DNA from: Dissulfurispira thermophila | Lineage (GTDB): Bacteria > Nitrospirota > Thermodesulfovibrionia > Thermodesulfovibrionales > Dissulfurispiraceae | Length of the DNA stretch: 64,000 bases | Assembly: GCF_014701235.1 (NCBI RefSeq) | Contig: NZ_AP022873.1 | Location: forward strand, 372,001-436,000 | Direction of reading: 5' to 3' | Shown here: piece after piece, positions 1-64,000 of the stretch | Layout: each line of letters begins with the position of its first letter | How positions within the stretch are numbered: position 1 is the stretch's first letter | Notes under the pieces: generated by a model | What the model saw: only the letters and a program-made list of their open reading frames with translations | Told to the model about the DNA's origin: nothing | Database searches by the model: none | Translations under genes and position numbers: made by a program

Positions 1-203
1 AGCGAGAGGTGCTACCCTACGCCAAAGATGCATGGTATGACCAAAAAAACATAAAAGTAGGTTATGAAATCAGCTTTAACCGATACTTTTACAAACCAAA
101 AGCCCTTCGGTCTCTGGAAGAAATCAGAGCAGATTTAATTGCAGTAGAAAAAGAGGCAGAGGGGTTGTTGGAGGAGATTTTGGGGGGACTTACCAATGAT
201 TAA
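1..203 (+). CDS. hsdM: Type I restriction methyltransferase HsdM, C-terminal end only
   Basis: This is the tail of an N6-adenine DNA methyltransferase subunit; the catalytic part lies before the window. The frame is open from base 3. The residues VGYEISFNRYFYKP match the conserved GYEIPFNRxFY tail of HsdM proteins (family knowledge), followed by an acidic helix. The stop at 201-203 overlaps the start of the next gene by 8 bases, so the two are probably translationally coupled. It is a different HsdM from the one at 8719-10307, whose C-terminus shares no obvious similarity. Confidence 0.85.
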   Translation, partial: REVLPYAKDAWYDQKNIKVGYEISFNRYFYKPKALRSLEEIRADLIAVEKEAEGLLEEILGGLTND

Positions 204-2427
204 GCGAATCGAGTTTATCACACAGTTCGGTATTTTTCGCGATTTTCGCTGGAATGACAATCTCCCGGATTTTGCCAGGTTGAACCTAATCTATGGTTGG
301 AACTACTCCGGCAAAACTACGCTATCACGCATTTTTCAGGCGCTTGAGCACAAGAAGTTAAGTACGGAGTATTCTGCGGCACGTTTTCAACTGTTAACAG
401 AAGACGGCTCACAAGTGTCCTCCGCAGATTTGTCAGCCAGCCCGGCTGTAAGAGTCTTCAACCGCGATTACGTAGAGGCCAACTTCAGTGGAGATTACTC
501 CGCCCCGTCCATTTTTATCGTAGGGGAGCAGCATATCGCATTAAGGAAGCGGCTTGAGCAGCTCAACAAGCGGCGCGCTCGCGTTGAAAGAATCGCGCGC
601 GACTTCTCGGAAAAACAGAAAGCAATCACAAATGAACTCGACAAGCTCGGCACTGACAAGGCGCGAGATATACGCCATCTGTTGGGTGACCCGAACTTTG
701 AGCGTCCAAAACTGAACCAACGAATCGAGGAGGTTAGGCATAACCCCGCTATATATATCATGGCCGACGACGACGTATCAGCACGACTCTCGACGCTGAA
801 AAGCGGCGATCAGTTTCACAGTGTGTCCCCAGTCTCAGGTACGCTTCCAGATTTCGTTTTACTCGCCGGAGAGGTTAACGAGTTACTTAATCAGACCGCC
901 TCGCAAAGGGCCATTGAACGTCTTAAACAGAATCGAGAAGTTGAGAGCTGGGTTCGGCAAGGTTTATTGCTACATAAAGATGCGTCCACCTGTGAGTTCT
1001 GTGGTGGGGCTTTGACACCAGCCCGACTAGAAGAACTACGCGGACACTTCTCAGAAGAGTACGAAAACCTAGTCAAAGAAATAGAGGACAAAATAAGGCA
1101 CATTAATACCATTAGTCTGAATCCGGTCGTCCCCGATGAAATGCGCATTCTACCAGAGTTTAGACAGAGCTTTTCACAGATTACCAGTCAACTTTATGAT
1201 TGGATTAAGTGGGCAACTGCTCTACGTGACCAACTGATCGACGCGTTAAAACAGAAGCAAGTAGCAATCGAAAGGCAGCACAAATGGGAGGGTGATCTGG
1301 GGCGTGCCGCTCAAGGACAGCAGCTTATAGAAACGTTAAACCAGATCATAGAGCAGCATAACCGCGCAATGTCCACAATAGACAGGGCGAAAGAAGAAGC
1401 AAAAACCGCATTAGAGCGGCACTATGCTGCACGCCATTTCCTAGAGTACAAAATAGAACAAAAGGAAGCCGAAATTCTTCGCATAAGTAGTCGGCTTGAG
1501 CGCACAAAAGAGATTCTGAGACGTATCGAGTCGCGCATTCAGGAAATCGAACAGAGGATAAAGGAATCATCCGTCGGAGCCACAAAGCTCAACAGTCTCC
1601 TGAGATATTTGCTGCCGGGAAACAGTATCGAAGTGGTTAGTGTAGGCGATGACCAGTTTCAATTTCATAGAGACGGTGGTGTCGCGACGCATCTGAGTGA
1701 CGGGGAAAAGACTGCCGTAACCTTCGCTTATTTCATCACGAGCCTTAAGGCAAAAGACGCATCGCTTAGCGACACGATTGTATTCATTGATGATCCGGTG
1801 TCGAGTTTAGACTCGAACCATATATACGCAGCATACGCACTGATCGTCGAACGGCTTGAAAACAGCCGGCAGCTTTTTGTTTCGACCCACAACGCAGAGT
1901 TGTTCAACTTGTTAAAGAGCAAGTGGCTGGATGAAGGGGACGGCGGTCGCAATAAGAAAGGCACGAGGGCATATCATGTTTGGCGATCGGTGAGTCCCAT
2001 TGGCACGCCGCGAGCAGAACTGTTAGACCTACCTCCGTTGCTCAGACAGTTCAAGTCAGAATATGAGTTTATATTCTCTCAACTGTATAATTTTGCCAAA
2101 ACAACAGACCCGTCATTGCATGAAGCGTTTACCGCCCCAAATCTTCTACGCAAATTCCTTGAGGCCTACTTGGGTTTTCGAAAGCCAAGCGTACGGTCTT
2201 GGTCGAAGAAGCTGGAGTTGCTACTCGATTCACCGGATCAAAGAAGAGAGATCCAAAAATTCGCAGACGATGCCTCGCACCTCCAAGCGCTTGGCAGATC
2301 GCTGCAACACCCGGATTTTGTGCCCAATGCACAGAGGTGCGTCAAGATGGTCTTGGATGCGCTTGAGAGGAAGGATAGAGATCATTACGAGTCGCTTTGT
2401 GAGGTAATCAAGGAGGCGGGCGCATGA
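196..2427 (+). CDS. RloC/PrrC-like ATPase with candidate anticodon nuclease domain
   Basis: A 743-residue AAA_13/SMC-type ABC ATPase. Visible motifs are Walker A GWNYSGKT (34-41), long coiled coils on both sides of a single CEFC zinc-hook-like pair (C266, C269), the ABC signature LSDGEK (from 500), and Walker B IVFIDDP (528-534). The C-terminus has NLLRKFLEAYLGF with R652 and E656, then H695 in DASHL. This resembles the Arg-x3-Glu...His triad of the PrrC/RloC anticodon nucleases, although the E-to-H spacing (39) is longer than I recall for PrrC. PrrC is encoded inside a type I hsd locus and RloC was named for its restriction linkage, so the position between hsdM and hsdS fits. ATG at 196 overlaps hsdM by 8 bp and the stop overlaps hsdS by 4 bp. 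If not a nuclease, it is an SMC-like accessory ATPase. GC content is higher than in downstream genes. Confidence 0.75.
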   Translation: MIKRIEFITQFGIFRDFRWNDNLPDFARLNLIYGWNYSGKTTLSRIFQALEHKKLSTEYSAARFQLLTEDGSQVSSADLSASPAVRVFNRDYVEANFSGDYSAPSIFIVGEQHIALRKRLEQLNKRRARVERIARDFSEKQKAITNELDKLGTDKARDIRHLLGDPNFERPKLNQRIEEVRHNPAIYIMADDDVSARLSTLKSGDQFHSVSPVSGTLPDFVLLAGEVNELLNQTASQRAIERLKQNREVESWVRQGLLLHKDASTCEFCGGALTPARLEELRGHFSEEYENLVKEIEDKIRHINTISLNPVVPDEMRILPEFRQSFSQITSQLYDWIKWATALRDQLIDALKQKQVAIERQHKWEGDLGRAAQGQQLIETLNQIIEQHNRAMSTIDRAKEEAKTALERHYAARHFLEYKIEQKEAEILRISSRLERTKEILRRIESRIQEIEQRIKESSVGATKLNSLLRYLLPGNSIEVVSVGDDQFQFHRDGGVATHLSDGEKTAVTFAYFITSLKAKDASLSDTIVFIDDPVSSLDSNHIYAAYALIVERLENSRQLFVSTHNAELFNLLKSKWLDEGDGGRNKKGTRAYHVWRSVSPIGTPRAELLDLPPLLRQFKSEYEFIFSQLYNFAKTTDPSLHEAFTAPNLLRKFLEAYLGFRKPSVRSWSKKLELLLDSPDQRREIQKFADDASHLQALGRSLQHPDFVPNAQRCVKMVLDALERKDRDHYESLCEVIKEAGA

Positions 2428-3818
2428 TCACCGACCTCAAACCCTACCCCGCCTACAAAGACTCCGGCGTGGAGTGGCTGGGCGAGGTGCCGGCGCATTG
2501 GGAGGTGCGGCGGCTCAAGAACGCTGCCCGGGTGATCATGGGGCAGTCTCCGTCCTCGAATGACTGCAGCGTAGAGAGAATCGGGCTTCCATTCCTGCAG
2601 GGGTGCGCAGAGTTCGGGGTCGAGTATCCGCAACCAAAGCAGTTCTGCAAAGCGCCTTCCAAGGTGAGCCCGGCTGGGGCCATTCTCATGTCGGTTCGCG
2701 CCCCAGTCGGTCGGCTGAATACGGCAGACCAACAATATGGTATTGGAAGGGGACTCTGCGCGATTGTCCCGCATCCAGGTTTACACCAATCGCGCTTCAT
2801 CCGATTCGGTGTGATTGTATGCCTGGATGGGCTCGCAGTCCTTTCAACAGGATCAACTTACGACGCAGTTAGTGTGGCTGATGTCGCGGGTCTGCGCATT
2901 CCCTTGCCCCCCCTCCCCGAACAAACCGCCATCGTGCGGTTTCTGGACTGGGCGGAGCAACGGATTCGGCGGGTGATCCGGGCGCGGCAGCGGCGGTTCA
3001 AGCTGCTGGAGGAGTACAAGCAGGCCCTCATCCACCAGGCCGTCACTGGGAGAATCGACGTCCGCACCGGCCAGCCCTACCCCGCCTACAAAGACTCCGG
3101 TGTGGATTGGCTAGGCGAGGTGCCAGAGCATTGGGAGGTGCGGCGGCTCAAGAACGCTGCCCGGGTGATCATGGGGCAGTCTCCGTCCTCGAATGACTGC
3201 AGCGTAGAGAGAATCGGGCTTCCATTCCTGCAGGGGTGCGCAGAGTTCGGGGTCGAGTATCCGCAACCAAAGCAGTTCTGCAAAGCGCCTTCCAAGGTGA
3301 GCCCGGCTGGGGCCATTCTCATGTCGGTTCGCGCCCCAGTCGGTCGGCTGAATACGGCAGACCAACAATATGGTATTGGAAGGGGACTCTGCGCGATTGT
3401 CCCGCATCCAGGTTTACACCAATCGCGCTTCATCCGATTCGGTGTGATTGTATGCCTGGATGGGCTCGCAGTCCTTTCAACAGGATCAACTTACGACGCA
3501 GTTAGTGTGGCTGATGTCGCGGGTCTGCGCATTCCCTTGCCCCCCCTCCCCGAACAAACCGCCATCGTGGAGTACCTCGACGCCCAGGCGACCAAGATCA
3601 ACGCCGCCATCGCCGCCGCCCGCCGCGAAATTGATCTGCTGCGCGAATACCGCGAGCGCCTCATTGCCGATGTTGTGACAGGTAAACTTGATGTGAGGGA
3701 GGTTGCAGAAAAACTACCCGATGAGCCTGAAGAAGAGTTAGAATTAATAGAAGATGAGGCAGAAGAAAAAGATGTGGATGAAATAGATACATTACCAGAA
3801 GAAGATAGCGATGAATAA
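2424..3818 (+). CDS. hsdS: Type I restriction specificity subunit HsdS with two identical recognition domains
   Basis: The 464-residue specificity subunit that selects the bipartite DNA target for methylation and cleavage. The order is TRD1 (about 25-171), conserved helix 1 (172-225), TRD2 (about 236-382), conserved helix 2 (383-430), then an acidic tail of about 35 residues rich in E and D. Residues 25-171 and 236-382 are identical, and so is their DNA (see the repeat entries). The two conserved helices differ, so this is not a simple tandem duplication of a half-gene. Two identical TRDs predict a palindromic bipartite target. The first ~1250 bases are strongly GC-rich and the acidic tail is AT-rich like the rest of the window. 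The gene overlaps its upstream and downstream neighbours by 4 and 8 bp. Confidence 0.95.
   Translation: MITDLKPYPAYKDSGVEWLGEVPAHWEVRRLKNAARVIMGQSPSSNDCSVERIGLPFLQGCAEFGVEYPQPKQFCKAPSKVSPAGAILMSVRAPVGRLNTADQQYGIGRGLCAIVPHPGLHQSRFIRFGVIVCLDGLAVLSTGSTYDAVSVADVAGLRIPLPPLPEQTAIVRFLDWAEQRIRRVIRARQRRFKLLEEYKQALIHQAVTGRIDVRTGQPYPAYKDSGVDWLGEVPEHWEVRRLKNAARVIMGQSPSSNDCSVERIGLPFLQGCAEFGVEYPQPKQFCKAPSKVSPAGAILMSVRAPVGRLNTADQQYGIGRGLCAIVPHPGLHQSRFIRFGVIVCLDGLAVLSTGSTYDAVSVADVAGLRIPLPPLPEQTAIVEYLDAQATKINAAIAAARREIDLLREYRERLIADVVTGKLDVREVAEKLPDEPEEELELIEDEAEEKDVDEIDTLPEEDSDE
2495..2936. repeat. 442-bp perfect direct repeat, copy 1 (TRD1 of hsdS)
   Basis: Identical base for base to 3128-3569 (offset 633 bp, 211 codons, in frame). 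Homology continues upstream to about 2442 with five mismatches. It stops abruptly at 2936, where the two conserved helices diverge. The near-absence of differences implies recent gene conversion or duplication, or an assembly collapse. Confidence 0.97.
3128..3569. repeat. 442-bp perfect direct repeat, copy 2 (TRD2 of hsdS)
   Basis: Second copy of 2495-2936, in the same frame. The flank 3075-3127 matches 2442-2494 with five substitutions. Confidence 0.97.
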
Positions 3819-4869
3819 AAACACAACTAAAAAACATTATAAAAATGAGATAAAAGAACCATTAGCTACATACGGTGTTAAGGGTGGCGAGATTTTGTTT
3901 TATAAAGCGCCTGACGGTAATGTAAATTTGGAAGTCCGACTTGAAAAAGACACAATATGGCTTACACAAAAACAGATGGCTATGCTCTTTGAAACCGAAA
4001 GAAGCGTCATCACAAAACATTTAAAAAATATTTTTAATAGCAATGAATTAGAAAAAGATTCAGTATGTGCATTTTTTGCACATACTGCAGAAGATGGTAA
4101 AACTTACAAAACTCAATATTATAATCTTGATGCAATAATTTCTGTTGGCTACCGTGTAAATTCTAAGCGCGGAACACAATTTCGTATCTGGGCGACACAG
4201 GTTTTAAGAGACCATATCCTAAAAGGCTATACTATTAATGCAAAAAGACTTGAAGAACTTCAAAGTGCCATTAAAATCATATCTCGGGTAATAGATAAAC
4301 AAAGCTTATCCAACGATGAAGCTACTGCTCTACTTAGAGTTGTATCTGAATATAGCTTTGCTTTAAATCTTCTTGATGATTATGACCATGGCAGACTTCC
4401 TGATATGAGAGGCGAAACAACTTTTGCAACACCAGTAACGATTGATGAAGTTACTCGTATGGTTGAAGTATTAAGAAAGTATTTTGGTGGTTCATCACTC
4501 TTTGGAATGTTAAAAGACAACCGCCTTGAAGGAACTCTAAATGCAGTATTTCAAACAATTGATGGCAAAGACCTTTATCCATCTATAGAAGAAAAGGCTG
4601 CAAATTTGCTTTATTTTCTCGTCAAAAATCATCATTTTGTAGATGGAAATAAAAGGATTGGAGCTTCTGTTTTCTTGTGGTTTCTGGAAAAAAATGGAAG
4701 GCTAAAATACTCAACTGGCGAAAATCGTATAAGTCAGGAGGCATTGGTTGCTTTAACCCTTTTAATTGCAGAGAGTGATCCTAAAGAAAAGGATGTAATG
4801 ATTCGTCTGACCACTGTCCTTCTGCAAGAAAAAATAAAATCACAGGGGGATAACTATGCCCGTAAGTGA
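3811..4869 (+). CDS. RhuM family protein with C-terminal Fic/Doc domain
   Basis: A 352-residue protein. The N-terminal two-thirds is a RhuM-type domain: EVRLEKDTIWLTQKQMAMLF, then an ITKHLKNIF helix-turn-helix-like stretch and the YYNLDAIISVGYRVNSKRG core. A Fic/Doc domain follows, with motif HFVDGNKRIG beginning at H275. The lysine variant GNKR is the Doc-type signature (Doc phosphorylates EF-Tu) rather than the AMPylating GNGR (family knowledge). Such proteins are often found inside type I restriction loci; whether they guard, regulate or act as toxins is not settled. It overlaps hsdS by 8 bp and hsdR by 14 bp, so it belongs to the restriction operon. Its base composition is AT-rich like the host, unlike the two preceding genes. 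Confidence 0.88.
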   Translation: MNKNTTKKHYKNEIKEPLATYGVKGGEILFYKAPDGNVNLEVRLEKDTIWLTQKQMAMLFETERSVITKHLKNIFNSNELEKDSVCAFFAHTAEDGKTYKTQYYNLDAIISVGYRVNSKRGTQFRIWATQVLRDHILKGYTINAKRLEELQSAIKIISRVIDKQSLSNDEATALLRVVSEYSFALNLLDDYDHGRLPDMRGETTFATPVTIDEVTRMVEVLRKYFGGSSLFGMLKDNRLEGTLNAVFQTIDGKDLYPSIEEKAANLLYFLVKNHHFVDGNKRIGASVFLWFLEKNGRLKYSTGENRISQEALVALTLLIAESDPKEKDVMIRLTTVLLQEKIKSQGDNYARK

Positions 4870-7800
4870 CACTTCCGAAGCTGGTCTTGAACGGCTTATT
4901 TGCAGAGCCCTTACTGGTTCTGATTGTGAGCCATATAGCCACACATCTATCATAGGTATCGCAGAAACAACCACCTTTTATGGCGGAACTGGTTGGATTG
5001 CAGGCAATTTTAAAGATTATGACAGGGAATACTGCATTGACATTTTTCATCTTTCTAAATTTTTACAGGATACCCAGCCTGAGATCGCAGATGCAGTTGA
5101 TATTAAAAACAATAGCCCCACAAGAAGGCAGTTTCTTGCAAGGCTTCAGGGAGAGATAAGCAAGCGCGGTGTGGTTGATGTATTGAGAAATGGCATAAAG
5201 CATGGTGCCCATGACATCACTCTCTGTTATGGCACACCATCGCCTGGTAATGAATCTGCCAAAAGGCTTTATGAACTCAACCGTTTTAGCGTTACAAGGC
5301 AGTTAAAATATTCAAGGCAAGAGACTCAAAGGGCACTCGATCTGGTGCTATTTATAAATGGTTTGCCAGTCTTTACCTTTGAGCTTAAAAACAGTCTTAC
5401 CAAACAAACTGTATTTGATGCTATAGAGCAATATAAACATGACAGAGACCCCAGGGAAAGGCTTTTTGAGTTTGGCAGATGTATTGCCCATTTTGCCGTA
5501 GATGATCAAGAAGTTAGATTTTGCACACATTTAAAAGGCAAGGAATCATGGTTTCTACCTTTTAATAAAGGCCACAATGATGGTGCGGGTAACCCACCTA
5601 ATCCTGATGGACTTAAGACCGAGTATCTCTGGAAAGAGATCCTTACAAAAGAGAGCCTTACAGACATCATTGAAAACTATGCTCAGATTGTTGTAGAAAA
5701 AGACCAGAAGACAGGCAAAAAGAAGCAAACCCAGATCTTCCCACGCTATCATCAGCTTGATGTTGTGCGCAAACTTATCTGTGCAGTAAAAAGAGATGGC
5801 GTTGGCAAACGCTATCTTATTCAGCACTCTGCAGGAAGCGGAAAATCAAACTCAATTGCATGGCTTGCCCATCAACTTATTGGAGTTCAAAAAGATGACG
5901 TTCACCTCTTTGATTCAATCATTGTTGTTACAGACAGGCGCATTCTTGATGCCCAGATTCAAAATACAATCAAACAGTTTGCACAGGTAAAATCTACTTT
6001 AGGTCATGCAGAAAGATCAAGCAATCTGAGGGAGTTTATAGGAAGTGGTAAAAAAATCATTATAACGACCATACAAAAATTTCCCTTTATCCTTGATGAA
6101 ATTGGTAGTGAACATGCAGGAAGGCGATTTGCCATTATCATTGACGAAGCCCATTCAAGTCAGGGCGGGAGAACTGCTGCAAAGATGCATCAGGCGCTTA
6201 TTGGTGGCGTGAATGATGAAGATGATGAAACCTTTGAAGATAAGATTAATAAAATCATTGAGACAAAAAAACTACTGCCCAATGCAAGCTATTTTGCCTT
6301 TACCGCTACACCAAAGAATAAGACTTTGGAGCTTTTTGGCGAGCCAGTTCCACAGCCAGACGGAAGGGTAAAACATCGCCCCTTTCATTCTTACACAATG
6401 AAACAGGCAATTCAGGAAGGCTTTATCCTTGATGTCTTAGCTAACTATACGCCTATTAAGAGTTATTACAGGCTAATGAAAAAGATTGAGGATGACCCTG
6501 AGTTTGATGTCAAAAAGGCTCAGAAAAAACTGCTTAAATATGTAGAAAATCATGATTATGCAATCAGACGCAAAACAGAGATTATGGTTGACCACTTTCA
6601 TCAATATGTTGCGGGAGCTGGCAAGATCGGTGGACAGGCAAGGGCGATGGTAATAACATCAGGGATTAAACAGGCAATAGCCTATTTTTATGCATTCGAT
6701 GCCTATCTTAAAGAGCGAAATAGTCCTTATAAAGCAATTGTTGCTTTCTCTGGAGAGCATGAAATTGGTGGCAAAATGGTATCAGAGTTTTCGTTAAACG
6801 GCTTCCCTTCAAACCAGATACCAGATAAATTTAGAGAAGAGCCATATAGATTCTTAATCTGTGCTGATAAGTTCCAGACAGGTTATGACGAGCCTTTGCT
6901 TCATACAATGTATGTTGATAAACCTCTTTCTGATATTAAGGCGGTTCAGACCTTATCAAGACTTAACCGTGCCCATCCCAAAAAGCACGATACATTTATC
7001 CTTGATTTTGTAAATGACCCTGAGACAATAAAATCTGCCTTTGAACCTTATTACAGAACAACTATACTGGCTGAAGAGACCGATCCAAACAAACTGCATG
7101 ATCTAAAATCGGAACTTGACTCATCTGAAGTTTACACATGGGAAAAGGTTGAAGAGTTTGTAAGACTTTACCTTGATGGCGCAGAGAGAGAAAAATTAGA
7201 TTCCATACTTGATGACTGTGTTTCTGAATATTTAGAGAGACTTGATGAAGATGGACAGGTGAATTTTAAAAGCAATGCAAAGGCATTTATCCGCGTCTAT
7301 GCCTTTCTCTCACAAATACTGCCTTACAAAAAAAGGGAGTGGGAGATACTATCAATCTTTTTGAACTTTCTCGTGCCAAAACTTCCCACCCCAAAAGAAG
7401 AAGATCCATCTAAAGGCATCCTCGAGGCGATTGATATGGAAAGCTATAGAGTTGAAAAGCAGGAGAGTATTAGGATATCCCTTTCTGATGCGGATATTGA
7501 GATCGAACCAGTACCTACTGAGGGAGGTGGACACAAGCCAGAGCCAGAGATTGACCGCCTTTCAAATATCATCAGAGCATTTAATGACCTCTTTGGCAAC
7601 ATTCCCTGGACCGACGCCGATCGGGTGCGCAAGCTAATCACAGAGGAGATACCTGCTCGTGTCGCTGCCGATACTGCCTACCAGAATGCATGTAAGCATT
7701 CTGACAAGCAGAATGCCCGTATCGAACATGATAAAGCTTTACTTCGTGTGATGACTGCACTTATTAAAGATGACACAGAATTGTTTAAGCAGTTTAGCGA

Positions 7801-7879
7801 TAATGAGGGATTTAAACGTTGGCTTGCAGATACCACATTTGGCTTGACCTATACTGAGCAGAAAAGTAGCACATTGTAA
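4856..7879 (+). CDS. hsdR: Type I restriction endonuclease subunit HsdR
   Basis: The 1007-residue motor and nuclease subunit that translocates and cleaves unmethylated DNA. The N-terminal PD-(D/E)xK nuclease shows RALDLVLFINGLPVFTFELKN, with E176 and K178. The SF2 helicase core has HSAGSGKS (from 324), DEAH (430-433) and FTATPKN, followed by helicase motifs in AVQTLSRLNRAHP. The C-terminal helical region would bind the methylase. Length and order are normal for the family and no frameshift is seen. ATG at 4856 lies within the end of the RhuM-Fic gene. It completes an operon hsdM-rloC-like-hsdS-rhuM/fic-hsdR whose genes all overlap. Confidence 0.96.
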   Translation: MPVSDTSEAGLERLICRALTGSDCEPYSHTSIIGIAETTTFYGGTGWIAGNFKDYDREYCIDIFHLSKFLQDTQPEIADAVDIKNNSPTRRQFLARLQGEISKRGVVDVLRNGIKHGAHDITLCYGTPSPGNESAKRLYELNRFSVTRQLKYSRQETQRALDLVLFINGLPVFTFELKNSLTKQTVFDAIEQYKHDRDPRERLFEFGRCIAHFAVDDQEVRFCTHLKGKESWFLPFNKGHNDGAGNPPNPDGLKTEYLWKEILTKESLTDIIENYAQIVVEKDQKTGKKKQTQIFPRYHQLDVVRKLICAVKRDGVGKRYLIQHSAGSGKSNSIAWLAHQLIGVQKDDVHLFDSIIVVTDRRILDAQIQNTIKQFAQVKSTLGHAERSSNLREFIGSGKKIIITTIQKFPFILDEIGSEHAGRRFAIIIDEAHSSQGGRTAAKMHQALIGGVNDEDDETFEDKINKIIETKKLLPNASYFAFTATPKNKTLELFGEPVPQPDGRVKHRPFHSYTMKQAIQEGFILDVLANYTPIKSYYRLMKKIEDDPEFDVKKAQKKLLKYVENHDYAIRRKTEIMVDHFHQYVAGAGKIGGQARAMVITSGIKQAIAYFYAFDAYLKERNSPYKAIVAFSGEHEIGGKMVSEFSLNGFPSNQIPDKFREEPYRFLICADKFQTGYDEPLLHTMYVDKPLSDIKAVQTLSRLNRAHPKKHDTFILDFVNDPETIKSAFEPYYRTTILAEETDPNKLHDLKSELDSSEVYTWEKVEEFVRLYLDGAEREKLDSILDDCVSEYLERLDEDGQVNFKSNAKAFIRVYAFLSQILPYKKREWEILSIFLNFLVPKLPTPKEEDPSKGILEAIDMESYRVEKQESIRISLSDADIEIEPVPTEGGGHKPEPEIDRLSNIIRAFNDLFGNIPWTDADRVRKLITEEIPARVAADTAYQNACKHSDKQNARIEHDKALLRVMTALIKDDTELFKQFSDNEGFKRWLADTTFGLTYTEQKSSTL

Positions 7880-7920
7880 TTGTCTCTGCTACATCGAATA
7901 CTGCTATGCCAATCGCACTA

Positions 7921-7999
7921 TTTTGTTTGAACCCTTGCCCATGTGTGCTTTTATAAGTCAAATCCTGTAGAATTATATCATAGGTTTATTGTTGTTGTG
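7921..7999. repeat. Divergent copy of the hsdM start/promoter repeat
   Basis: Aligns with 10285-10366 at roughly 85 % by eye, including the shared words CCCATGTGTG, TTATAAGT and AATTATATCATAGGT. It lies 42 bp after the hsdR stop and carries a leftward TATAAT (7972-7977) with no gene start behind it. Confidence 0.8.
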
Positions 8000-8034
8000 A
8001 CGCCATCTTTTCAAAGCTGTCTTCCCTTTATCTT

Positions 8035-8469
8035 TTATAAATAATAAATCCGAAAATCCACGAACTCCTTTATTCTTTGAAAGTCTTTTTTATTCTGTGT
8101 AACAATGAAAGCGCCGATTTTTCGAGCAGAGCAAGCGATAAGTATATCATTCTGTATTCTTGCGAGATATTTTGCTTCAAAACCATATTTCTTTTTCAGC
8201 TTGGCGATAATGCCGCCAGTCTGTCGCCAGTCACTATCATTAGGCACAATAAGCCTGCCGAGATCCTGAAAGGTATAATAGATTTTATCGAGCAGTTTTA
8301 TGGAGCGGTTGTCATGGGCACCTGAATACAATTCTGATAGAACAACTGAACTCATGTATAGCACAGGTGTAACAGCCTCATCGAAAATTGCAGGATGAGC
8401 GATTCCCTGATTGATGAATGGAATATATATAGAGGTGTCGCAAATCACCTTAAACGGATACTCTACCAA
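8035..8469 (-). CDS. vapC: VapC-type PIN-domain toxin
   Basis: A 144-residue PIN-domain ribonuclease. Acidic residues typical of the fold are visible: CDTSIY near the N-terminus, SELYSG in the middle, QNDILIA and QNKKDF in the C-terminal third. VapC toxins cleave tRNA or rRNA (family knowledge); the target here cannot be told. Its start overlaps the end of the upstream antitoxin gene by 20 bases, the usual coupling. The pair sits between hsdR and a broken hsdM, so it may stabilise this accessory region. Confidence 0.88.
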   Translation of the reverse strand: MVEYPFKVICDTSIYIPFINQGIAHPAIFDEAVTPVLYMSSVVLSELYSGAHDNRSIKLLDKIYYTFQDLGRLIVPNDSDWRQTGGIIAKLKKKYGFEAKYLARIQNDILIACSARKIGAFIVTQNKKDFQRIKEFVDFRIYYL

Positions 8470-8659
8470 AGGTGTCCTCTATCTTGCCCTTGCCTTTTAC
8501 TGCAACAAGTGTTTTCTGTATCTGTGCATTTGCAATAACCATGTCTAAAGCCCTGTTGATCGCCTCGGTCTCGGTCGCTGCATGGGTAATCTTTTTAACC
8601 ATCCTAATTTTATCAGGGTCAAGGATAAACTGTTTTCTAACCTTTTCCGTTGTCTGCAT
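8450..8659 (-). CDS. vapB: VapB-type antitoxin
   Basis: A 69-residue protein preceding the PIN toxin. The stretch TETEAINRALDMVIANAQ is a ribbon-helix-helix-like DNA-binding segment of the kind seen in VapB/DUF2191 antitoxins, and the C-terminal part would neutralise VapC. A strong Shine-Dalgarno sequence (GGAGGTGATGAGTT before the ATG at 8659) and a palindromic promoter region lie directly upstream. Confidence 0.83.
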   Translation of the reverse strand: MQTTEKVRKQFILDPDKIRMVKKITHAATETEAINRALDMVIANAQIQKTLVAVKGKGKIEDTFGRVSV

Positions 8660-8674
8660 AACTCATCACCTCCA

Positions 8675-8703
8675 ATGTGTATATTATACAATATCATACA
8701 CAT
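8675..8703 (-). promoter_or_regulatory. Palindromic operator over the vapBC promoter
   Basis: ATGTGTAT (8675-8682) and ATACACAT (8696-8703) form a perfect 8-bp inverted repeat with a 13-bp spacer. Between them, on the minus strand, lies TATAAT (8684-8689), a good -10 box about 25 bases before the vapB start. The arrangement predicts autorepression by the VapBC complex. Confidence 0.65.
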
Positions 8704-8718
8704 TAGTTAATAGTTTTG

Positions 8719-10307
8719 TTAAAGTCCCAACTTTCTCAGATTATTTTTTATTGCCTTCTCAAGTCTCGCACTTTCTTTGAACTGTTCTTCAAGCCTTGCA
8801 GTGAGCCTTTTCATCTTTTCCTCAAAAGGCTCGTCTTCATCCTCTGTTATCTCTGCACCCACATATCTGCCGGGGGTCAGGACATAACCATTTGCCCTTA
8901 TCTCTTCAATGGTAGCGCTCTTGCAAAAGCCAGGGACATCGGCATAGTTAGATTTATTTGATTTCCATGCATGATAGGTATCTGCAATCTTTTTTATCTC
9001 CTCATCTGAGAGTTCTCTGTGTGTCCTGTCAATCAGGTGTCCCATCTTGCGAGCATCTATAAACAGGGTTTCGCCCCTTCGATCACGGAATTTACCGTTC
9101 TTTTTATTTCTCGTAATAAACCAGAGACATGCAGGTATGGTTGTTGTGTAAAAGAGCTGTCCTGGCAGGGCAATCATGCAGTCAACTAAATCCGCCTCAT
9201 AATATTGTTCCGAATCTCTCCTTCTCCTGATTGATTACATGACATAGAGCCATTTGAAAGGACAAATCCTGCTATGCCGTTTGGTGAAAGGTGATGAATG
9301 AAATGCTGAACCCACGCAAAGTTGGCATTATTCACGGGTGGCACCCCATATTTCCACCTCACGTCATCTCTGAGCAATTCCCCTTTCCAGTCGCTAACAT
9401 TAAAAGGTGGATTTGCAAGGATAAAGTCTGCCTTTAAGTCCTTATGAAGGTCCTGCCTGAAGGTGTCTGCATGATGAGGTCCTATATTGCCCTCAATCCC
9501 CCTTATGGCAAGATTCATGTTACAGAGCCGCCATGTGGTAGGATTTGACTCCTGACCATAGATTGATATATCGCCCTTTTTTCCGCCATGTGCCTCAACA
9601 AATTTCTCTGATTGCACAAACATGCCTCCAGAGCCGCAACATGGGTCATAGACCCTTCCTTTATAGGGCTCTATCATCTCAACGAGGAGTTTTACGACTG
9701 ATTGAGGGGTATAAAACTCACCTCCACCTTTGCCCTCCTGCGATGCAAATCTGCCTAAAAAATACTCATAAACCCTTCCTAAAATATCCCTCAAACGGCT
9801 CTCTGCATCTCCAAGTCCGATAGTGCTGATGAGGTCTATGAGTTCACCGAGTGTATGTTTATCAAGGGTTGGTCTTGCATAATCCTTTGGAAGAACGCCT
9901 TTGAGTTTTGGATTTTCTTTCTCTATCGCAGTCATTGCATCATCAATGAGTCTGCCTATGTTTGGCTGTTTTGCATTTGCCTGTAAATATCGCCATCGGG
10001 CAGCCTTTGGAACCCAGAAGATGTTTTCAGAGATGTATTCATCCCTGTCCTCTATGACCTCATATCGGGCGGTCTCTTCGCTGATATAATATTCGCTATT
10101 TGGTTCTGCTACGAGGAGGCTCAATTGATTGTATCTTTCTTCAAAGGCATCTGATATGTATTTAAGGAAGATTAATCCAAGAACAACATGCTTGTATTCT
10201 GCAGGGTCCATATGACCCCGCATCTTATCAGCAGCCTGCCAGAGCTTTTCCTCAAAGCCAAGATTGCCGCCGTTTGAACCTTTCTTTTTGTTTGAAGTTC
10301 TGCCCAT
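8719..10307 (-). pseudogene. hsdM: Second type I methyltransferase HsdM, frameshifted
   Basis: Full-length HsdM split by one frameshift. The first 373 residues (10307 to 9186) carry the N-terminal HsdM domain, the SAM motif [10 protein letters not shown] and the catalytic NPPF ([11 protein letters not shown]). The remainder (9177 to 8719) starts at [22 protein letters not shown] and has the normal C-terminus. Around 9196-9203 one base is missing: inserting one restores NNI-x-EADLVDCM, the conserved join. No hsdS or hsdR accompanies it, so it is an orphan and probably inactive, unless the slip is a sequencing error. It is not the partner of the operon at 1-7879. A TATAAT (10337-10342 on the minus strand) lies about 30 bases before the start. 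Confidence 0.9.
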
Positions 10308-10351
10308 GTGTGCCTTTATAAGTAAAATCCTGTAAAATTATATCATAGGTG
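10269..10351. repeat. 83-bp direct repeat, parental copy (hsdM start plus promoter)
   Basis: Matches 10909-10991 at 82 of 83 positions (difference at 10324/10964, offset 640 bp). It includes the first ~13 codons of the minus-strand hsdM, its start codon and its TATAAT. The two copies bracket the DUF4160/DUF2442 pair. Confidence 0.95.
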
Positions 10352-10409
10352 TTTCTGTTGTTGTGTTGCATTGCAAAAAATGTAAGAATTGTATTAAATA
10401 TTAATCAAG

Positions 10410-10652
10410 ATGAGTCCTTCAATTTTCAGGGTGAAGGGATATAGGTTTTATTTCCTCTCAAACGAAGAGGAGAGAATTCATATACATGTAACATGTGAAG
10501 ATGGAGAGGCTAAATTTTGGGTCGAACCAATAGTGTCGCTGGCATTATCGCACGGGTTAAATCATAGAAAGCTGAAGGAAATTCAAAAAATTGTAGAGGA
10601 GCATAAAAATGAGATCATTAAGGCATGGCAAAGGCATTTCAGTAAGCGTTGA
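10410..10652 (+). CDS. DUF4160 family protein
   Basis: An 80-residue protein with the DUF4160 pattern: an N-terminal GYRFYFLSNEEERIHIHVTCEDGEAKFWV, where HIHV is the conserved histidine block, then a helical HRKLKEIQKIVEEHKNEIIKAWQRHF. Function is unknown. DUF4160 genes commonly pair with a DUF2442 gene, as here, and are suspected toxin-antitoxin-like modules (family association, not proof). It is divergent from hsdM and overlaps the next gene by 44 bases. The pair lies wholly between two copies of an 83-bp repeat. Confidence 0.8.
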   Translation: MSPSIFRVKGYRFYFLSNEEERIHIHVTCEDGEAKFWVEPIVSLALSHGLNHRKLKEIQKIVEEHKNEIIKAWQRHFSKR

Positions 10653-10917
10653 AAATATAACCCCCTTTGGTATATGGTTGTATGTAAAAGAAAAGGAATA
10701 TTTTCTAAGCTATAAGGATTATCCTTATTTTAAGGACCAGACATTAAGTTCCATACAAAATGTTCAATTGCTTCATGGCTATCATTTGTACTGGCCAGAT
10801 TTGGATGTTGACCTTGAAATCGATAATCTTGAACATCCTGAAAAATATCCTCTGAAATTCAAATCAAAGAAACATATAACAAATCATCCAACGAGGCGAC
10901 GAGCATCTGCCGTTTGA
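10609..10917 (+). CDS. DUF2442 family protein
   Basis: A 102-residue frame whose core, SVENITPFGIWLYVKEKEYFLSYKDYP to LHGYHLYWPDLDVDLEIDNL, is the DUF2442 domain, a small beta-rich partner of DUF4160. The true start is uncertain because the first ~10 residues overlap the upstream gene. The last codons run into the right-hand 83-bp repeat, which supplies the stop (TGA at 10915-10917), so the native C-terminus may have been altered when the repeat formed. Confidence 0.75.
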   Translation: MRSLRHGKGISVSVENITPFGIWLYVKEKEYFLSYKDYPYFKDQTLSSIQNVQLLHGYHLYWPDLDVDLEIDNLEHPEKYPLKFKSKKHITNHPTRRRASAV

Positions 10918-10991
10918 ACCTTTCTTTTTGTTTGAAGTTCTGCCCATGTGTGCCTTTATAAGTGAAATCCTGTAAAATTATATCATAGGTG
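10909..10991. repeat. 83-bp direct repeat, displaced copy
   Basis: Second copy of 10269-10351 with one substitution. Here it has no methylase gene attached; it supplies the stop of the DUF2442 frame and carries an orphan leftward TATAAT. Confidence 0.95.
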
Positions 10992-11045
10992 AAGGGGTGA
11001 GGGGGTGAAGTGAATAATGTTTTTCCTCTTCACCTCTTCACCAAT
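10989..11045. repeat. Imperfect inverted GGTGAAG/CTTCACC low-complexity tract
   Basis: GGTGAAGGGGTGAGGGGGTG on the left faces CCTCTTCACCTCTTCACC on the right, just before the exchanger start. Similar CACCCCTTCACC words recur in frame inside the P-type ATPase gene at about 23,263-23,306. Confidence 0.6.
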
Positions 11046-11057
11046 TTAGGGGGTTAG

Positions 11058-12056
11058 ATGCTTCTCTGGATTGCGTTTATAGTATGCACATCTGTAATTG
11101 TTTACGCCGGGACAAGGCTTTCTAAGTACGGTGATATTATTGCTGAAAAGACAGGTCTTGGAAGGACATGGATAGGTGTTGTTTTGATGGCGTCTGTTAC
11201 ATCTCTACCTGAACTTGTTACAGGGATAAGCTCTGTTACATATGCGGATGTTCCAGATATTGCAGTCGGTGATGTGCTTGGAAGTTGTGTCTTTAATATG
11301 GTTATTATCTCTTTTTTAGATGCGATGTACCGCCCAACGCCAATATCATCAAGGGCCCATCATGGCCATGTCCTTTCTGCTGGTTTTGGGATACTGCTGC
11401 TGAGCATAACTGCTATGAGCCTGTTTTTTAAAAGTCGCATCATTGCACTGGGCTGGATAGGGCCATATACTTTATTTTTCATTGTCATCTATTTTATTGC
11501 TATGCGATTGGTTTATTTCTATGAAAAAAGACAGCTCTCTGCCTTTGTTAAAGAGATAGCGGTTGAGTTGAGATATGAGGACATACCAATAAAAAAGGCA
11601 ATAGTAAACTATGCAGTCAATGCGCTTTTTGTTATAACTGCTGCTATCTTCTTGCCCAAGATCGGTGAAGGCATTGCAGAGACAACAGGTCTTGGACAGA
11701 CCTTTGTCGGGAATATCTTTATAGCGGTTTCTACCTCACTCCCTGAAGTGGTAGTCTCTATTGCTGCTGTAAAGATAGGTGCCATAGACCTTGCGATCGG
11801 AAATCTATTTGGAAGCAATATATTCAATATATTTATCCTTGCCCTTGATGATATATTTTTTACAAAAGGGCATCTCTTTACCTTTGCAAATCCAAATCAT
11901 ATAATCTCTGCCCTCTCATCTATTGCCATGACAACGATTGCTATTATTGGCTTAACATATCGCACAGAGAAAAAAACACTTCTTCTTGCCTGGGATTCCA
12001 TAGGGATATTGCTGATATATGTGATAAATCTAATGCTGCTTTATATGATAAGATAG
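11058..12056 (+). CDS. Sodium/calcium exchanger-family (CaCA) cation antiporter
   Basis: A 332-residue integral membrane protein with the two inverted Na_Ca_ex repeats. Repeat 1 has GVVLMASVTSLPELVTGISS followed by DVLGSCVFNMVII; repeat 2 has GNIFIAVSTSLPEVVVSIAA followed by NLFGSNIFNIF. The SLPE and GSxxFN motifs form the cation site (family knowledge). It would export Ca2+ (or Mn2+ or other cations) against Na+ or H+. Length and topology (about 10 hydrophobic segments) are normal for YrbG-type members. It stands alone after the accessory region. The nearby Mn2+ riboswitches make Mn2+ transport worth considering, but none precedes this gene. Confidence 0.9.
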   Translation: MLLWIAFIVCTSVIVYAGTRLSKYGDIIAEKTGLGRTWIGVVLMASVTSLPELVTGISSVTYADVPDIAVGDVLGSCVFNMVIISFLDAMYRPTPISSRAHHGHVLSAGFGILLLSITAMSLFFKSRIIALGWIGPYTLFFIVIYFIAMRLVYFYEKRQLSAFVKEIAVELRYEDIPIKKAIVNYAVNALFVITAAIFLPKIGEGIAETTGLGQTFVGNIFIAVSTSLPEVVVSIAAVKIGAIDLAIGNLFGSNIFNIFILALDDIFFTKGHLFTFANPNHIISALSSIAMTTIAIIGLTYRTEKKTLLLAWDSIGILLIYVINLMLLYMIR

Positions 12057-12111
12057 AGGAGTAAATATCACAGATTGTTGCATAAAATTTCTTTTTCGGC
12101 TATAGTTTATC

Positions 12112-13527
12112 ATGAAGATTGAAAATATTTCATTTATAGAAGTTAAATCCCCGGGTGCGCATATATACAGCAAGTTTCCAATCCCGAGACTTGGTTCTGT
12201 TTTGCTCTCCACAATTCTTAGAAAACAAGGTTATAATGTCAGGGTATTTATAGAAGATATAAAGGAGCCTGACTGGTCGTTTATAGAGAATTCTGATATC
12301 GTCTGTATCTCTACAATAACATCAACAGCTATCAGGGCATATGAGGTTGCAGATAGATTAAGAAGGATAGGCATCACAGTGATAATTGGTGGTGCACATC
12401 CATCCTTCATGCCTGATGAAGCTCTTGAACATGCAGATTATGTAGTGAGAGGTGAGGGTGACCATACCCTTGCTGAATTAATTGAATGTATAAAAAATGA
12501 CAGATATTCTTTAGAGAGCATACAGGGTATTTCTTATAGAGATGAATCAGGCAACATCATACATAATCCTTCAAGGCCACTGCTTACAGATTTGGATAAT
12601 CTGCCAGAGCCTGATTTCTCATTCGTTCATGGCTGGAAGCCTACAAATGTATATCCTGTATCCACATCTCGTGGATGTCCATTTGATTGTAAATTTTGTT
12701 CTGTCATCCAGATGTTTGGTAGGAAATATAGATTTAAATCAGTGGAAGCCACGATTAAAGAACTCAAACATGTTGCATCTATTTCAAAGTCAACTGTATT
12801 TTTTGTTGATGATAATTTTGCTGCAAATAAAGAGAGGACAAAGGCTATCCTTAAGGGTATGATTGAGGAGGGAATAAAAATTGGATCCTCTGCACAGGTA
12901 AGAACTGATATTGCTAAGGACACCAAATTACTCGGTCTGATGGCTGAAGCAAAGTGTGACATAGTCTATATAGGCTTTGAGTCTATAAATCCGAAGACTC
13001 TTGAACTTTATAATAAAAGGCAGAGCGTTGATGAGATTGTAAATTGTATAAAGACTGTTAAAGAACACGGAATAAAGATTCATGGCATGTTTGTCTTTGG
13101 CGCTGATACTGATGATTTAGATACAATAAAGGCAACTGCTGATTTTGCAATCAAACTTGGTATAGATACTATCCAGTTTATGATTCTTACGCCTTTACCA
13201 GGAACGCCTATATTTTTTGAGATGAGAGATGCTAACAGACTGCTTCATACAGATTGGAGTAAATACGATGCACATCATGTGGTCTTTAAGCCAGCCATGA
13301 TGACCCCTAAGACTCTTCAGATCAAAACCCTCAAGGCGATGAAGAGATTCTATTCATGGAAATATATCTTTAAAAATTTTATAAAACTTGATTTTTATTA
13401 TGCCGCCATAGGGTTCTACGGAAAGATGGCAGTTAAAGAGGCGATGGATAGGGCTAATGAATATCTTGAGAAACTTGAGCATAAAGGAATGGGTAAATTA
13501 AGTGTCAAAGTATCAGCAAATGGGTGA
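12112..13527 (+). CDS. B12-binding-domain radical SAM protein
   Basis: A 471-residue enzyme with an N-terminal cobalamin-binding domain (PRLGSVLLSTILRKQGYNV; VIIGGAHPSFMPDEAL) and a radical SAM core with the cluster motif C189-x3-C193-x2-C196 (CPFDCKFC). The family resembles hopanoid- or bacteriochlorophyll-type methylases and BchE-like proteins, but the substrate cannot be read from sequence. The C-terminal ~100 residues form the usual variable domain. The gene is monocistronic. Its last codons and stop (TGA 13525-13527) lie inside a dispersed repeat that recurs at 16309, so the present C-terminus SVKVSANG was supplied by that element. Confidence 0.85.
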   Translation: MKIENISFIEVKSPGAHIYSKFPIPRLGSVLLSTILRKQGYNVRVFIEDIKEPDWSFIENSDIVCISTITSTAIRAYEVADRLRRIGITVIIGGAHPSFMPDEALEHADYVVRGEGDHTLAELIECIKNDRYSLESIQGISYRDESGNIIHNPSRPLLTDLDNLPEPDFSFVHGWKPTNVYPVSTSRGCPFDCKFCSVIQMFGRKYRFKSVEATIKELKHVASISKSTVFFVDDNFAANKERTKAILKGMIEEGIKIGSSAQVRTDIAKDTKLLGLMAEAKCDIVYIGFESINPKTLELYNKRQSVDEIVNCIKTVKEHGIKIHGMFVFGADTDDLDTIKATADFAIKLGIDTIQFMILTPLPGTPIFFEMRDANRLLHTDWSKYDAHHVVFKPAMMTPKTLQIKTLKAMKRFYSWKYIFKNFIKLDFYYAAIGFYGKMAVKEAMDRANEYLEKLEHKGMGKLSVKVSANG

Positions 13528-13602
13528 ATGGGTTTGAACTTTAAATTTTGAATCACCCGTAAGGGTGTTTGAATCGCCGAAGGCGTTTGACACTTTGATG
13601 CT
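13501..13602. repeat. Dispersed MITE-like repeat, copy 1
   Basis: Bases 13511-13602 match 16309-16400 with about four differences in 92. Perfect 9-bp terminal inverted repeats AGTGTCAAA (13501-13509) and TTTGACACT (13586-13594) bound this copy. Inside are two mini-hairpins, ACCC-GTAA-GGGT and CGCC-GAA-GGCG. Confidence 0.85.
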
Positions 13603-13651
13603 TTTAATCCCTCTTTTATGTTTGTAAAGAAAGGGAGGAAAGATCTGAACC

Positions 13652-13679
13652 TTGACCTAAGTTTTCTGTTTCGGATAAT
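13652..13679 (+). promoter_or_regulatory. Promoter candidate for the htpX leader
   Basis: TTGACC (13652-13657) and GATAAT (13674-13679) with a 16-bp spacer, ending 9 bases before the riboswitch P1 stem. Confidence 0.6.
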
Positions 13680-13687
13680 CTAAATTA

Positions 13688-13861
13688 GTAAAGGGGAGTA
13701 GCTGATACGGTAACCATCGTCAGCACGTTGAGCACTTAACAAAGTTAGGCGCTCGGCCGGTGAACCGGTTAGGAAAAAACTAACAGCAAGACCTTTACCG
13801 CAATGAGTATTTATTGGTAAACTTTTTATTAATAGATATTCAATGCGGTAAAGGTCTTTTT
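13688..13861 (+). promoter_or_regulatory. yybP-ykoY (Mn2+) riboswitch with terminator, upstream of htpX
   Basis: The aptamer spans 13688-13798. P1 strand GTAAAGG (13688-13694) pairs with CCTTTAC (13792-13798). The class signatures GGGGAGTAGCTG and ATCGTCAGCACG are present, as is the 3' GCAAGACC. The same 3' P1 strand is also the left arm of a 13-bp terminator: GACCTTTACCGCA (13790-13802) with TGCGGTAAAGGTC (13844-13856), then T5. P1 formation with Mn2+ should therefore prevent termination and turn the gene on, as known for this class. Identification rests on recalled consensus. Confidence 0.9.
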
Positions 13862-13878
13862 AATTGGAGGTGTAAAAT

Positions 13879-14727
13879 ATGAACGGATTGAAGACAATGG
13901 TTTTAATGGTTACATTAACCTTGATGCTTGTGGCAATAGGAGGCATTCTGGGCGGCAAGTCAGGAATGACATTTGCGTTAATTATGGCATTTGGAATGAA
14001 CTTCATTACATACTGGTTCAGCGATAAGATAGTGCTCAGGATGTATGGTGCTAAGCCTGTGACAGAGGTAGAGGCTCCTGAGCTTTATAGCATCGTTAGA
14101 AGGCTTGCTCAAAGGGCAGGACTTCCAATGCCAAAGGTATATATAATGGATGAAGACCAGCCAAATGCATTTGCAACAGGCAGAAATCCAAATCATGGTG
14201 TTGTTGCTGTTACAACGGGCATAATGAGAATCCTTTCAAGGGAAGAACTCGAAGGTGTCATAGCCCATGAACTTGCACATATAAAACACAGGGATATACT
14301 TGTAAGTACAGTTGCTGCAACAATCGCAGGTGCTATAAGCTATCTTGCACAAATGGCACAATGGGCAATGATTTTTGGTGGGAGGCACGATGATGAAGAA
14401 GGCGGAGGAAATCCCATAGCAGCTATTGTGATGATGATCGTTGGTCCGATTGCAGCCATGCTTGTGCAGATGGCAATATCTCGCTCAAGGGAATATGGTG
14501 CAGATGAAGGTGGTGCAAGAATTTCAGGAAATCCAATGTATCTTGCAAATGCCTTAAAGAAACTGCATATAGCTTCACAGAGGATTCCTATGGATGCAAA
14601 TCCAGCAACATCGCATATGTTTATAGTCAACCCTTTATCAGGAGGAGGTCTCTTAAAGCTTTTCAGCACGCATCCACCTATTGAGGAGAGGATAGCAAGG
14701 CTTGAATCAATGAGGATGGGCAGATAA
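13879..14727 (+). CDS. htpX: Zinc metalloprotease HtpX
   Basis: A 282-residue M48-family membrane protease that degrades misfolded inner-membrane proteins. Two N-terminal membrane segments (about 7-25 and 30-48) precede the zinc site HELAH (H130, E131, H134), with a further hydrophobic pair and [11 protein letters not shown] providing the third ligand glutamate. It starts with ATG after GGAGGTG. It lies directly behind an Mn2+ riboswitch and 16 bases before purE, so both should be transcribed from the controlled leader. Regulation of an HtpX protease by a manganese switch suggests a role in membrane-protein quality under metal stress, which is my inference. Confidence 0.96.
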
Positions 14728-14743
14728 AAAAGGAGGAGATAAA

Positions 14744-15235
14744 TTGCACAAACCATTGGTGTTAATTCTTATGGGAAGCGACAGCGATTTGCCTATCATG
14801 GAAAAGGCAGCAGATGTCTTAAATGAAATGGGAGTCCCTTATGAGATGGATATAAGCTCTGCCCACAGGCTCCCTGAGAGGACAGCAGAGTATGCAAAGA
14901 ATGCCAGAGGAAGAGGCATAGAGGTTATAATAGCAGGTGCTGGTATGGCAGCCCATCTTGCAGGTGTAATTGCATCTCATACTACATTGCCTGTAATAGG
15001 TGTTCCATTGAAGTCAGGTGCATTGAATGGTATTGATGCACTTTATTCAACAGTTCAGATGCCTCCAGGAATACCTGTGGCGACTGTTGCAATAGATGGA
15101 GCTAAAAACGCAGCTTATCTCGCTTGTTCGATTCTATCAATTAAATATCCTGAGATAGCTGAAAGACTTGAATCTTTTAGAGAAAAGACAAGGAAGTCAT
15201 TGTTAGAGAAATCAAAGGAACTGAAGAAATTATAA
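14744..15235 (+). CDS. purE: N5-carboxyaminoimidazole ribonucleotide mutase PurE
   Basis: A 163-residue purine biosynthesis enzyme converting N5-CAIR to CAIR. The class I signature [22 protein letters not shown] and the [12 protein letters not shown] loop are intact. The start is TTG at 14744, preceded by AAGGAGGAGATAA; no ATG exists at a suitable place. It follows htpX by 16 bases with a shared transcript likely. purC lies 10 kb away at 24,853, so the purine genes are scattered here. Confidence 0.96.
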
Positions 15236-15261
15236 CTGGTGAGTATATATATCTGTAATAG

Positions 15262-15291
15262 AGCCCTTGCCGATAGTGGTAAGGGCTTTTT
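15262..15291 (+). terminator. Rho-independent terminator after purE
   Basis: AGCCCTTGCC (15262-15271), 6-base loop, GGTAAGGGCT (15278-15287), then a T run. The stem is ten pairs with one G-T. Confidence 0.88.
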
Positions 15292-15301
15292 ATTGCAGAT
15301 C

Positions 15302-16204
15302 TCAGAGTAGAGTGGCATAAGGATAGTTTTTTAAATAAGAAATCAGTTCTTCGGCAGATGGAGAAAGGACTGTATTTGTGGGCATTATAAGAGAAAAGTT
15401 TCTAAATATCTTTTCTTCTTTGGGACTTACGAACTTTAGCTTTCCGGTTTTAACCTCTTCTTTAACATCCCATTTTGAAATTATGGATACTCCCGCTCCC
15501 CTTATAACAGCTTCTTTTATGGATTCGGTGCTGCCGAGTACAAGGGCTATATGTAGTTTATTAATGCCGATTCCATGCGACAGGAGATATTCTTCTATTT
15601 TCTGTCTTGTGGCTGAACCAGCTTCTCTCATGATAAAAGGCTCTTTTGTTATCTCTAAAATGGAAATCAGTTCTTTTCTTGACCATGGATGAACTATAGG
15701 TATAATAAAGCCCAATTCATCCTGTAATATTGGTTCTGCCTTAAACCAGGTTTTTGAAGGCTCTCCCGCTATAATTCCAAAGTCAATAAAGCCAGTATTT
15801 AGGAGGTCCTCGATTCTTTTTGCATTACCCACCAGCATATTTATTTTTATTTTTGGATGTTTTTTCCTAAAGTTGATTATTACATTTGGAAGCACATGAT
15901 TGCCAAGGGTCGTGCTTGCGCCAAATGTGACACCTCCCTTTATCATTCCAGTTGCTTTGCCTATTTCTTTTTCTATTTTTTCATGAAGGTCAAGTATTTT
16001 TTTGGCATATTTATACAGGACCTCGCCGGCAGTCGTGAGAGTCACCGAACCTCTGGATCTGTCGAGAAGCTTTGTTCCGCATATTTCTTCAAGAGCCTGA
16101 ATTTGAAGGCTGACAGCGGGCTGTGTAATGTGAACAATTTTGGAGGTCTTTGAAAAACTTCCGGTTTCAGCGATTGTGCAGAATATCTTGAACTTGTATA
16201 CCAT
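15302..16204 (-). CDS. LysR-family transcriptional regulator
   Basis: A 300-residue regulator. The N-terminal winged helix-turn-helix (ETGSFSKTSKIVHITQPAVSLQIQALE, about 13-39) is followed by the LysR substrate-binding fold, starting at GGVTFGASTTLGNHVLP. It resembles the CysB/CbbR-like branch used for sulfur or carbon metabolism, but the effector is unknown. It is transcribed away from pycA-pycB, and the 270-bp divergent region contains a copy of the dispersed repeat. Control of the carboxylase operon is a plausible, untested guess. Confidence 0.93.
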   Translation of the reverse strand: MVYKFKIFCTIAETGSFSKTSKIVHITQPAVSLQIQALEEICGTKLLDRSRGSVTLTTAGEVLYKYAKKILDLHEKIEKEIGKATGMIKGGVTFGASTTLGNHVLPNVIINFRKKHPKIKINMLVGNAKRIEDLLNTGFIDFGIIAGEPSKTWFKAEPILQDELGFIIPIVHPWSRKELISILEITKEPFIMREAGSATRQKIEEYLLSHGIGINKLHIALVLGSTESIKEAVIRGAGVSIISKWDVKEEVKTGKLKFVSPKEEKIFRNFSLIMPTNTVLSPSAEELISYLKNYPYATLL

Positions 16205-16308
16205 TCTTTAAAATAACATATTTAAGTGGTAGTTATGAATTTTAATTATAAAAAAATAAGGATGGTGTCCAGCAAAAGATATGATATTTTATACTATCCC
16301 AACATTTG

Positions 16309-16400
16309 TATCAGCAAATGGGTGAATGGGTTTGAACTTTAAATTTTGAATCACCCGTAAGGGTGTTTGAATCGCCGAAGACGTTTGACACCATGATGCT
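16309..16400. repeat. Dispersed MITE-like repeat, copy 2
   Basis: Near-identical to 13511-13602. It lacks the left 9-bp terminal repeat of copy 1 and carries GAAGACG for GAAGGCG. It lies between the LysR gene and pycA. Confidence 0.85.
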
Positions 16401-16474
16401 ATGACACTTTAGAGCAGTATTTTGTTATAATAGCTTTTCTTTTATGTAGAAGACACATGTAAGGAGTATTTTTC

Positions 16475-17935
16475 ATGAAGAAAAGGACAATAAAAAAGGT
16501 ATTGATTGCAAATAGGGGTGTTCCTGCGGTCAGGATAATGCATACATGCAGGGACAGAAAGATTCCCACCACTGCTGTCTATAGTACTCCTGATAGACTT
16601 GCATATCATGTATTTATGGCAGATACTGCTGTGCATATTGGTGAGGCACCACCTGCGGAGTCTTATCTTAATATGGATAAAATGATTGATGCTGCTTTAA
16701 TGAGCGGATCAGATGTAATACATCCGGGATGGGGATTTCTTGCTGAGAATGAAGAGTTTGCTCAGAAGGTGATAGATGCAGGGATTGTATGGGTAGGTCC
16801 TTCGCCAAAAGTTATAAGGATGATGGGAGACAAGATAGAAGCTAAACTCATTGCGCAAAAAGCAAATGTTCCAACAATTCCAGGGCTTAATGATGTTACT
16901 GATATAAGTCAAATTAAGAAGTGGATGAAAACAGAAAAAGTAGCTTTTCCAATAATGATAAAGGCCTCTTCAGGTGGAGGCGGCAAGGGTATGGTAAAGG
17001 TAGAAAACGAAGACCAGTTGCAGCAGGCTTTTGCACAGGCTCGGTCAGAGGCAAAAAAAGCATTTGGGGATGAAAAGATATTAGTTGAGAAATATATTGA
17101 AAGAGGAAGGCATATAGAAGTCCAGATAGTTGCGGATGAGCATGGTAATGTGGTTCATCTCTTTGAGAGGGAATGCACTCTTCAGAGGCGCAACCAAAAA
17201 ATTATAGAAGAAGCTCCATCTCCTACGCTGGATGAAGATCTCCGTCAAGAGATATGTTTTACTGCTGTTAGGTTGATGAGGGAAATAGGATATACTACTG
17301 CAGGAACTGTAGAATTTATCTTTGATTCATCTACAAAGAAATATTATTTTCTCGAGGTTAACACGAGATTACAAGTTGAGCACGGTGTCACAGAACTTAT
17401 AACAGGTTTGGATATAGTTGGTATAATGCTCGATGTAGTCATGGGTAAAAAACTTCCATTTAAGCAGACTGATATACGGCCAAATAGATGGGCACTCGAA
17501 GTGCGTTTGAATGCAGAGGACCCAAAGACATTTAGTCCGTCATTTGGTACTATTACGCGGCTTGAGATACCTCACGGTCCAGGTGTGAGAATAGCTACTG
17601 GTGTCTATGAGGGTGCAGATATTCCTCCATATTATGATTCCCTTTTTATGCTTTTGATGACAGCAGGCGCTGACAGGGAAGATGCTGTAAGAACAATGGA
17701 CAGGGCATTAAGCAGAAATCTTAGAGTTGAAGGAATAAAGACCCTTGCGCCGCTTTTGCTGAGCATTATAAGGCATCCGTCTTTTATTTCAGGAGAGTTT
17801 TCAACACGATTTATCGAAGAACACATGAATGAGCTTATATCAATGTTTAAAGAAAAGGGCAGCGAGGATGAGGCTCTTAAAGTTGCGCGCTATGTTGCAG
17901 AAATATCAGCACTTGGACCACAGAAATGGATGTGA
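16475..17935 (+). CDS. pycA: Pyruvate carboxylase subunit A (biotin carboxylase)
   Basis: A 486-residue ATP-grasp enzyme that carboxylates the biotin of the partner subunit. Visible are the N-terminal KKVLIANRGVPAVRIMHTCRD, the glycine-rich ATP loop KASSGGGGKGM, FERECTLQRRNQKIIEEAPSP and EVNTRLQVEHGVTE. The length fits the stand-alone A subunit of two-subunit pyruvate carboxylases. It could also serve an acetyl-CoA carboxylase, but the next gene is an oxaloacetate/pyruvate-type carboxyltransferase, which settles the assignment. The two genes overlap or abut at 17933-17944. Confidence 0.92.
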   Translation: MKKRTIKKVLIANRGVPAVRIMHTCRDRKIPTTAVYSTPDRLAYHVFMADTAVHIGEAPPAESYLNMDKMIDAALMSGSDVIHPGWGFLAENEEFAQKVIDAGIVWVGPSPKVIRMMGDKIEAKLIAQKANVPTIPGLNDVTDISQIKKWMKTEKVAFPIMIKASSGGGGKGMVKVENEDQLQQAFAQARSEAKKAFGDEKILVEKYIERGRHIEVQIVADEHGNVVHLFERECTLQRRNQKIIEEAPSPTLDEDLRQEICFTAVRLMREIGYTTAGTVEFIFDSSTKKYYFLEVNTRLQVEHGVTELITGLDIVGIMLDVVMGKKLPFKQTDIRPNRWALEVRLNAEDPKTFSPSFGTITRLEIPHGPGVRIATGVYEGADIPPYYDSLFMLLMTAGADREDAVRTMDRALSRNLRVEGIKTLAPLLLSIIRHPSFISGEFSTRFIEEHMNELISMFKEKGSEDEALKVARYVAEISALGPQKWM

Positions 17936-17943
17936 GGAGACAG

Positions 17944-20049
17944 ATGCCAGAGAATAAAGAACATAACACAGAAGGCAGAGGACAGAGGGCAGAAGTCAGA
18001 AGCCCGTCTTCTATCTTTGTAAAGCCCGGTATGTCATCGAAAGAGATTGTCAAGGCTGTCAGGGACCTTAAAGGGGTTTGTTTTACCTCTGTTGGCATGA
18101 GGGATGCAGGACAGTCTGATTTCAAGAATCGGCATCGCATATATGACTTAAAGACGCTTGCTCCTTATTATAATAATATGGGATTGTTCAGTGCTGAATG
18201 TCACGGTGGTGCAAGATGGCATGTGGGCATAATGAATAGAAGAGAAAGCCCATTTGAGGAAATAAATATACTTAGAGAGCTTATGCCAGATGTGTTATTG
18301 CAAACACTTATAAGGGAGACAAATCTGTGGGGATACAGGCCATATCCTAAAAATGTTATCGAATATGTTGTATCAAAGGTTGATATAGATGTCTGGAGAT
18401 GTTTCTCTTTTCTTAATGATGTGAGGAATATGCGTGCGGTTGCAGAAGTTGTGATGAAAAGGGGAAGGCTCTTTGAGCCTACCATATCTTTTACTGTAGC
18501 AGATTGGGCAACGAATGAATATTATTTGAGTGTTGTGCGTGATATTATTGATCTCTGCGGAGGTGTTGACGAGATAGTCCTTTGCATCAAGGATATGGCA
18601 GGCGTTGGAGATATTGGAAGAATAGGCAACCTTGTAGATGCAATAAAACAGACATATCCAGAACTTGTTATCAATTACCACAGACATATAACAGACGGGC
18701 TTGCAATCCCCGCAATGTTGTCTGCTGCAAGAGCAGGTGCAAAGATATTTGATGTACAAGAGGATTCATTGGTCCGCTTTTATGGACATTCTCCGATATT
18801 GAGCGTTCATGCAATCTTTGAGGAATCAGGCATTCATGTTCATCTTAATAGATCAGAGGCAGAGGCTGCTGTCCAGAAGGTCAGAGAATGGATAGGACAT
18901 TATGAGTGGGCAGAGTCACCATTTAAAGGGCTTGACCATACAGTAACCCTTCACAAAATGCCGGGAGGCGCTTTTCCGAGTTCATTTGAACAGGCACAAA
19001 AGGCTGAATTTCTTCATCTCATGCCTGCCATATTGAAACTGATGTCTCTTTATAATAGGATTGTGAAATATTTTGATGTTACACCCGGCTCACAGATAAC
19101 ATGGGTTACATGTAGCGGTATAGTAAATAGATATGCAAAAGAGCGTGGAGATGCAGGCGTCAGGCATGTAATTGAACTCGTGACAAGATTTGTTGAAAAG
19201 AAGTTTCAGGATTTTGATGCAATGGAAAAAGGAGAGCAAGAGGAACTGCTCATGCTTTTTAGAAATGCACCTGGAGATTTCAAAAATTTGCTCTTGGGTA
19301 ATTACGGGAGACTCCCTGTTGGATGGCCTGCGGAGTGGGTATATAGAAGTACATTTGGTGATGAGTGGAAGGATAAGATTAAGGAACGGAAGGAACTCTC
19401 TCCACTTGATGCAGTGCCTGAAGATGACCTTGAAAAAATCAGAAAAGAACTGTCTGATAATCTTGGCAGGGAAGCATCAGAAGAAGAGTTTATTTTGTAT
19501 CTCATGCATCCGAAGGACGCACTCGAGTTTATTGAATTCAGAGAAAAATATGGTGAAGCTCCCCTTGCACTTCCAACTAATGTTTGGAGAGAAGGGCTGA
19601 AAAAGCCTGGTGATAGAGTTGATTTTGAACTCTGGGGCAAACCTTATACTATAGAACTTGTGTCAGTAGGTGCTGAACATGAGGGAATAGTTCATGTTGT
19701 AATGAAGGTTAATAACAAGACAAGGGTTTATAAGGTAGAGACCCCAAGGGCAAAGAAGGTCGAAATTAGAATGGCAAAAACCCCTAATGAGATAGGTGCT
19801 CCTATAAATGGAAATATCTGGAGAATTGGTAATCCTGAAAGGGGTATGCTTAAGGTTGGTGATATTGTACATAAAGGAGAAGAGATTGCGAATCTTGAGG
19901 CAATGAAAATGGAGAATGCTATTGTAGCACCATTTGACGGTCAGATTTCAGAGGTCTGTGTAAAACTCAATGATACTGTTCAGGAAGGACAACTCTTATT
20001 TATACTTGAAAAGGTACAAATTAAGGAACCAATGGGAAGGATTGATTAG
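17944..20049 (+). CDS. pycB: Pyruvate carboxylase subunit B (carboxyltransferase plus biotin carrier)
   Basis: The carboxyltransferase domain begins at GVCFTSVGMRDAGQS, whose RDxxQS-like motif belongs to the metal site, then PYC_OADA and the C-terminal biotinyl domain with AMKMEN (biotin lysine K655 in this numbering). It makes oxaloacetate from pyruvate, or decarboxylates it if coupled to a sodium pump; no pump subunits are nearby. I chose ATG at 17944, preceded by GAGGAG; an in-frame ATG at 17926 overlaps pycA. The first ~25 residues (KEHNTEGRGQRAEVRS) come from a low-complexity GGCAGAGGACAG tract and look like a non-functional extension. Confidence 0.92.
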   Translation: MPENKEHNTEGRGQRAEVRSPSSIFVKPGMSSKEIVKAVRDLKGVCFTSVGMRDAGQSDFKNRHRIYDLKTLAPYYNNMGLFSAECHGGARWHVGIMNRRESPFEEINILRELMPDVLLQTLIRETNLWGYRPYPKNVIEYVVSKVDIDVWRCFSFLNDVRNMRAVAEVVMKRGRLFEPTISFTVADWATNEYYLSVVRDIIDLCGGVDEIVLCIKDMAGVGDIGRIGNLVDAIKQTYPELVINYHRHITDGLAIPAMLSAARAGAKIFDVQEDSLVRFYGHSPILSVHAIFEESGIHVHLNRSEAEAAVQKVREWIGHYEWAESPFKGLDHTVTLHKMPGGAFPSSFEQAQKAEFLHLMPAILKLMSLYNRIVKYFDVTPGSQITWVTCSGIVNRYAKERGDAGVRHVIELVTRFVEKKFQDFDAMEKGEQEELLMLFRNAPGDFKNLLLGNYGRLPVGWPAEWVYRSTFGDEWKDKIKERKELSPLDAVPEDDLEKIRKELSDNLGREASEEEFILYLMHPKDALEFIEFREKYGEAPLALPTNVWREGLKKPGDRVDFELWGKPYTIELVSVGAEHEGIVHVVMKVNNKTRVYKVETPRAKKVEIRMAKTPNEIGAPINGNIWRIGNPERGMLKVGDIVHKGEEIANLEAMKMENAIVAPFDGQISEVCVKLNDTVQEGQLLFILEKVQIKEPMGRID

Positions 20050-20058
20050 TTACTTATA

Positions 20059-20087
20059 TTGACATAATATTAGATTTCGGTTAGTCT
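20059..20087 (+). promoter_or_regulatory. Promoter candidate for the carbonic anhydrase leader
   Basis: TTGACA (20059-20064), a 17-bp spacer and TAGTCT (20082-20087), ending 9 bases before the riboswitch. Confidence 0.6.
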
Positions 20088-20096
20088 ATTTTAACA

Positions 20097-20235
20097 GTAA
20101 AGGGGAGTAGCTGAAACAGCGGCTATCGTCAACACGGCAATAAAGCCCGGTACCGCTGGCCAATATTAAATGATTGAATAATCTGGCAAGCGAGACCTTT
20201 ACCACGAATAGAGTCTCGTGGTAAAGGTCTTTTTT
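20097..20235 (+). promoter_or_regulatory. yybP-ykoY (Mn2+) riboswitch with terminator, upstream of carbonic anhydrase
   Basis: The aptamer spans 20097-20202: GTAAAGG (20097-20103) pairs with CCTTTAC (20196-20202), with the signatures GGGGAGTAGCTG and ATCGTCAACACG. The 3' P1 strand is shared with a 15-bp terminator, AGACCTTTACCACGA (20193-20207) with TCGTGGTAAAGGTCT (20216-20230), followed by T5. The design is the same as at 13688, with different loop and terminator sequences, so it is not a recent copy. Confidence 0.9.
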
Positions 20236-20250
20236 ATTGGAGAAGAATAT

Positions 20251-20889
20251 ATGGAAAAGCTTTATAAAGGAATTCATGAGTTTAAGGAATCGCATTTCAA
20301 AAAAGAGGAAGATTTCTTTAAAAGACTTTCCGAAGAGCAGGCTCCGGAGGTGCTTTTTATAACATGTTCTGACTCACGGGTGGATCCCAACCTCGTTACC
20401 CAGAGCAAGCCGGGAGAGCTTTTTATTGTAAGGAATGTAGGAAACATCATCCCGCCATACGACTCCATAAAGGATAAAAACAATGTTGCAGCAGCTATAG
20501 AGTTTGCAGTTTTGAGTTTGAAGATAAAAGATATTATTGTCTGCGGGCACTCAAATTGCGGTGCAATGCAGGCTATCTTCAAGGACGAAAAAGAATTGAA
20601 CAACATGCCTCATCTTAGAGACTGGTTGAAGTTGGCACTGCCTGTGAAAAAAATGATCGAAAGATATTACCCAAACGCTCAAGGTGAATCTCGTCAGAGG
20701 ATTGTCGAAGAAGAAAATATCCTTGCACAATTACAGAATATTCAAACATATCCCTTTGTAGCACAGGCATTGGAACAGGGAAGTCTCCATCTGCATGGAT
20801 GGTACTATGATATAGGTTCAGGCAGTATGTTTGCATATAATCCCGAAAAGGATATTTTTGAGGAGATCAGATATGGAAAAAATGCTTGA
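20251..20889 (+). CDS. can: Beta-class carbonic anhydrase
   Basis: A 212-residue zinc enzyme hydrating CO2 to bicarbonate. The zinc ligands are visible in CSDSRVDP (Cys and the Asp/Arg dyad) and CGHSNCGAM (His and Cys). A frame open further upstream runs into the terminator, so the ATG at 20251 after TTGGAGAAG is the start. Supplying bicarbonate to the adjacent pyruvate carboxylase is a reasonable role. Placement behind an Mn2+ riboswitch is unusual. The stop overlaps the next gene by 17 bases. Confidence 0.93.
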   Translation: MEKLYKGIHEFKESHFKKEEDFFKRLSEEQAPEVLFITCSDSRVDPNLVTQSKPGELFIVRNVGNIIPPYDSIKDKNNVAAAIEFAVLSLKIKDIIVCGHSNCGAMQAIFKDEKELNNMPHLRDWLKLALPVKKMIERYYPNAQGESRQRIVEEENILAQLQNIQTYPFVAQALEQGSLHLHGWYYDIGSGSMFAYNPEKDIFEEIRYGKNA

Positions 20890-21325
20890 AAAAGGCAAGA
20901 AACTGATTTTAATTGCTGTCATCTCCTCATTAGTTGCATCTGTTGCAGCCTTTCTATGGGGTGCGGCAAAAACTGTTACTATCATACTGAATCTCGTTAC
21001 AAGCTATGGCAAAGACCCATTGGCTGCAATAGCACTGATAGAACTTATGGATACATTCCTTATTGCTACAGCACTTTTCATCTTTGCAGTCGGCATGTAT
21101 GAGCTTTTCATAAAGGATATAAACCTTCCAGAATGGCTTGTGATACACAACCTTCATGACCTTAAAGCAAAACTCGGCAGTGTTATCATTCTTGTTATGG
21201 TGGTTACATTTTTAAAGCACCTTGTTGAATGGAAAGACCCACGTGGAATACTCTTTTACGGTATCGCAATAGCAGTTGTATCAGCATCCCTTATAGCATT
21301 TAGTCACTTCGGAGGGAAAGACTGA
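20873..21325 (+). CDS. YqhA family (UPF0114) membrane protein
   Basis: A 150-residue protein of four membrane segments. The family signature is IELMDTFLIATALFIFAVGMYELFI followed by LPEWLVIHNLHDLKAKLGSVI. Function is unknown. I chose the ATG at 20873, preceded by GAGGAGAT, over an upstream in-frame start at 20831 because it gives a normal N-terminus. It is coupled to the carbonic anhydrase gene and should share its riboswitch control. Confidence 0.85.
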   Translation: MEKMLEKGKKLILIAVISSLVASVAAFLWGAAKTVTIILNLVTSYGKDPLAAIALIELMDTFLIATALFIFAVGMYELFIKDINLPEWLVIHNLHDLKAKLGSVIILVMVVTFLKHLVEWKDPRGILFYGIAIAVVSASLIAFSHFGGKD

Positions 21326-21347
21326 AAAATTAATTGGAGGTGTAGAT

Positions 21348-21602
21348 ATGATATGTCCAAGATGTAAAGGAGAATTAACAGAAACTGTAAAACACAATGT
21401 TGTGATTGACCATTGTACATCCTGTGGTGGTATCTGGCTTGATAAAGGAGAATTGAGCAAGATCATCAGCCAGATAAAACAGGCAGAAGCTTCTCTTGAT
21501 GAAGAGTTCAAACCACTATGGAAGGACAAGAGGGAATATTACGATAAATACAAATATAAAAAGAAATCTACTTTCGAAAAGATATTTGATATTTTTGATT
21601 AA
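21348..21602 (+). CDS. zf-TFIIB zinc-ribbon protein
   Basis: An 84-residue soluble protein. MICPRCKGEL and HCTSCGGIWLDKGEL form the CxxC-CxxC TFIIB-type zinc ribbon with the IWLDxGEL motif, then a charged tail. Function is unknown. The C-terminus KKKSTFEKIFDIFD echoes the C-terminus of the second zinc-ribbon protein (LDKLFSVFKK), suggesting a duplicated pair. It begins after GGAGGTG, 22 bases behind the yqhA-like gene. Confidence 0.88.
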   Translation: MICPRCKGELTETVKHNVVIDHCTSCGGIWLDKGELSKIISQIKQAEASLDEEFKPLWKDKREYYDKYKYKKKSTFEKIFDIFD

Positions 21603-21608
21603 GTAATT

Positions 21609-21842
21609 ATGGCACCGCTACTTTATAGAAGTATAGGGCAGGTAAAAAAGGTAATCATAGGAGTAATCGGTTTTACTGTGCTGCTGATAGGAGTTGCAAT
21701 GATAGTTTTACCGGGACCTGCTTTTGTTGTTATACCGCTTGGATTGGGAATCCTTGCTACTGAATTTGTATGGGCAAGGAAATTGTTAATTAAGATAAAA
21801 ACGAAAATTAGAAAAAACAAAATAAGGAGGTCTTTATGGTAA
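21609..21842 (+). CDS. PGPGW-family small membrane protein
   Basis: A 77-residue protein with two hydrophobic segments around the signature VLPGPAFVVIPLGLGILATEFVWAR, the pattern of the PGPGW putative transmembrane family, and a strongly basic tail (IKTKIRKNKIRR). Function is unknown. It lies between and overlaps the zinc-ribbon genes' unit (4 nt gap upstream, 7 nt overlap downstream), so it is part of the same operon. Confidence 0.8.
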   Translation: MAPLLYRSIGQVKKVIIGVIGFTVLLIGVAMIVLPGPAFVVIPLGLGILATEFVWARKLLIKIKTKIRKNKIRRSLW

Positions 21843-22141
21843 GTAAACCGAGTGAATTGGAAGAAGAGTACATAGCAAGGATGGAGTATGAAAAAAGAAA
21901 AAAGATTGAAGAGGAAAAACACAAAAAGCTTGCAGAGGAAGAGAAGAAAAGACTAAAGGAACTCCACTATATGAGATGCCCAAAATGTGGCATGGAGTTG
22001 ATAGAGATTGATTACAAAGGAATTAAGGTTGATAAATGTTCTGAATGTGAAGGTTTATGGCTTGATGCAGGGGAGCTTGAGGCTGTGTCAAGGCTCGAGA
22101 AATCAGGGTTAGATAAGCTATTTAGCGTATTTAAGAAATAA
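21836..22141 (+). CDS. zf-TFIIB zinc-ribbon protein with coiled-coil N-terminus
   Basis: A 101-residue protein. Residues ~5-42 are a highly charged helix rich in E and K, followed by MRCPKCGMELIEID and KCSECEGLWLDAGELEAV, a second TFIIB-type zinc ribbon. It is paralogous to 21348-21602 with the basic helix moved to the front. It ends the carbonic anhydrase operon just before a terminator-like hairpin. Confidence 0.87.
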   Translation: MVSKPSELEEEYIARMEYEKRKKIEEEKHKKLAEEEKKRLKELHYMRCPKCGMELIEIDYKGIKVDKCSECEGLWLDAGELEAVSRLEKSGLDKLFSVFKK

Positions 22142-22158
22142 ATAAAAGTAAGACTATA

Positions 22159-22200
22159 CAGACATGCAACTATGCATGGCATGTTGCATGTCTGTATTTT
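22159..22200 (+). terminator. Hairpin terminator between zinc-ribbon and ATPase genes
   Basis: CAGACATGCAAC (22159-22170), a 12-base loop, and GTTGCATGTCTG (22183-22194) form a perfect 12-bp stem, followed by TATTTT. The weak T run makes partial read-through possible. Confidence 0.65.
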
Positions 22201-22229
22201 AAGCTATTACATTTCACGAAAGGAATATT

Positions 22230-24860
22230 ATGCTCTGGCATCAAAAAGAGGTTAGTAGAGTTATTGAGGATTTGAGGTCATCTGTTCATGGACTTTCAAC
22301 CGAGGAAGCACAAAGACGCCTTTTTGAATACGGTCCAAATGAATTGAAGGAGAAAAAGAAGAGGACTCCTTTTATGATGTTCCTTGACCAGTTCAAGGAC
22401 TTCATGATACTCGTCCTTATAGCTGCTGCAATCATATCAGGGATCATCGGAGAGGCATCAGATACAATCGCTATCATTGTAATAGTTATTCTGAATGCAA
22501 TTATAGGTTTTGTTCAGGAATACAGGGCAGAAAAGGCAATGGCTGCACTTAAAAAGATGGCTGCACCCGCAGCTACTGTATTGAGAAATGGTATGCCTGT
22601 GGGTATTCCAGCTTCTGAACTCGTCCCAGGAGATATTGTAATACTTGAGGCTGGAAAGATTGTGCCTGCTGACATGAGACTGATAGAGACTGCCCAATTA
22701 AAGATAGAAGAGGCTGCACTCACAGGAGAGTCTGTGCCTGTTGAAAAACACACAAAGGCTTTACATGATGAGCACCTTTCCATTGGAGACAGGAAAAACA
22801 TGGCATATAAAGGCACATTTGTTACATACGGAAGAGGAATAGGGGTTATTACAAATACAGGCATGAATACAGAACTTGGAAAGATTGCCACGATGATTCA
22901 AGAGGAAGAAGAGGTGAAGACACCACTTCAGAAAAGGCTCACAGTGTTTGGGAAAAAGCTTGCTATTGCAGTAATGGTAATATGTGCTGTTGTTTTTGGG
23001 ATTGGTGTATTTAGAGGTGAGGAGCCATTGTTGATGCTCCTTACAGCCATATCTTTAGCAGTTGCAGCAATACCAGAGGCACTCCCTGCGGTAGTGACAA
23101 TATCGCTCGCAATCGGTGCCAAAAAGATGGTGAGGCAGAATGCATTAATACGAAAACTGCCGGCTGTAGAAACACTTGGCTCTGTGACATACATATGCTC
23201 TGATAAGACAGGAACACTTACTTTGAATAAGATGACGGTAGAGGAGATATGGATGAAGGGAAATTCACACCTTCACCCCTCCACCCCTTCACCCCTTCAC
23301 CTTTTCATGTCTGCCCTTGCCTTGAGCAACGATGCACAAATGGATGCAGATGGCAATGTAATAGGTGACCCAACAGAAATAGCCCTTTATAACATTGCAA
23401 AGGATAAAGGCTTTGATAAAGAGAAATTAGAAAAACAATTCCCACGGGTTGCTGAAATCCCTTTTGATTCAGACAGGAAATGCATGACGACAATACACAG
23501 GCTTAAGGCTGAAGGCTTAAGTCCAGAGAATAGAAAGGAAGGGTTTATCTCATTCACAAAGGGTGCAATTGAGGTCCTTCTTGAGAAGGCTAATAGTATT
23601 CTGACACCTGAAGGTCCCAAGCCTATAGATAAAGATGAAGTTCTCAAAATAAGTGAGAAAATGGCAGCCGAAGGACTCAGGGTTCTTGGTGTTGCTTTTA
23701 GGGAATGGGATGTTTTGCCTGATGATATATTGCCTGATAATGTGGAGTCAGGACTCATAATTTTAGGTCTTGCTGGCATGATGGACCCTCCGAGGGATGA
23801 GGCAAAAGAGGCAGTAAGGTTGTGTAAGGCAGCGGGTATAAAACCAGTGATGATAACAGGTGACCATCCATTGACTGCAAAGGCAATAGCAAAGAGACTT
23901 GAAATTATTGAAGATGATGCAAAAACAATAATTACAGGAAGAGAGCTTGATAGATTATCTCTTGAGGAGTTTGAGGAAAGGGTTGAACACATAAGGGTCT
24001 ATGCAAGGGTTGCACCCGAGCAGAAATTAAAGATTGTAAAGGCACTTCAGGATAAAGGACAGTTTGTTGCCATGACAGGAGATGGTGTCAATGATGCACC
24101 AGCATTGAAAAGGGCAGACATTGGGATTGCAATGGGTATTACGGGTACTGATGTCTCAAAAGAGGCTGCTCATATGATACTACTTGATGATAATTTTGCT
24201 ACGATTGTTAAGGCAGTTAAAGAAGGCAGGAGGATCTTTAATAATATACGGAAATTTATTAAATACACAATGACGAGCAATTCAGGCGAGATATGGACAA
24301 TATTCCTTGCCCCGTTTTTAGGATTGCCAATCCCCCTTTTACCTATTCATATACTCTGGATTAATCTTGTCACTGATGGACTTCCTGGTCTTGCACTTGC
24401 TGCAGAACCTGAAGAAAAGGACATAATGCAAAGACCTCCAAGACACCCAAAAGAGAGTATATTTGCACATGGTCTTGGCAGCCATATTATCTGGGTAGGG
24501 CTTCTTATGGGTTTTGTATCAATCTTTACTCAGGCATGGTCTATAAAGACAGGACACGCTCACTGGCAGACAATGGTCTTTACTGTCCTCTGCCTGAGCC
24601 AGATGGGGCATGTGCTTGCTATAAGGTCAGAGAGAGAGTCTCTTTTTAGTCAAGGGCTGCTATCGAATAAGCCTCTTGTCGGGGCCTTTCTGCTTACTTC
24701 TGTTTTACAGATAGCAACAATATATGTACCGTTTTTGAATCCTATATTTAAAACAGAACCATTGACTTTAAGTGAATTGATATTTACACTTATTCTCTCA
24801 TCTGTGGTATTTTTCGCAGTAGAGGTAGAAAAATTAATAAGGAGGAAAAGGCATGTCTGA
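22230..24860 (+). CDS. P-type Ca2+/Mn2+-family cation-transporting ATPase
   Basis: An 876-residue P2A-type pump. The N-terminal cation-ATPase segment and actuator loop TGES ([11 protein letters not shown]) are followed by the phosphorylation site CSDKTGT (D325), the hinge [17 protein letters not shown], the TM4 site AAIPEALP and TM6 NLVTDGLP. These TM motifs are those of SERCA/PMR1-like pumps that move Ca2+ or Mn2+. The yybP-ykoY regulon elsewhere includes such pumps, so Mn2+ export is plausible. Odd feature: about 15 residues ([15 protein letters not shown], near 345-359) just after the phosphorylation site are encoded by CACCCCTTCACC-like repeats, apparently an in-frame insertion. It overlaps purC by 8 bases. 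Confidence 0.93.
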
Positions 24861-25731
24861 TGTTGTAATGGAGACAAATTTTAGTGATGTAAAACTTCTC
24901 AGGCGCGGGAAAGTGAGGGATGTTTATGAAGTTGATGATCATCTCTTAATTGTAGCTACGGACAGGGTCTCTGCCTTTGATGTTGTTTTGCCCAATGGCA
25001 TTCCTGATAAGGGTAAGGTTTTAACGCAGATTTCGATCTACTGGTTTAATCAGATGAAGGATATAATTGATAACCATATTGTTGCAACTAATGTAAAAGA
25101 CTATCCCAAGATACTTCATAAATATGAGGATATTCTTGAAGGCAGGAGCATGTTTGTAAAAAAGGCAAGCCCGATGCCTGTTGAATGTATTGTGAGAGGT
25201 TATCTATCTGGATCAGGATGGAAGGAATATAAAGACAAAGGAATGGTATGCGGAATAAAACTCCCGAAAGGACTTGTTGAATCTTCAAGACTCGATGAAC
25301 CAATTTTCACTCCAAGCACAAAGGCAGAGGAAGGACATGACATAAATATAAGTTTTGATGAAATGAAAAAGATTGTTGGAGATGAACTTGCTGATAGGAT
25401 GAAAGATGTAAGTCTTAAGGTCTATAAAAAAGGTAGAGAAATAGCAGAGGAGAAAGGAATAATAATCGCTGATACAAAAATGGAATTTGGGATCTATGAA
25501 AATAAATTAATCCTTATCGATGAACTCCTTACGCCTGATTCATCTCGTTTCTGGTCCATAAAGGATTATCAACCCTGCAAAGGGCAGGACAGTTTTGACA
25601 AGCAAATAGTCCGTGATTATCTTCTTACCCTTGACTGGAATCAAACTTATCCAGGTCCTATGCTGCCAGATGATATTGTTGCAAAAACAGCAGCAAGGTA
25701 TAGGGAAATATTGGAGATACTAACGAGATAG
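24853..25731 (+). CDS. purC: SAICAR synthetase PurC
   Basis: A 292-residue purine-pathway ligase joining CAIR and aspartate. Motifs include [47 protein letters not shown] and the C-terminal [14 protein letters not shown]. The length matches the longer, yeast-like type. ATG at 24853 overlaps the ATPase stop; mazG starts 1 base after its stop, so the three genes form a unit. Confidence 0.96.
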
Positions 25732-25732
25732 G

Positions 25733-26500
25733 ATGAGTAATTTCCAGAAACTACTTGATATAATGTCAGCCCTTCGTTCAGAGAACGGATGTCCTTGGGA
25801 TAAGGAGCAGACAAGGGAGTCATTAAAACCTTTTCTTGTTGAAGAGACATATGAAGTCCTTGAAGCAATTGATGAAGGAGATCCAGAAAAGATAAAGGAA
25901 GAACTCGGAGATCTTCTGTTTCAGATTATTTTTCACTGTCAAATTGCAAAAGAAAGAGGTGAATTTGATATTAATGATGTTATAAAGAGGATCAGCGATA
26001 AAATGATAGCACGACATCCGCATGTATTTGGAGAAGAAAAGTTTGAGACATCTGAAGAGGTTTTAAGGCAATGGGAAGAGAGGAAAAAGGAAGAAGGAAA
26101 ACTCAAAGGGTCTATTCTTGAAGGTATTCCAAAGGAACTCCCCTCCCTCCTCAGGGCGCAGAGACTACAGGCAAGGGCTGCCAAGGTGGGGTTTGACTGG
26201 AGGCGTGTTGAAGATGTGATGGAAAAACTGGAAGAGGAATTAAAGGAATTCAAGGATGCCCTCAAGGGCAAAGGACAAAAAGAAATAGAGGATGAACTGG
26301 GGGATATATTTTTTGTGCTCGTGAACATTTCAAGATTTGTCAGGATTAATCCAGAAGATGCCTTGAGAAAGACAATAAGTAAGTTCATCTCTCGCTTCCG
26401 TTATATTGAGATGAAAGCAGCGGATGCTGGCAGAAGCCTGTCTGATATGACAATAGATGAAATGGATGTGCTGTGGAATGAAGCAAAAAAAATGCAGTAA
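25733..26500 (+). CDS. mazG: Nucleoside triphosphate pyrophosphohydrolase MazG
   Basis: A 255-residue house-cleaning NTP pyrophosphatase. The first MazG domain has CPWDKEQTRESLKPFLVEETYEVLEAI and EELGDLLFQIIFHCQIA, giving the Mg-binding ExxE...ExxD pattern. The second domain has KLEEELKEFKDAL and EDELGDIFFVLVNISRFV. This double-domain layout is that of E. coli MazG. It is not a toxin-antitoxin gene here; it follows purC in a nucleotide-metabolism context. Confidence 0.95.
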   Translation: MSNFQKLLDIMSALRSENGCPWDKEQTRESLKPFLVEETYEVLEAIDEGDPEKIKEELGDLLFQIIFHCQIAKERGEFDINDVIKRISDKMIARHPHVFGEEKFETSEEVLRQWEERKKEEGKLKGSILEGIPKELPSLLRAQRLQARAAKVGFDWRRVEDVMEKLEEELKEFKDALKGKGQKEIEDELGDIFFVLVNISRFVRINPEDALRKTISKFISRFRYIEMKAADAGRSLSDMTIDEMDVLWNEAKKMQ

Positions 26501-26522
26501 TAGATTTTATCTTATTTTTTCT

Positions 26523-26552
26523 TTGACATTTTTTGCTTTTGCATGTTATAAA
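26523..26552 (+). promoter_or_regulatory. Promoter of the cold-shock gene
   Basis: TTGACA (26523-26528) with TTATAA at 26546-26551 (17-bp spacer). A leader of about 70 bases, normal for csp genes, separates it from the start. Confidence 0.75.
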
Positions 26553-26630
26553 ATCGCATCCTGTGCTTTGTCAGAGGATTCAGCAAGCTTCTGAGTTTGA
26601 TTCAGGGGTAAAAAAGGAGGTTTTAGTAGT

Positions 26631-26834
26631 ATGGCTTTTGAAGGAAAGGTGAAGTGGTTCAACGAATCTAAGGGTTTTGGTTTTATCCAGCAGGATAATG
26701 GGCCTGATGTCTTTGTGCACTACTCTTCGATTGCAGGCAATGGGTTCAAGACATTAGCAGAAGGTCAGAGGGTTCAGTTTGACATTGTTGAAGGTGACCG
26801 CGGACCAAAGGCTACAAATGTAGTAAAAATCTAA
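26631..26834 (+). CDS. Cold-shock domain protein (CspA family)
   Basis: A 67-residue single cold-shock domain with RNP1 KGFGFIQ and RNP2 VFVHYSS. It binds single-stranded RNA or DNA and acts as an RNA chaperone. A strong AAAGGAGG site precedes the ATG, and a consensus promoter and GC-rich terminator flank it, so it is monocistronic and probably highly expressed. Confidence 0.97.
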
Positions 26835-26841
26835 CCAATCA

Positions 26842-26861
26842 GGGGCCCGTTTTCGGGCCCC
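26842..26861 (+). terminator. Terminator after csp
   Basis: GGGGCCCG-TTTT-CGGGCCCC, a perfect 8-bp GC stem with a 4-base loop, followed by a T-rich stretch. The same structure works on either strand. Confidence 0.9.
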
Positions 26862-26910
26862 TTCAATATTTCTTGTATATTCCTTACCTTTTCTTGCATC
26901 TTAATAAATT

Positions 26911-27747
26911 ATGCATCTACCAGATTGGATTAAAACAAAGGCATCTGGACTCCATAACACAAAGGCACTCTTGAGAAGTCATGGTGTTACTACTGTCTGT
27001 GAAGAGGCAAGGTGCCCTAATAAAGGGCATTGTTTTTTAAAGCCTACTGCAACATTTATGATTCTTGGCGATAACTGTACAAGAAATTGTGGTTTTTGTT
27101 CTGTGAAATCTGGCAAGCCGTCATGTGTGGATGCTGAAGAGCCTGAAAGGGTTGCAAAGGCTGCATATGAGCTGGGATTGAAGCATGTTGTTATTACTTC
27201 TGTTACAAGGGATGACCTACCTGATGGCGGTGCACTGCAATTTGCAAAGACTATAAGGGCTGTGAAGACAAGGCTTCCTAATGCAAAGGTCGAAGTGCTT
27301 ACACCTGATTTTAAAGGAGATATAAATTCCTTAAAGATTGTTTTGGATGAAAGACCTGATGTGTTTAACCATAACATGGAGACAATAAAGAGACTTTATA
27401 GTATAGTAAGACCACAGGCGGATTATGAGTGTTCTATTAATGTGTTGAGGAATGCAAAGAAGATAGCACCAGATATTAAAACAAAGTCAGGACTGATGCT
27501 TGGACTTGGCGAGACCTTGGATGAAGTTGTAGAATTATTAAGAGATATTAGAAGTGCTGGATGTGATTTTTTAACAGTAGGACAATATCTAAGGCCTTCA
27601 AAAAAGAATCTGTCTGTTGTAGAATACATAAGACCGGAAATTTTTGATGAAATAAAGAAAAGGGCTATTGAATTAGGATTTGAATTTGTTGCATCAGGGC
27701 CTCTTGTAAGAAGTTCTATGAATGCAGAGGAATTTTTAAAAGGGTAG
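26911..27747 (+). CDS. lipA: Lipoyl synthase LipA
   Basis: A 278-residue radical SAM enzyme inserting sulfur into octanoyl groups of lipoyl domains. The auxiliary cluster motif (VCEEARCPNKGHC) and the radical SAM motif CTRNCGFC are both intact. The C-terminal ASGPLVRSSMNAEEF carries the conserved RSSY/M-type serine. No lipB or lplA is adjacent. It is followed 12 bases later by the aminotransferase gene. Confidence 0.96.
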   Translation: MHLPDWIKTKASGLHNTKALLRSHGVTTVCEEARCPNKGHCFLKPTATFMILGDNCTRNCGFCSVKSGKPSCVDAEEPERVAKAAYELGLKHVVITSVTRDDLPDGGALQFAKTIRAVKTRLPNAKVEVLTPDFKGDINSLKIVLDERPDVFNHNMETIKRLYSIVRPQADYECSINVLRNAKKIAPDIKTKSGLMLGLGETLDEVVELLRDIRSAGCDFLTVGQYLRPSKKNLSVVEYIRPEIFDEIKKRAIELGFEFVASGPLVRSSMNAEEFLKG

Positions 27748-27759
27748 GAGGAGATTAAA

Positions 27760-28938
27760 TTGTTTGAGTTTAATAGGATTAAGAGGCTTCCGCCATATGT
27801 GTTTGCTATTGTCAATGCATTGAAGATGGAATACAGGCGAAGGGGAGAGGATATTATAGACCTTGGAATGGGTAACCCTGATATGCCAGCACCTAAGCAT
27901 GTTATTGATAAGCTTTGTGAGGCAGCACAGAATCCAAAGAATCACAGATATTCTGCATCAAAAGGTATCACACAATTAAGGGTAGCGATTACTGAATGGT
28001 ATAAAAGAAGATATGATGTTGATTTAGACCCCGAGGCAGAGGCTGTTGTAACAATTGGTTCTAAAGAAGGTCTCTCTCATCTTGCCCTTGCCACTGTTCA
28101 GCCAGGTGATGTTGTAATGACGCCAACGCCAGCATATCCAATACATCCGTATAGTGTTATCATTGCCGGTGGAGAGGTTACTAATATCCCTATAGGACCT
28201 GGAATTGATTTTTTTGAAGAGACAGAAAAGGCATTTAAAAAGACATGGCCAAGGCCAAAGATGCTGATAATCAATTTTCCTCATAACCCTACAACACAGG
28301 TTGTTGAAGGGCTTGATTTCTTCAGAAAGGTTGTTGATTTTGCAAAAGAAAATAATATAATTGTGATTCATGATTTTGCATATGCAGACCTTGTCTTTGA
28401 TGACTATAAGGCTCCAAGCTTTTTACAGGTGCCGGGGGCTAAGGATGTTGGTGTTGAGTTTTTTTCACTTACAAAGAGCTACTCTATGGCAGGCTGGAGA
28501 GTTGGTTTCTGCTGTGGAAATAAAGAAGTGGTTGGGGCATTGATAAAGATTAAGAGTTATCTTGACTACGGTATGTTTCAGCCAATTCAGATTGCAAGTA
28601 TTGTTGCACTGAGGGGACCGCAGAATTGTGTTGAAGAATATAGGAAGACATACGAATCACGAAGGAATGTATTGGTTAAGGGATTAAATAATGCAGGATG
28701 GAAGATTGAACCTCCAAAGGCCACAATGTTTGTATGGGCAGAAATACCTGAGCAATTTAAAAAGATGGGCTCACTTGAATTCTGTAAGTTTCTTATTACC
28801 GAGGCAAAGGTAGCTGTATCCCCGGGCATAGGTTTTGGCGAAGGTGGAGATAATTATGTACGATTTGCACTTGTTGAAAATGAACACAGGATAAGGCAGG
28901 CTGTTCAAGGGATAAAGAAAGTGCTTAATAGGGGATGA
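27760..28938 (+). CDS. alaC: AlaC-type aminotransferase (class I/II)
   Basis: A 392-residue PLP enzyme. The N-terminus [38 protein letters not shown] is nearly the signature of E. coli AlaC (glutamate-pyruvate aminotransferase), with the PLP lysine in [15 protein letters not shown]. Related enzymes include LL-diaminopimelate and aspartate aminotransferases, so the substrate is not certain. The start is TTG at 27760, preceded by AGGAGGAG. It sits before the aspartate-family operon, separated by 449 bases. Confidence 0.88.
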
Positions 28939-29387
28939 AAGGCAAGAAAATAACATCAGATTCAAACATTGCTCTGTTTTTTAATACTAATTCTTATGCA
29001 ATTTAATTTTTTTGCAATGATTGCTGCTGTAAGCTTCCTGTGAATGGGGCTAATACTTTCTCTCAAGCATAAGAGAAATACTTTATGGACCTTTCTGGAA
29101 TGTCTTTTGGAAATGGTGCAGAATGTCCAGACCTGTTATTTCTGTTTTGGTCTATTTTTATTACAGGTGGGGATTTAACAATGTCTCTCCTCCATAATGT
29201 AGTTTTCAGAGGTTCTTTTTGATGCACCTTGCATAATGTTTGACCTTAAGGAAAATCTTTTCACTCTATTGCATGGGATCCTTGTTTATGAAAAATCAAA
29301 GCATAATCCGTAAACATACATATAGATTTTGTCAATACAAATGTTTTAATATGTTTTAAAATATATTCTGACAGTTGGAGACGCTTT
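28939..29387. other. 449-bp gap, possible decayed transposase on the minus strand
   Basis: No intact gene. Reading the minus strand gives broken pieces such as EKIFLKVKHYARCIKKN and, in another frame, VHKVFLLCLRESISPIHRKL. These loosely resemble the zinc-ribbon and helix-turn-helix parts of IS1595-like transposases. The frames carry stops and the resemblance is weak. A rightward gene starts at 29388, so its promoter must also lie here. Confidence 0.25.
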
Positions 29388-30707
29388 ATGAATAGAAGTG
29401 TAATATCTATTGGCATAATAGGTTTTGGAACAGTTGGCACTGGCACAGCAAGGCTATTGCTTCAAAATAGCAATCTTATTAAAAAAAGGACAGGAATAGA
29501 TTTTGTCCTTAAAAAGATTGCAGACCTTGATATAAAAAAGGATAGGGGAATAAAGATCCCAGAAGGAATCCTCACAACTGATGCCGCTGAATTAATTAAT
29601 GACCCAGATATAGATATAGTTGTAGAGCTTATAGGAGGTATTCACCCCGCAAAGGATTTTATCCTTCAGGCAATAAGAAATAAAAAACATGTTGTTACAG
29701 CAAATAAGGCATTGCTTGCAACAAAAGGGAACGAGATATTTGAAGAGGCTGACAAAAATGGTGTCGAGATTGGATTTGAGGCATCTGTTGCAGGGGGAAT
29801 ACCGATAATCAAAGTTTTAAGAGAGGGGCTTGTTGCAAATAATATAATCGCTGTTTACGGCATTATAAACGGCACATCTAATTATATCCTTACAAAGATG
29901 ACGGATGAAAAGGTTGAATTTGCTGATGCATTAAAAGAGGCACAGAGGCTTGGCTATGCAGAGGCTGATCCTACATTTGATATTGAAGGAATAGATAGTG
30001 CACACAAGCTTACAATACTTTCATCCCTATCTTATGGTATTCCCCTAATGTACGATGAGGTATATAAAGAAGGAATTACAAAGATAACATCTCAGGATAT
30101 AGAATTTGCCTCAGAACTTGGATATAAAATAAAGCTCCTTGCCATAACAAAGTTATCAGATGGTGGAGTAGAGATGAGGGTGCATCCTACTATGGTGCCT
30201 AATGAGTATCTTATTTCAAAGGTTGACGGGGTGTTTAATGCAGTATATGTAGAAGGAGATGCTGTTGGTGCAACAATGTATTATGGAAGAGGTGCCGGAG
30301 ATATGCCTACAGGTAGTGCAGTTGTGGCGGACATTGTGGATATAGGGAAAAAGATAGACAAAAGGCAGGAGACAGAAGGTAGAAGGCAGACAGCAGACAA
30401 TAGACAACATAGGACAGAATTTAAAATCAAAAAAATTGAGGACATTGAGAGTATGTATTATTTCAGGTTTTCTGCACTGGACCAGCCTGGCGTGCTTTCA
30501 AAAATATCAGGAATACTTGGCAATTATAATATAAGCATTGCATCTGTGATTCAGAAGGGCAGAAGGATTGGTGGCTCTGTCCCTCTTGTTGTGCTTACAC
30601 ACATGGCAAAGGAGAGGGATGTTTTAAATGCAGTAAAAGAAATAGACAATCTGACTGTTGTTTCTGATAAGACCTTGTTTATCAGGGTAGAAGGGAAAGA
30701 AGGGTAA
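29388..30707 (+). CDS. hom: Homoserine dehydrogenase
   Basis: A 439-residue enzyme reducing aspartate semialdehyde to homoserine. It has the NAD(P) fold (IGIIGFGTVGTGTARLL), the catalytic core (GFEASVAGGIPIIKVLREGL; GYAEADPTFDIEGIDSAHKL) and a C-terminal ACT domain (YFRFSALDQPGVLSKISGIL) for threonine feedback. Between core and ACT domain, about residues 325-344 (RQETEGRRQTADNRQHRTEF) are encoded by a GGCAGAAGGCAGAC-type low-complexity tract and appear to be an in-frame insertion in the linker. It heads the aspartate-family block. Confidence 0.96.
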   Translation: MNRSVISIGIIGFGTVGTGTARLLLQNSNLIKKRTGIDFVLKKIADLDIKKDRGIKIPEGILTTDAAELINDPDIDIVVELIGGIHPAKDFILQAIRNKKHVVTANKALLATKGNEIFEEADKNGVEIGFEASVAGGIPIIKVLREGLVANNIIAVYGIINGTSNYILTKMTDEKVEFADALKEAQRLGYAEADPTFDIEGIDSAHKLTILSSLSYGIPLMYDEVYKEGITKITSQDIEFASELGYKIKLLAITKLSDGGVEMRVHPTMVPNEYLISKVDGVFNAVYVEGDAVGATMYYGRGAGDMPTGSAVVADIVDIGKKIDKRQETEGRRQTADNRQHRTEFKIKKIEDIESMYYFRFSALDQPGVLSKISGILGNYNISIASVIQKGRRIGGSVPLVVLTHMAKERDVLNAVKEIDNLTVVSDKTLFIRVEGKEG

Positions 30708-30719
30708 TGGAGGTGACAT

Positions 30720-30965
30720 GTGGAGGAAATAAAGATTGATAAAAAAATAAATATTAAAGGGCTTATATGTCCATATACATTTGTTAAATCAAAGCTCGCT
30801 ATCGAAGATATGGAGGTTGGAGAAGTGCTTGAGATACTTCTTGATTATGAGGAGGCATCAAGGAGTATCCCGAAGTCAATGGAAGATCATGGACACAAGG
30901 TGTTGAAGGTTGAGAAGATAAATGATACAGATTGGGTGCTTTTAATTAGAAAGGAGAAGGAATAA
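30720..30965 (+). CDS. TusA/SirA-family sulfur carrier-like protein
   Basis: An 81-residue protein with the TusA fold pattern INIKGLICPYTFVKSKLAIEDMEVGEVLEILLDYEEA. C17 in CPYT is the position that carries persulfide sulfur in TusA. The start is GTG at 30720 after TGGAGGTGAC. It lies directly before an E1-like activating enzyme (stop and next start adjacent), so it may pass sulfur to the adenylated carrier protein encoded at 33691. That role is inferred from context. Confidence 0.82.
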   Translation: MEEIKIDKKINIKGLICPYTFVKSKLAIEDMEVGEVLEILLDYEEASRSIPKSMEDHGHKVLKVEKINDTDWVLLIRKEKE

Positions 30966-31766
30966 ATGGAATTTACAGAAGATCAACTTCAGAGATATAG
31001 CCGTCATATAATATTGCCAGAGGTTGGTGGGAAAGGGCAGAAGAAGATACTTAATGCAAAGGTCTTTATTGTTGGTGCAGGAGGACTTGGGTGTCCTGTC
31101 GGATATTACCTTGCTGCTGCAGGAGTGGGGACTATTGGAATGATAGACAATGATACTGTTGAGTTGAGCAATCTTCAGAGGCAGATAGCTCATAACACAA
31201 AGAGATTAGGTGTTCACAAGGTTGACTCTGCAAAAGAGACATTTGAGGCACTGAATCCTGATGTCAAGGTGACAGGTATAAAAGACAGAATTTCAAAGGA
31301 TAATATAATAGACTTGATAAAGGACTATGATATTGTTGTGGATGGAAGCGATAATTTCCCTACAAGGTATCTTGTAAACGATGCATGCGTAATGCTCAAA
31401 AAACCTCTTGTGAGTGGTGCGATATTGAGATTTGAAGGTCAAGTGACAACGATCCTCCCCGGCGAAGGACATTGTTACAGATGCCTCTTTGAAGAAATGC
31501 CTCCTCCAGGCCTTGTGCCTTCGTGTCAGGAGGCAGGTGTTTTAGGTGCAATAACAGGCGTTGTCGGAGCCCTTCAAGCTACAGAGGTTTTGAAATTGAT
31601 ACTTGGGAAGGGAGATGTTTTAAAGAATACACTATTGATATATGATGCCCTGAAAGTAAATTTCAGACGTGTAAGAGTACCAAAGAATCCTAATTGCCCT
31701 ATATGTAGTGAAAATCCGACCATTACAGAATTGCAGGATTATGACGCAGGTTATTGCAGGATATAA
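30966..31766 (+). CDS. MoeB/ThiF-type E1-like activating enzyme
   Basis: A 266-residue adenylyltransferase that activates the C-terminal glycine of ubiquitin-like sulfur carriers. GAGGLGCP (37-44) is the nucleotide loop; DNDTVELSNLQRQIAH is the conserved Arg-finger region; CYRC and CPIC provide the structural zinc; PSCQEAGVLG carries a candidate catalytic cysteine. There is no rhodanese domain, unlike MoeZ. Its neighbours are a TusA-like protein, a JAMM protease and, two genes on, a ThiS/MoaD-like carrier, so it most likely serves that carrier rather than molybdopterin or thiamine, whose genes are absent here. Confidence 0.93.
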   Translation: MEFTEDQLQRYSRHIILPEVGGKGQKKILNAKVFIVGAGGLGCPVGYYLAAAGVGTIGMIDNDTVELSNLQRQIAHNTKRLGVHKVDSAKETFEALNPDVKVTGIKDRISKDNIIDLIKDYDIVVDGSDNFPTRYLVNDACVMLKKPLVSGAILRFEGQVTTILPGEGHCYRCLFEEMPPPGLVPSCQEAGVLGAITGVVGALQATEVLKLILGKGDVLKNTLLIYDALKVNFRRVRVPKNPNCPICSENPTITELQDYDAGYCRI

Positions 31767-31767
31767 A

Positions 31768-31845
31768 ACAGGCAAAAGGCTATAGGCAATAGGAAATAGG
31801 GATTGAGGAGGATTATTTTTCTTTATAGCTTCCTATTTTTGAAGA
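31768..31845 (+). repeat. Low-complexity AGGCAAAAGG/ATAGG tract between E1 and JAMM genes
   Basis: AGGCAAAAGGCTATAGGCAA at about 31770, then AGGAAATAGGG. It belongs to the same wordy family as the tract at 48461-48545. Confidence 0.5.
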
Positions 31846-32250
31846 ATGAGTCAGCTAATAATTCCGCAACAAATCTTTGAAGAGATGATTGCCCATTGCA
31901 AAGAGGGCTATCCGAATGAGGCTTGCGGTATTTTGGCAGGCAGTGGTAACGAGGTCTCAAAAATTTATAGGATGACTAATATTGAAAACTCTCCTGTCAC
32001 ATATATGCTGGATCCTAAAGAACAGTTTAATGTAATGAAGGATATGCGGGAGGGTAATCTCTCGATGATAGCGATCTTCCATTCCCATCCTTCTTCGGCA
32101 GCATATCCTTCTCAAAGAGATGTGAGCCTTGCCTTTTATGAGGATGCTGTTTATATCATTGTGAGTCTTATGCAAAAAGAGCCTGTCGTGAAGGGGTTTT
32201 TAATAAAGGAAGGAGAGATAAAAGAGACTGAAATTATTCTTAAAGCTTAA
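31846..32250 (+). CDS. JAMM/Mov34 metalloprotease, Mec+-like
   Basis: A 134-residue zinc isopeptidase-type protease. The JAMM motif is complete: E25 (NEACG), H79-S-H81 and, after seven residues, S89-x2-D92. Bacterial members such as Mycobacterium Mec+ remove an amino acid or cysteine from the C-terminus of a ThiS-like carrier (family knowledge). The carrier at 33691 ends in GGK, so the lysine is the likely substrate here. It follows the E1 gene by 79 bases. Confidence 0.92.
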   Translation: MSQLIIPQQIFEEMIAHCKEGYPNEACGILAGSGNEVSKIYRMTNIENSPVTYMLDPKEQFNVMKDMREGNLSMIAIFHSHPSSAAYPSQRDVSLAFYEDAVYIIVSLMQKEPVVKGFLIKEGEIKETEIILKA

Positions 32251-32423
32251 ATGGACGAGGTCTCTCAAGGCTTTGTTTTTAATTATCTGTGTGATGATAG
32301 TCGCAAAGTTTAACTATTTAATTTTATTCCTCATTTAGAGTAAAATATCTTTTAATTTGAATGGCATCATAAAAAATAACCTATCTCGGTAATAAATAAA
32401 TTTTGTGCAAAGAGGAGGTGCTT

Positions 32424-33659
32424 ATGGGATATGTAAGCGGTCTTAAATGCAGAGAGTGTGGCAGGGAATATCCAGTTGACCCTATATATGTCTGCGAATT
32501 TTGTTTTGGTCCTTTAGAGGTTGTTTATGATTATAAAAAAATAAAAAAGGTGTTGACTAAAAAAAATATTGAAAAGAGGCCAAAGAGCCTTTGGCGTTAT
32601 AAAGAGCTTTTACCTATAGATGGAGAGCCTCAGGTTGGGTTGAAGTCAGGCTTTACACCACTTATTAAGGCTGACAATCTTGCGAAGGAACTTGGTGTAA
32701 AGGAATTATATGTAAAAGACGATACAGTTGCTCATCCAACACTCTCATTTAAAGACAGGGTTGTTGCAGTAGCACTTACAAAGGCTAAGGAATTCGGATT
32801 CGATACAGTTGCATGTGCATCAACAGGTAATCTTGCCCACTCTGTATCAGCCCATGGTGCAAAAGCAGGATTCAAGAGATTCGTATTTATCCCCGCTACT
32901 TTGGAGCCAAGCAAGATAGTGGCATCCCTTGTTTATGAACCAAATCTTGTTGCTGTTGACGGCAATTATGATGAGGTAAATAGGCTTTGCAGTGAGATAG
33001 CTAATAAATATAGGTGGGCATTTGTGAATATAAACATTAGACCATTTTATGCAGAAGGCTCAAAGACGCAGGGATTTGAAATTATAGAGCAACTCGGATG
33101 GAAGGCACCTGATAATGTTGTTGTCCCGTGTGCCAGTGGTTCACTTCTAACAAAGGTGTGGAAGGCGTTTAAGGAATTTAAAGAGATCGGGATATTAAAA
33201 GAACTTGAAACAAAGGTCTTTGCAGCGCAGGCTACAGGTTGTTCTCCGATATCAACTGCAATAAAACAGGGAGTGGATGTGATAAGACCTGTTAAACCAA
33301 ATACAATTGCAAAATCCCTTGCTATTGGTAATCCAGCAGATGGTTTTTATGCCACACAGGTTGTTAAAGAAACCGGTGGATATGGAGAGGATGTATCTGA
33401 CGAAGAGGTTGTAGAAGGTATAAAGCTGCTTGCAAAGACCGAAGGTATTTTTGCAGAGACAGCAGGGGGAGTTACTATTGCAACTACTAAGAAGTTGATT
33501 GAGCAGGGTAAGATTAACAAGAATGAAACAACAGTGGTGTGTATTACAGGAAATGGTCTTAAAACACAGGAGGCACTTACAGGGCGCACTGTTGATGTGC
33601 ATTATATAAAACCAAACCTTGCAGCGTTTGAAGAAGTGCTGAAAAAGATAAGCAATTAA
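32424..33659 (+). CDS. Threonine synthase paralogue with N-terminal zinc ribbon and divergent active-site loop
   Basis: A 411-residue PLP enzyme of the threonine synthase family. The N-terminus is a zinc ribbon (C9, C12, C24, C27), followed by the beta-family fold with PLP lysine K110 in HPTLSFKDR and the GNLA/TGNL PLP-phosphate region. The canonical loop in this family is NPTGSFKDR, kept in the second copy at 34275; here G is L and N is H. ATG at 32424 follows AGAGGAGGTG; an upstream in-frame TTG is rejected. The next gene, 31 bases on, is a ThiS-like carrier. It may be a second threonine synthase or a sulfur-accepting synthase using O-phosphohomoserine (hypothesis). Confidence 0.88.
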   Translation: MGYVSGLKCRECGREYPVDPIYVCEFCFGPLEVVYDYKKIKKVLTKKNIEKRPKSLWRYKELLPIDGEPQVGLKSGFTPLIKADNLAKELGVKELYVKDDTVAHPTLSFKDRVVAVALTKAKEFGFDTVACASTGNLAHSVSAHGAKAGFKRFVFIPATLEPSKIVASLVYEPNLVAVDGNYDEVNRLCSEIANKYRWAFVNINIRPFYAEGSKTQGFEIIEQLGWKAPDNVVVPCASGSLLTKVWKAFKEFKEIGILKELETKVFAAQATGCSPISTAIKQGVDVIRPVKPNTIAKSLAIGNPADGFYATQVVKETGGYGEDVSDEEVVEGIKLLAKTEGIFAETAGGVTIATTKKLIEQGKINKNETTVVCITGNGLKTQEALTGRTVDVHYIKPNLAAFEEVLKKISN

Positions 33660-33690
33660 GCAATGGCATAAATGAGTAGGAGGTGATATT

Positions 33691-33966
33691 ATGGCAGTAA
33701 AAGTCAGAATTCCAACACCACTTCAGAGACTTACTCAGGGGAAAGAGGAGGTTGAGGGCAAGCCCGGTACAGTAATAGAACTCATAAACGACCTCGAAAC
33801 AAAATATCCTGGAATTGCAGAAAGGATCTCTGAAGGTGGCAAGGTTAGGAGATTTGTTAATGTGTATGTAAATGAGGAGGATATTAGATTCTTGCAGGCT
33901 GAACAGACGCTGGTTAAAGATGGGGATGAAGTTTCCATTGTTCCAGCAATAGCCGGCGGAAAATGA
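33691..33966 (+). CDS. ThiS/MoaD-family sulfur carrier protein ending in GGK
   Basis: A 91-residue ubiquitin-like protein: VKVRIPTPLQRLTQGKEEVEG, then TVIELINDLETKYPGI and FVNVYVNEEDIRFL, ending DGDEVSIVPAIAGGK. Active carriers end in GG and are converted to a C-terminal thiocarboxylate. The extra lysine would block activation until removed, which matches the JAMM protease encoded upstream. Length (about 90) and neighbours resemble CysO/HcyS rather than ThiS or MoaD. It is followed 12 bases later by the NIL protein. Confidence 0.93.
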   Translation: MAVKVRIPTPLQRLTQGKEEVEGKPGTVIELINDLETKYPGIAERISEGGKVRRFVNVYVNEEDIRFLQAEQTLVKDGDEVSIVPAIAGGK

Positions 33967-33978
33967 GAGGAGGAAGTT

Positions 33979-34215
33979 ATGAAAATGCGAGTAAAATTAA
34001 CATTTCCTCAACATTTGATTAAAGAGCCGATTATCTTTACAATGGCTAAGAAGTATGATGTCATGCCAAACATAAGAAGGGCAAGGGTAACAGATACCGT
34101 CGGGGAAATGGTGCTTGAGCTTGAGGGAACAGAAGAAAATATAGAGAATGGAATAAAATCGATAAGGGACCAAGGTGTAGAGGTTGAACTTATCGAAGGA
34201 GACGTAATTGAGTGA
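33979..34215 (+). CDS. Stand-alone NIL-domain protein
   Basis: A 78-residue protein that is one NIL domain (VKLTFPQHLIKEPIIFTMAKKYDVMPNIRRARVTDTVGEMVLELEG), an ACT-like fold. NIL domains occur at the C-terminus of methionine transporter ATPases (MetN) and in NIL-ferredoxins linked to homocysteine synthesis in anaerobes (family knowledge). Its placement between the sulfur carrier and threonine synthase therefore points to methionine/homocysteine metabolism, either as a regulator or as an enzyme partner. Confidence 0.88.
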   Translation: MKMRVKLTFPQHLIKEPIIFTMAKKYDVMPNIRRARVTDTVGEMVLELEGTEENIENGIKSIRDQGVEVELIEGDVIE

Positions 34216-34274
34216 ATGAGTAAAAGGGCAGATGAGTAATTGGGTAAATTATTTACTAACTTAATGGAGAACTT

Positions 34275-35366
34275 ATGGAGATTGGAGAGTGTAATAGTTC
34301 AGGGATTTTGTGGAAAGGGATTATAGAGGAGTATAGAGAATTTTTTCCTGTAACAGATATGACACCGATTGTAAGCCTCCTGGAAGGAAACACACCACTG
34401 ATAAAGGCTATCAATTTGCAGAAGAAGCTTAATATTGCTCTTGATATTTATCTGAAATTCGATGGTGCAAATCCAACAGGTTCTTTTAAAGACAGGGGTA
34501 TGACGCTTGCTCTTTCAAAGGCTGTTGAATCGGGTTCAAGGGCAGTTATTTGTGCATCAACAGGCAATACATCAGCATCAGCAGCAGCATATGCATCAAG
34601 GGCAGGGATAAAGGCTATTGTGGTTATCCCGGAAGGGAAGATTGCATTTGGAAAGCTTGCACAGGCACTTATTCATGGTGCACATGTATTGCAGATAGAG
34701 GGTAATTTTGACGAGGCATTGAGGATAGTAAAAAAAGTAGTTGAGAACTATCCCATTACTCTTGTTAATTCTATTAATCCATTCAGGATAGAGGGGCAGA
34801 AGTCAGCGGCATTTGAGGTTTGTGACCAGCTTGGTTTTGTACCAAAATATCATGCCCTTCCTGTTGGAAATGCAGGAAATATTACAGCTTACTGGAAGGG
34901 ATATAAGGAATACTATAATGAGGGTATAATTCAGAGCTTGCCAAAGATGCTTGGCTTTCAGGCGGCGGGAGCAGCACCTATAGTTTTGGGTCATCCTGTG
35001 GAAAGGCCTGAGACAGTGGCTACTGCTATTAGAATAGGAAATCCAGCAAGTTGGAAAACAGCAGTTGAGGCAAGGGATGAATCAAATGGACGAATAGATG
35101 CTGTAACAGATGAGGAGATATTGTCTGCGTATAAACTTATTGCTTCCACAGAGGGGATATTCTGTGAACCAGCATCAGCAGCATCTGTGGCGGGAGTTAT
35201 AAAATTATATAAAGAGGGATATTTTGAAAAAGGAGAGGCAGTTGTATGCACATTGACAGGTCATGGTCTGAAAGACCCTGATACAGTATTCAGGGTTACA
35301 GATGGCGCAATAAAGGTTAAGGCAGATTTTAGTGAAATTAGAACGATAATAGAAAAAATACTGTAA
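34275..35366 (+). CDS. thrC: Threonine synthase
   Basis: A 363-residue PLP enzyme converting O-phosphohomoserine to threonine. It has the canonical active site [12 protein letters not shown] (K72), [13 protein letters not shown] for PLP phosphate, and the C-terminal [21 protein letters not shown]. It has no zinc ribbon, and the length fits the short ThrC class. Its regular motifs make it the housekeeping enzyme, which frees the copy at 32424 for another task. ATG at 34275 follows TGGAG. Confidence 0.95.
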
Positions 35367-35440
35367 CCATGATTTTCGCTGCACATGCCCTATAAGTTAT
35401 AATTGCTTAATTTAAGTGTAAAGACAGAGGAAAGACAGAA

Positions 35441-36661
35441 ATGAAATATGTAGTTTTAATTGGCGATGGAATGGCAGATAGACCAATTGATGAACTCGGA
35501 GGATTGACACCTCTTAAAAAGGCATCTACTCCCAATATGGATAAAATTGCACAGAAGGGGATCATTGGCAGTGTGCGTACAATCCCTGAAGGTATGCATC
35601 CAGGCTCTGATGTTGCCAATCTCAGCATATTAGGCTATAACCCTGCAAAGTATTACACAGGAAGGGCACCTCTTGAGGCCGCGAGCATCGGGGTTATGTT
35701 AAATGAAAACGATGTGGCATACAGATGTAACCTCGTGACACTCAAATTCGACAAAGATAGGACGCATGCTGTGATGGACGATTATAGCAGCGGACATATA
35801 ACAACTGAAGAGGCAAAAGAATTGATAGAAGCTGTTAGAGTAGGACTGGGAAGTGATGATATAAAATTTTATCCCGGAGTCAGTTATAGACATCTCATGG
35901 TTTGGGAAAATGGCAGTGTGAATATCGAATGTGTCCCTCCGCATGACATACTCGAAAAGGAGATTACAGATTATCTCCCTATTGGAGAAAGGGACGAGGT
36001 ATTGAGAGGATTGATGAGGAAGTCCGTTGATATTTTAGAAGGACATCCTGTGAATAAAGAAAGATTGAAGAATGGCAAAAAACCTGCTAATAGTATCTGG
36101 CTTTGGGGACATGGCAAAAGGCCTAATATGCCTACATATAAAGAGAGATATGGTCTAAAAGGCGCTCTTGTGTCTGCTGTTGACCTTACGAAGGGTCTTG
36201 GCATATACGCAGGGTTTGAGATATTGAAGGTTCCTGGTGTAACCGGCTGGCTTGATACAAACTATGTTGGTAAGGCTGAATATGCCCTGAATGCCTTAAA
36301 AGATGTAGATTTTGTTTATATCCATGTAGAATCGCCTGATGAGGCAGGACATTCAGGGAATCATAAAGATAAGATAAGGGCAATAGAAGATTTTGACAGG
36401 CTTGTTGTTGGTACTGTAATGAAGGGACTCAAGGATAGATTTGAGGATTATCGTATCTTGCTTATGCCTGACCATGCTACGCCGATTAAGGTGAGAACTC
36501 ATACTAATGAGCCAGTGCCTTTTGTGATATACGATAGCCGTAATGAGAGAAATAATAAAGGGATTTCATATGACGAGTCCATTGTAGAGAGAAAGGATAT
36601 AATGGTTGTTAATGAAGGATATAGGCTTATGGATTACTTTATCAAGGGGATAGAATTATGA
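35441..36661 (+). CDS. ApgM-like phosphoglycerate mutase family protein, putative homoserine kinase
   Basis: A 406-residue alkaline-phosphatase-superfamily protein (COG3635). Metal-site motifs are visible: VLIGDGMADRP near the N-terminus, GSDVANLSILGYNP with the phospho-accepting serine, and VESPDEAGHSGN plus MPDHATP near the C-terminus. Archaeal-type ApgM interconverts phosphoglycerates, but a subgroup next to hom and thrC is catalogued as a proposed homoserine kinase (TIGR02535, recalled). No ThrB-type kinase is visible here while hom and two thrC copies are, so the kinase role fits the context. Confidence 0.88.
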   Translation: MKYVVLIGDGMADRPIDELGGLTPLKKASTPNMDKIAQKGIIGSVRTIPEGMHPGSDVANLSILGYNPAKYYTGRAPLEAASIGVMLNENDVAYRCNLVTLKFDKDRTHAVMDDYSSGHITTEEAKELIEAVRVGLGSDDIKFYPGVSYRHLMVWENGSVNIECVPPHDILEKEITDYLPIGERDEVLRGLMRKSVDILEGHPVNKERLKNGKKPANSIWLWGHGKRPNMPTYKERYGLKGALVSAVDLTKGLGIYAGFEILKVPGVTGWLDTNYVGKAEYALNALKDVDFVYIHVESPDEAGHSGNHKDKIRAIEDFDRLVVGTVMKGLKDRFEDYRILLMPDHATPIKVRTHTNEPVPFVIYDSRNERNNKGISYDESIVERKDIMVVNEGYRLMDYFIKGIEL

Positions 36662-36820
36662 GTGTGTCGATTACCAGAGCTATCACCTGAAATACACCCT
36701 ATAAAGGTTTAGAGGGAGTATTAGCGAAGAACTGTGTGTGGGGGAAAAAAGAAGCACAGTTCTGTGAAGGGCATTAAATAATCAAAAGTCAAAGGAGGAT
36801 AAGGAAGATGTCTATTCGAC
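36662..36820 (+). other. Intergenic region with hairpin
   Basis: Contains an 8-bp hairpin, GAACTGTG (36729-36736) and CACAGTTC (36755-36762), with an 18-base purine-rich loop and no T run. An AAAGGAGG site follows at about 36,791. No gene is seen. Confidence 0.4.
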
Positions 36821-37021
36821 TTGTTAGATGTGTTTATATCTATAAGTGATCCCAAGAGAAAAGAGGGAATAAAAACTACTAACATGGTGGAGTTCTTAGA
36901 TATTTTAGAGGAACTTATAACCCAATATCACACAAATAGATTTCAATTTGCTATTCTGAGCGATAACGGAATGACTTTCTCTTTTTATCGCATAAGAAAT
37001 ATTAGGATTATTGAAAACTAA
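36821..37021 (+). CDS. Small hypothetical protein, start unclear
   Basis: A frame of up to 66 residues (core TTNMVEFLDILEELITQYHTNRFQFAILSDNG). The only good ribosome site (AAAGGAGG, then ATG at 36808) is in another frame, whose reading ends at once. One inserted or lost base near 36,820 would join them, so it may be a decayed gene. I do not recognise the family. The AT-rich stretch 37022-37217 after it holds nothing I can name. Confidence 0.3.
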   Translation: MLDVFISISDPKRKEGIKTTNMVEFLDILEELITQYHTNRFQFAILSDNGMTFSFYRIRNIRIIEN

Positions 37022-37217
37022 ATTAAAATTGCTATTTACTGAAATGGATTAAAAATTAGCTAAAAAAAATTTAGGAGGAAGGTTAATTGTTGTATCTCAA
37101 GTAACCATGGGGAACATAATAAATAATAAAAGATATATTTCTGAATCTGCTCACAAGGTATTATAGAAAGTAAAATTTATTTTATCGCAGTAATATTTAT
37201 GGCATATTTATAAAGGA

Positions 37218-37510
37218 ATGAAACTGCCAATAAAAATTAGCGAAGCTGATCTACACCCGCATATAAAAGCAAGGATGAAGCAGCGTGGAGTAAGTATAGG
37301 TGAGATTGAAACCGTTCTGAATAGAGGCTGGGATGCCAATGATGCTAAAGAGGGAACAATAGGTAAGGTGCTTGTGTCCTCATATAATGCAGATTGGGGG
37401 GGAAGTTCTTTGAAGAAAAAGAGGTAACAGTGTATTATAAAGTTAAAAGCGATAAGCTTATTTTATTAACTGTTAAAGCCAGATATGGCAAAGACTTTTT
37501 AAAGGAGTAG
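37218..37510 (+). pseudogene. DUF4258-family protein, frameshifted in a G7 tract
   Basis: The N-terminal 62 residues (ISEADLHPHIKARMKQRGVSIGEIETVLNRGW) are a DUF4258 domain, a RelE/BrnT-like small toxin candidate. The frame breaks in a run of seven G at about 37,396-37,402. One more G would give KFFEEKEVTVYYKVKSDKLILLTVKARYGKDF and a stop at 37508-37510, right before the DUF2283 gene. It is either inactivated, phase-variable, or a sequencing slip. An intact homologous pair lies at 43,376-43,835. Confidence 0.78.
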
Positions 37511-37513
37511 ATT

Positions 37514-37723
37514 ATGAGAATAGAATATGACCCTGAAAGAGATCTTTTGTATATAAGCTTTGTCGAAGCCGAGGTAAAAGCAGCAGAAACTATTACTATT
37601 ACTCCAGGGGTTCACGCTGATTTTGACAGAGATAAACGACTTATCGGCATAGAAGTAATAGACGCATCAGAAATTATGGGCAAAAAAATTGAATTTAAGT
37701 TACCTGAGCTTTTAGCGGTATAA
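37514..37723 (+). CDS. DUF2283 family protein, antitoxin-like
   Basis: A 69-residue DUF2283 domain: [21 protein letters not shown], then [24 protein letters not shown]2283 genes regularly follow DUF4258 genes and are suspected antitoxins (association only). It starts 3 bases after the restored stop of the DUF4258 frame, with AAAGGAG upstream. Confidence 0.82.
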
Positions 37724-37745
37724 ATATCAAGGAGGTCTTGGCTTA

Positions 37746-38978
37746 ATGCTTATTGTTCAGAAATACGGTGGTACATCTGTTGCAAATGTTGAGAGGATAA
37801 AGGCTGTTGCAGAACGAGTTTCAAAGACAGTAAAACAGGGCAATAAGGTTGTTGTGGTGGTTTCTGCAATGGCAGGTGAGACTGATAAATTGATAAATCT
37901 TGCATATCAAATAGCATCTAATCCAAGTGAAAGGGAGATGGATCTGCTACTGTCCTCGGGTGAGAGAGTTACAAGTGCTCTGACAGCAATGGCAATCGAG
38001 GAATTAGGACATAAGGCATTAGCTCTCACAGGGAGGCAGATGGGCATATTTACTGATGCTGTTCATACAAAAGCAAAGATAGAAAGGATCAGTGCTGAAA
38101 GGGCAAAAAATGCACTCAATGAAGGATATGTTGTTGTAGTAGCTGGATTTCAGGGTATAACAGAGACAGAGGATGTCACAACACTCGGAAGGGGAGGCTC
38201 TGACCTTTCTGCTGTAGCTATAGCACATGCATTAAATGCTGATTTGTGCGAGATTTACACTGATGTTGATGGCGTGTACACAGCAGACCCAAGAATAGTC
38301 CCTGATGCAAAAAAGCTGAATAAAATATCCTATGAGGAAATGCTTGAACTTGCAAGTTTGGGTTCAAAGGTTCTTCAGACACGATCAGTAGAATTTGCTA
38401 TGAAATATGGTGTGCCTGTGGTTGTAAGGTCGAGCTTTAATGATAACCCAGGAACTCTTGTTACTAAGGAGGACGAGGACATGGAAAAGGTAGTAGTTTC
38501 TGGTATTGCCCATGATGTGAATCAGGCAAAGATTACTGTTATGGGGGTACCTGACAAGCCAGGTATAGCAGCAAGGCTTTTTAAAGGCATAGCGGATGCA
38601 AACATAGTCGTTGATATGATTGTCCAGAACATAAGCAGTGCCAAAGAGCCTGATAAACCAGCTACGGATATATCATTCACTGTTCCTAAGGCAGACAGTA
38701 AGAAGGCATTGAAGATTACAGAAGATATAGCAAAGGAATTGGGGGCAAAAGGTGTTGACATGAGAGAAGATATTGCAAAAATATCTGTTGTTGGTGTTGG
38801 CATGAGAACACACTCAGGGGTTGCAGCACAGATGTTTGATACGCTTGCAAGGCATGGGATAAATATTATGGCTATAAGCACATCTGAGATTAAAGTTTCG
38901 TGCCTGATAGATGCGAAATATACAGAGCTTGCAGTGAGGGTGCTGCATGATGTCTTTGAACTTGCAAAGGCTGCATAA
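37746..38978 (+). CDS. lysC: Aspartate kinase
   Basis: A 410-residue monofunctional aspartokinase, the first step of lysine, threonine and methionine synthesis. It has [20 protein letters not shown], the core [35 protein letters not shown], and two C-terminal ACT domains (from [21 protein letters not shown]) for feedback. Length matches the lysine/threonine-sensitive class. It follows the antitoxin-like gene by 22 bases and precedes cimA by 6 bases. Confidence 0.96.
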
Positions 38979-38984
38979 GGAGTT

Positions 38985-40553
38985 ATGAAACAAATCGAGA
39001 TATATGATACGACTTTGAGAGATGGCTCGCAGGCAGAGGATATTGCGTTTTCTGTTGAGGACAAGCTCCGTATTACTGAGAAGCTCGACGAGTTTGGTAT
39101 TCACTATATAGAAGGCGGGTGGCCCGGCTCTAACCCAAAGGACGCAGAATATTTTAAAAAGGTCAGAAGGCTTACGCTTTTAAACTCTGTAGTTGTTGCC
39201 TTTGGAAGCACTCACAGACCAAGGCATAAAGTGCATGATGATGCAAATATAAAGACTCTTATTGATTCAAAGGCTAATATCGTCACTATTTTTGGCAAGA
39301 CGTGGGACTTCCATGTGAAAGAGGCATTGAGGATTTCACTCGAGGAAAATCTGGATATTATTTATAACTCTATCTCTTATCTTAAAAAGCATGTAGAAAA
39401 GGTCTTTTTTGATGCAGAGCACTTTTTTGATGGATATAAAGATAACCCAGAATTTGCAATTAAATGTCTCCTTGCTGCTGAGGATGCAGGTGCAGACTGT
39501 ATAATTCCATGTGATACGAATGGAGGAACACTGCCTCATGATATAAAAAGGATTATGCAGGATGTGATAAAAAGAGTTAAAAGACCTCTTGGAATTCATG
39601 CACACAATGATTCTGAGTGTGCAGTGGTCAATTCAATAGTTGCTGTTGAGCTTGGTGCGGTGCAGGTTCAGGGGACAATAAATGGGCTTGGAGAAAGGTG
39701 TGGCAATGCAAATCTCTGCTCGATTATTCCTAATCTACAGATAAAACTTGGATATAGATGTTTGAGTGATGAGAATTTGAGGAAATTAAGAGATGTCTCG
39801 AGGTTTGTGAATGAGATATCGAATATCAGACACTTCAAGAGACAGCCCTTTGTTGGTGACAGTGCATTTGCTCATAAGGGTGGCATACATGTTAGCGCAA
39901 TAAGAAAGAGACCGGAGACATATGAACATATCAAACCTGAGCTTGTCGGCAATTCAACAAGGGTGTTAATATCAGACCTTGCAGGCAAGAGCAATATCAT
40001 TAGAAAGGCAGAGGAATTTAATATCCACCTTGATGCAGATTCTCCACAGGTTCAGGGTGTACTTGATAAATTAAAAGACCTTGAGCATCAGGGCTTTCAG
40101 TTTGAAGGTGCAGAGGCATCGTTTGAACTCATTCTTAAAAAAGAACTGGGTTTGCACAGGAGATTTTTTGACCTTATTGGTTTTAGGGTTATAGATGAAA
40201 AACGCAAGGAAAAAGAACCACCCCTAAGTGAGGCTACGATAATGGTGAAAGTAGGTAAATATATAGAGCATACTGCTGCTACAGGTAATGGACCTGTAAA
40301 CGCCCTTGATAATGCCTTAAGAAAGGCCCTTGAGAAATTTTATCCTGAACTGAAGAGCGTAAAACTCCATGATTATAAAGTGCGCGTTCTCACCGCTGGT
40401 AAGGGAACAGCAGCAAAGGTGCGTGTTTTGATTGAATCAGGCGATGATAGACATAAATGGGGGACAGTAGGTGTATCAGAAAACATTATCGAGGCATCAT
40501 GGCAGGCACTTGTTGATAGCATTGAGTATAAACTCCTAAAAGAAAAAGAGTAG
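38985..40553 (+). CDS. cimA: Citramalate synthase
   Basis: A 522-residue LeuA-family enzyme condensing pyruvate and acetyl-CoA to citramalate, the threonine-independent route to isoleucine. Motifs: [38 protein letters not shown] and [11 protein letters not shown], with a C-terminal regulatory domain from about residue 390. The length and the GWPGSNPKD loop are typical of CimA rather than 2-isopropylmalate synthase or homocitrate synthase. It abuts lysC and the RseC-like gene. Confidence 0.94.
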
Positions 40554-40982
40554 ATGGAAGAGATAGGGATTGTAAAAGAAATCATTGGTCCGAAGGCTAT
40601 TGTAGTTGTTCAACGGCAAAGCGGATGTGACTCTTGCCCTGGCGGATCTATATGCAAATTATCAGGGAATGATGCTGAAATAGAGGCAGTGAACGAGGTA
40701 AAGGCAAAAGTAGGAGATAGCGTCAGAATTGCATTTAAGCCATATACCTATCTGAAAGGAACAGTGTTTATTTACGGCATACCAGCCATAATGCTCATAA
40801 TCGGCGCAATTGTTGGAAAGGAATATTTGAGCAGGTTTTTACCAAACATAGATCCAGATATTATATCAGCCATCGGTGGATTCAGCTTTTTTATACTCAC
40901 TTTCTTTTTTATGAAGGTCTGGATGAAGAGGTATGAAGGCAAAAAGGAATATATGCCGGTGATAATCGAAATAATGGAATGA
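40554..40982 (+). CDS. RseC/MucC-family membrane protein
   Basis: A 142-residue protein with an N-terminal soluble domain holding CDSCPGGSIC, then two membrane helices (about 64-84 and 97-118). This is the SoxR-reducing-system RseC/MucC layout. In other bacteria it affects SoxR reduction or electron transport; here no rnf or rpoE genes are near. Its start codon follows the cimA stop with no gap. Confidence 0.88.
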   Translation: MEEIGIVKEIIGPKAIVVVQRQSGCDSCPGGSICKLSGNDAEIEAVNEVKAKVGDSVRIAFKPYTYLKGTVFIYGIPAIMLIIGAIVGKEYLSRFLPNIDPDIISAIGGFSFFILTFFFMKVWMKRYEGKKEYMPVIIEIME

Positions 40983-41057
40983 TGTTTGATGCCCAATTAA
41001 AGGAATTTTTCGTTAATCAAATATTACACATTAATTAAATATAAGTTAAGCGATTTT

Positions 41058-41221
41058 ATGAGTCAGGCACTGCTCAAAGACTTTAAAAAGTGTTGATTTT
41101 AGTTTATATGAGAGATTATAAAGGTATTGCTAAACAAGTAACCACTGACGCGGATGACGAATACAAGATACATGTATTAACAAGTGAGTGATTTAAAGTC
41201 TTTTTGTAGCACCTGACTCAT
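41058..41221. repeat. 164-bp palindromic MITE-like element
   Basis: The ends ATGAGTCAGG (41058-41067) and CCTGACTCAT (41212-41221) are perfect inverted repeats. An inner pair AAAGACTTTAAA (41076-41087) and TTTAAAGTCTTT (41192-41203) is also perfect. The arm GTCAGGCACTGCTC recurs in the hairpin at 60490-60550. Inside is a 27-codon frame (41108-41191, ATG to TGA) of unknown meaning. It lies in the 299-bp gap before the EF-G paralogue. Confidence 0.8.
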
Positions 41222-41281
41222 ATTTTTATCTTGGAATTGCTCAATTTGGGTTAGAATATAAAATTAAATAAGGGGGTTTTT

Positions 41282-43363
41282 ATGGCAAGGTTAGATGCTG
41301 AGAAGATCAGGAATGTGGCTATAATCGCCCATAGCGGTGCTGGAAAGACTTCATTGTCAGAGGCTGTTCTTTTTAATGCAGGTGCTATTGACAGGATGGG
41401 TAATATCGAAGATGGGAACACTACAATGGATTATGAGCCAGAGGAGATTTTTAGAAAGATAAGCATTACATCTGCTGTTGCATACTACGATTATAAAGGT
41501 CATAGAATAAATCTTATAGATACCCCCGGCTTTGTGAATTTTATAGAAGACACAAGGGGATGTCTCAGGGTTGCTGATGGTGCAATTGTTATTGTGAGTG
41601 CCATATCAGGAGTGAAGGCAGAGACAGAAAAGGTATGGAAATATGCTTGTGAATTTGAAGTGCCAAGAGTTGTTTTCATAAACAAAATGGACAAAGAAAC
41701 AGCAAACTTTTATAGGGCATTGGGTGAGCTTGAGAAATCATTTGAATCTGAAGCAATTCCCTTATATATACCTGTGGGAGAGGGACAAGATTTTTCAGGT
41801 ATTATTGACCTTATATTTATGAAGGCATACATAAAGGGTCAGGAAACCGAGATACCTGCTGATATAAAAACTATTGCTGATGAATACAGGAGAAAACTCG
41901 TAGAGAAAGTTGCAGAGTCTGATGACTCACTTTTAGAAAAATATCTTGAGGGCGGAGAACTTACTGCAGATGAAATAATCAAGGGTGTAAAAGAGGGGTC
42001 TCTTACAAGGAGATTTATCCCTGTTTTATGCGGGGCTGCGACTATGAATACTGGTATAGTTCAGCTTATGGATGCAATGCTTTTATGTCTGCCTTCCCCT
42101 ATAGAGATGAGCAGAATATCTCCTATAAGGGGAAAGAATCCAAAAGATGGTAAAGATGTTGAAAGAAAGCCTATAGAGACCGAACCCCTGACAGCTTATG
42201 TATTTAAAACCATTGCCGATCCTTATGCAGGCAAGCTTTCTATTTTTAGGGTATATTCTGGTGTTCTAAAGGCAGATTCTACTGTTGTAAATGCTAATAC
42301 TGGTGCAAAAGAGAGGGTAGGCCAGGTATTTTACCTTTTGGGGAAAAAACATATTCCTGTTCAATCTGTTGGGCCTGGTGAAATTGCAGCAGTTGTGAAA
42401 CTTAAAGACACAAATGTCGGTGATACATTGTGCGAGGATCACCACCCTCTTATCCTTGAAAACGTTAAATTTGCAGATCCTGTAATTTCTTATGCAATAG
42501 CACCAAAGAGCAAAGGTGATGAAGAAAAGGTGAGTTCAGGACTCCATAGGATATTGGAGGAAGACCCAACGCTCCATTTTACAAGGGATGAGGAATCAAA
42601 GGAGATGATACTATCAGGTATGGGACAGGTTCATCTTGAGGTGGCATTAGAAAAACTCAAGAGAAAGTTTGGTGTTGAAGTGGTGATGAAGACACCGAAG
42701 ATCCCTTATAGAGAGACTATCAGGGCATCTGCAAAGGCGCAGGGCAAATACAAGAAACAGTCAGGAGGCCGTGGGCAGTATGGAGATTGCTGGATAGAGA
42801 TAGAGCCTTTGCCGAGAGGCGGCGGATATGAATTTGTTGACAAGATTGTTGGTGGAGTTATTCCCCAGCAATATAGACCTGCTGTTGAGAAAGGGATAAT
42901 AGAGACAATGAAGGAAGGGATAATAGCTGGTTATCCTGTTGTAGATATGAAGGTTACATTATATGATGGTTCCTACCACTCTGTTGATTCCTCTGAAATG
43001 GCATTTAAGATAGCAGGTTCTATGGCATTGAAAAAGGCATTTCAGGATGCAAGGCCTGTAATCCTTGAGCCAATAATGAAGGTAGAGGTAATAGTTCCTG
43101 ATGAGACCCTTGGTTCAGTTATAGGTGATTTAAATTCAAGGAGAGGTAAGGTCCAGGGGGTTGAGCCTCAGGCAGGAGGAAATCAAAAAATACTGTGTCT
43201 TGTTCCAATGGCAGAGATGCTTACATATGCAAATCAACTTCAGAGTATTACATCAGGAAGGGGGCTCTATTCAATGGAGTTCTCTCATTACGAAGAGGTG
43301 CCGGGGCATATATCGCAGAAGATAATAGCTGAGAGACAAAAGCAAAAGGCAGAAGAACATTGA
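41282..43363 (+). CDS. Elongation factor G paralogue (EF-G-like GTPase)
   Basis: A 693-residue translation GTPase with all EF-G domains. The G1 loop is AHSGAGKTS (16-24), where true EF-G has AHIDAGKTT; DTPGF and NKMD follow. Domain IV has GGRGQYGDCWIEIEPLPRGGGYEF and the C-terminal end has PGHISQKI. These features fit the FusA2-type paralogues whose role (recycling, stress translation) is unclear. No str operon genes (rpsL, rpsG, tuf) are adjacent, which also argues for a paralogue. It follows the palindromic element with GGGGG as ribosome site. Confidence 0.9.
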   Translation: MARLDAEKIRNVAIIAHSGAGKTSLSEAVLFNAGAIDRMGNIEDGNTTMDYEPEEIFRKISITSAVAYYDYKGHRINLIDTPGFVNFIEDTRGCLRVADGAIVIVSAISGVKAETEKVWKYACEFEVPRVVFINKMDKETANFYRALGELEKSFESEAIPLYIPVGEGQDFSGIIDLIFMKAYIKGQETEIPADIKTIADEYRRKLVEKVAESDDSLLEKYLEGGELTADEIIKGVKEGSLTRRFIPVLCGAATMNTGIVQLMDAMLLCLPSPIEMSRISPIRGKNPKDGKDVERKPIETEPLTAYVFKTIADPYAGKLSIFRVYSGVLKADSTVVNANTGAKERVGQVFYLLGKKHIPVQSVGPGEIAAVVKLKDTNVGDTLCEDHHPLILENVKFADPVISYAIAPKSKGDEEKVSSGLHRILEEDPTLHFTRDEESKEMILSGMGQVHLEVALEKLKRKFGVEVVMKTPKIPYRETIRASAKAQGKYKKQSGGRGQYGDCWIEIEPLPRGGGYEFVDKIVGGVIPQQYRPAVEKGIIETMKEGIIAGYPVVDMKVTLYDGSYHSVDSSEMAFKIAGSMALKKAFQDARPVILEPIMKVEVIVPDETLGSVIGDLNSRRGKVQGVEPQAGGNQKILCLVPMAEMLTYANQLQSITSGRGLYSMEFSHYEEVPGHISQKIIAERQKQKAEEH

Positions 43364-43375
43364 TAAGTACAATTT

Positions 43376-43639
43376 ATGCCGATAGAAATTGAATTTAGTC
43401 TGCATTCATTGCTTAAGATTGAACTGCTGATGTCTCATGGCATAGATGTGTCAAAGGAGGCAGTTGAAGATATTATCAGGAATCCTGATAGAATAGGTGT
43501 AGGTTATAAAGAAAGGTTGATTGCCCAAAAGGGCTTTGATGATACTCGTGTTTTAAGAGTTGTTTATGAATCACTGCCTGAGAAGATTTATGTTGTAACC
43601 GTCTATCCGGGAAGGAGGTCCAGATATGAGAAAGATTAA
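43376..43639 (+). CDS. DUF4258 family protein, toxin-like
   Basis: An 87-residue protein with the DUF4258 pattern: SLHSLLKIELLMSHGIDVSKEAVEDIIRNPDRI and a C-terminal [30 protein letters not shown]. It is the intact counterpart of the frameshifted gene at 37218. Its end overlaps the DUF2283 start by 14 bases, the coupling expected of a two-gene module. The biochemical activity is not established. Confidence 0.83.
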   Translation: MPIEIEFSLHSLLKIELLMSHGIDVSKEAVEDIIRNPDRIGVGYKERLIAQKGFDDTRVLRVVYESLPEKIYVVTVYPGRRSRYEKD

Positions 43640-43835
43640 ATACAGCAAGGATGTAGATGCCCTTCTTATTGAGCTTTCAGACAAACAGATAGATTACGCC
43701 GAGGAAGAGGGCCAGATGATTATCCATTTTTCTAAAGACGGAGAGCCTGTCCTTCTTGAAATACTCGATGCAAAAGACTTTATTCTCAACTCGCTTTCCA
43801 GTGTCGTGAAAGAAAAGGAAGTAGCAATTCCGTAA
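43626..43835 (+). CDS. DUF2283 family protein, antitoxin-like
   Basis: A 69-residue DUF2283 domain: [49 protein letters not shown]. It partners the DUF4258 gene. The module was apparently dropped between the EF-G paralogue and argH; argH begins 23 bases later and may be co-transcribed. Confidence 0.85.
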
Positions 43836-43858
43836 ATGGAGGACAAAATAGGAAGTTC

Positions 43859-45232
43859 ATGAAAAAACCCTGGTCAGGAAGGTTTACAGAGAAAACAGCA
43901 GATATTGTAGAGCAATTTACAGAGTCCATCTCTTTTGACAGGAGGCTATGGAAATACGATATTGAAGGAAGTATTGCACATGCAAAGATGTTGGCAAAGC
44001 AGGGAATTATCCCAAAGAGAGATGCTGACAGGATAATAAAAGGTTTAAAGGAAATTTACAGAGAGATAGAAGATGGCAGGTTTAAATTCAGAGAAGAGCT
44101 TGAAGATATTCATATGAATATTGAGGCTGCCTTAATTGAAAAGGTTGGGGATATTGGGGGGAGGCTCCATACTGCAAGGTCAAGAAATGATCAGGTTGCA
44201 CTTGACATCAGGCTTTATCTCAGGACAGAGGTCAAAGAAATAATCTCACTTTTAAAAAATCTTGAGACTGTTCTTGCAGACATGGCAGAAAAGTATCTCG
44301 CTATTATTATGCCCGGATATACGCATCTTCAAAGGGCGCAGCCGGTTCTTTTGTCTCATCACTTGATGGCTTATGCACAGATGTTTGACAGAGATAGAGA
44401 GAGGTTTGGGGATGCACTAAATCGCATAAATGTCCTACCTCTCGGCTCATGCGCACTTGCAGGAACAACACTTCCAACAGACAGGCATTATGTTGCAGAG
44501 CTTCTTGGATTTGATTTCATATCGGAAAATAGCATGGATTCAGTATCTGACAGGGACTTTTTACTTGAATTCCTTTCGTGTTCTTCTATTTTTATGATGC
44601 ATACCTCAAGGATGGCAGAGGAGCTGATACTCTGGTCTTCTGAGGAATTCTCTTTTATAGAATTGCCTGATGCATTTACAACAGGCTCAAGCATTATGCC
44701 ACAAAAGAAAAATCCTGATGTAGCGGAATTAATGCGAGGGAAGACAGGAAGGGTCTATGGTAATCTCATGAGTCTATTAACAACAATGAAAGGTCTTCCT
44801 CTCACTTATAATAGAGATATGCAGGAAGACAAAGAGCCTGTCTTTGATACTGTTGATACAGTCAAATTAACACTGAACGCCCTTATTCAGATGCTTCCAA
44901 AAATAAAATTTAATGAAAAGAGGATGCATGATACAGCAGGTGAAGCTTTTTCAACTGCTACAGATATTGCTGAATACCTTGTGAAAAAAGGCATTCCATT
45001 CAGAACTGCTCATGAAATTACAGGCAGGATAGTTCGTTATTGTATTGATAATAGTAAGAGGCTTTCTGATTTAAGTATATCCGAATATAAATCCTTCTCA
45101 AATAGCATAGGCAGTGAGATTTATAAGTTCATCGGCACATCTGAATCTGTAAATGCAAAGAAATCATATGGAGGCACATCACCTGAAATGGTGAGGGAGC
45201 AGATCAAAAGGTTCAGGAAAAGGCTAAGATGA
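43859..45232 (+). CDS. argH: Argininosuccinate lyase
   Basis: A 457-residue fumarase-superfamily enzyme, the last step of arginine synthesis. Motifs: [59 protein letters not shown], and the catalytic loop [12 protein letters not shown]. Length is standard. Its stop overlaps the next gene's start (ATGA), and no other arg genes are in the window. Confidence 0.97.
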
Positions 45233-46221
45233 AGTTTAGGTATAGGTTTTCATTTGCTTTGCTTCTGATTTGTATCGCCTTGTCTATTATCTCCTGCGGT
45301 AGAAAGGGAGATCCGACCCTTAGAACATTTGAAAAGCCAATGCCTGTAAAAGAGATAAAGGTAACTCATCGTGAGAATGAGCTTATAATTTCGTGGTCAT
45401 ATCCATCAGCAGAGAGAGAAAAGATAAGAGGTTTTTATATAGAGAAGGCAGAAATAAAAGGTCAGGAGTCAGGAGTTGGGATGCCTGATTTCAAAAACAT
45501 TATGTTCCTGAGAAGTGATGCCTCACAGTTTATTGATAAAGACTTTAAGATAGGACAAAGTTATCTTTATAAGATTCGGGTTTACAGTTTGAGGGATATT
45601 ATCAGCGATGAATCCCCGGTTATTAAGGTAAATCCTCGACATCTTCCTGAGCCTCCAGCGAGGCTATCATATAAGGTAAGCAATGACTCTTTAGAAATTA
45701 TATGGCAGAATGCAGAAAAAAATGAGGGGCAGAGGGTGATTAGATATAACATATACAGAAGCACTGAGAAGGGTAAATACCCGACATCTCCGCTAAACAG
45801 CAGCCCATTAAGAGAGCCTTTTTTTAGGGATGTTGTAGAAAAGGCAAGACCTGTATATTATACAATCCGTGCACTTCTTGATACAGAACTCAGAGATGAA
45901 GGCTATCCATCAGAAGAAATAGAGGTTAATCCTAAAACCTTTATACCTTCACAACCACACAATCTGAAATATGTTCCATCAGAAAAAAAGGTTTATCTTA
46001 TGTGGGATGAAAATCCTGAGATCTGGGTGAGGGGATACAGGATATACAGAAAAAAAGAAACAGAGGTAGTATTTTCATTAATAGGGGAATCTACTCTGCC
46101 AGCCTTTACAGACAATGAGCCTCTTTCTTCAAAGAGGGCATATTTTATAAGTGCTGTTGGACCTGGCAAAGAAAGTATCCCATCAGAGATTGTGGAGGTC
46201 TATCCTTTATCGGAGAGATAA
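45229..46221 (+). CDS. Lipoprotein with fibronectin type III-like domains
   Basis: A 330-residue secreted lipoprotein. The signal peptide ends in a lipobox-like SIISC, followed by GRKGDPTLR. Two or three FN3-like repeats follow (for example [53 protein letters not shown] and [25 protein letters not shown]). Such proteins often follow argH in related bacteria, and the N-terminus recalls the LptM/YifL-type lipopeptides encoded near lysA; the function is unknown. A short wordy segment (KGQESGVG) in the first repeat comes from a GTCAGGAGTCAGGAG tract. Confidence 0.8.
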
Positions 46222-46235
46222 ATGGAAAGGGTAAG

Positions 46236-47408
46236 ATGGAAAAAATACTTTTAGGTCATGGCAGTGGCGGCAAGTTGATGCACAACTTGATCAGGGAATA
46301 TTTTGTGCCTGAATTTGGTCTAAAAGAACTCAATGATTCTGCGATAATTGAGCTGGGCTACAATGTCGTTCGTACCCCAGAAAGTATGCAACTCCCAGGT
46401 GACACTGTTGCAAGAAACATATCTGTCCCGAGCAAAGTGAGGAAACAAGCTTTGCAATCCAATAATCCAGAGATTGCTTTGCCTTCGGCTTGCAATAACA
46501 AATTTAGGTTTGCATTCACAACAGATTCTTATGTGGTTTCCCCGATTTTCTTTCCTGGTGGCAATATTGGAGAGCTTGCAGTAAACGGCACTGTGAATGA
46601 TCTTTCAATGGTTGGTGCTGTCCCACTCTATCTATCTGTGGGATTTATTATTGAAGAAGGTTTTCCGTTTAATAGTTTAAAGACAATACTATCGTCAATG
46701 GCTGAGTCTGCCAGAAGGGCAGGTGTAAAAATAGTAGCGGGTGATACAAAAGTTGTAGATAAAGGTAAAGGAGATGGCATATTTATCAACACAAGCGGTG
46801 TAGGTATTATTCCCGATGGTATTGAACTCAGTCCGAGTAATATTAGTGCTGGAGACAGGGTGATAGTGAGCGGATTTATAGGAAATCACGGAATAGCTGT
46901 GTTATCTGAGAGAAATGGGCTTTTTTTTGACCCACCTGTTTTGAGTGATACAGCGTCATTGAATGGGCTTGTGAAATTTATGTTTGATGCTGCATCTAAA
47001 TCTGCAATTAGCAATCCGCATTCATCAATTAAAATGATGAGGGACCCAACAAGGGGAGGAATTGCTACGACATTAAAGGAATTAGCTATTGAATCCAATC
47101 TCTGCATTATTATTTATGAGGAAGCGATGCCTATATCAAATGGTGTTAGAGGTGCTTGTGAACTTCTTGGATTGGATCCGCTCTATATTGCAAATGAAGG
47201 CATCCTTATAGCTATTGTATCTCCTGACATGGCTAATTTATTAGTGGAGCAAATGAGATTACATCCAATGGGAAGAGATGCAGTGATTATAGGAGAAGTT
47301 GTTGACAGTGATCAGAGAACCAATGGAATGGTTTTGCTCAAGACATCGATTGGTGGTACCAGAATTATAGATATGCTTGCTGGAGAACAACTGCCGAGAA
47401 TATGCTAA
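46236..47408 (+). CDS. hypE: Hydrogenase maturation protein HypE
   Basis: A 390-residue enzyme dehydrating a C-terminal thiocarboxamide to thiocyanate for the NiFe-hydrogenase cyanide ligands. It starts LLGHGSGGKLMHNLIREYFVP, has FTTDSYVVSPIFFPGGNIGELAVNGTVNDLSMVGA, MRDPTRGGIATTLKELA, and ends LPRIC with the required terminal cysteine. Unusual: about 48 residues between SAIIEL and FAFTTDSYVV (from GYNVVRTPESMQ to ACNNKF) are absent from normal HypE and are encoded by repeat-like DNA. No other hyp or hydrogenase genes are near. Confidence 0.93.
   Translation: MEKILLGHGSGGKLMHNLIREYFVPEFGLKELNDSAIIELGYNVVRTPESMQLPGDTVARNISVPSKVRKQALQSNNPEIALPSACNNKFRFAFTTDSYVVSPIFFPGGNIGELAVNGTVNDLSMVGAVPLYLSVGFIIEEGFPFNSLKTILSSMAESARRAGVKIVAGDTKVVDKGKGDGIFINTSGVGIIPDGIELSPSNISAGDRVIVSGFIGNHGIAVLSERNGLFFDPPVLSDTASLNGLVKFMFDAASKSAISNPHSSIKMMRDPTRGGIATTLKELAIESNLCIIIYEEAMPISNGVRGACELLGLDPLYIANEGILIAIVSPDMANLLVEQMRLHPMGRDAVIIGEVVDSDQRTNGMVLLKTSIGGTRIIDMLAGEQLPRIC
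46357..46503. repeat. Repeat-derived in-frame insertion in hypE
   Basis: The stretch contains GAGCAAAGTGAGGAAACAAG, TTTGCAATCC, AGAGATTGCTTTGCCTTCGG and CTTGCAATAACA. These words resemble a degenerate palindrome of the type CATTGCGAGGAGCG...GCAATCTC that I recall as a dispersed intergenic repeat in many bacterial genomes. The family assignment is from memory. Confidence 0.5.
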
Positions 47409-47496
47409 AATAAAAGCCATTTGGTTATTAAATCATTGAAGACTCAATAACTTAATTTTGCAATGACTTAAATGACTAAAGAAAGGGAGGTTTGAA

Positions 47497-48459
47497 ATGA
47501 TTAAAAAATATAGTTTGTTGTTTACTGCTTATTGCTTATTGCTTATTGTATTTGGCTATACAACAATTGCAAGCAGTGCTATTTTGCTCGATAGAGTCAT
47601 GGCGATAGTTAATAAAGAGGTAATAACATGGAGCGATCTCTATAAAGCAATGGAGTTTGAGGCGACTGATGAGATAAAGGCGATGAAAGACGATGCCAGG
47701 CGGAAGTTTTTTAAAGAAAATGAATCTATATTTCTGGAAAGTCTTATTGATATGAGACTTCAGCTTCAGGAGGCCTCAAGGGAAGGTATTTCTGCAAGTG
47801 ATGAGGATGTAAACAGGGCTATTGAGAATATAAAAAAGAAATATTCTATGACTGATGAGGCATTTAAAGAAGCGATTAGCAAGGAGGGATTTACACTTGC
47901 TGAATATAGGAAAAAACTTTCAGAGCAGATAACCATAAGCCGTATTGTGGATCATGATGTGAAAAGCAAGATTCTGGTAACAGAGGGAGAGATTGATAGA
48001 TATATTTCAGAGCATAAAGAACTCGAAAAAGAGAGTGAGGGGTTTAATATAAGCCATATATTTTTGAGAAAGACAGATGACAGAAAGCAGCTTGAAGAGA
48101 AGGCAATGGGTATCTATAAAAAGATAAAGGCAGGAGAAAACTTTTCAGAATTAGCAAAGCAATATTCAGAAGATGCAAGTGCAAGCATGGGTGGTGAACT
48201 TGGTTTTATAAAAAAATCTGACATGTCAAAGGATTTCCTTAATATCCTCTCAAATATGAAGAATGGTGATGTAAGTGAGCCTTTTTGGGGAGAAAACGGC
48301 ATTCATATCATTAGATTGAATGAAAAGAAAGAGATCAAGGGTCCCAATGAATTAAGAGAAATAGTGAGACAGAGATTGTTGGAAGATAAATTCAATAAAG
48401 AATACAAGAACTGGATTAAAGGGTTGCGTGAGAAGGCATATGTGGAAATCAAACTTTAG
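47497..48459 (+). CDS. SurA-like periplasmic peptidyl-prolyl isomerase
   Basis: A 320-residue periplasmic chaperone. The signal peptide includes FTAYCLLLIVF, encoded by a TTGCTTATTGCTTATTGC tract. A SurA N-terminal domain (LLDRVMAIVNKEVITWSDLYKAME...) is followed by one parvulin domain (FNISHIFLRKTDDRKQLEEKAMGIYKKIKAGENFSELAKQYSEDASASMGGELGFIKKSDM). It would assist outer-membrane protein folding. SurA of E. coli has two parvulin domains; one is common outside Proteobacteria. Confidence 0.9.
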   Translation: MIKKYSLLFTAYCLLLIVFGYTTIASSAILLDRVMAIVNKEVITWSDLYKAMEFEATDEIKAMKDDARRKFFKENESIFLESLIDMRLQLQEASREGISASDEDVNRAIENIKKKYSMTDEAFKEAISKEGFTLAEYRKKLSEQITISRIVDHDVKSKILVTEGEIDRYISEHKELEKESEGFNISHIFLRKTDDRKQLEEKAMGIYKKIKAGENFSELAKQYSEDASASMGGELGFIKKSDMSKDFLNILSNMKNGDVSEPFWGENGIHIIRLNEKKEIKGPNELREIVRQRLLEDKFNKEYKNWIKGLREKAYVEIKL

Positions 48460-48460
48460 G

Positions 48461-48547
48461 CAAAAGGCAATAGGCGATAGGCAAGAGGGGAAAGGCAATG
48501 GGTTAGAAAAGGATTTTAAATGTATCCTATAGCCTATAGCCTGTTTT
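48461..48547. repeat. Inverted low-complexity AGGC/GCCT tract
   Basis: AGGCAAAAGGCAATAGGCGA on the left faces CCTATAGCCTATAGCCTG, then T5, on the right. It can form a long imperfect hairpin and may terminate the surA-like transcript. An open frame starting at 48520 is part of this tract and not of the next gene. Confidence 0.6.
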
Positions 48548-48549
48548 TT

Positions 48550-49266
48550 ATGGAGCAAAGAATTCAAAAAATACTCGCTCAGATGGGAATAGCATCGAGG
48601 CGTAAGGCAGAAGAATTGATTATTGATGGCAGGGTGACAGTAAACGGAAAGAGGGCTATTGTTGGAATGAAGGCGGACCCTGAAAGGGACCACATAAAGC
48701 TTGATGGTAAACTGCTCACAAGGGTAGAGCCAAAGATATACTTGATGTTTAATAAGCCTGCAGGAGTTGTTACATCTCTTTCAGATCCCGAGGGAAGGCC
48801 GACTATAAAGGATTTCCTGAAAGGAGTAAAATATAGGGTTTTCCCTGTTGGAAGGCTTGATTATGACTCTGAGGGACTTTTGTTAATAACTAATGACGGA
48901 GATTTTGCTTACTCTATACTCCACCCGTCTAAAAAGATGCCAAAGACATATGTGGTCAAGGTAAAAGGTATTATAGGTGATGATGCGATAATGAAACTCA
49001 GGCGAGGTGTAAAGTTAAAAGATGGTATGACAGCGCCTGCAAAGGTTAGGAGAATAAGGGCATCAGAAAGCAACTCATGGATTGAGGTAACAATATATGA
49101 AGGCAGAAAAAGGCAGGTAAGACGAATGCTTGAGGAAGTAGGATACCCTGTAATCAAACTTCGGAGGATAGCTATAGGTAGTTTAAAAATGGGGGATTTA
49201 AAGCCGGGAGAGATAAAACATCTGACAAATGAAGAAATTAAAAAGCTGAAGGAGTTAGCACCATGA
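48550..49266 (+). CDS. rluB: 23S rRNA pseudouridine synthase RluB family
   Basis: A 238-residue RsuA/RluB-type synthase. The S4 domain (MEQRIQKILAQMGIASRRKAEELIIDGRVTVNG) precedes the catalytic GRLDYDSEGLLLITNDGDF, whose aspartate is the nucleophile, and EGRKRQVRRMLEEVGYPVIKLRR. I take ATG at 48550 because the earlier in-frame ATG (48520) lies in a repeat tract. RluB versus RsuA cannot be fully separated by eye. Confidence 0.9.
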   Translation: MEQRIQKILAQMGIASRRKAEELIIDGRVTVNGKRAIVGMKADPERDHIKLDGKLLTRVEPKIYLMFNKPAGVVTSLSDPEGRPTIKDFLKGVKYRVFPVGRLDYDSEGLLLITNDGDFAYSILHPSKKMPKTYVVKVKGIIGDDAIMKLRRGVKLKDGMTAPAKVRRIRASESNSWIEVTIYEGRKRQVRRMLEEVGYPVIKLRRIAIGSLKMGDLKPGEIKHLTNEEIKKLKELAP

Positions 49267-49276
49267 CAAATCTGTC

Positions 49277-49407
49277 TTTCAGCAAGATTGAATTAGTCCT
49301 TTGTGCAGAGTAGAACGGTATTAGAGAATATTATCCTTTTGCACACGGGATATGTTAGGGGCAGTCGTTACTTTGCCTCTCAGAGAACCCAGACAATCTT
49401 GCTGAAA
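49277..49407 (+). ncRNA. Unclassified structured element closed by a 14-bp helix
   Basis: TTTCAGCAAGATTG (49277-49290) is perfectly complementary to CAATCTTGCTGAAA (49394-49407). Inside, TGTGCA/TGCACA (about 49302 and 49341) and AGGGGCA/TGCCTCT (about 49358 and 49375) can form two side hairpins, giving a three-way junction. It ends 44 bases before aspS. It could be a leader RNA, a small RNA, or a MITE with 14-bp terminal repeats. Confidence 0.4.
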
Positions 49408-49451
49408 TCCAACTTTGCCATGTATTTTACGTTATAAAGATTGGAGGATTT

Positions 49452-51242
49452 ATGATTCGTGATAAATGGTGTGGTGAGATCAGGGAGTCGGATATAGGCT
49501 CCAATGTGAGACTTGCGGGATGGGTATTCAGAAGAAGAGATCATGGAGGCTTGATATTTATCGATCTGAGAGACAGGAGTGGTATTGCACAGGTTGTCTT
49601 CAGCCCTGATGTTTCAAAAGAAGCGCATAAGCTTGCACATGATCTAAGAGGTGAATTTGTAATATCAGTATCAGGAGAAATAAGACGGAGACCAACAGGA
49701 ACAGAAAATCATAATCTTCCGACTGGCATGGTTGAGCTATATGCAAAGGAATTGAATGTGCTTAATGAGTCAACCCCCTTACCTTTTCCAATGGAAGAGG
49801 CTCATGAGGCATCTGAGTCTTTGAGACTTAAATATAGATACCTTGATTTGAGGAGACCTGAACTGCAGAATAATCTGATTATCAGACACAAGACTACAAA
49901 GAGCATAAGGGATTATCTTGACGAAAATGGTTTTTTAGAGATAGAGACCCCGATGCTTACAAAATCAACTCCTGAAGGGGCAAGGGATTATCTTGTGCCG
50001 AGCAGGCTTAATCCAGGGCATTTCTATGCACTTCCACAATCACCACAGCTTTTCAAGCAAATACTCATGGTATCAGGACTTGAAAGGTATTTTCAGATAG
50101 TCAAGTGTTTCAGAGATGAGGATTTACGAGCTGATAGGCAACCCGAGTTTACACAGATTGATATGGAGATGTCTTTTGCTGACAGAGAAGATATCATAAC
50201 TCTGATAGAAGGAATGATAAAGAGGCTTTTTATGGATGTGCTGGGTATAGAGATTGAAGTGCCTTTTCAGAGGCTTGGTTACACGGAATCAATGGAAAGG
50301 TTTGGCAATGACAAACCTGATATGAGATTTGGGCTTGAGTTAAAGGATATGGCAGATCTTGCATCAAAGGGATCATTTAAGGTTTTTCTTGATACGATAA
50401 AATCAGGTGGAAGAGTAAAGGCAATTAATGGCAAGGGAATGGCAGGGTTTTCAAGGAGAGAAATAGACATGCTCACTGAGGAAGCACAGTCTTTTGGAGC
50501 AAAGGGACTTGCATGGATTAAGGTGAAAGATGGGTTCGAATCACCTATTGCTAAGTTTTTTCCTGATGAAGTCTTAAGACAGATGGCAGAGAGACTCGAT
50601 GCATCTGATGGAGATATGATGTTGTTTGTTGCTGACAGAGAAAAGGTTGTCCATGATGTGATGAGTCGCCTAAGACTCGAACTTGGTAAAAGAATAGGGC
50701 TGATAAAAGGAGGTTTTAAGTTTTTATGGGTAACAGACTATCCGCTTTTAGAATGGGATGAAGAAGGCGGTAGATTTACAGCTATGCATCATCCATTTAC
50801 ATCGCCGGTCGATGAAGATATAGAGAAGATGTTTTCTGTTGATATTTCTGAATTACAGAATCCTAATTCCAAACTGAGCACTATAAGGGCAAAGGCATAT
50901 GACATCGTACTAAACGGCTATGAGATAGGTGGGGGTAGCATCCGTATTCATAGGAAGGATGTGCAAAAGAAGATGTTTGAGATATTAAAAATATCAGATG
51001 ATGAGGCAAGGTTAAAATTTGGTTTTCTCCTTGATGCACTTCAATATGGTGCACCTCCTCATGGCGGCATTGCACTTGGCCTTGACAGGCTTGTGATGTT
51101 GATGGTAGGTGCGCATTCTATAAGGGATGTTATAGCATTCCCAAAAACCCAAAAGGCAATGTGTCTTATGAGCGGTGCGCCATCAATTGTAGAGCCTAAG
51201 CAGTTAAGGGAATTGAATATAAAGGTGGATATACCGCTATAA
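49452..51242 (+). CDS. aspS: Aspartyl-tRNA synthetase
   Basis: A 596-residue class IIb synthetase of bacterial type. The N-terminal OB fold (VRLAGWVFRRRDHGGLIFIDLRDRSGIAQVVF) is followed by motif 1/2 (ALPQSPQLFKQ, FRDEDLRADRQPEFTQIDMEMSF), the bacterial GAD insertion (about 290-420), and motif 3 GGIALGLDRLVMLM. Whether it also charges tRNA-Asn is not decidable here. ATG at 49452 follows TTGGAGGATTT. A structured element lies just upstream. Confidence 0.97.
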   Translation: MIRDKWCGEIRESDIGSNVRLAGWVFRRRDHGGLIFIDLRDRSGIAQVVFSPDVSKEAHKLAHDLRGEFVISVSGEIRRRPTGTENHNLPTGMVELYAKELNVLNESTPLPFPMEEAHEASESLRLKYRYLDLRRPELQNNLIIRHKTTKSIRDYLDENGFLEIETPMLTKSTPEGARDYLVPSRLNPGHFYALPQSPQLFKQILMVSGLERYFQIVKCFRDEDLRADRQPEFTQIDMEMSFADREDIITLIEGMIKRLFMDVLGIEIEVPFQRLGYTESMERFGNDKPDMRFGLELKDMADLASKGSFKVFLDTIKSGGRVKAINGKGMAGFSRREIDMLTEEAQSFGAKGLAWIKVKDGFESPIAKFFPDEVLRQMAERLDASDGDMMLFVADREKVVHDVMSRLRLELGKRIGLIKGGFKFLWVTDYPLLEWDEEGGRFTAMHHPFTSPVDEDIEKMFSVDISELQNPNSKLSTIRAKAYDIVLNGYEIGGGSIRIHRKDVQKKMFEILKISDDEARLKFGFLLDALQYGAPPHGGIALGLDRLVMLMVGAHSIRDVIAFPKTQKAMCLMSGAPSIVEPKQLRELNIKVDIPL

Positions 51243-51251
51243 ATGGGGGGG

Positions 51252-51280
51252 TTGACAATCAATATTTTTTTTGTAATTAT
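51252..51280 (+). promoter_or_regulatory. Promoter candidate of the pilMNOPQ operon
   Basis: TTGACA (51252-51257), a 17-bp spacer and AATTAT (51275-51280), in the 45-bp gap between aspS and pilM. Confidence 0.55.
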
Positions 51281-51293
51281 TAACTGAGTGGAT

Positions 51294-52346
51294 ATGTTTA
51301 AAAGGAAAAATCCCATAGGCCTCGATATTGGATCAGCTTATATTAAAGCTGTGCAGCTTAATGATACAAAGACCGGCTATGAACTTGTCCTCTTTGATAT
51401 GATTCCTATTCAGCAAGGGGTTATCATTGATGGGATGGTTGAGGATAAGCCTGCATTGATTGCGTCTATTAAGGAATTGCTCAAAAAAATCAATGTAAAA
51501 AAAAGTGATGCTGTCATAGGTGTTTCAGGTCATTCTTCTGTAGTAATAAAAAGAATAACCATACCTCTTATGACTGAAGAAGAATTAGGTGCCTCAATGA
51601 AATATGAGGCTGAACAATATGTACCATTTGATATTAATGATGTTGAAATAGATTTCCAGATACTCGGTCCGAGGGCAGAAGAAGACGGGCAGATGGATGT
51701 TGTTCTTGTCGCTGTTAAAAAGTCTGTGATAAAGGACTATAATGATGTTGTTTCACAGGCAGGGCTTGAACCTATAATTATGGATGTTGACTCATTTGCC
51801 CTCAGTAATATGTATGAAGTCAATTATGGCATAGAGGAAAGAAAAAATATTGCATTGGTTAATATTGGTGCAAGCACTACGAATATAAATATACTCCAAA
51901 ATGGTGTACCTGTTTTTACGAGAGACAGTGCTATAGGAAGCAGTCATCATACGGATGCATTGGAGAAAGAGTTTGGGATTCATAGAGAGGATGCCGAGCA
52001 ATTAAAGCTTGGACACTCTATAGAAGGCATTTCATATGGCGATGTGCAGCTTGTCATTAATTCTGCCTCAGAAGAAATATATTCAGAACTTCACATGTCT
52101 TTTGAGTACTTTAAGAGTAGTGTTGCAGAAGAAGATATAGATAAGATTATCTTGAGTGGAGGGGCATCCCTTATAAAAGGGTTCTCAGAGGCAATGGCAG
52201 ACAGACTCGGCATTGAAGTTGAAGTTGTAAATCCATTTAAGAATATAAAAATATCAGAGAAACTCGATGTATCTTATATAAGAGAAATTGCACCCATAGC
52301 GGCAGTGGCAGTAGGTTTTGGGATTAGACGAGCTGGAGACAGGTAA
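51294..52346 (+). CDS. pilM: Type IV pilus inner-membrane platform protein PilM
   Basis: A 350-residue cytoplasmic actin-like ATPase that anchors PilN at the inner membrane. The N-terminus FKRKNPIGLDIGSAYIKAVQL and the SHS2/FtsA-like core (SVVIKRITIPLMTEEELGASMKYEAEQYVPFDINDVEIDFQILG) are typical, with the phosphate-2 loop ILSGGASLIKGF. I prefer ATG at 51294; a GTG two codons earlier is possible. It opens a complete pilMNOPQ cluster. Confidence 0.94.
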   Translation: MFKRKNPIGLDIGSAYIKAVQLNDTKTGYELVLFDMIPIQQGVIIDGMVEDKPALIASIKELLKKINVKKSDAVIGVSGHSSVVIKRITIPLMTEEELGASMKYEAEQYVPFDINDVEIDFQILGPRAEEDGQMDVVLVAVKKSVIKDYNDVVSQAGLEPIIMDVDSFALSNMYEVNYGIEERKNIALVNIGASTTNINILQNGVPVFTRDSAIGSSHHTDALEKEFGIHREDAEQLKLGHSIEGISYGDVQLVINSASEEIYSELHMSFEYFKSSVAEEDIDKIILSGGASLIKGFSEAMADRLGIEVEVVNPFKNIKISEKLDVSYIREIAPIAAVAVGFGIRRAGDR

Positions 52347-52382
52347 AGATAAATTTAGGAAGCAAGAAAGAACTGTGAAATT

Positions 52383-52925
52383 ATGATAAAGATTAATCTT
52401 TTAACAGAGAAGAAAAAAAAGAAAAAGTTAAAAGGCATGTCAGATTTTGTTATGGTGATTATCGCTGTAAGTAGTACAGTGCTTATACTGATGGGGCTTA
52501 TTACTTTTCTATTGAAATCGAATATATCAAGGCTTAGGACAGAGAGTGAATTTAATAAAGCAAAACTATCAGAACTGAACAAAAAGATAAACGAGGTAAA
52601 AAAATACGAAAAATTAAATAAAGAAATAGAACAAAGGAGTGTACTTATAGAAACTCTAAGGAAAAATCAGGCTATTCCTGTAAAGATGCTCAGTGATGTG
52701 AGCACTGCTGTGCCTGAAGGTGTCTGGCTGACTTCTATGACATATAATAATAGCAATGTAGGGCTGGAAGGATATGCGTTTACAAATATAGATATTGTCT
52801 CTTATGTCGAAAATCTAAAGAAATCAGAAAATCTTGCGGATGTGTATCTTGAGGAATCAAAGCAGGTTGAGGTCGAGAAGGTTCAGGTATATAAATTTAA
52901 ACTTAATTTTAAGATGAAGGTATAA
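52383..52925 (+). CDS. pilN: Type IV pilus assembly protein PilN
   Basis: A 180-residue bitopic protein. The cytoplasmic N-terminus MIKINLLTE is the PilM-binding motif, then comes a basic run, one membrane helix (about 20-44), a coiled coil and a ferredoxin-like periplasmic domain. It pairs with PilO to form the alignment subcomplex. It lies 36 bases after pilM and 2 bases before pilO. Confidence 0.93.
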   Translation: MIKINLLTEKKKKKKLKGMSDFVMVIIAVSSTVLILMGLITFLLKSNISRLRTESEFNKAKLSELNKKINEVKKYEKLNKEIEQRSVLIETLRKNQAIPVKMLSDVSTAVPEGVWLTSMTYNNSNVGLEGYAFTNIDIVSYVENLKKSENLADVYLEESKQVEVEKVQVYKFKLNFKMKV

Positions 52926-52927
52926 AT

Positions 52928-53563
52928 ATGGCATTCAAGCTTGGCTTTGATATTGAAACCATGTCTCCGAATAAAAGAAAGGTGTTGCTTGTACTACTTT
53001 CTTTGGTTATTATTATACTTTTTGGTGTCTTATTGATAATGCCTGCCTTTGAAGAAAGAACAAAGCTAATAGCCGAGATTGACAAACAAAAGAGCGAAAT
53101 TCAGGTAGCTCAAAAAAATGCTGCAAAACTCTCAACTTTGATTGCTGAAAACGAGAGATTAAAAGGCAGGCTTTTTGAATTACAGATGCAAATCCCTGAA
53201 GAGAAAGAAGTATCAGGGCTTTTAAAACAGGTATCTGAATTAGGAATAAAATCAGGGCTTCAGATTGTTTCATGGAAGCCAAAGGCTAAGGCTGTTCATT
53301 CAAGCAAAGAGGTATATGAAATACCTGTTGAGGTTGAAATGCGAGGTAATTACCATAGGCTTGGTCAGTTCTTTAGTAATATCACGAAACTCAGTAGGGT
53401 TGTTAATATTTCTAACATAAGTATAAAGACAGGAGTTCAAAAGCAAAAGACTGCAACATTGAATGTTAGTTTTACTCTGATGACATACTCTTTTATCCCT
53501 GAGAAAGAAAGAAAGGCACTCGAGGCTGCATCAAAAGAGAAAAAGAAGGAAAAGAAGAAATGA
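52928..53563 (+). CDS. pilO: Type IV pilus assembly protein PilO
   Basis: A 211-residue inner-membrane protein with one helix (about 17-38), a coiled coil (EERTKLIAEIDKQKSEIQVAQ) and a ferredoxin-like fold (SELGIKSGLQIVSWKPK; VEMRGNYHRLGQFFSNITKLSRVVNI). The C-terminus is a lysine-rich tail (KEKKKEKKK). It overlaps pilP by 4 bases. Confidence 0.93.
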   Translation: MAFKLGFDIETMSPNKRKVLLVLLSLVIIILFGVLLIMPAFEERTKLIAEIDKQKSEIQVAQKNAAKLSTLIAENERLKGRLFELQMQIPEEKEVSGLLKQVSELGIKSGLQIVSWKPKAKAVHSSKEVYEIPVEVEMRGNYHRLGQFFSNITKLSRVVNISNISIKTGVQKQKTATLNVSFTLMTYSFIPEKERKALEAASKEKKKEKKK

Positions 53564-54456
53564 AAAAGAGGCTTGTATTAATACTCTCGATATTGGGTAT
53601 CGTATTTATAGGTGTTATTATTGCCATTGTAATGATGTCTTATTTCGGTGGAAAACTGGATAAAGAGAGTAAGGCATATGTTGATAACATTGTTCCTTCT
53701 GTTTTTGGAAGATGGGATGTTTCAAAGATGATGCAGAATGCAAGTCCTGAGTTTCTTGCTACAATAAAGAGCCCACAGGATAGGGCTAGACTTGAGGATT
53801 TATTTAAGGCCTGCTATGAAAGGCTTGGCATGCTGAAACAGTATAACGGTTCTGAAGGAGGTGCAACGGTCTATCACGAAATTGGCAAGGGCAAGACAGT
53901 ATATGCAGACTATACTGCACGAGGGACTTTTGAGAATGGGCAGGCAAAGATTGTAATGAGGATTATTCGAAAGGATAATAAATGGCAGATTTATTCCTTT
54001 AATGTTATATCGCCAGTCTTATTAAACACCGCTTTGCCTAAAAAACAAGCATCACCTGAAACTCCAAAGAAGGAAGATACATCGAAAAAAGCCTCGGATA
54101 TGAAGACAGTGACAGTGGTTGAATATACTGCTATGAAAAGGAGAGACCCATTTATACCTCTTATTGTAAAAGCAGAGGCTAAACCTAAGAGTCTTATACC
54201 TATAGAAAGTTATGATGTCTCTGAATTTAAGCTTATTGCAATATTATGGGATAAGACAAAATACTATGCCGTTATTACTCTGCCTGACGGTAAGTCATAT
54301 ACAATTAGAGAAGGGATTAAGCTGGGTTTGCACGGAGGTAAGGTGTATAAAATAACAAAAGATTCTGTTATCATTAGAGAACATTTGAGAGATTATAAAG
54401 GCGTCCTCAGTCCGAAGGACACTATTTTAAAACTCCGTAGGGAGGAAGAAGGATGA
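53560..54456 (+). CDS. pilP: PilP with an extra N-terminal membrane anchor and NTF2-like domain
   Basis: A 298-residue protein, well above the ~175 of usual PilP lipoproteins. Residues 1-27 are a basic N-terminus plus a membrane helix without a lipobox cysteine. Residues ~35-155 (AYVDNIVPSVFGRWDVSKMMQNASPEFL... KDNKWQIYSFNV) look like an NTF2/DUF4019-type alpha+beta domain. After a K/E/P-rich linker, the PilP domain follows from about 195 (RRDPFIPL; SYDVSEFKLIAILWDKTKYYAVITLPDGKSYTIREGIKLGLHGGKV). Position between pilO and pilQ confirms the role of linking PilNO to the secretin. The added domain is unusual. Confidence 0.88.
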   Translation: MKKRLVLILSILGIVFIGVIIAIVMMSYFGGKLDKESKAYVDNIVPSVFGRWDVSKMMQNASPEFLATIKSPQDRARLEDLFKACYERLGMLKQYNGSEGGATVYHEIGKGKTVYADYTARGTFENGQAKIVMRIIRKDNKWQIYSFNVISPVLLNTALPKKQASPETPKKEDTSKKASDMKTVTVVEYTAMKRRDPFIPLIVKAEAKPKSLIPIESYDVSEFKLIAILWDKTKYYAVITLPDGKSYTIREGIKLGLHGGKVYKITKDSVIIREHLRDYKGVLSPKDTILKLRREEEG

Positions 54457-56591
54457 AAAACACAGGCTACAGGATTAAAAAAAATAAGAAGATCGTTACT
54501 CATTACTTGTTACTCGTTGCTATTTTTTTACTCTTTACTATAGGCTATTCATATGCGGGTAATTATCAGATAACAAATATAGAAGTAATTGACAATGCTG
54601 TAAAAATCAAAGTAGACGGCCCCATAAAATATAAAGTAGCCCGTTCTGCTGACCCATTCAGAGTGATCGTAGATATAGAGGGAGTAAGTACTGGAAGGTT
54701 CAAAGATAAGATTTATTCGAGACAGGCAGGCATAACCGAAATATCATTGACTCAAATAGAGACGCCTGTTGTAACAGCACGATTTGATATCCTTCTGGAG
54801 AATCCTTCTACGATTATTAGGCCTGAAATGCAGGGGGATATACTCATACTTAATGTGGAACCAAAGGTTATTACTGCATCAAGCAATGATAGCCAACAGT
54901 TAAATGCACAAAAGCCAACTTTTGACACTCAAAATCCGACACAAAAGGTAGACAATATTGCAAAAGAGATCGCTGCAGTAATATTTGACAAGACCGATGA
55001 AGGTACTGAACTGGTCATAAAGGGTAACGGGATAATGCCTGAACCGACTGTTTTTGAGCTTGATGGTAAAATTATAGTGGATATTCCTGCCGTGACAATG
55101 AAGGCTTCTTTACCATCCAGCCTGTTATATCCTGTAAAAGACCTTAATTATGAGGCTGAAAATGGAAAGGTAAGGTTTACAGTTGGTATAGATGGGAAAG
55201 TGAATACCGAAGTGTTTGCAATGGAAGACGAAATAATAGTTGATATGCCTTTTAAACAGAAGATGGTAGAGCAGAAGATGAGCAAAGCAGAAGATGAGCA
55301 GAGCAGAAGTCAGTCATCGCATGATGCTCATCGCACAGCATCTGACACACAATTGGTATCGCTGGATTTTCAAGATGCTGATATAGTCCCGATTCTGAGG
55401 CTTCTTGGTGATGTTAGTGGATATAACATTGTTGTTCATCCTGATGTAAAGGGAAAGATTACAATGAAGCTCATGAATGTTCCATGGGAGCAAGCTCTTA
55501 ATATTGTTTTAAAGACATTTAACCTTGAGAAGGTTGTTGAGGGCAATGTCATAAGGATTGCAACATTAAAGGCATTTCAGGAGGAGAAAAAGGCTGTTGC
55601 AGAAACAAGAGAGGTCTTTGGTAAGGCAGAAGATATTACAACAAGAGTATTTACTGTAAATTATTCGAATGTAGAAAAAATCAGAAACTCAATAGAAAAG
55701 GGAAAGCTTTTATCTCCAAGAGGGAGTATTAGTGTTGATACAAGAACGCGTTCATTGATAGTTAAGGATATCCCATCGAATTTAGTTGAGATTCAAAAGC
55801 TGATAAATAATCTCGACAAACAAACCCCGCAGGTGCTTATAGAATCGAGGATAGTGGAGATGAACACTAATTTTTCAAAGAGTCTTGGTGTTGAATGGGG
55901 ATCTCAATACCGTCCGAGAATGGGTGATGATAATACTACTCTCAGTGGAGGACTCGGTACCACTGTAACTGGTGGACAAAGTACAGGAGTTGGACTTGTT
56001 AATCTGCCTGCTACTACTACAAAGATTGTCTCTCCGACAAGCGCTATAACGCTCGGGTATTTAAATGCAGCGCAAACATTTGGCCTAGATCTGAGATTGT
56101 CTGCAATCGAGGCTGTTGGTAAGGCAAAACTGCTTTCAACACCAAAGATCATGACCCTTGAAAATGAACAGGCTATCATAAGACATGGCAAGAGAATACC
56201 TGTTACCACCCCAGGTACAACACAGGGGACATATACAACAACTTATATAGATGCAAATCTAAAGATTACCGTAACTCCTCAGGTGGCACCTGACAGCACA
56301 ATTTTAATGAAAATAGAAGTAAATAAAGATGAACCTGATTTTGCAAACAAGGATACCCTTGGTAATCCAGCTATAGATACGAGGTCAGTATCAACACAGG
56401 TTCTTGTGAAAGATGGAGAAACAGTTGTTATAGGTGGCATATTAAAGAGTTCAGAATCAAATAGTGATTCAGGGGTGCCTGGACTTTCAAAAATTCCTTT
56501 GCTTGGCTGGCTTTTCAAGAAAGAGACAAAGGAGACAAGCTCTGAAGAGTTGCTTATTTTTATAACGCCAAAAATTGTAAAACAGCAATAG
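54453..56591 (+). CDS. pilQ: Type IV pilus secretin PilQ
   Basis: A 712-residue outer-membrane secretin. The signal peptide lies in the first ~35 residues, partly encoded by a TTACTCATTACTTGTTACTC tract. Two AMIN domains (about 36-135 and 172-270) bind peptidoglycan. The STN/N0 domain begins at LVSLDFQDADIVPILRLLGDVSGYNIVVHPDVKG, N1 at TTRVFTVNYSNVEKI, and the secretin core at PQVLIESRIVEMNTNFSKSLGVEWG, ending in VPGLSKIPLLGWLFKKETKETSSEELLIFITPKIV. The linker after AMIN2 (EQKMSKAEDEQSRSQSS) is again repeat-derived. Confidence 0.96.
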   Translation: MKNTGYRIKKNKKIVTHYLLLVAIFLLFTIGYSYAGNYQITNIEVIDNAVKIKVDGPIKYKVARSADPFRVIVDIEGVSTGRFKDKIYSRQAGITEISLTQIETPVVTARFDILLENPSTIIRPEMQGDILILNVEPKVITASSNDSQQLNAQKPTFDTQNPTQKVDNIAKEIAAVIFDKTDEGTELVIKGNGIMPEPTVFELDGKIIVDIPAVTMKASLPSSLLYPVKDLNYEAENGKVRFTVGIDGKVNTEVFAMEDEIIVDMPFKQKMVEQKMSKAEDEQSRSQSSHDAHRTASDTQLVSLDFQDADIVPILRLLGDVSGYNIVVHPDVKGKITMKLMNVPWEQALNIVLKTFNLEKVVEGNVIRIATLKAFQEEKKAVAETREVFGKAEDITTRVFTVNYSNVEKIRNSIEKGKLLSPRGSISVDTRTRSLIVKDIPSNLVEIQKLINNLDKQTPQVLIESRIVEMNTNFSKSLGVEWGSQYRPRMGDDNTTLSGGLGTTVTGGQSTGVGLVNLPATTTKIVSPTSAITLGYLNAAQTFGLDLRLSAIEAVGKAKLLSTPKIMTLENEQAIIRHGKRIPVTTPGTTQGTYTTTYIDANLKITVTPQVAPDSTILMKIEVNKDEPDFANKDTLGNPAIDTRSVSTQVLVKDGETVVIGGILKSSESNSDSGVPGLSKIPLLGWLFKKETKETSSEELLIFITPKIVKQQ

Positions 56592-56602
56592 ACTGATTGT
56601 TT

Positions 56603-56857
56603 TCAAGTTTTCCAGATATTGTGTTCGTCTATCAGCTTTATGCCTGTATAATAGCAGCAGAGTTCATTATTCAGGTCATTAATGAATGAACGTTCGTCCC
56701 CATCCTGAAAGGCAATCCTTACAAAACAAAATCCACCTGGCAAGTCGGAGTGTTTTTCTTCAACAACCTCTCCGATGCCCCATGAAAAATATTTCAAATG
56801 CCTTACCTTATCTCCGACCTTTAGATACAATCTCTTCATATAAATATTATAACGCAC
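56603..56857 (-). CDS. DUF3553-like small protein
   Basis: An 84-residue protein, or 78 if ATG at 56839 is used, which I favour because a TATAAT-like box overlaps the longer start. The core LKVGDKVRHLKYFSWGIGEVVEEKHSDLPGGFCFVRIAFQDGDERSF is an SH3-like GDxVxHxxxGxGxV pattern as in DUF3553 and the CarD/TRCF interaction domain. Function is unknown. It is convergent with pilQ (11-bp gap) and directly behind the tonB-like gene. Confidence 0.65.
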   Translation of the reverse strand: MRYNIYMKRLYLKVGDKVRHLKYFSWGIGEVVEEKHSDLPGGFCFVRIAFQDGDERSFINDLNNELCCYYTGIKLIDEHNIWKT

Positions 56858-57676
56858 TCATCTGATATAAACACCATACAAGGAATAAACAAAGTGCCCT
56901 GTAATGGTGAGGCCATCTTTCCCCCATTCATCAGGAAGAGGCCAGTAAGGTTCAGCGTCTTTCAATGCCTTAATTGCTGCATCATCAAGACTTTTGTGAC
57001 CTGATGTCCTGACTAATTCAACAGCACCTAACTTTCCATTTTTTTTAATGGTGAATTTTACATATAGGTCTCCATATATACCTTTTTCTGCTGCATCAGG
57101 AGGGTATCTCCATATCCCTTCTATCTTTTCTTTTAATCTCTGCATATAGCCATAATACTTAAACTCATGTGTATCAAATGTAATTCCATTATCTGTCTTT
57201 ACTTCTTCTTTTTCTTTTTGGGCGAGTTTGCCTATAATATCCCTATCAAAAAATTTTTCTTTAAAGGTTTTTGGTTTTTCAGACGTGCCTTGTTTGTTTC
57301 CACTGGGGGCAGGGAGTTCGCTTCTTCCCTCTTTGCCTGTAATATCTCTTGATGGTATACTGCTCACCGCAGAGTCTGCATCTGAAGTCCCTTTTGGTGA
57401 TTTTTGCTCTGATCTTCGTCCAGATGGAGCAGCAGATATATCTTTAGGTGGTGGGATGTCTTTAGGTAATTTAGGCATTCTGAAAGTTTTTTCTTTTTTA
57501 GGTATATTTGGAGTTTTTGGTGGTATTGAAGTTTTATCTTGCCGGAGTTCGTCAGGTGTAATAATTCTGGCAAAAAAAGGAGACGTTTCCTTTTCCTTTT
57601 GTTCTTTAACTAAGAAAAAGGTTAATAGCAAAACTAAAACATGAAGTATGATCGAATAAATTAAAGATTTCTTCAA
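56858..57676 (-). CDS. TonB-family energy transducer
   Basis: A 272-residue protein. An N-terminal membrane helix (about 5-22, SLIYSIILHVLVLLLTFFLV) is followed by a long Pro/Lys-rich periplasmic spacer (about 45-145) and a C-terminal TonB domain (YYGYMQRLKEKIEGIWRYPPDAAEKGIYGDLYVKFTIKKNGKLGAVELVRTSGHKSLDDAAIKAL). It would couple the proton-motive force to outer-membrane receptors. No exbBD or receptor genes are in the window. Confidence 0.9.
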   Translation of the reverse strand: MKKSLIYSIILHVLVLLLTFFLVKEQKEKETSPFFARIITPDELRQDKTSIPPKTPNIPKKEKTFRMPKLPKDIPPPKDISAAPSGRRSEQKSPKGTSDADSAVSSIPSRDITGKEGRSELPAPSGNKQGTSEKPKTFKEKFFDRDIIGKLAQKEKEEVKTDNGITFDTHEFKYYGYMQRLKEKIEGIWRYPPDAAEKGIYGDLYVKFTIKKNGKLGAVELVRTSGHKSLDDAAIKALKDAEPYWPLPDEWGKDGLTITGHFVYSLYGVYIR

Positions 57677-57723
57677 GGTATTTTTATTTTACCTCAAATA
57701 GCATAATTAAATCAGATGGCTTG

Positions 57724-58851
57724 TCAGACTTTTAAGAAGTGTTTAAAAAACTTTAGATAAGAAATAAAAGCACTGCTCCCTGTCTCTTTTTTTAACCATA
57801 ATCTCATTGCAATTTCCTGAACCTCGGGTTTTTTATGGAGTGCAATAAATTTTTCTATATGGGCATCATCTCCAAATAAGTAATTCCTTATTTTACTCAT
57901 CAGTAGAAATCTATTTCTGAATTTGCTATTCCAGAGTTTTTTATAAACAGACGGTTTGCCTTCAGTAATTGCCTGTGCAGCAAATTCCCCTGATTTCATT
58001 GCATAGTAGATGCCTTCATATGTTACTGGCATTACTGTGCCTGCAGCATCTCCTGCAAAGAGGATATTATTGATATTAAAGATGGTGCCGTTCCATGATG
58101 GTATCTTAAATGCTCGCGGTTTATTTATAAAATTCTGGTCAGCAAAATCTTTTAATGGTATGCCAAATCTTCTTTTGATAAATGAATTCAGAAGATGTGA
58201 GAGATCTTTTGAGCTTACACATCCTGTCCCAATAGATGAATAGCCGTCTGATGGGAATACCCAGGAATAAAACTGTGATGCATGGCTTGAGCCAAACCAG
58301 AATTCACAAGCATCGAGATTATCAGATGTTATATGTGCGCTTATAGTAGAAAGGCAATCAGGTTTGTTGCATTTCATGCTTAAACCAGTTCTGAAAGTTA
58401 TTCCATCTGATGCTATCACATAGTCTGACTTTATTTTAATTTCATCTTTAGATGATTTTTTTCTTGCTATTGATATGATTTTTCCTCTAAATTCTTCAAA
58501 TCTTAAAAACTCTGCCTCTATTAATATTGCACCACTTTTTTTAGCAAGTTCTCGTAATTTTGCATCGAATGTTCCCCTGCCTGTAATGCAGAGATACCCG
58601 CCTTTTAACTCGACCTTTATTTCTTCTCCTTTCGGAGATATGATGTGTATTTTTTTTATCTTTTTTTTGACTATTTCCTCAGGGATATTTAATTCGTGAA
58701 AGGCTGTGGATGGGATACCACCTCCGCATGGCTTTACATAAGACATATCTCTTTCTAAAAGCACGGTGTCTATACCGCTGTCAGATAAAAAGCGTGCGGC
58801 TGTTGAACCTGCAGGGCCACCACCTATAATAAGGACTTGCGTTCTGATCAT
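57724..58851 (-). CDS. Geranylgeranyl reductase family FAD-dependent oxidoreductase
   Basis: A 375-residue flavoprotein. The N-terminal FAD loop is VLIIGGGPAGSTAARFLSDSGIDTVLLERD, with PCGGGIPSTAF as the catalytic-loop cysteine region typical of the family, and NILFAGDAAGTVMPVTYEGIYYAMKSGEFAA as the second FAD motif. Members reduce isoprenoid chains of quinones, lipids or chlorophyll; the substrate here is unknown. It is transcribed leftward on its own between tonB and uspA. Confidence 0.9.
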   Translation of the reverse strand: MIRTQVLIIGGGPAGSTAARFLSDSGIDTVLLERDMSYVKPCGGGIPSTAFHELNIPEEIVKKKIKKIHIISPKGEEIKVELKGGYLCITGRGTFDAKLRELAKKSGAILIEAEFLRFEEFRGKIISIARKKSSKDEIKIKSDYVIASDGITFRTGLSMKCNKPDCLSTISAHITSDNLDACEFWFGSSHASQFYSWVFPSDGYSSIGTGCVSSKDLSHLLNSFIKRRFGIPLKDFADQNFINKPRAFKIPSWNGTIFNINNILFAGDAAGTVMPVTYEGIYYAMKSGEFAAQAITEGKPSVYKKLWNSKFRNRFLLMSKIRNYLFGDDAHIEKFIALHKKPEVQEIAMRLWLKKETGSSAFISYLKFFKHFLKV

Positions 58852-58894
58852 CTAATCATAGGGAGAAACAATTTAACTCATATTGCGAAAGTAC

Positions 58895-58936
58895 CAAAGT
58901 GTCAGAGTCTTTGAGCTTTGATACCCTGACACTCTG
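58895..58936. terminator. Hairpin between uspA and the flavoprotein gene
   Basis: CAAAGTGTCAGAGT (58895-58908) and ACCCTGACACTCTG (58923-58936) pair at 12 of 14 positions. The words GTGTCA and TTTGACAC match the terminal repeats of the dispersed element at 13501. It may be an element remnant acting as a terminator. Confidence 0.5.
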
Positions 58937-58964
58937 ATGTTTTGACACTCTTTTAACCTCAACC

Positions 58965-59417
58965 TTAACCTTTTTGTTTTGGTTCTCTTACTGTCAGTAC
59001 AGGGCATGATGCGTTTCTTACCACTCTTTCTGCAGTGCTTCCAAATAAAACCCTGTCAAGACCTTTTCTGCCGTGAGTTCCAATAACAATGAGGTCAATG
59101 TTTTTTTCGCTGGCAAACTTTAGTATCTCCTCATATGGTATTCCCCTGATAACAGTGTATTCAACATCTTTTATATCCATTCTTTTATCTACGCCAAATT
59201 TTTCAAGCTCTTTTCTGGCGCTTGCATCGAGTTCTTTATACATCTCATCAACAGAGATGTGTGGCACATAGAGTCCTGATGCTGTTGCTATATCATATAT
59301 AACATGCAGCATGTAGAGTTTTGCTCCGTAGCTTTTTGCCAGATCTACGGCATAGGGTAAGGCATTTAATGCCCCTTCTGAAAAGTCTGTTGGAAAAAGA
59401 ATCTTTTTGATCTCCAT
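58965..59417 (-). CDS. Universal stress protein UspA family
   Basis: A 150-residue single Usp domain: KKILFPTDFSEGALNALPYAVDLAKSYG and the ATP-binding GTHGRKGLDRVLFGSTAERVVRNASCPVL (G-x2-G-x9-GS). I place the start at ATG 59417, whose ribosome site AAGGAGG lies within the last codons of galT; a longer frame to 59450 is less likely. It is the second gene of a galT-uspA unit. Confidence 0.92.
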   Translation of the reverse strand: MEIKKILFPTDFSEGALNALPYAVDLAKSYGAKLYMLHVIYDIATASGLYVPHISVDEMYKELDASARKELEKFGVDKRMDIKDVEYTVIRGIPYEEILKFASEKNIDLIVIGTHGRKGLDRVLFGSTAERVVRNASCPVLTVREPKQKG

Positions 59418-59421
59418 GATG

Positions 59422-60447
59422 CTAAACCTCCTTAATGTATTTAGCTGCATCCTCGGGGGATGTGGTTAGTATGTAAAATTCTGCATCCCATTCGAATCCA
59501 CTCTTTGTTACGAGATATGGTGTTATTTCCATATGCCAATGGAAATCTTCTCCCAGCGTATGCCAGTGGTCTTTTCTCGGCATCCTGTTTGGTGCTGTGT
59601 GAAGCACATAATTGTAAGAAGGATTTTTAAAGAGCGTCCTCATCTTTTTCATTGTTGTCATCAGCACCAGGCTTAAGTCTTTCACCTCTTCTTCAGATAT
59701 ATCTTGAAAGGCACAGTTATGTCTTTTGGGCATTATCCAGTATTCGAACGGGAATCTTGGTGCATATGGAATGAATGCAATAAAATGATCTGTCTCCATA
59801 ATTATTCTTTCACCTGTTCTTATCTCCTCATTCAGTATATCACAGAATATGCAACGTTCTTTATAATAGAAATATGCCTTTGCCCCATCGAGCTCCCCCT
59901 TAATACCCTTTGGTATCACAGGCGTTGCAATAACCTGTGAATGTGGGTGATGGAACAATTCACCTGCTGTCTTGCCGCAGTCTTTATAAATGAGTGTATA
60001 TCGTAGCCTTGGATCCTTTTCAAGTTCTGATAAGCGATTTTTATAAGTTGTTATTACTTTAATCATCTGTGATATTCCCATGTCTTCAGGAGGGGTGTTA
60101 TGTGAAGGAGACTCTATAATTATTTCATTGGCACCTATGCTGTTCATTTTGTCATACATTCCATTTCCCTTTCTTCCAAGGTCTCCTTCTATTTGAAATA
60201 CAGGATTTATTTTTGGAATAACCCTTGTATGCCAGTTGGATGCATTTGGAGGAGTGCCTATCTCTCTTATCGCAAATATTTCTGGCGGTGTTTTATCTTC
60301 ACTTCCCTGACACAATATGCAGTCGTTATTTTCTGCATCATACATAACATGTTCAATATTTTTTTCAAGATAAAATGTAGGAGGCATTGAGTCTTTAAGT
60401 ACAGCCACCCATCTGCTGAGTATTGGATCTTTTCTTAGTTCATGCAT
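59422..60447 (-). CDS. galT: Galactose-1-phosphate uridylyltransferase family protein
   Basis: A 341-residue HIT-superfamily nucleotidyltransferase. Motifs: N-terminal HELRKDPILSRWVAVLKD, zinc cysteines in CILCQGSEDKTPPEIFAIRE, and the active-site HHPHSQVIATPVIP whose second histidine (HPHxQ) forms the uridylyl intermediate. The second HIT domain contains CIFCDILNEE and HWHMEITPYL. Homologues in bacteria without a Leloir pathway can act on other sugar phosphates, and no other gal genes are nearby, so the substrate is open. Confidence 0.88.
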   Translation of the reverse strand: MHELRKDPILSRWVAVLKDSMPPTFYLEKNIEHVMYDAENNDCILCQGSEDKTPPEIFAIREIGTPPNASNWHTRVIPKINPVFQIEGDLGRKGNGMYDKMNSIGANEIIIESPSHNTPPEDMGISQMIKVITTYKNRLSELEKDPRLRYTLIYKDCGKTAGELFHHPHSQVIATPVIPKGIKGELDGAKAYFYYKERCIFCDILNEEIRTGERIIMETDHFIAFIPYAPRFPFEYWIMPKRHNCAFQDISEEEVKDLSLVLMTTMKKMRTLFKNPSYNYVLHTAPNRMPRKDHWHTLGEDFHWHMEITPYLVTKSGFEWDAEFYILTTSPEDAAKYIKEV

Positions 60448-60460
60448 ATCTGCTCCTTAA

Positions 60461-60552
60461 TACCTAAATTGAGTGATTCTAATCTAAAAATATATGTCAG
60501 GTGCTGCGAAAAAGACAGGCTAAGTACAGAGAGCAGTGCCTGACATATATAA
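60461..60552. repeat. REP-like hairpin repeat, copy A
   Basis: Left arm 60490-60507 (ATATATGTCAGGTGCTGC) pairs with 60533-60550 at 16 of 18 positions. The element, including its left flank TACCTAAAxTGAGTGxTTCT, recurs at 62331-62412. On the minus strand it encodes the last eight residues (MSGTALCT) and stop of CoaX. Confidence 0.85.
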
Positions 60553-61326
60553 ATAAATCAATCTTAGTCCCTCAAAGGTTAAGTTGGGAACCATGCTGTG
60601 ACCTTTTTTAATTAAAGGAGACACGAGTTTCGCATATCCACCTGTCAGGATTAATTTTAACCTAAAACCGAGTTCTTTCTCTACACCTTTTATCAGCGCC
60701 TCGATTGCACCGGCAGTGCCATTTATGATTCCTGAGTTTATTGATGATGTAGTGTCTTTCCCAAGCACTGCATTAGGTGTTTTTATGGGAGCATGGGGCA
60801 ATTTTGCAGTCCATGTATGAAGGGAGCGATGCATTAGATTTATTCCAGGCATTATAGCTCCTCCAAGGAATACAGGATGTTTGCAAGGCTTTTTGATGCT
60901 GACAATGGTTATGGTAGTAGCTGTCCCCATATCTACAACTGCAACAGGCCTCTTATAATAATAAAAACCTGCAATGGCATTCGCGATCCTGTCTGCACCT
61001 ATCTTTTCGGGTGTTTTAACATCAAATGTGAGACCACAATCTATTTTATGATTTACCAATATTGGTTTTTTTCTACATATATCTTTTACTGCCTCAACAA
61101 TTGGTACATTTATGGATGGGACAACAGATGAGATTATTGTATCAAAATCTTTGCTCTTTGTTCTTTGCCCTATAATCTCAGCAATTATTTCTTTATAGAT
61201 TTTTGCTGACAGTGCTGGGTGAGTTGAAATTCTTTTTATAAACATTTTTTTGTTTTTTTTGGGATTTTGAAATATACAAAATCCGATTGTAGAATTACCA
61301 ATATCAATAGCCAAAAGAGGGATCAT
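60520..61326 (-). CDS. coaX: Type III pantothenate kinase CoaX
   Basis: A 268-residue ASKHA-fold kinase, first step of coenzyme A synthesis. LLAIDIGNSTIGFCIF carries the catalytic aspartate; DTIISSVVPSIN, GADRIANAIAGF and VVDMGTATTITIV are the diagnostic type III motifs, with GGAIMPGINLMHRSL. The last residues MSGTALCT are encoded by a REP-like hairpin and are probably not native. It overlaps birA by 4 bases (ATGA), the common birA-coaX pair. Confidence 0.95.
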   Translation of the reverse strand: MIPLLAIDIGNSTIGFCIFQNPKKNKKMFIKRISTHPALSAKIYKEIIAEIIGQRTKSKDFDTIISSVVPSINVPIVEAVKDICRKKPILVNHKIDCGLTFDVKTPEKIGADRIANAIAGFYYYKRPVAVVDMGTATTITIVSIKKPCKHPVFLGGAIMPGINLMHRSLHTWTAKLPHAPIKTPNAVLGKDTTSSINSGIINGTAGAIEALIKGVEKELGFRLKLILTGGYAKLVSPLIKKGHSMVPNLTFEGLRLIYLYMSGTALCT

Positions 61327-62315
61327 CTTAGTATTGTCACATCTCCTGCACTTATTTTTTTTGTTGTGTTGTCAGAAAGCCTTAATATTAGCATACCTTC
61401 TTCATCTATAGTTTCTGCAATCCCAGTGAAGGTATTTGCTCCAACAGTCACTTTTACTACACGGCCTATGGTTGATGACAGCTTTAACCACTCTTTAATT
61501 ATAGCTTTTCTCCTGTTTTGAAGGAATATGCTGTACCATCTATCCAGTTCCTTTATTATTTCAGCAGTAACAATAGATCTTGAAAACGCAGCAATGTCCT
61601 GTTCTATTTTGATAGATGTGGCAGTTGTCCTGATTTCATCAGGGATGTCGTTAATATCGAGATTTATATTTATTCCAATCCCTATGACCGCATGAAATAT
61701 CCTGTCCATATCAGCCTTTATTTCTGTTAATATACCACCCAGTTTTTTGTTGCATGTCATGATATCGTTTGGCCATTTTATGGAGACATGTAGTGATGAA
61801 ACCTGTTTTATTGCAGACGCGCAGGCAACAGCGGACATGAGAGTGAGTAATGATGCATCCTTTGGTGGTATAGCAGGCTTCAAGACAACGCTCATATAAA
61901 GATTTTTCCCGTGTGGTGATAACCACTTTCTGCCGAGTCTTCCCTTACCACCTGTTTGTGCATCAGCTATAATGACAGTTCCTTCAGGGCAACCCGTATC
62001 TGCAAGCTTCATAGCATATGTGTTAGTTGACTCAATAGTATCAAAGAATATTATGTCTTTCCCGATTATATTAGATTGCCCCAAAATTGCACTTTTTATT
62101 TCTTCAATGGATAGGTCTGGAGATTTTAGTAATTTATATCCCTTCCGAGTCGATGCATCTATTATGTAGCCTGTGTTTCTTAGAAAGTTAATTCTCTTCC
62201 ATACAGCAGTTCGTGTAATCTTTAGAGTATTTGCTATCTCTGCACCTGAGATAAAATCTTCTTTTTTCTTTAGAAGTTTTATTATTTCCTCATTATTGTT
62301 CATAAACAATACCAT
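61323..62315 (-). CDS. birA: Biotin-protein ligase / biotin operon repressor BirA
   Basis: A 330-residue bifunctional protein. An N-terminal winged helix (KKKEDFISGAEIANTLKITRTAVWKRINFLR) should bind DNA; the ligase core has GGKGRLGRKWLSPHGKNLYMSVVL and KWPNDI, and a C-terminal SH3-like domain. It attaches biotin to the PycB carrier lysine encoded in this window and may regulate biotin synthesis genes. The start at 62315 (ATG) gives the longest N-terminus; a second ATG lies four codons in. Confidence 0.95.
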   Translation of the reverse strand: MVLFMNNNEEIIKLLKKKEDFISGAEIANTLKITRTAVWKRINFLRNTGYIIDASTRKGYKLLKSPDLSIEEIKSAILGQSNIIGKDIIFFDTIESTNTYAMKLADTGCPEGTVIIADAQTGGKGRLGRKWLSPHGKNLYMSVVLKPAIPPKDASLLTLMSAVACASAIKQVSSLHVSIKWPNDIMTCNKKLGGILTEIKADMDRIFHAVIGIGININLDINDIPDEIRTTATSIKIEQDIAAFSRSIVTAEIIKELDRWYSIFLQNRRKAIIKEWLKLSSTIGRVVKVTVGANTFTGIAETIDEEGMLILRLSDNTTKKISAGDVTILR

Positions 62316-62330
62316 TGACCTATTGGGTTA

Positions 62331-62412
62331 TACCTAAAGTGAGTGCTTCTGTTTTAGAAATATATGTCTGGTGCGGCGAAAAGGGAGTGCCTTTGAGCCG
62401 TGCCTGACATAT
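62331..62412. repeat. REP-like hairpin repeat, copy B
   Basis: Left arm 62362-62377 and right arm 62397-62412. Compared with copy A, one stem pair changed from T-A (60505/60535) to G-C (62375/62399), a compensatory change. It lies between birA and nth. Confidence 0.85.
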
Positions 62413-62431
62413 GTAGGATGCATAGTTTGAA

Positions 62432-63055
62432 TTATCTTTTTTCGGGCCACTCACATTCTTCATACAAAATACACTTCCCACATTTCGGATTTTTTGCTGT
62501 GCATGTCTCCCTCCCATGCAAGATTAAAGCAAGGCTGAATGATGTCCATTTGTCATTTGGGATCTGCATCATGAGTTCTTGTTCTACTTTTTCTGGATTG
62601 TTTGAATGGGCAATGCCAAGACGATTGCTTATGCGCAGGACATGCGTATCAACAGGTATTGCCTGTTTTCCAAAGGCATTCCCTAAAATAACATTGGCTG
62701 TTTTTCTGCCAACACCATGGAGTGTCAGAAGTTCTTCCATTGTTTGAGGAACCTTTCCATGAAAATCCTTTATCAGTTTTTTTGAACACTCAATGATCAT
62801 CCTTGCCTTGTTTTTATAATATGTTATTGAGCTTATAGCATGTTCAAGTGTTTTAGCATCTGCATTTGCAAAGTCTTCAGGGGTTTTATATTTCTTGAAC
62901 AGTTTTTCTGTCACAACATTTACCTTTACATCTGTGCATTGTGCCGAAAGTATCGTGGCAATAAGGAGTTCGAATGGATTTGTGAAATTAAGGGCAATCC
63001 GCGGGTGTGGGTATTTTTTTAATAGAAGCTCTGTTATTTTTTTAGCGTTTGCCAT
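62432..63055 (-). CDS. nth: Endonuclease III
   Basis: A 207-residue base-excision glycosylase/AP lyase for oxidised pyrimidines. The helix-hairpin-helix LTLHGVGRKTANVILGNAF holds the catalytic lysine (GVGRKTA), and VDTHVLRISNRLG the catalytic aspartate. The C-terminal C-x6-C-x2-C-x5-C (CTAKNPKCGKCILYEEC) ligates a [4Fe-4S] cluster. It is coupled to the upstream hydrolase gene through TAATG at 63053-63057. Confidence 0.97.
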   Translation of the reverse strand: MANAKKITELLLKKYPHPRIALNFTNPFELLIATILSAQCTDVKVNVVTEKLFKKYKTPEDFANADAKTLEHAISSITYYKNKARMIIECSKKLIKDFHGKVPQTMEELLTLHGVGRKTANVILGNAFGKQAIPVDTHVLRISNRLGIAHSNNPEKVEQELMMQIPNDKWTSFSLALILHGRETCTAKNPKCGKCILYEECEWPEKR

Positions 63056-63765
63056 TATTCCTCATTTAGTATTACAACCTCTATTTTGCCTTTCAGTCCT
63101 TCCCTGAATCGCTTTGCATCATTTATATCTCCAACAATTGAGCCATAATGCATTGGTATAGCAATCCTCGGATTGATGGTTATTGCTGCTTGAACAGCCT
63201 CTTCTGCTGTCATAACATATGTTCCAGAAACAGGAAGTAGGGCAATGTCGATATTTTTGAATGTCTTCATTTCAGGTATATAATCTGTATCTCCTGCAAT
63301 GTATATCCTTTGCCCATTTGCCGTGAAAATGTATCCAACCCATCCTTTATCTTTTGTATGGAACTGTTTGTTTGTGTTATAGGCAGGTACAGCTTCTATT
63401 TCAATTCCACTCACATTTATTTTATCGCCAGGTCTGACAATCTTAATATTACCTGATATTTTCTTTGCACAATCTCCTGTCGTAACTATCACTGTATTTG
63501 GCCCTTGAATCTTTTTTACATCCTCAGGTGAACAGTGATCATAATGCTCATGTGTTATGAGTATTATATCTGCTGAATCTTTCTTTTTAATCTTAAACGG
63601 ATCAGTGAAAATAACTTTCTCACCTGTTATTTTGAATGTGTCATGTCCAAGATAGTGGATGTTTTTTACCATAACTTTTACCTCCTTTTTCTCTGAAAAT
63701 GTTGTTGCTGGGATTAAAAAGATGCAATTGACTGCTATTAATATTCCATAAAATAATTTCTTCAT
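63055..63765 (-). CDS. Exported metallo-beta-lactamase-fold hydrolase
   Basis: A 236-residue protein with a signal peptide (KKLFYGILIAVNCIFLIPATTFS). The MBL-fold motif is complete: ITHEHYDHCSPEDV (HxHxDH), followed by IAGDTDYIPEM and IPMHYGSIVGD as later metal ligands. It resembles UPF0173/UlaG-like metal-dependent hydrolases, which are usually cytoplasmic; here a signal peptide has been added. The substrate is unknown. It starts at ATG 63765 after GGGAGGGGG. Confidence 0.87.
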   Translation of the reverse strand: MKKLFYGILIAVNCIFLIPATTFSEKKEVKVMVKNIHYLGHDTFKITGEKVIFTDPFKIKKKDSADIILITHEHYDHCSPEDVKKIQGPNTVIVTTGDCAKKISGNIKIVRPGDKINVSGIEIEAVPAYNTNKQFHTKDKGWVGYIFTANGQRIYIAGDTDYIPEMKTFKNIDIALLPVSGTYVMTAEEAVQAAITINPRIAIPMHYGSIVGDINDAKRFREGLKGKIEVVILNEE

Positions 63766-64000
63766 ACCCCCTCCCGTGTTTTTTGAAATTATATCATAAA
63801 TTTTGATACTTTATTTTTTATAATTCGATATGCTATATTTATCTTTCCCAGCTTACAGGGTTTTATATAATACTATCTTTTATAGACTTGACAAAAACGA
63901 ATTTCTCTGGTAAGCTTAACAGGTTTTTCCGATAAATCGGAAATTTTTCAATGGTAATAGTTTGGCAGCAATTTTTTGGAGTGTATTAACTTTAATATGG
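63766..64000 (+). promoter_or_regulatory. Gene-free end of window with promoter and perfect palindrome
   Basis: No gene is seen. TTGACA (63888-63893) with TAAGCT (63911-63916, 17-bp spacer) forms a rightward promoter candidate. About 10 bases further lies TTTCCGATAAATCGGAAA (63926-63943), a perfect 8-bp inverted repeat with a 2-base centre, well placed to be an operator for a gene beyond the window. Confidence 0.5.

What the first reader, a model, noticed from the sequence alone, without database searches (positions are those of the whole stretch)
49277..49407. 131-base structured element with a perfect 14-bp closing helix before aspS
The two 14-base ends are exactly complementary and enclose two smaller hairpins, giving a three-way junction 44 bases before aspS. 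It does not match T-box or other leaders I know. It is either a new leader/sRNA or a small inverted-repeat element.
Basis: seen in the sequence. Interest (0 to 1): 0.55.

Follow-up and report, generated by a model that had tools for sequence, protein, structure and literature searches.

The report
Dispersed structured RNA-like element after genes
The structured sequence before aspS is one copy of a small repeated element with a conserved RNA-like fold that sits just behind the stop codons of unrelated genes in one group of Nitrospirota bacteria, and it is not an aspS switch.

Summary
In detail: the 14-base arms at 49277-49290 and 49394-49407 are exactly complementary and enclose two hairpins, 44 bases before aspS (folding z -5.5). 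The aspS-leader reading is not supported: among relatives in which I located the aspS start, only this genome has the element there (1 of 24). It is one of 47 distinct copies in 14 genomes, nearly all in one family of Thermodesulfovibrionales-like Nitrospirota. Host genes differ, and downstream genes lie on either strand. At 31 of 37 scorable sites the nearest upstream gene is codirectional (p = 4e-5), usually ending within tens of bases. All helices covary (34 of 39 pairs changed on both sides), and two unpaired stretches, AAUUAGUC and GAGAACCCAGA, are highly conserved. The outer arms differ from copy to copy, yet match within each copy. Elements persist at some orthologous sites across genera. 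No Rfam family matches. Most likely it is a new family of dispersed structured palindromes, of the same general kind as ERIC, acting as a 3'-UTR RNA element. That function is inferred, and how it spreads is unknown.

The parts
49262..49276 (+). outer 5' arm (P1 outer part), starting at the upstream gene's stop codon; partly decayed in this copy
   Evidence: the repeat finder I1; ORF end 49266
49277..49290 (+). P1 inner 5' arm, 14 nt, exactly complementary to 49394-49407
   Evidence: corresponding helix covaries in 49 aligned copies
49291..49298 (+). conserved AAUUAGUC joining segment; the last bases may pair in P2 in this copy
   Evidence: alignments A1, A2 and consensus of A4
49296..49351 (+). 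P2 arm with inner hairpin P2b and conserved GAAUA loop
   Evidence: fold; P2 and P2b covariation
49357..49380 (+). P3 hairpin; loop CGUUAC conserved in most subfamilies
   Evidence: fold
49381..49393 (+). conserved CAGAGAACCCAGA joining segment, predicted unpaired
   Evidence: invariant GAGAACCCAG in the 18 copies of A2; consensus of A4
49394..49407 (+). P1 inner 3' arm
49408..49422 (+). outer 3' arm (P1 outer part)
   Evidence: the repeat finder I1

Best explanation
This is one copy of a previously uncatalogued family of dispersed, non-coding, palindromic structured elements (about 150-190 nt with arms) in a family of Nitrospirota. SHOWN: many copies beside unrelated genes; codirectional with the upstream gene at 31 of 37 scorable sites, usually starting at or shortly after its stop codon; a covarying three-way-junction fold with two conserved unpaired stretches; copy-specific but self-complementary outer arms; presence/absence differences between relatives; retention at several orthologous sites across genera. 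INFERRED: the element is transcribed as part of the 3' UTR of the upstream gene; the RNA folds into a long closed stem with two hairpins; the conserved unpaired bases are bound or cut by a trans-acting factor, so the element sets the 3' end or stability of the upstream message and, in operons such as this one, uncouples it from the downstream gene (here aspS), as reported for ERIC in Yersinia. The copies presumably arose by a mobile or copying process and some were then kept by selection.
For: Copies: 3 in the own genome; 13 of 176 genomes of the order; 13 of 395 of the phylum sample; 47 distinct copies in 14 genomes (49 matches, 2 of them duplicates). Structure: A2 (MAFFT, not fitted to structure) covariation 0.158 against 0.104 shuffled, 0 of 500; A4 85.8% paired, 34 of 39 pairs with double changes, 0.375 against 0.137, slid controls at most 0.097; inner P1, P2 and P2b tested separately and each covaries. 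Arms: own-pair complementarity score 30.2 against 13.5 for arms of different copies, over 43 copies. An orthologous pair from two genera shows 4 of 19 arm pairs changed on both sides and 0 broken. Position: upstream gene codirectional at 31 of 37 sites, p = 4e-5, with convergent downstream genes at several sites. Retention: the element is 98% identical in G007/G008 and 97% in G007/G023, while neighbouring 60-nt windows range over 70-98% and 72-87%. RNA-strand signature in P2: 90 G.U against 25 A.C cells.
Against: No expression data. In the outer P1 arms G.U is not in excess: 11 G.U and 15 A.C beyond the model, and within the modelled outer P1 columns 2 G.U against 57 A.C, the opposite of what RNA of this strand predicts, so P1 may be maintained at the DNA level or on the other strand. 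No U-tract follows the arms on average (T fraction 0.32), which argues against simple termination. 6 of 37 sites are not codirectional with the upstream gene. Not all orthologous elements exceed their flanks: 80% for G006/G013, 83% for G008/G023, and 93% for G012/G013 where the 5' flank is 88-98%. The distribution is patchy and copies are lost or deleted.
Confidence: 0.55

Rival explanations
1. Purely selfish MITE-like element: a transposase or recombinase acting in trans recognises the folded single strand (hairpin DNA); the 3' position merely reflects where insertions are tolerated, and there is no host function.
For: Copy number 1-11 per host genome and patchy presence; site empty in same-genus G006; internal deletion derivative in own genome; outer arms almost purely Watson-Crick without wobble excess; a coreless hairpin with the same outer arm at an orthologous site in the own genome; other MITE-like palindromes in the same genome.
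Against: Orientation bias towards the upstream gene (31 of 37 sites); element more conserved than most flanking windows in the G007/G008 and G007/G023 ortholog pairs; no terminal repeat shared by all copies and no target duplication established; no adjacent mobile gene recurs among the neighbours; IS200-like Y1 transposase presence not associated (10 of 13 bearing against 10 of 18 non-bearing, p = 0.28).
Confidence: 0.3
2. aspS leader or riboswitch, such as a new T-box-like regulator.
For: Three-way junction 44 bases before aspS.
Against: Absent upstream of aspS in the other 23 of 24 genomes with a located start; neighbours unrelated; convergent downstream genes at several sites; downstream of aspS in G025 (L108); no Rfam match.
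Confidence: 0.03
3. Intrinsic transcription terminator, or a terminator hairpin invaded by the element.
For: Located just behind stop codons; some copies are followed by T-rich bases.
Against: No general U-tract (T fraction 0.32 in the 8 bases after the arms); no terminator-like site scored at the element in the window; many copies lie inside tandem gene pairs.
Confidence: 0.07
4. Free trans-acting sRNA gene family.
For: Conserved fold and conserved unpaired stretches.
Against: No promoter-like site on the + strand just before the window copy (a weak test); position is tied to upstream stop codons.
Confidence: 0.05

Closest known systems
ERIC / IRU / RU-1 elements of enterobacteria
   Same: Palindromic repeat of about 130 nt, intergenic, dispersed, co-transcribed with genes; upstream mRNA stability effect reported in Yersinia, as summarised in PMC2229807 (section read)
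   Different: Different lineage; here a branched fold with conserved unpaired junction bases, and outer arms that are copy-specific yet complementary. That ERIC arms are shared between copies is recalled, not tested here
REP/BIME elements with RAYT (Y1) transposases
   Same: Palindromic, mainly behind genes (recalled)
   Different: Much larger; no copy flanks a Y1 gene by the coordinates compared
HEARO / IscB-TnpB associated RNAs
   Same: Dispersed structured RNA that can stand without an ORF (recalled)
   Different: No RF02033 match in own genome (its positive controls were silent too); TnpB-type zinc ribbon found in only 1 of the 13 bearing family genomes
Stem-loop-containing sequence families of bacterial genomes (Cozzuto et al. 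2008, PMC2267715, abstract and outline read)
   Same: Repeated intergenic stem-loop families, possibly acting as RNA
   Different: Those came from 40 genomes; whether any is the same family was not tested

Membership tests
Known Rfam family | score above the curated gathering threshold | tested here: not met
   0 hits in the window and in 16 loci carrying other copies; best E-value hit near the element 3.4, an irrelevant family
aspS leader / T-box | conserved position upstream of aspS | tested here: not met
   1 of 24 located aspS starts (30 loci examined, 6 with no aspS start located by the pattern)
Classical MITE | many dispersed copies, short, non-coding, inverted repeats | tested here: met
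   47 copies in 14 genomes; arms
Classical MITE | terminal inverted repeats shared between copies | tested here: not met
   outer arms match within a copy (score 30.2) but not between copies (13.5) over 43 copies; the inner arm (CTGACTTTCGCAAAATT type) is shared within the main subfamily
Classical MITE | target-site duplication | tested here: inconclusive
   empty sites are too diverged to define it; none recognised by eye
ERIC | sequence homology to the ERIC consensus | not tested
   no ERIC sequence was compared
ERIC | co-transcription and effect on upstream mRNA | not testable with these tools
   needs RNA data
REP/RAYT | copies flank a Y1 transposase gene | tested here: not met
   coordinates show no copy next to a Y1 gene; nearest seen in the same contig about 5.5 kb away (G023 C11)
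HEARO/omega RNA | match to RF02033 or a TnpB/IscB partner | tested here: inconclusive
   no RF02033 match but silent controls; TnpB zinc ribbon in only 1 of 13 bearing family genomes; IscB itself not searched
Intrinsic terminator | GC-rich stem followed by a U-tract | tested here: not met

The most novel reading that the evidence does not exclude
A new class of mobile structured nucleic acid in which a conserved junction core is carried on a closing helix whose outer part is rewritten, with both strands kept complementary, each time the element is copied or as it evolves. For example, insertion could occur into the tip of pre-existing palindromes, or a hairpin-templated copying step could keep the two arms matched, while the core acts as a 3'-UTR RNA.
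Probability: 0.12. Interest if true: 0.8.

Novelty: new variant of a known kind. Interest (0 to 1): 0.45.

Why it matters
Small palindromic repeats are common in bacteria but are usually thought of as near-identical copies. Here is a family with strong covariation, conserved unpaired core bases, copy-specific complementary arms and persistence across genera. That makes it testable whether such elements are selfish hairpins or host-recruited 3'-UTR RNAs, in a little-studied phylum.

Tried and rejected
aspS leader: rejected on absence at other aspS genes and on unrelated neighbours. Rfam membership: none. HEARO: no match, but the control was silent. Viral occurrence: one exact-pattern scan of viral contigs, 0 hits. 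Y1/RAYT and TnpB partners: no adjacency, no association. Terminator: no U-tract. Pseudoknots between the conserved unpaired stretches were considered by eye; those bases barely vary, so covariation cannot test them. Insertion into a pre-existing hairpin was considered from the coreless hairpin at the metallo-beta-lactamase-fold site of the own genome; because another genus (G023) carries the full element with the same outer arm as G007, loss of the core in the own genome is at least as likely. Papers: listings only; passages of PMC12306157, PMC2229807 (its section 10), PMC11109978 and PMC8632094; abstract and outline of PMC2267715. Nothing in those matched this element; that is not proof that it is unpublished.

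Full report
Observation. The 14-base ends at 49277-49290 and 49394-49407 are exactly complementary and close a fold of -46.1 kcal/mol, z -5.5. The repeat extends outwards to 49262 and 49422. It lies between an RNA pseudouridine synthase gene with an S4 domain (rluB-like; the name is recalled, the domains come) and aspS. Its outer arm starts at the upstream stop codon.

It is a repeat family. In the own genome (one contig of 2.37 Mb) two further places match, before a malate dehydrogenase-type gene and before a CbiQ-type gene. The last is an internally deleted copy (E-value 2.3e-4). A BLAST scan of the family gave 11 of 31 genomes. A covariance model R1 built from 18 copies gave 13 of 176 genomes of the order, 12 of them in the own family, and 13 of 395 in an even draw from the phylum, including one of another family in the same class (G317, L170). 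An exact pattern in one scan of genome contigs found 21 stretches, 20 of them titled as Nitrospirae or Thermodesulfovibrionales MAGs and one 'uncultured bacterium'. Re-fetching the loci gave 49 R1 matches, two of which repeat other loci; the remaining 47 distinct copies lie in 14 genomes (with loci; L170 is not among them). Loci were equated with G-handle genomes by identical coordinates and scores. Several of the 47 are truncated or weak (L089, L099, L110, L111, L112).

Structure. On the MAFFT alignment of 18 copies, which was not fitted to a structure, 14 of 39 pairs have a change on both sides (0 of 500 shuffles reach this) and covariation is 0.158 against 0.104. On the model-fitted alignment of 49 rows (47 distinct), which leans towards the structure, 34 of 39 pairs have double changes and covariation is 0.375 against 0.137, while sliding the partners drops it to at most 0.097. 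Inner P1 (97.3% paired), P2 (73.9%) and P2b (82.3%) were counted separately, and each exceeds all 500 shuffles in covariation score. Two joining stretches, AAUUAGUC and GAGAACCCAGA, stay largely the same in the subfamilies, including copies whose stems share little sequence, although L098 and L109 depart in the second stretch and L093 in both.

The arms. Beyond the conserved inner part, the outer arms of a copy match each other (mean score 30.2) but not those of other copies (13.5, sd 3.6; 43 copies, 4 of the 47 left out as truncated or at a contig edge). At an orthologous site in G008 and G023, 4 of 19 arm pairs changed on both sides and none is broken. Which strand is maintained is mixed: P2 shows 90 G.U against 25 A.C cells, as RNA of the + strand would; modelled outer P1 shows 2 against 57, the reverse; arms beyond the model show 11 against 15. 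So P2 looks RNA-selected on the + strand, while the outer helix may be kept by a DNA-level process or for another reason. I count this against a simple single-RNA reading.

Position. Nearest neighbours were called from ORFs and tRNAs. Two of the 47 copies could not be scored (L083 at a contig edge, L103 ambiguous). The other 45 copies form 37 sites after merging orthologous ones. The upstream gene is codirectional at 31 and not at 6 (two-sided binomial p = 4e-5). Most of these elements begin within about 25 bases of the stop codon as measured from the model edge, though some lie further away, up to about 150-210 bases (L098, L111). Downstream genes are tandem or convergent. Only orthologous sites plus four single shared neighbours recur among the 47 neighbourhoods. 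One convergent gene pair carries the element in one orientation in G007 and G023 and in the other in G013.

Gain, loss and retention. Of 30 family loci with the pseudouridine synthase gene, the aspS start could be located in 24; only the own genome has this element there. In same-genus G006 the two genes abut. G008, G011, G012 and G013 carry a different palindrome in that spacer. At the metallo-beta-lactamase-fold gene site, G007 and G023 hold the element, G006 and G008 nothing, and the own genome a coreless hairpin with the same outer arm (the gene's name is recalled from its sequence, not from a family search). Where the element is kept, identity is 98% (G007/G008) and 97% (G007/G023) against 70-98% and 72-87% in neighbouring 60-nt windows; in G006/G007 it is 93% against 68-100%, and other pairs are lower: 80% (G006/G013), 83% (G008/G023), 93% (G012/G013).

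Interpretation. The family is real and is not an aspS leader. It works most like a dispersed 3'-UTR palindrome of the ERIC kind, for which an effect on upstream mRNA stability is reported in Yersinia (PMC2229807). Membership in ERIC was not tested. The strongest rival is a purely selfish hairpin element. Both may hold in turn: spread first, recruitment later. Transcription, processing, the binding factor and the spreading mechanism are inferred or unknown.

Noticed in passing
window 41057-41222 (also 60490-60550): A second, more abundant palindrome family (arms of the type TCAGGCACTGC..AAAGACTTTAAA / TTTAAAGTCTTT..GCACCTGA). The own genome shows 39 matches to this copy, with the first look's scoring limited to 40 candidates. 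It also occupies the pseudouridine synthase-aspS spacer of several relatives. Relation of 60490-60550 is by arm resemblance only.
   Followed up: partly
L153 (G000, behind the metallo-beta-lactamase-fold gene): A palindromic insertion with ends CACATCTGTCC/GGACAGATGTG flanked by a 9-base direct repeat ATTCGATAA that is single in G007: a MITE-like insertion with a target duplication (read by eye).
   Followed up: no
window 13788-13858 and 20193-20230: Two palindromes whose arms share AGACCTTTACC, perhaps a third repeat family.
   Followed up: no
L069 compared with L078 and L087: The element lies between the same convergent gene pair in three genera but is inverted in G013, with unrelated outer arms.
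   Followed up: partly
G009 (TnpB zinc-ribbon scan): 17 TnpB-type zinc-ribbon matches (15 over the cut-off) in one family member, against 0-1 in each of the other 30 genomes.
   Followed up: no
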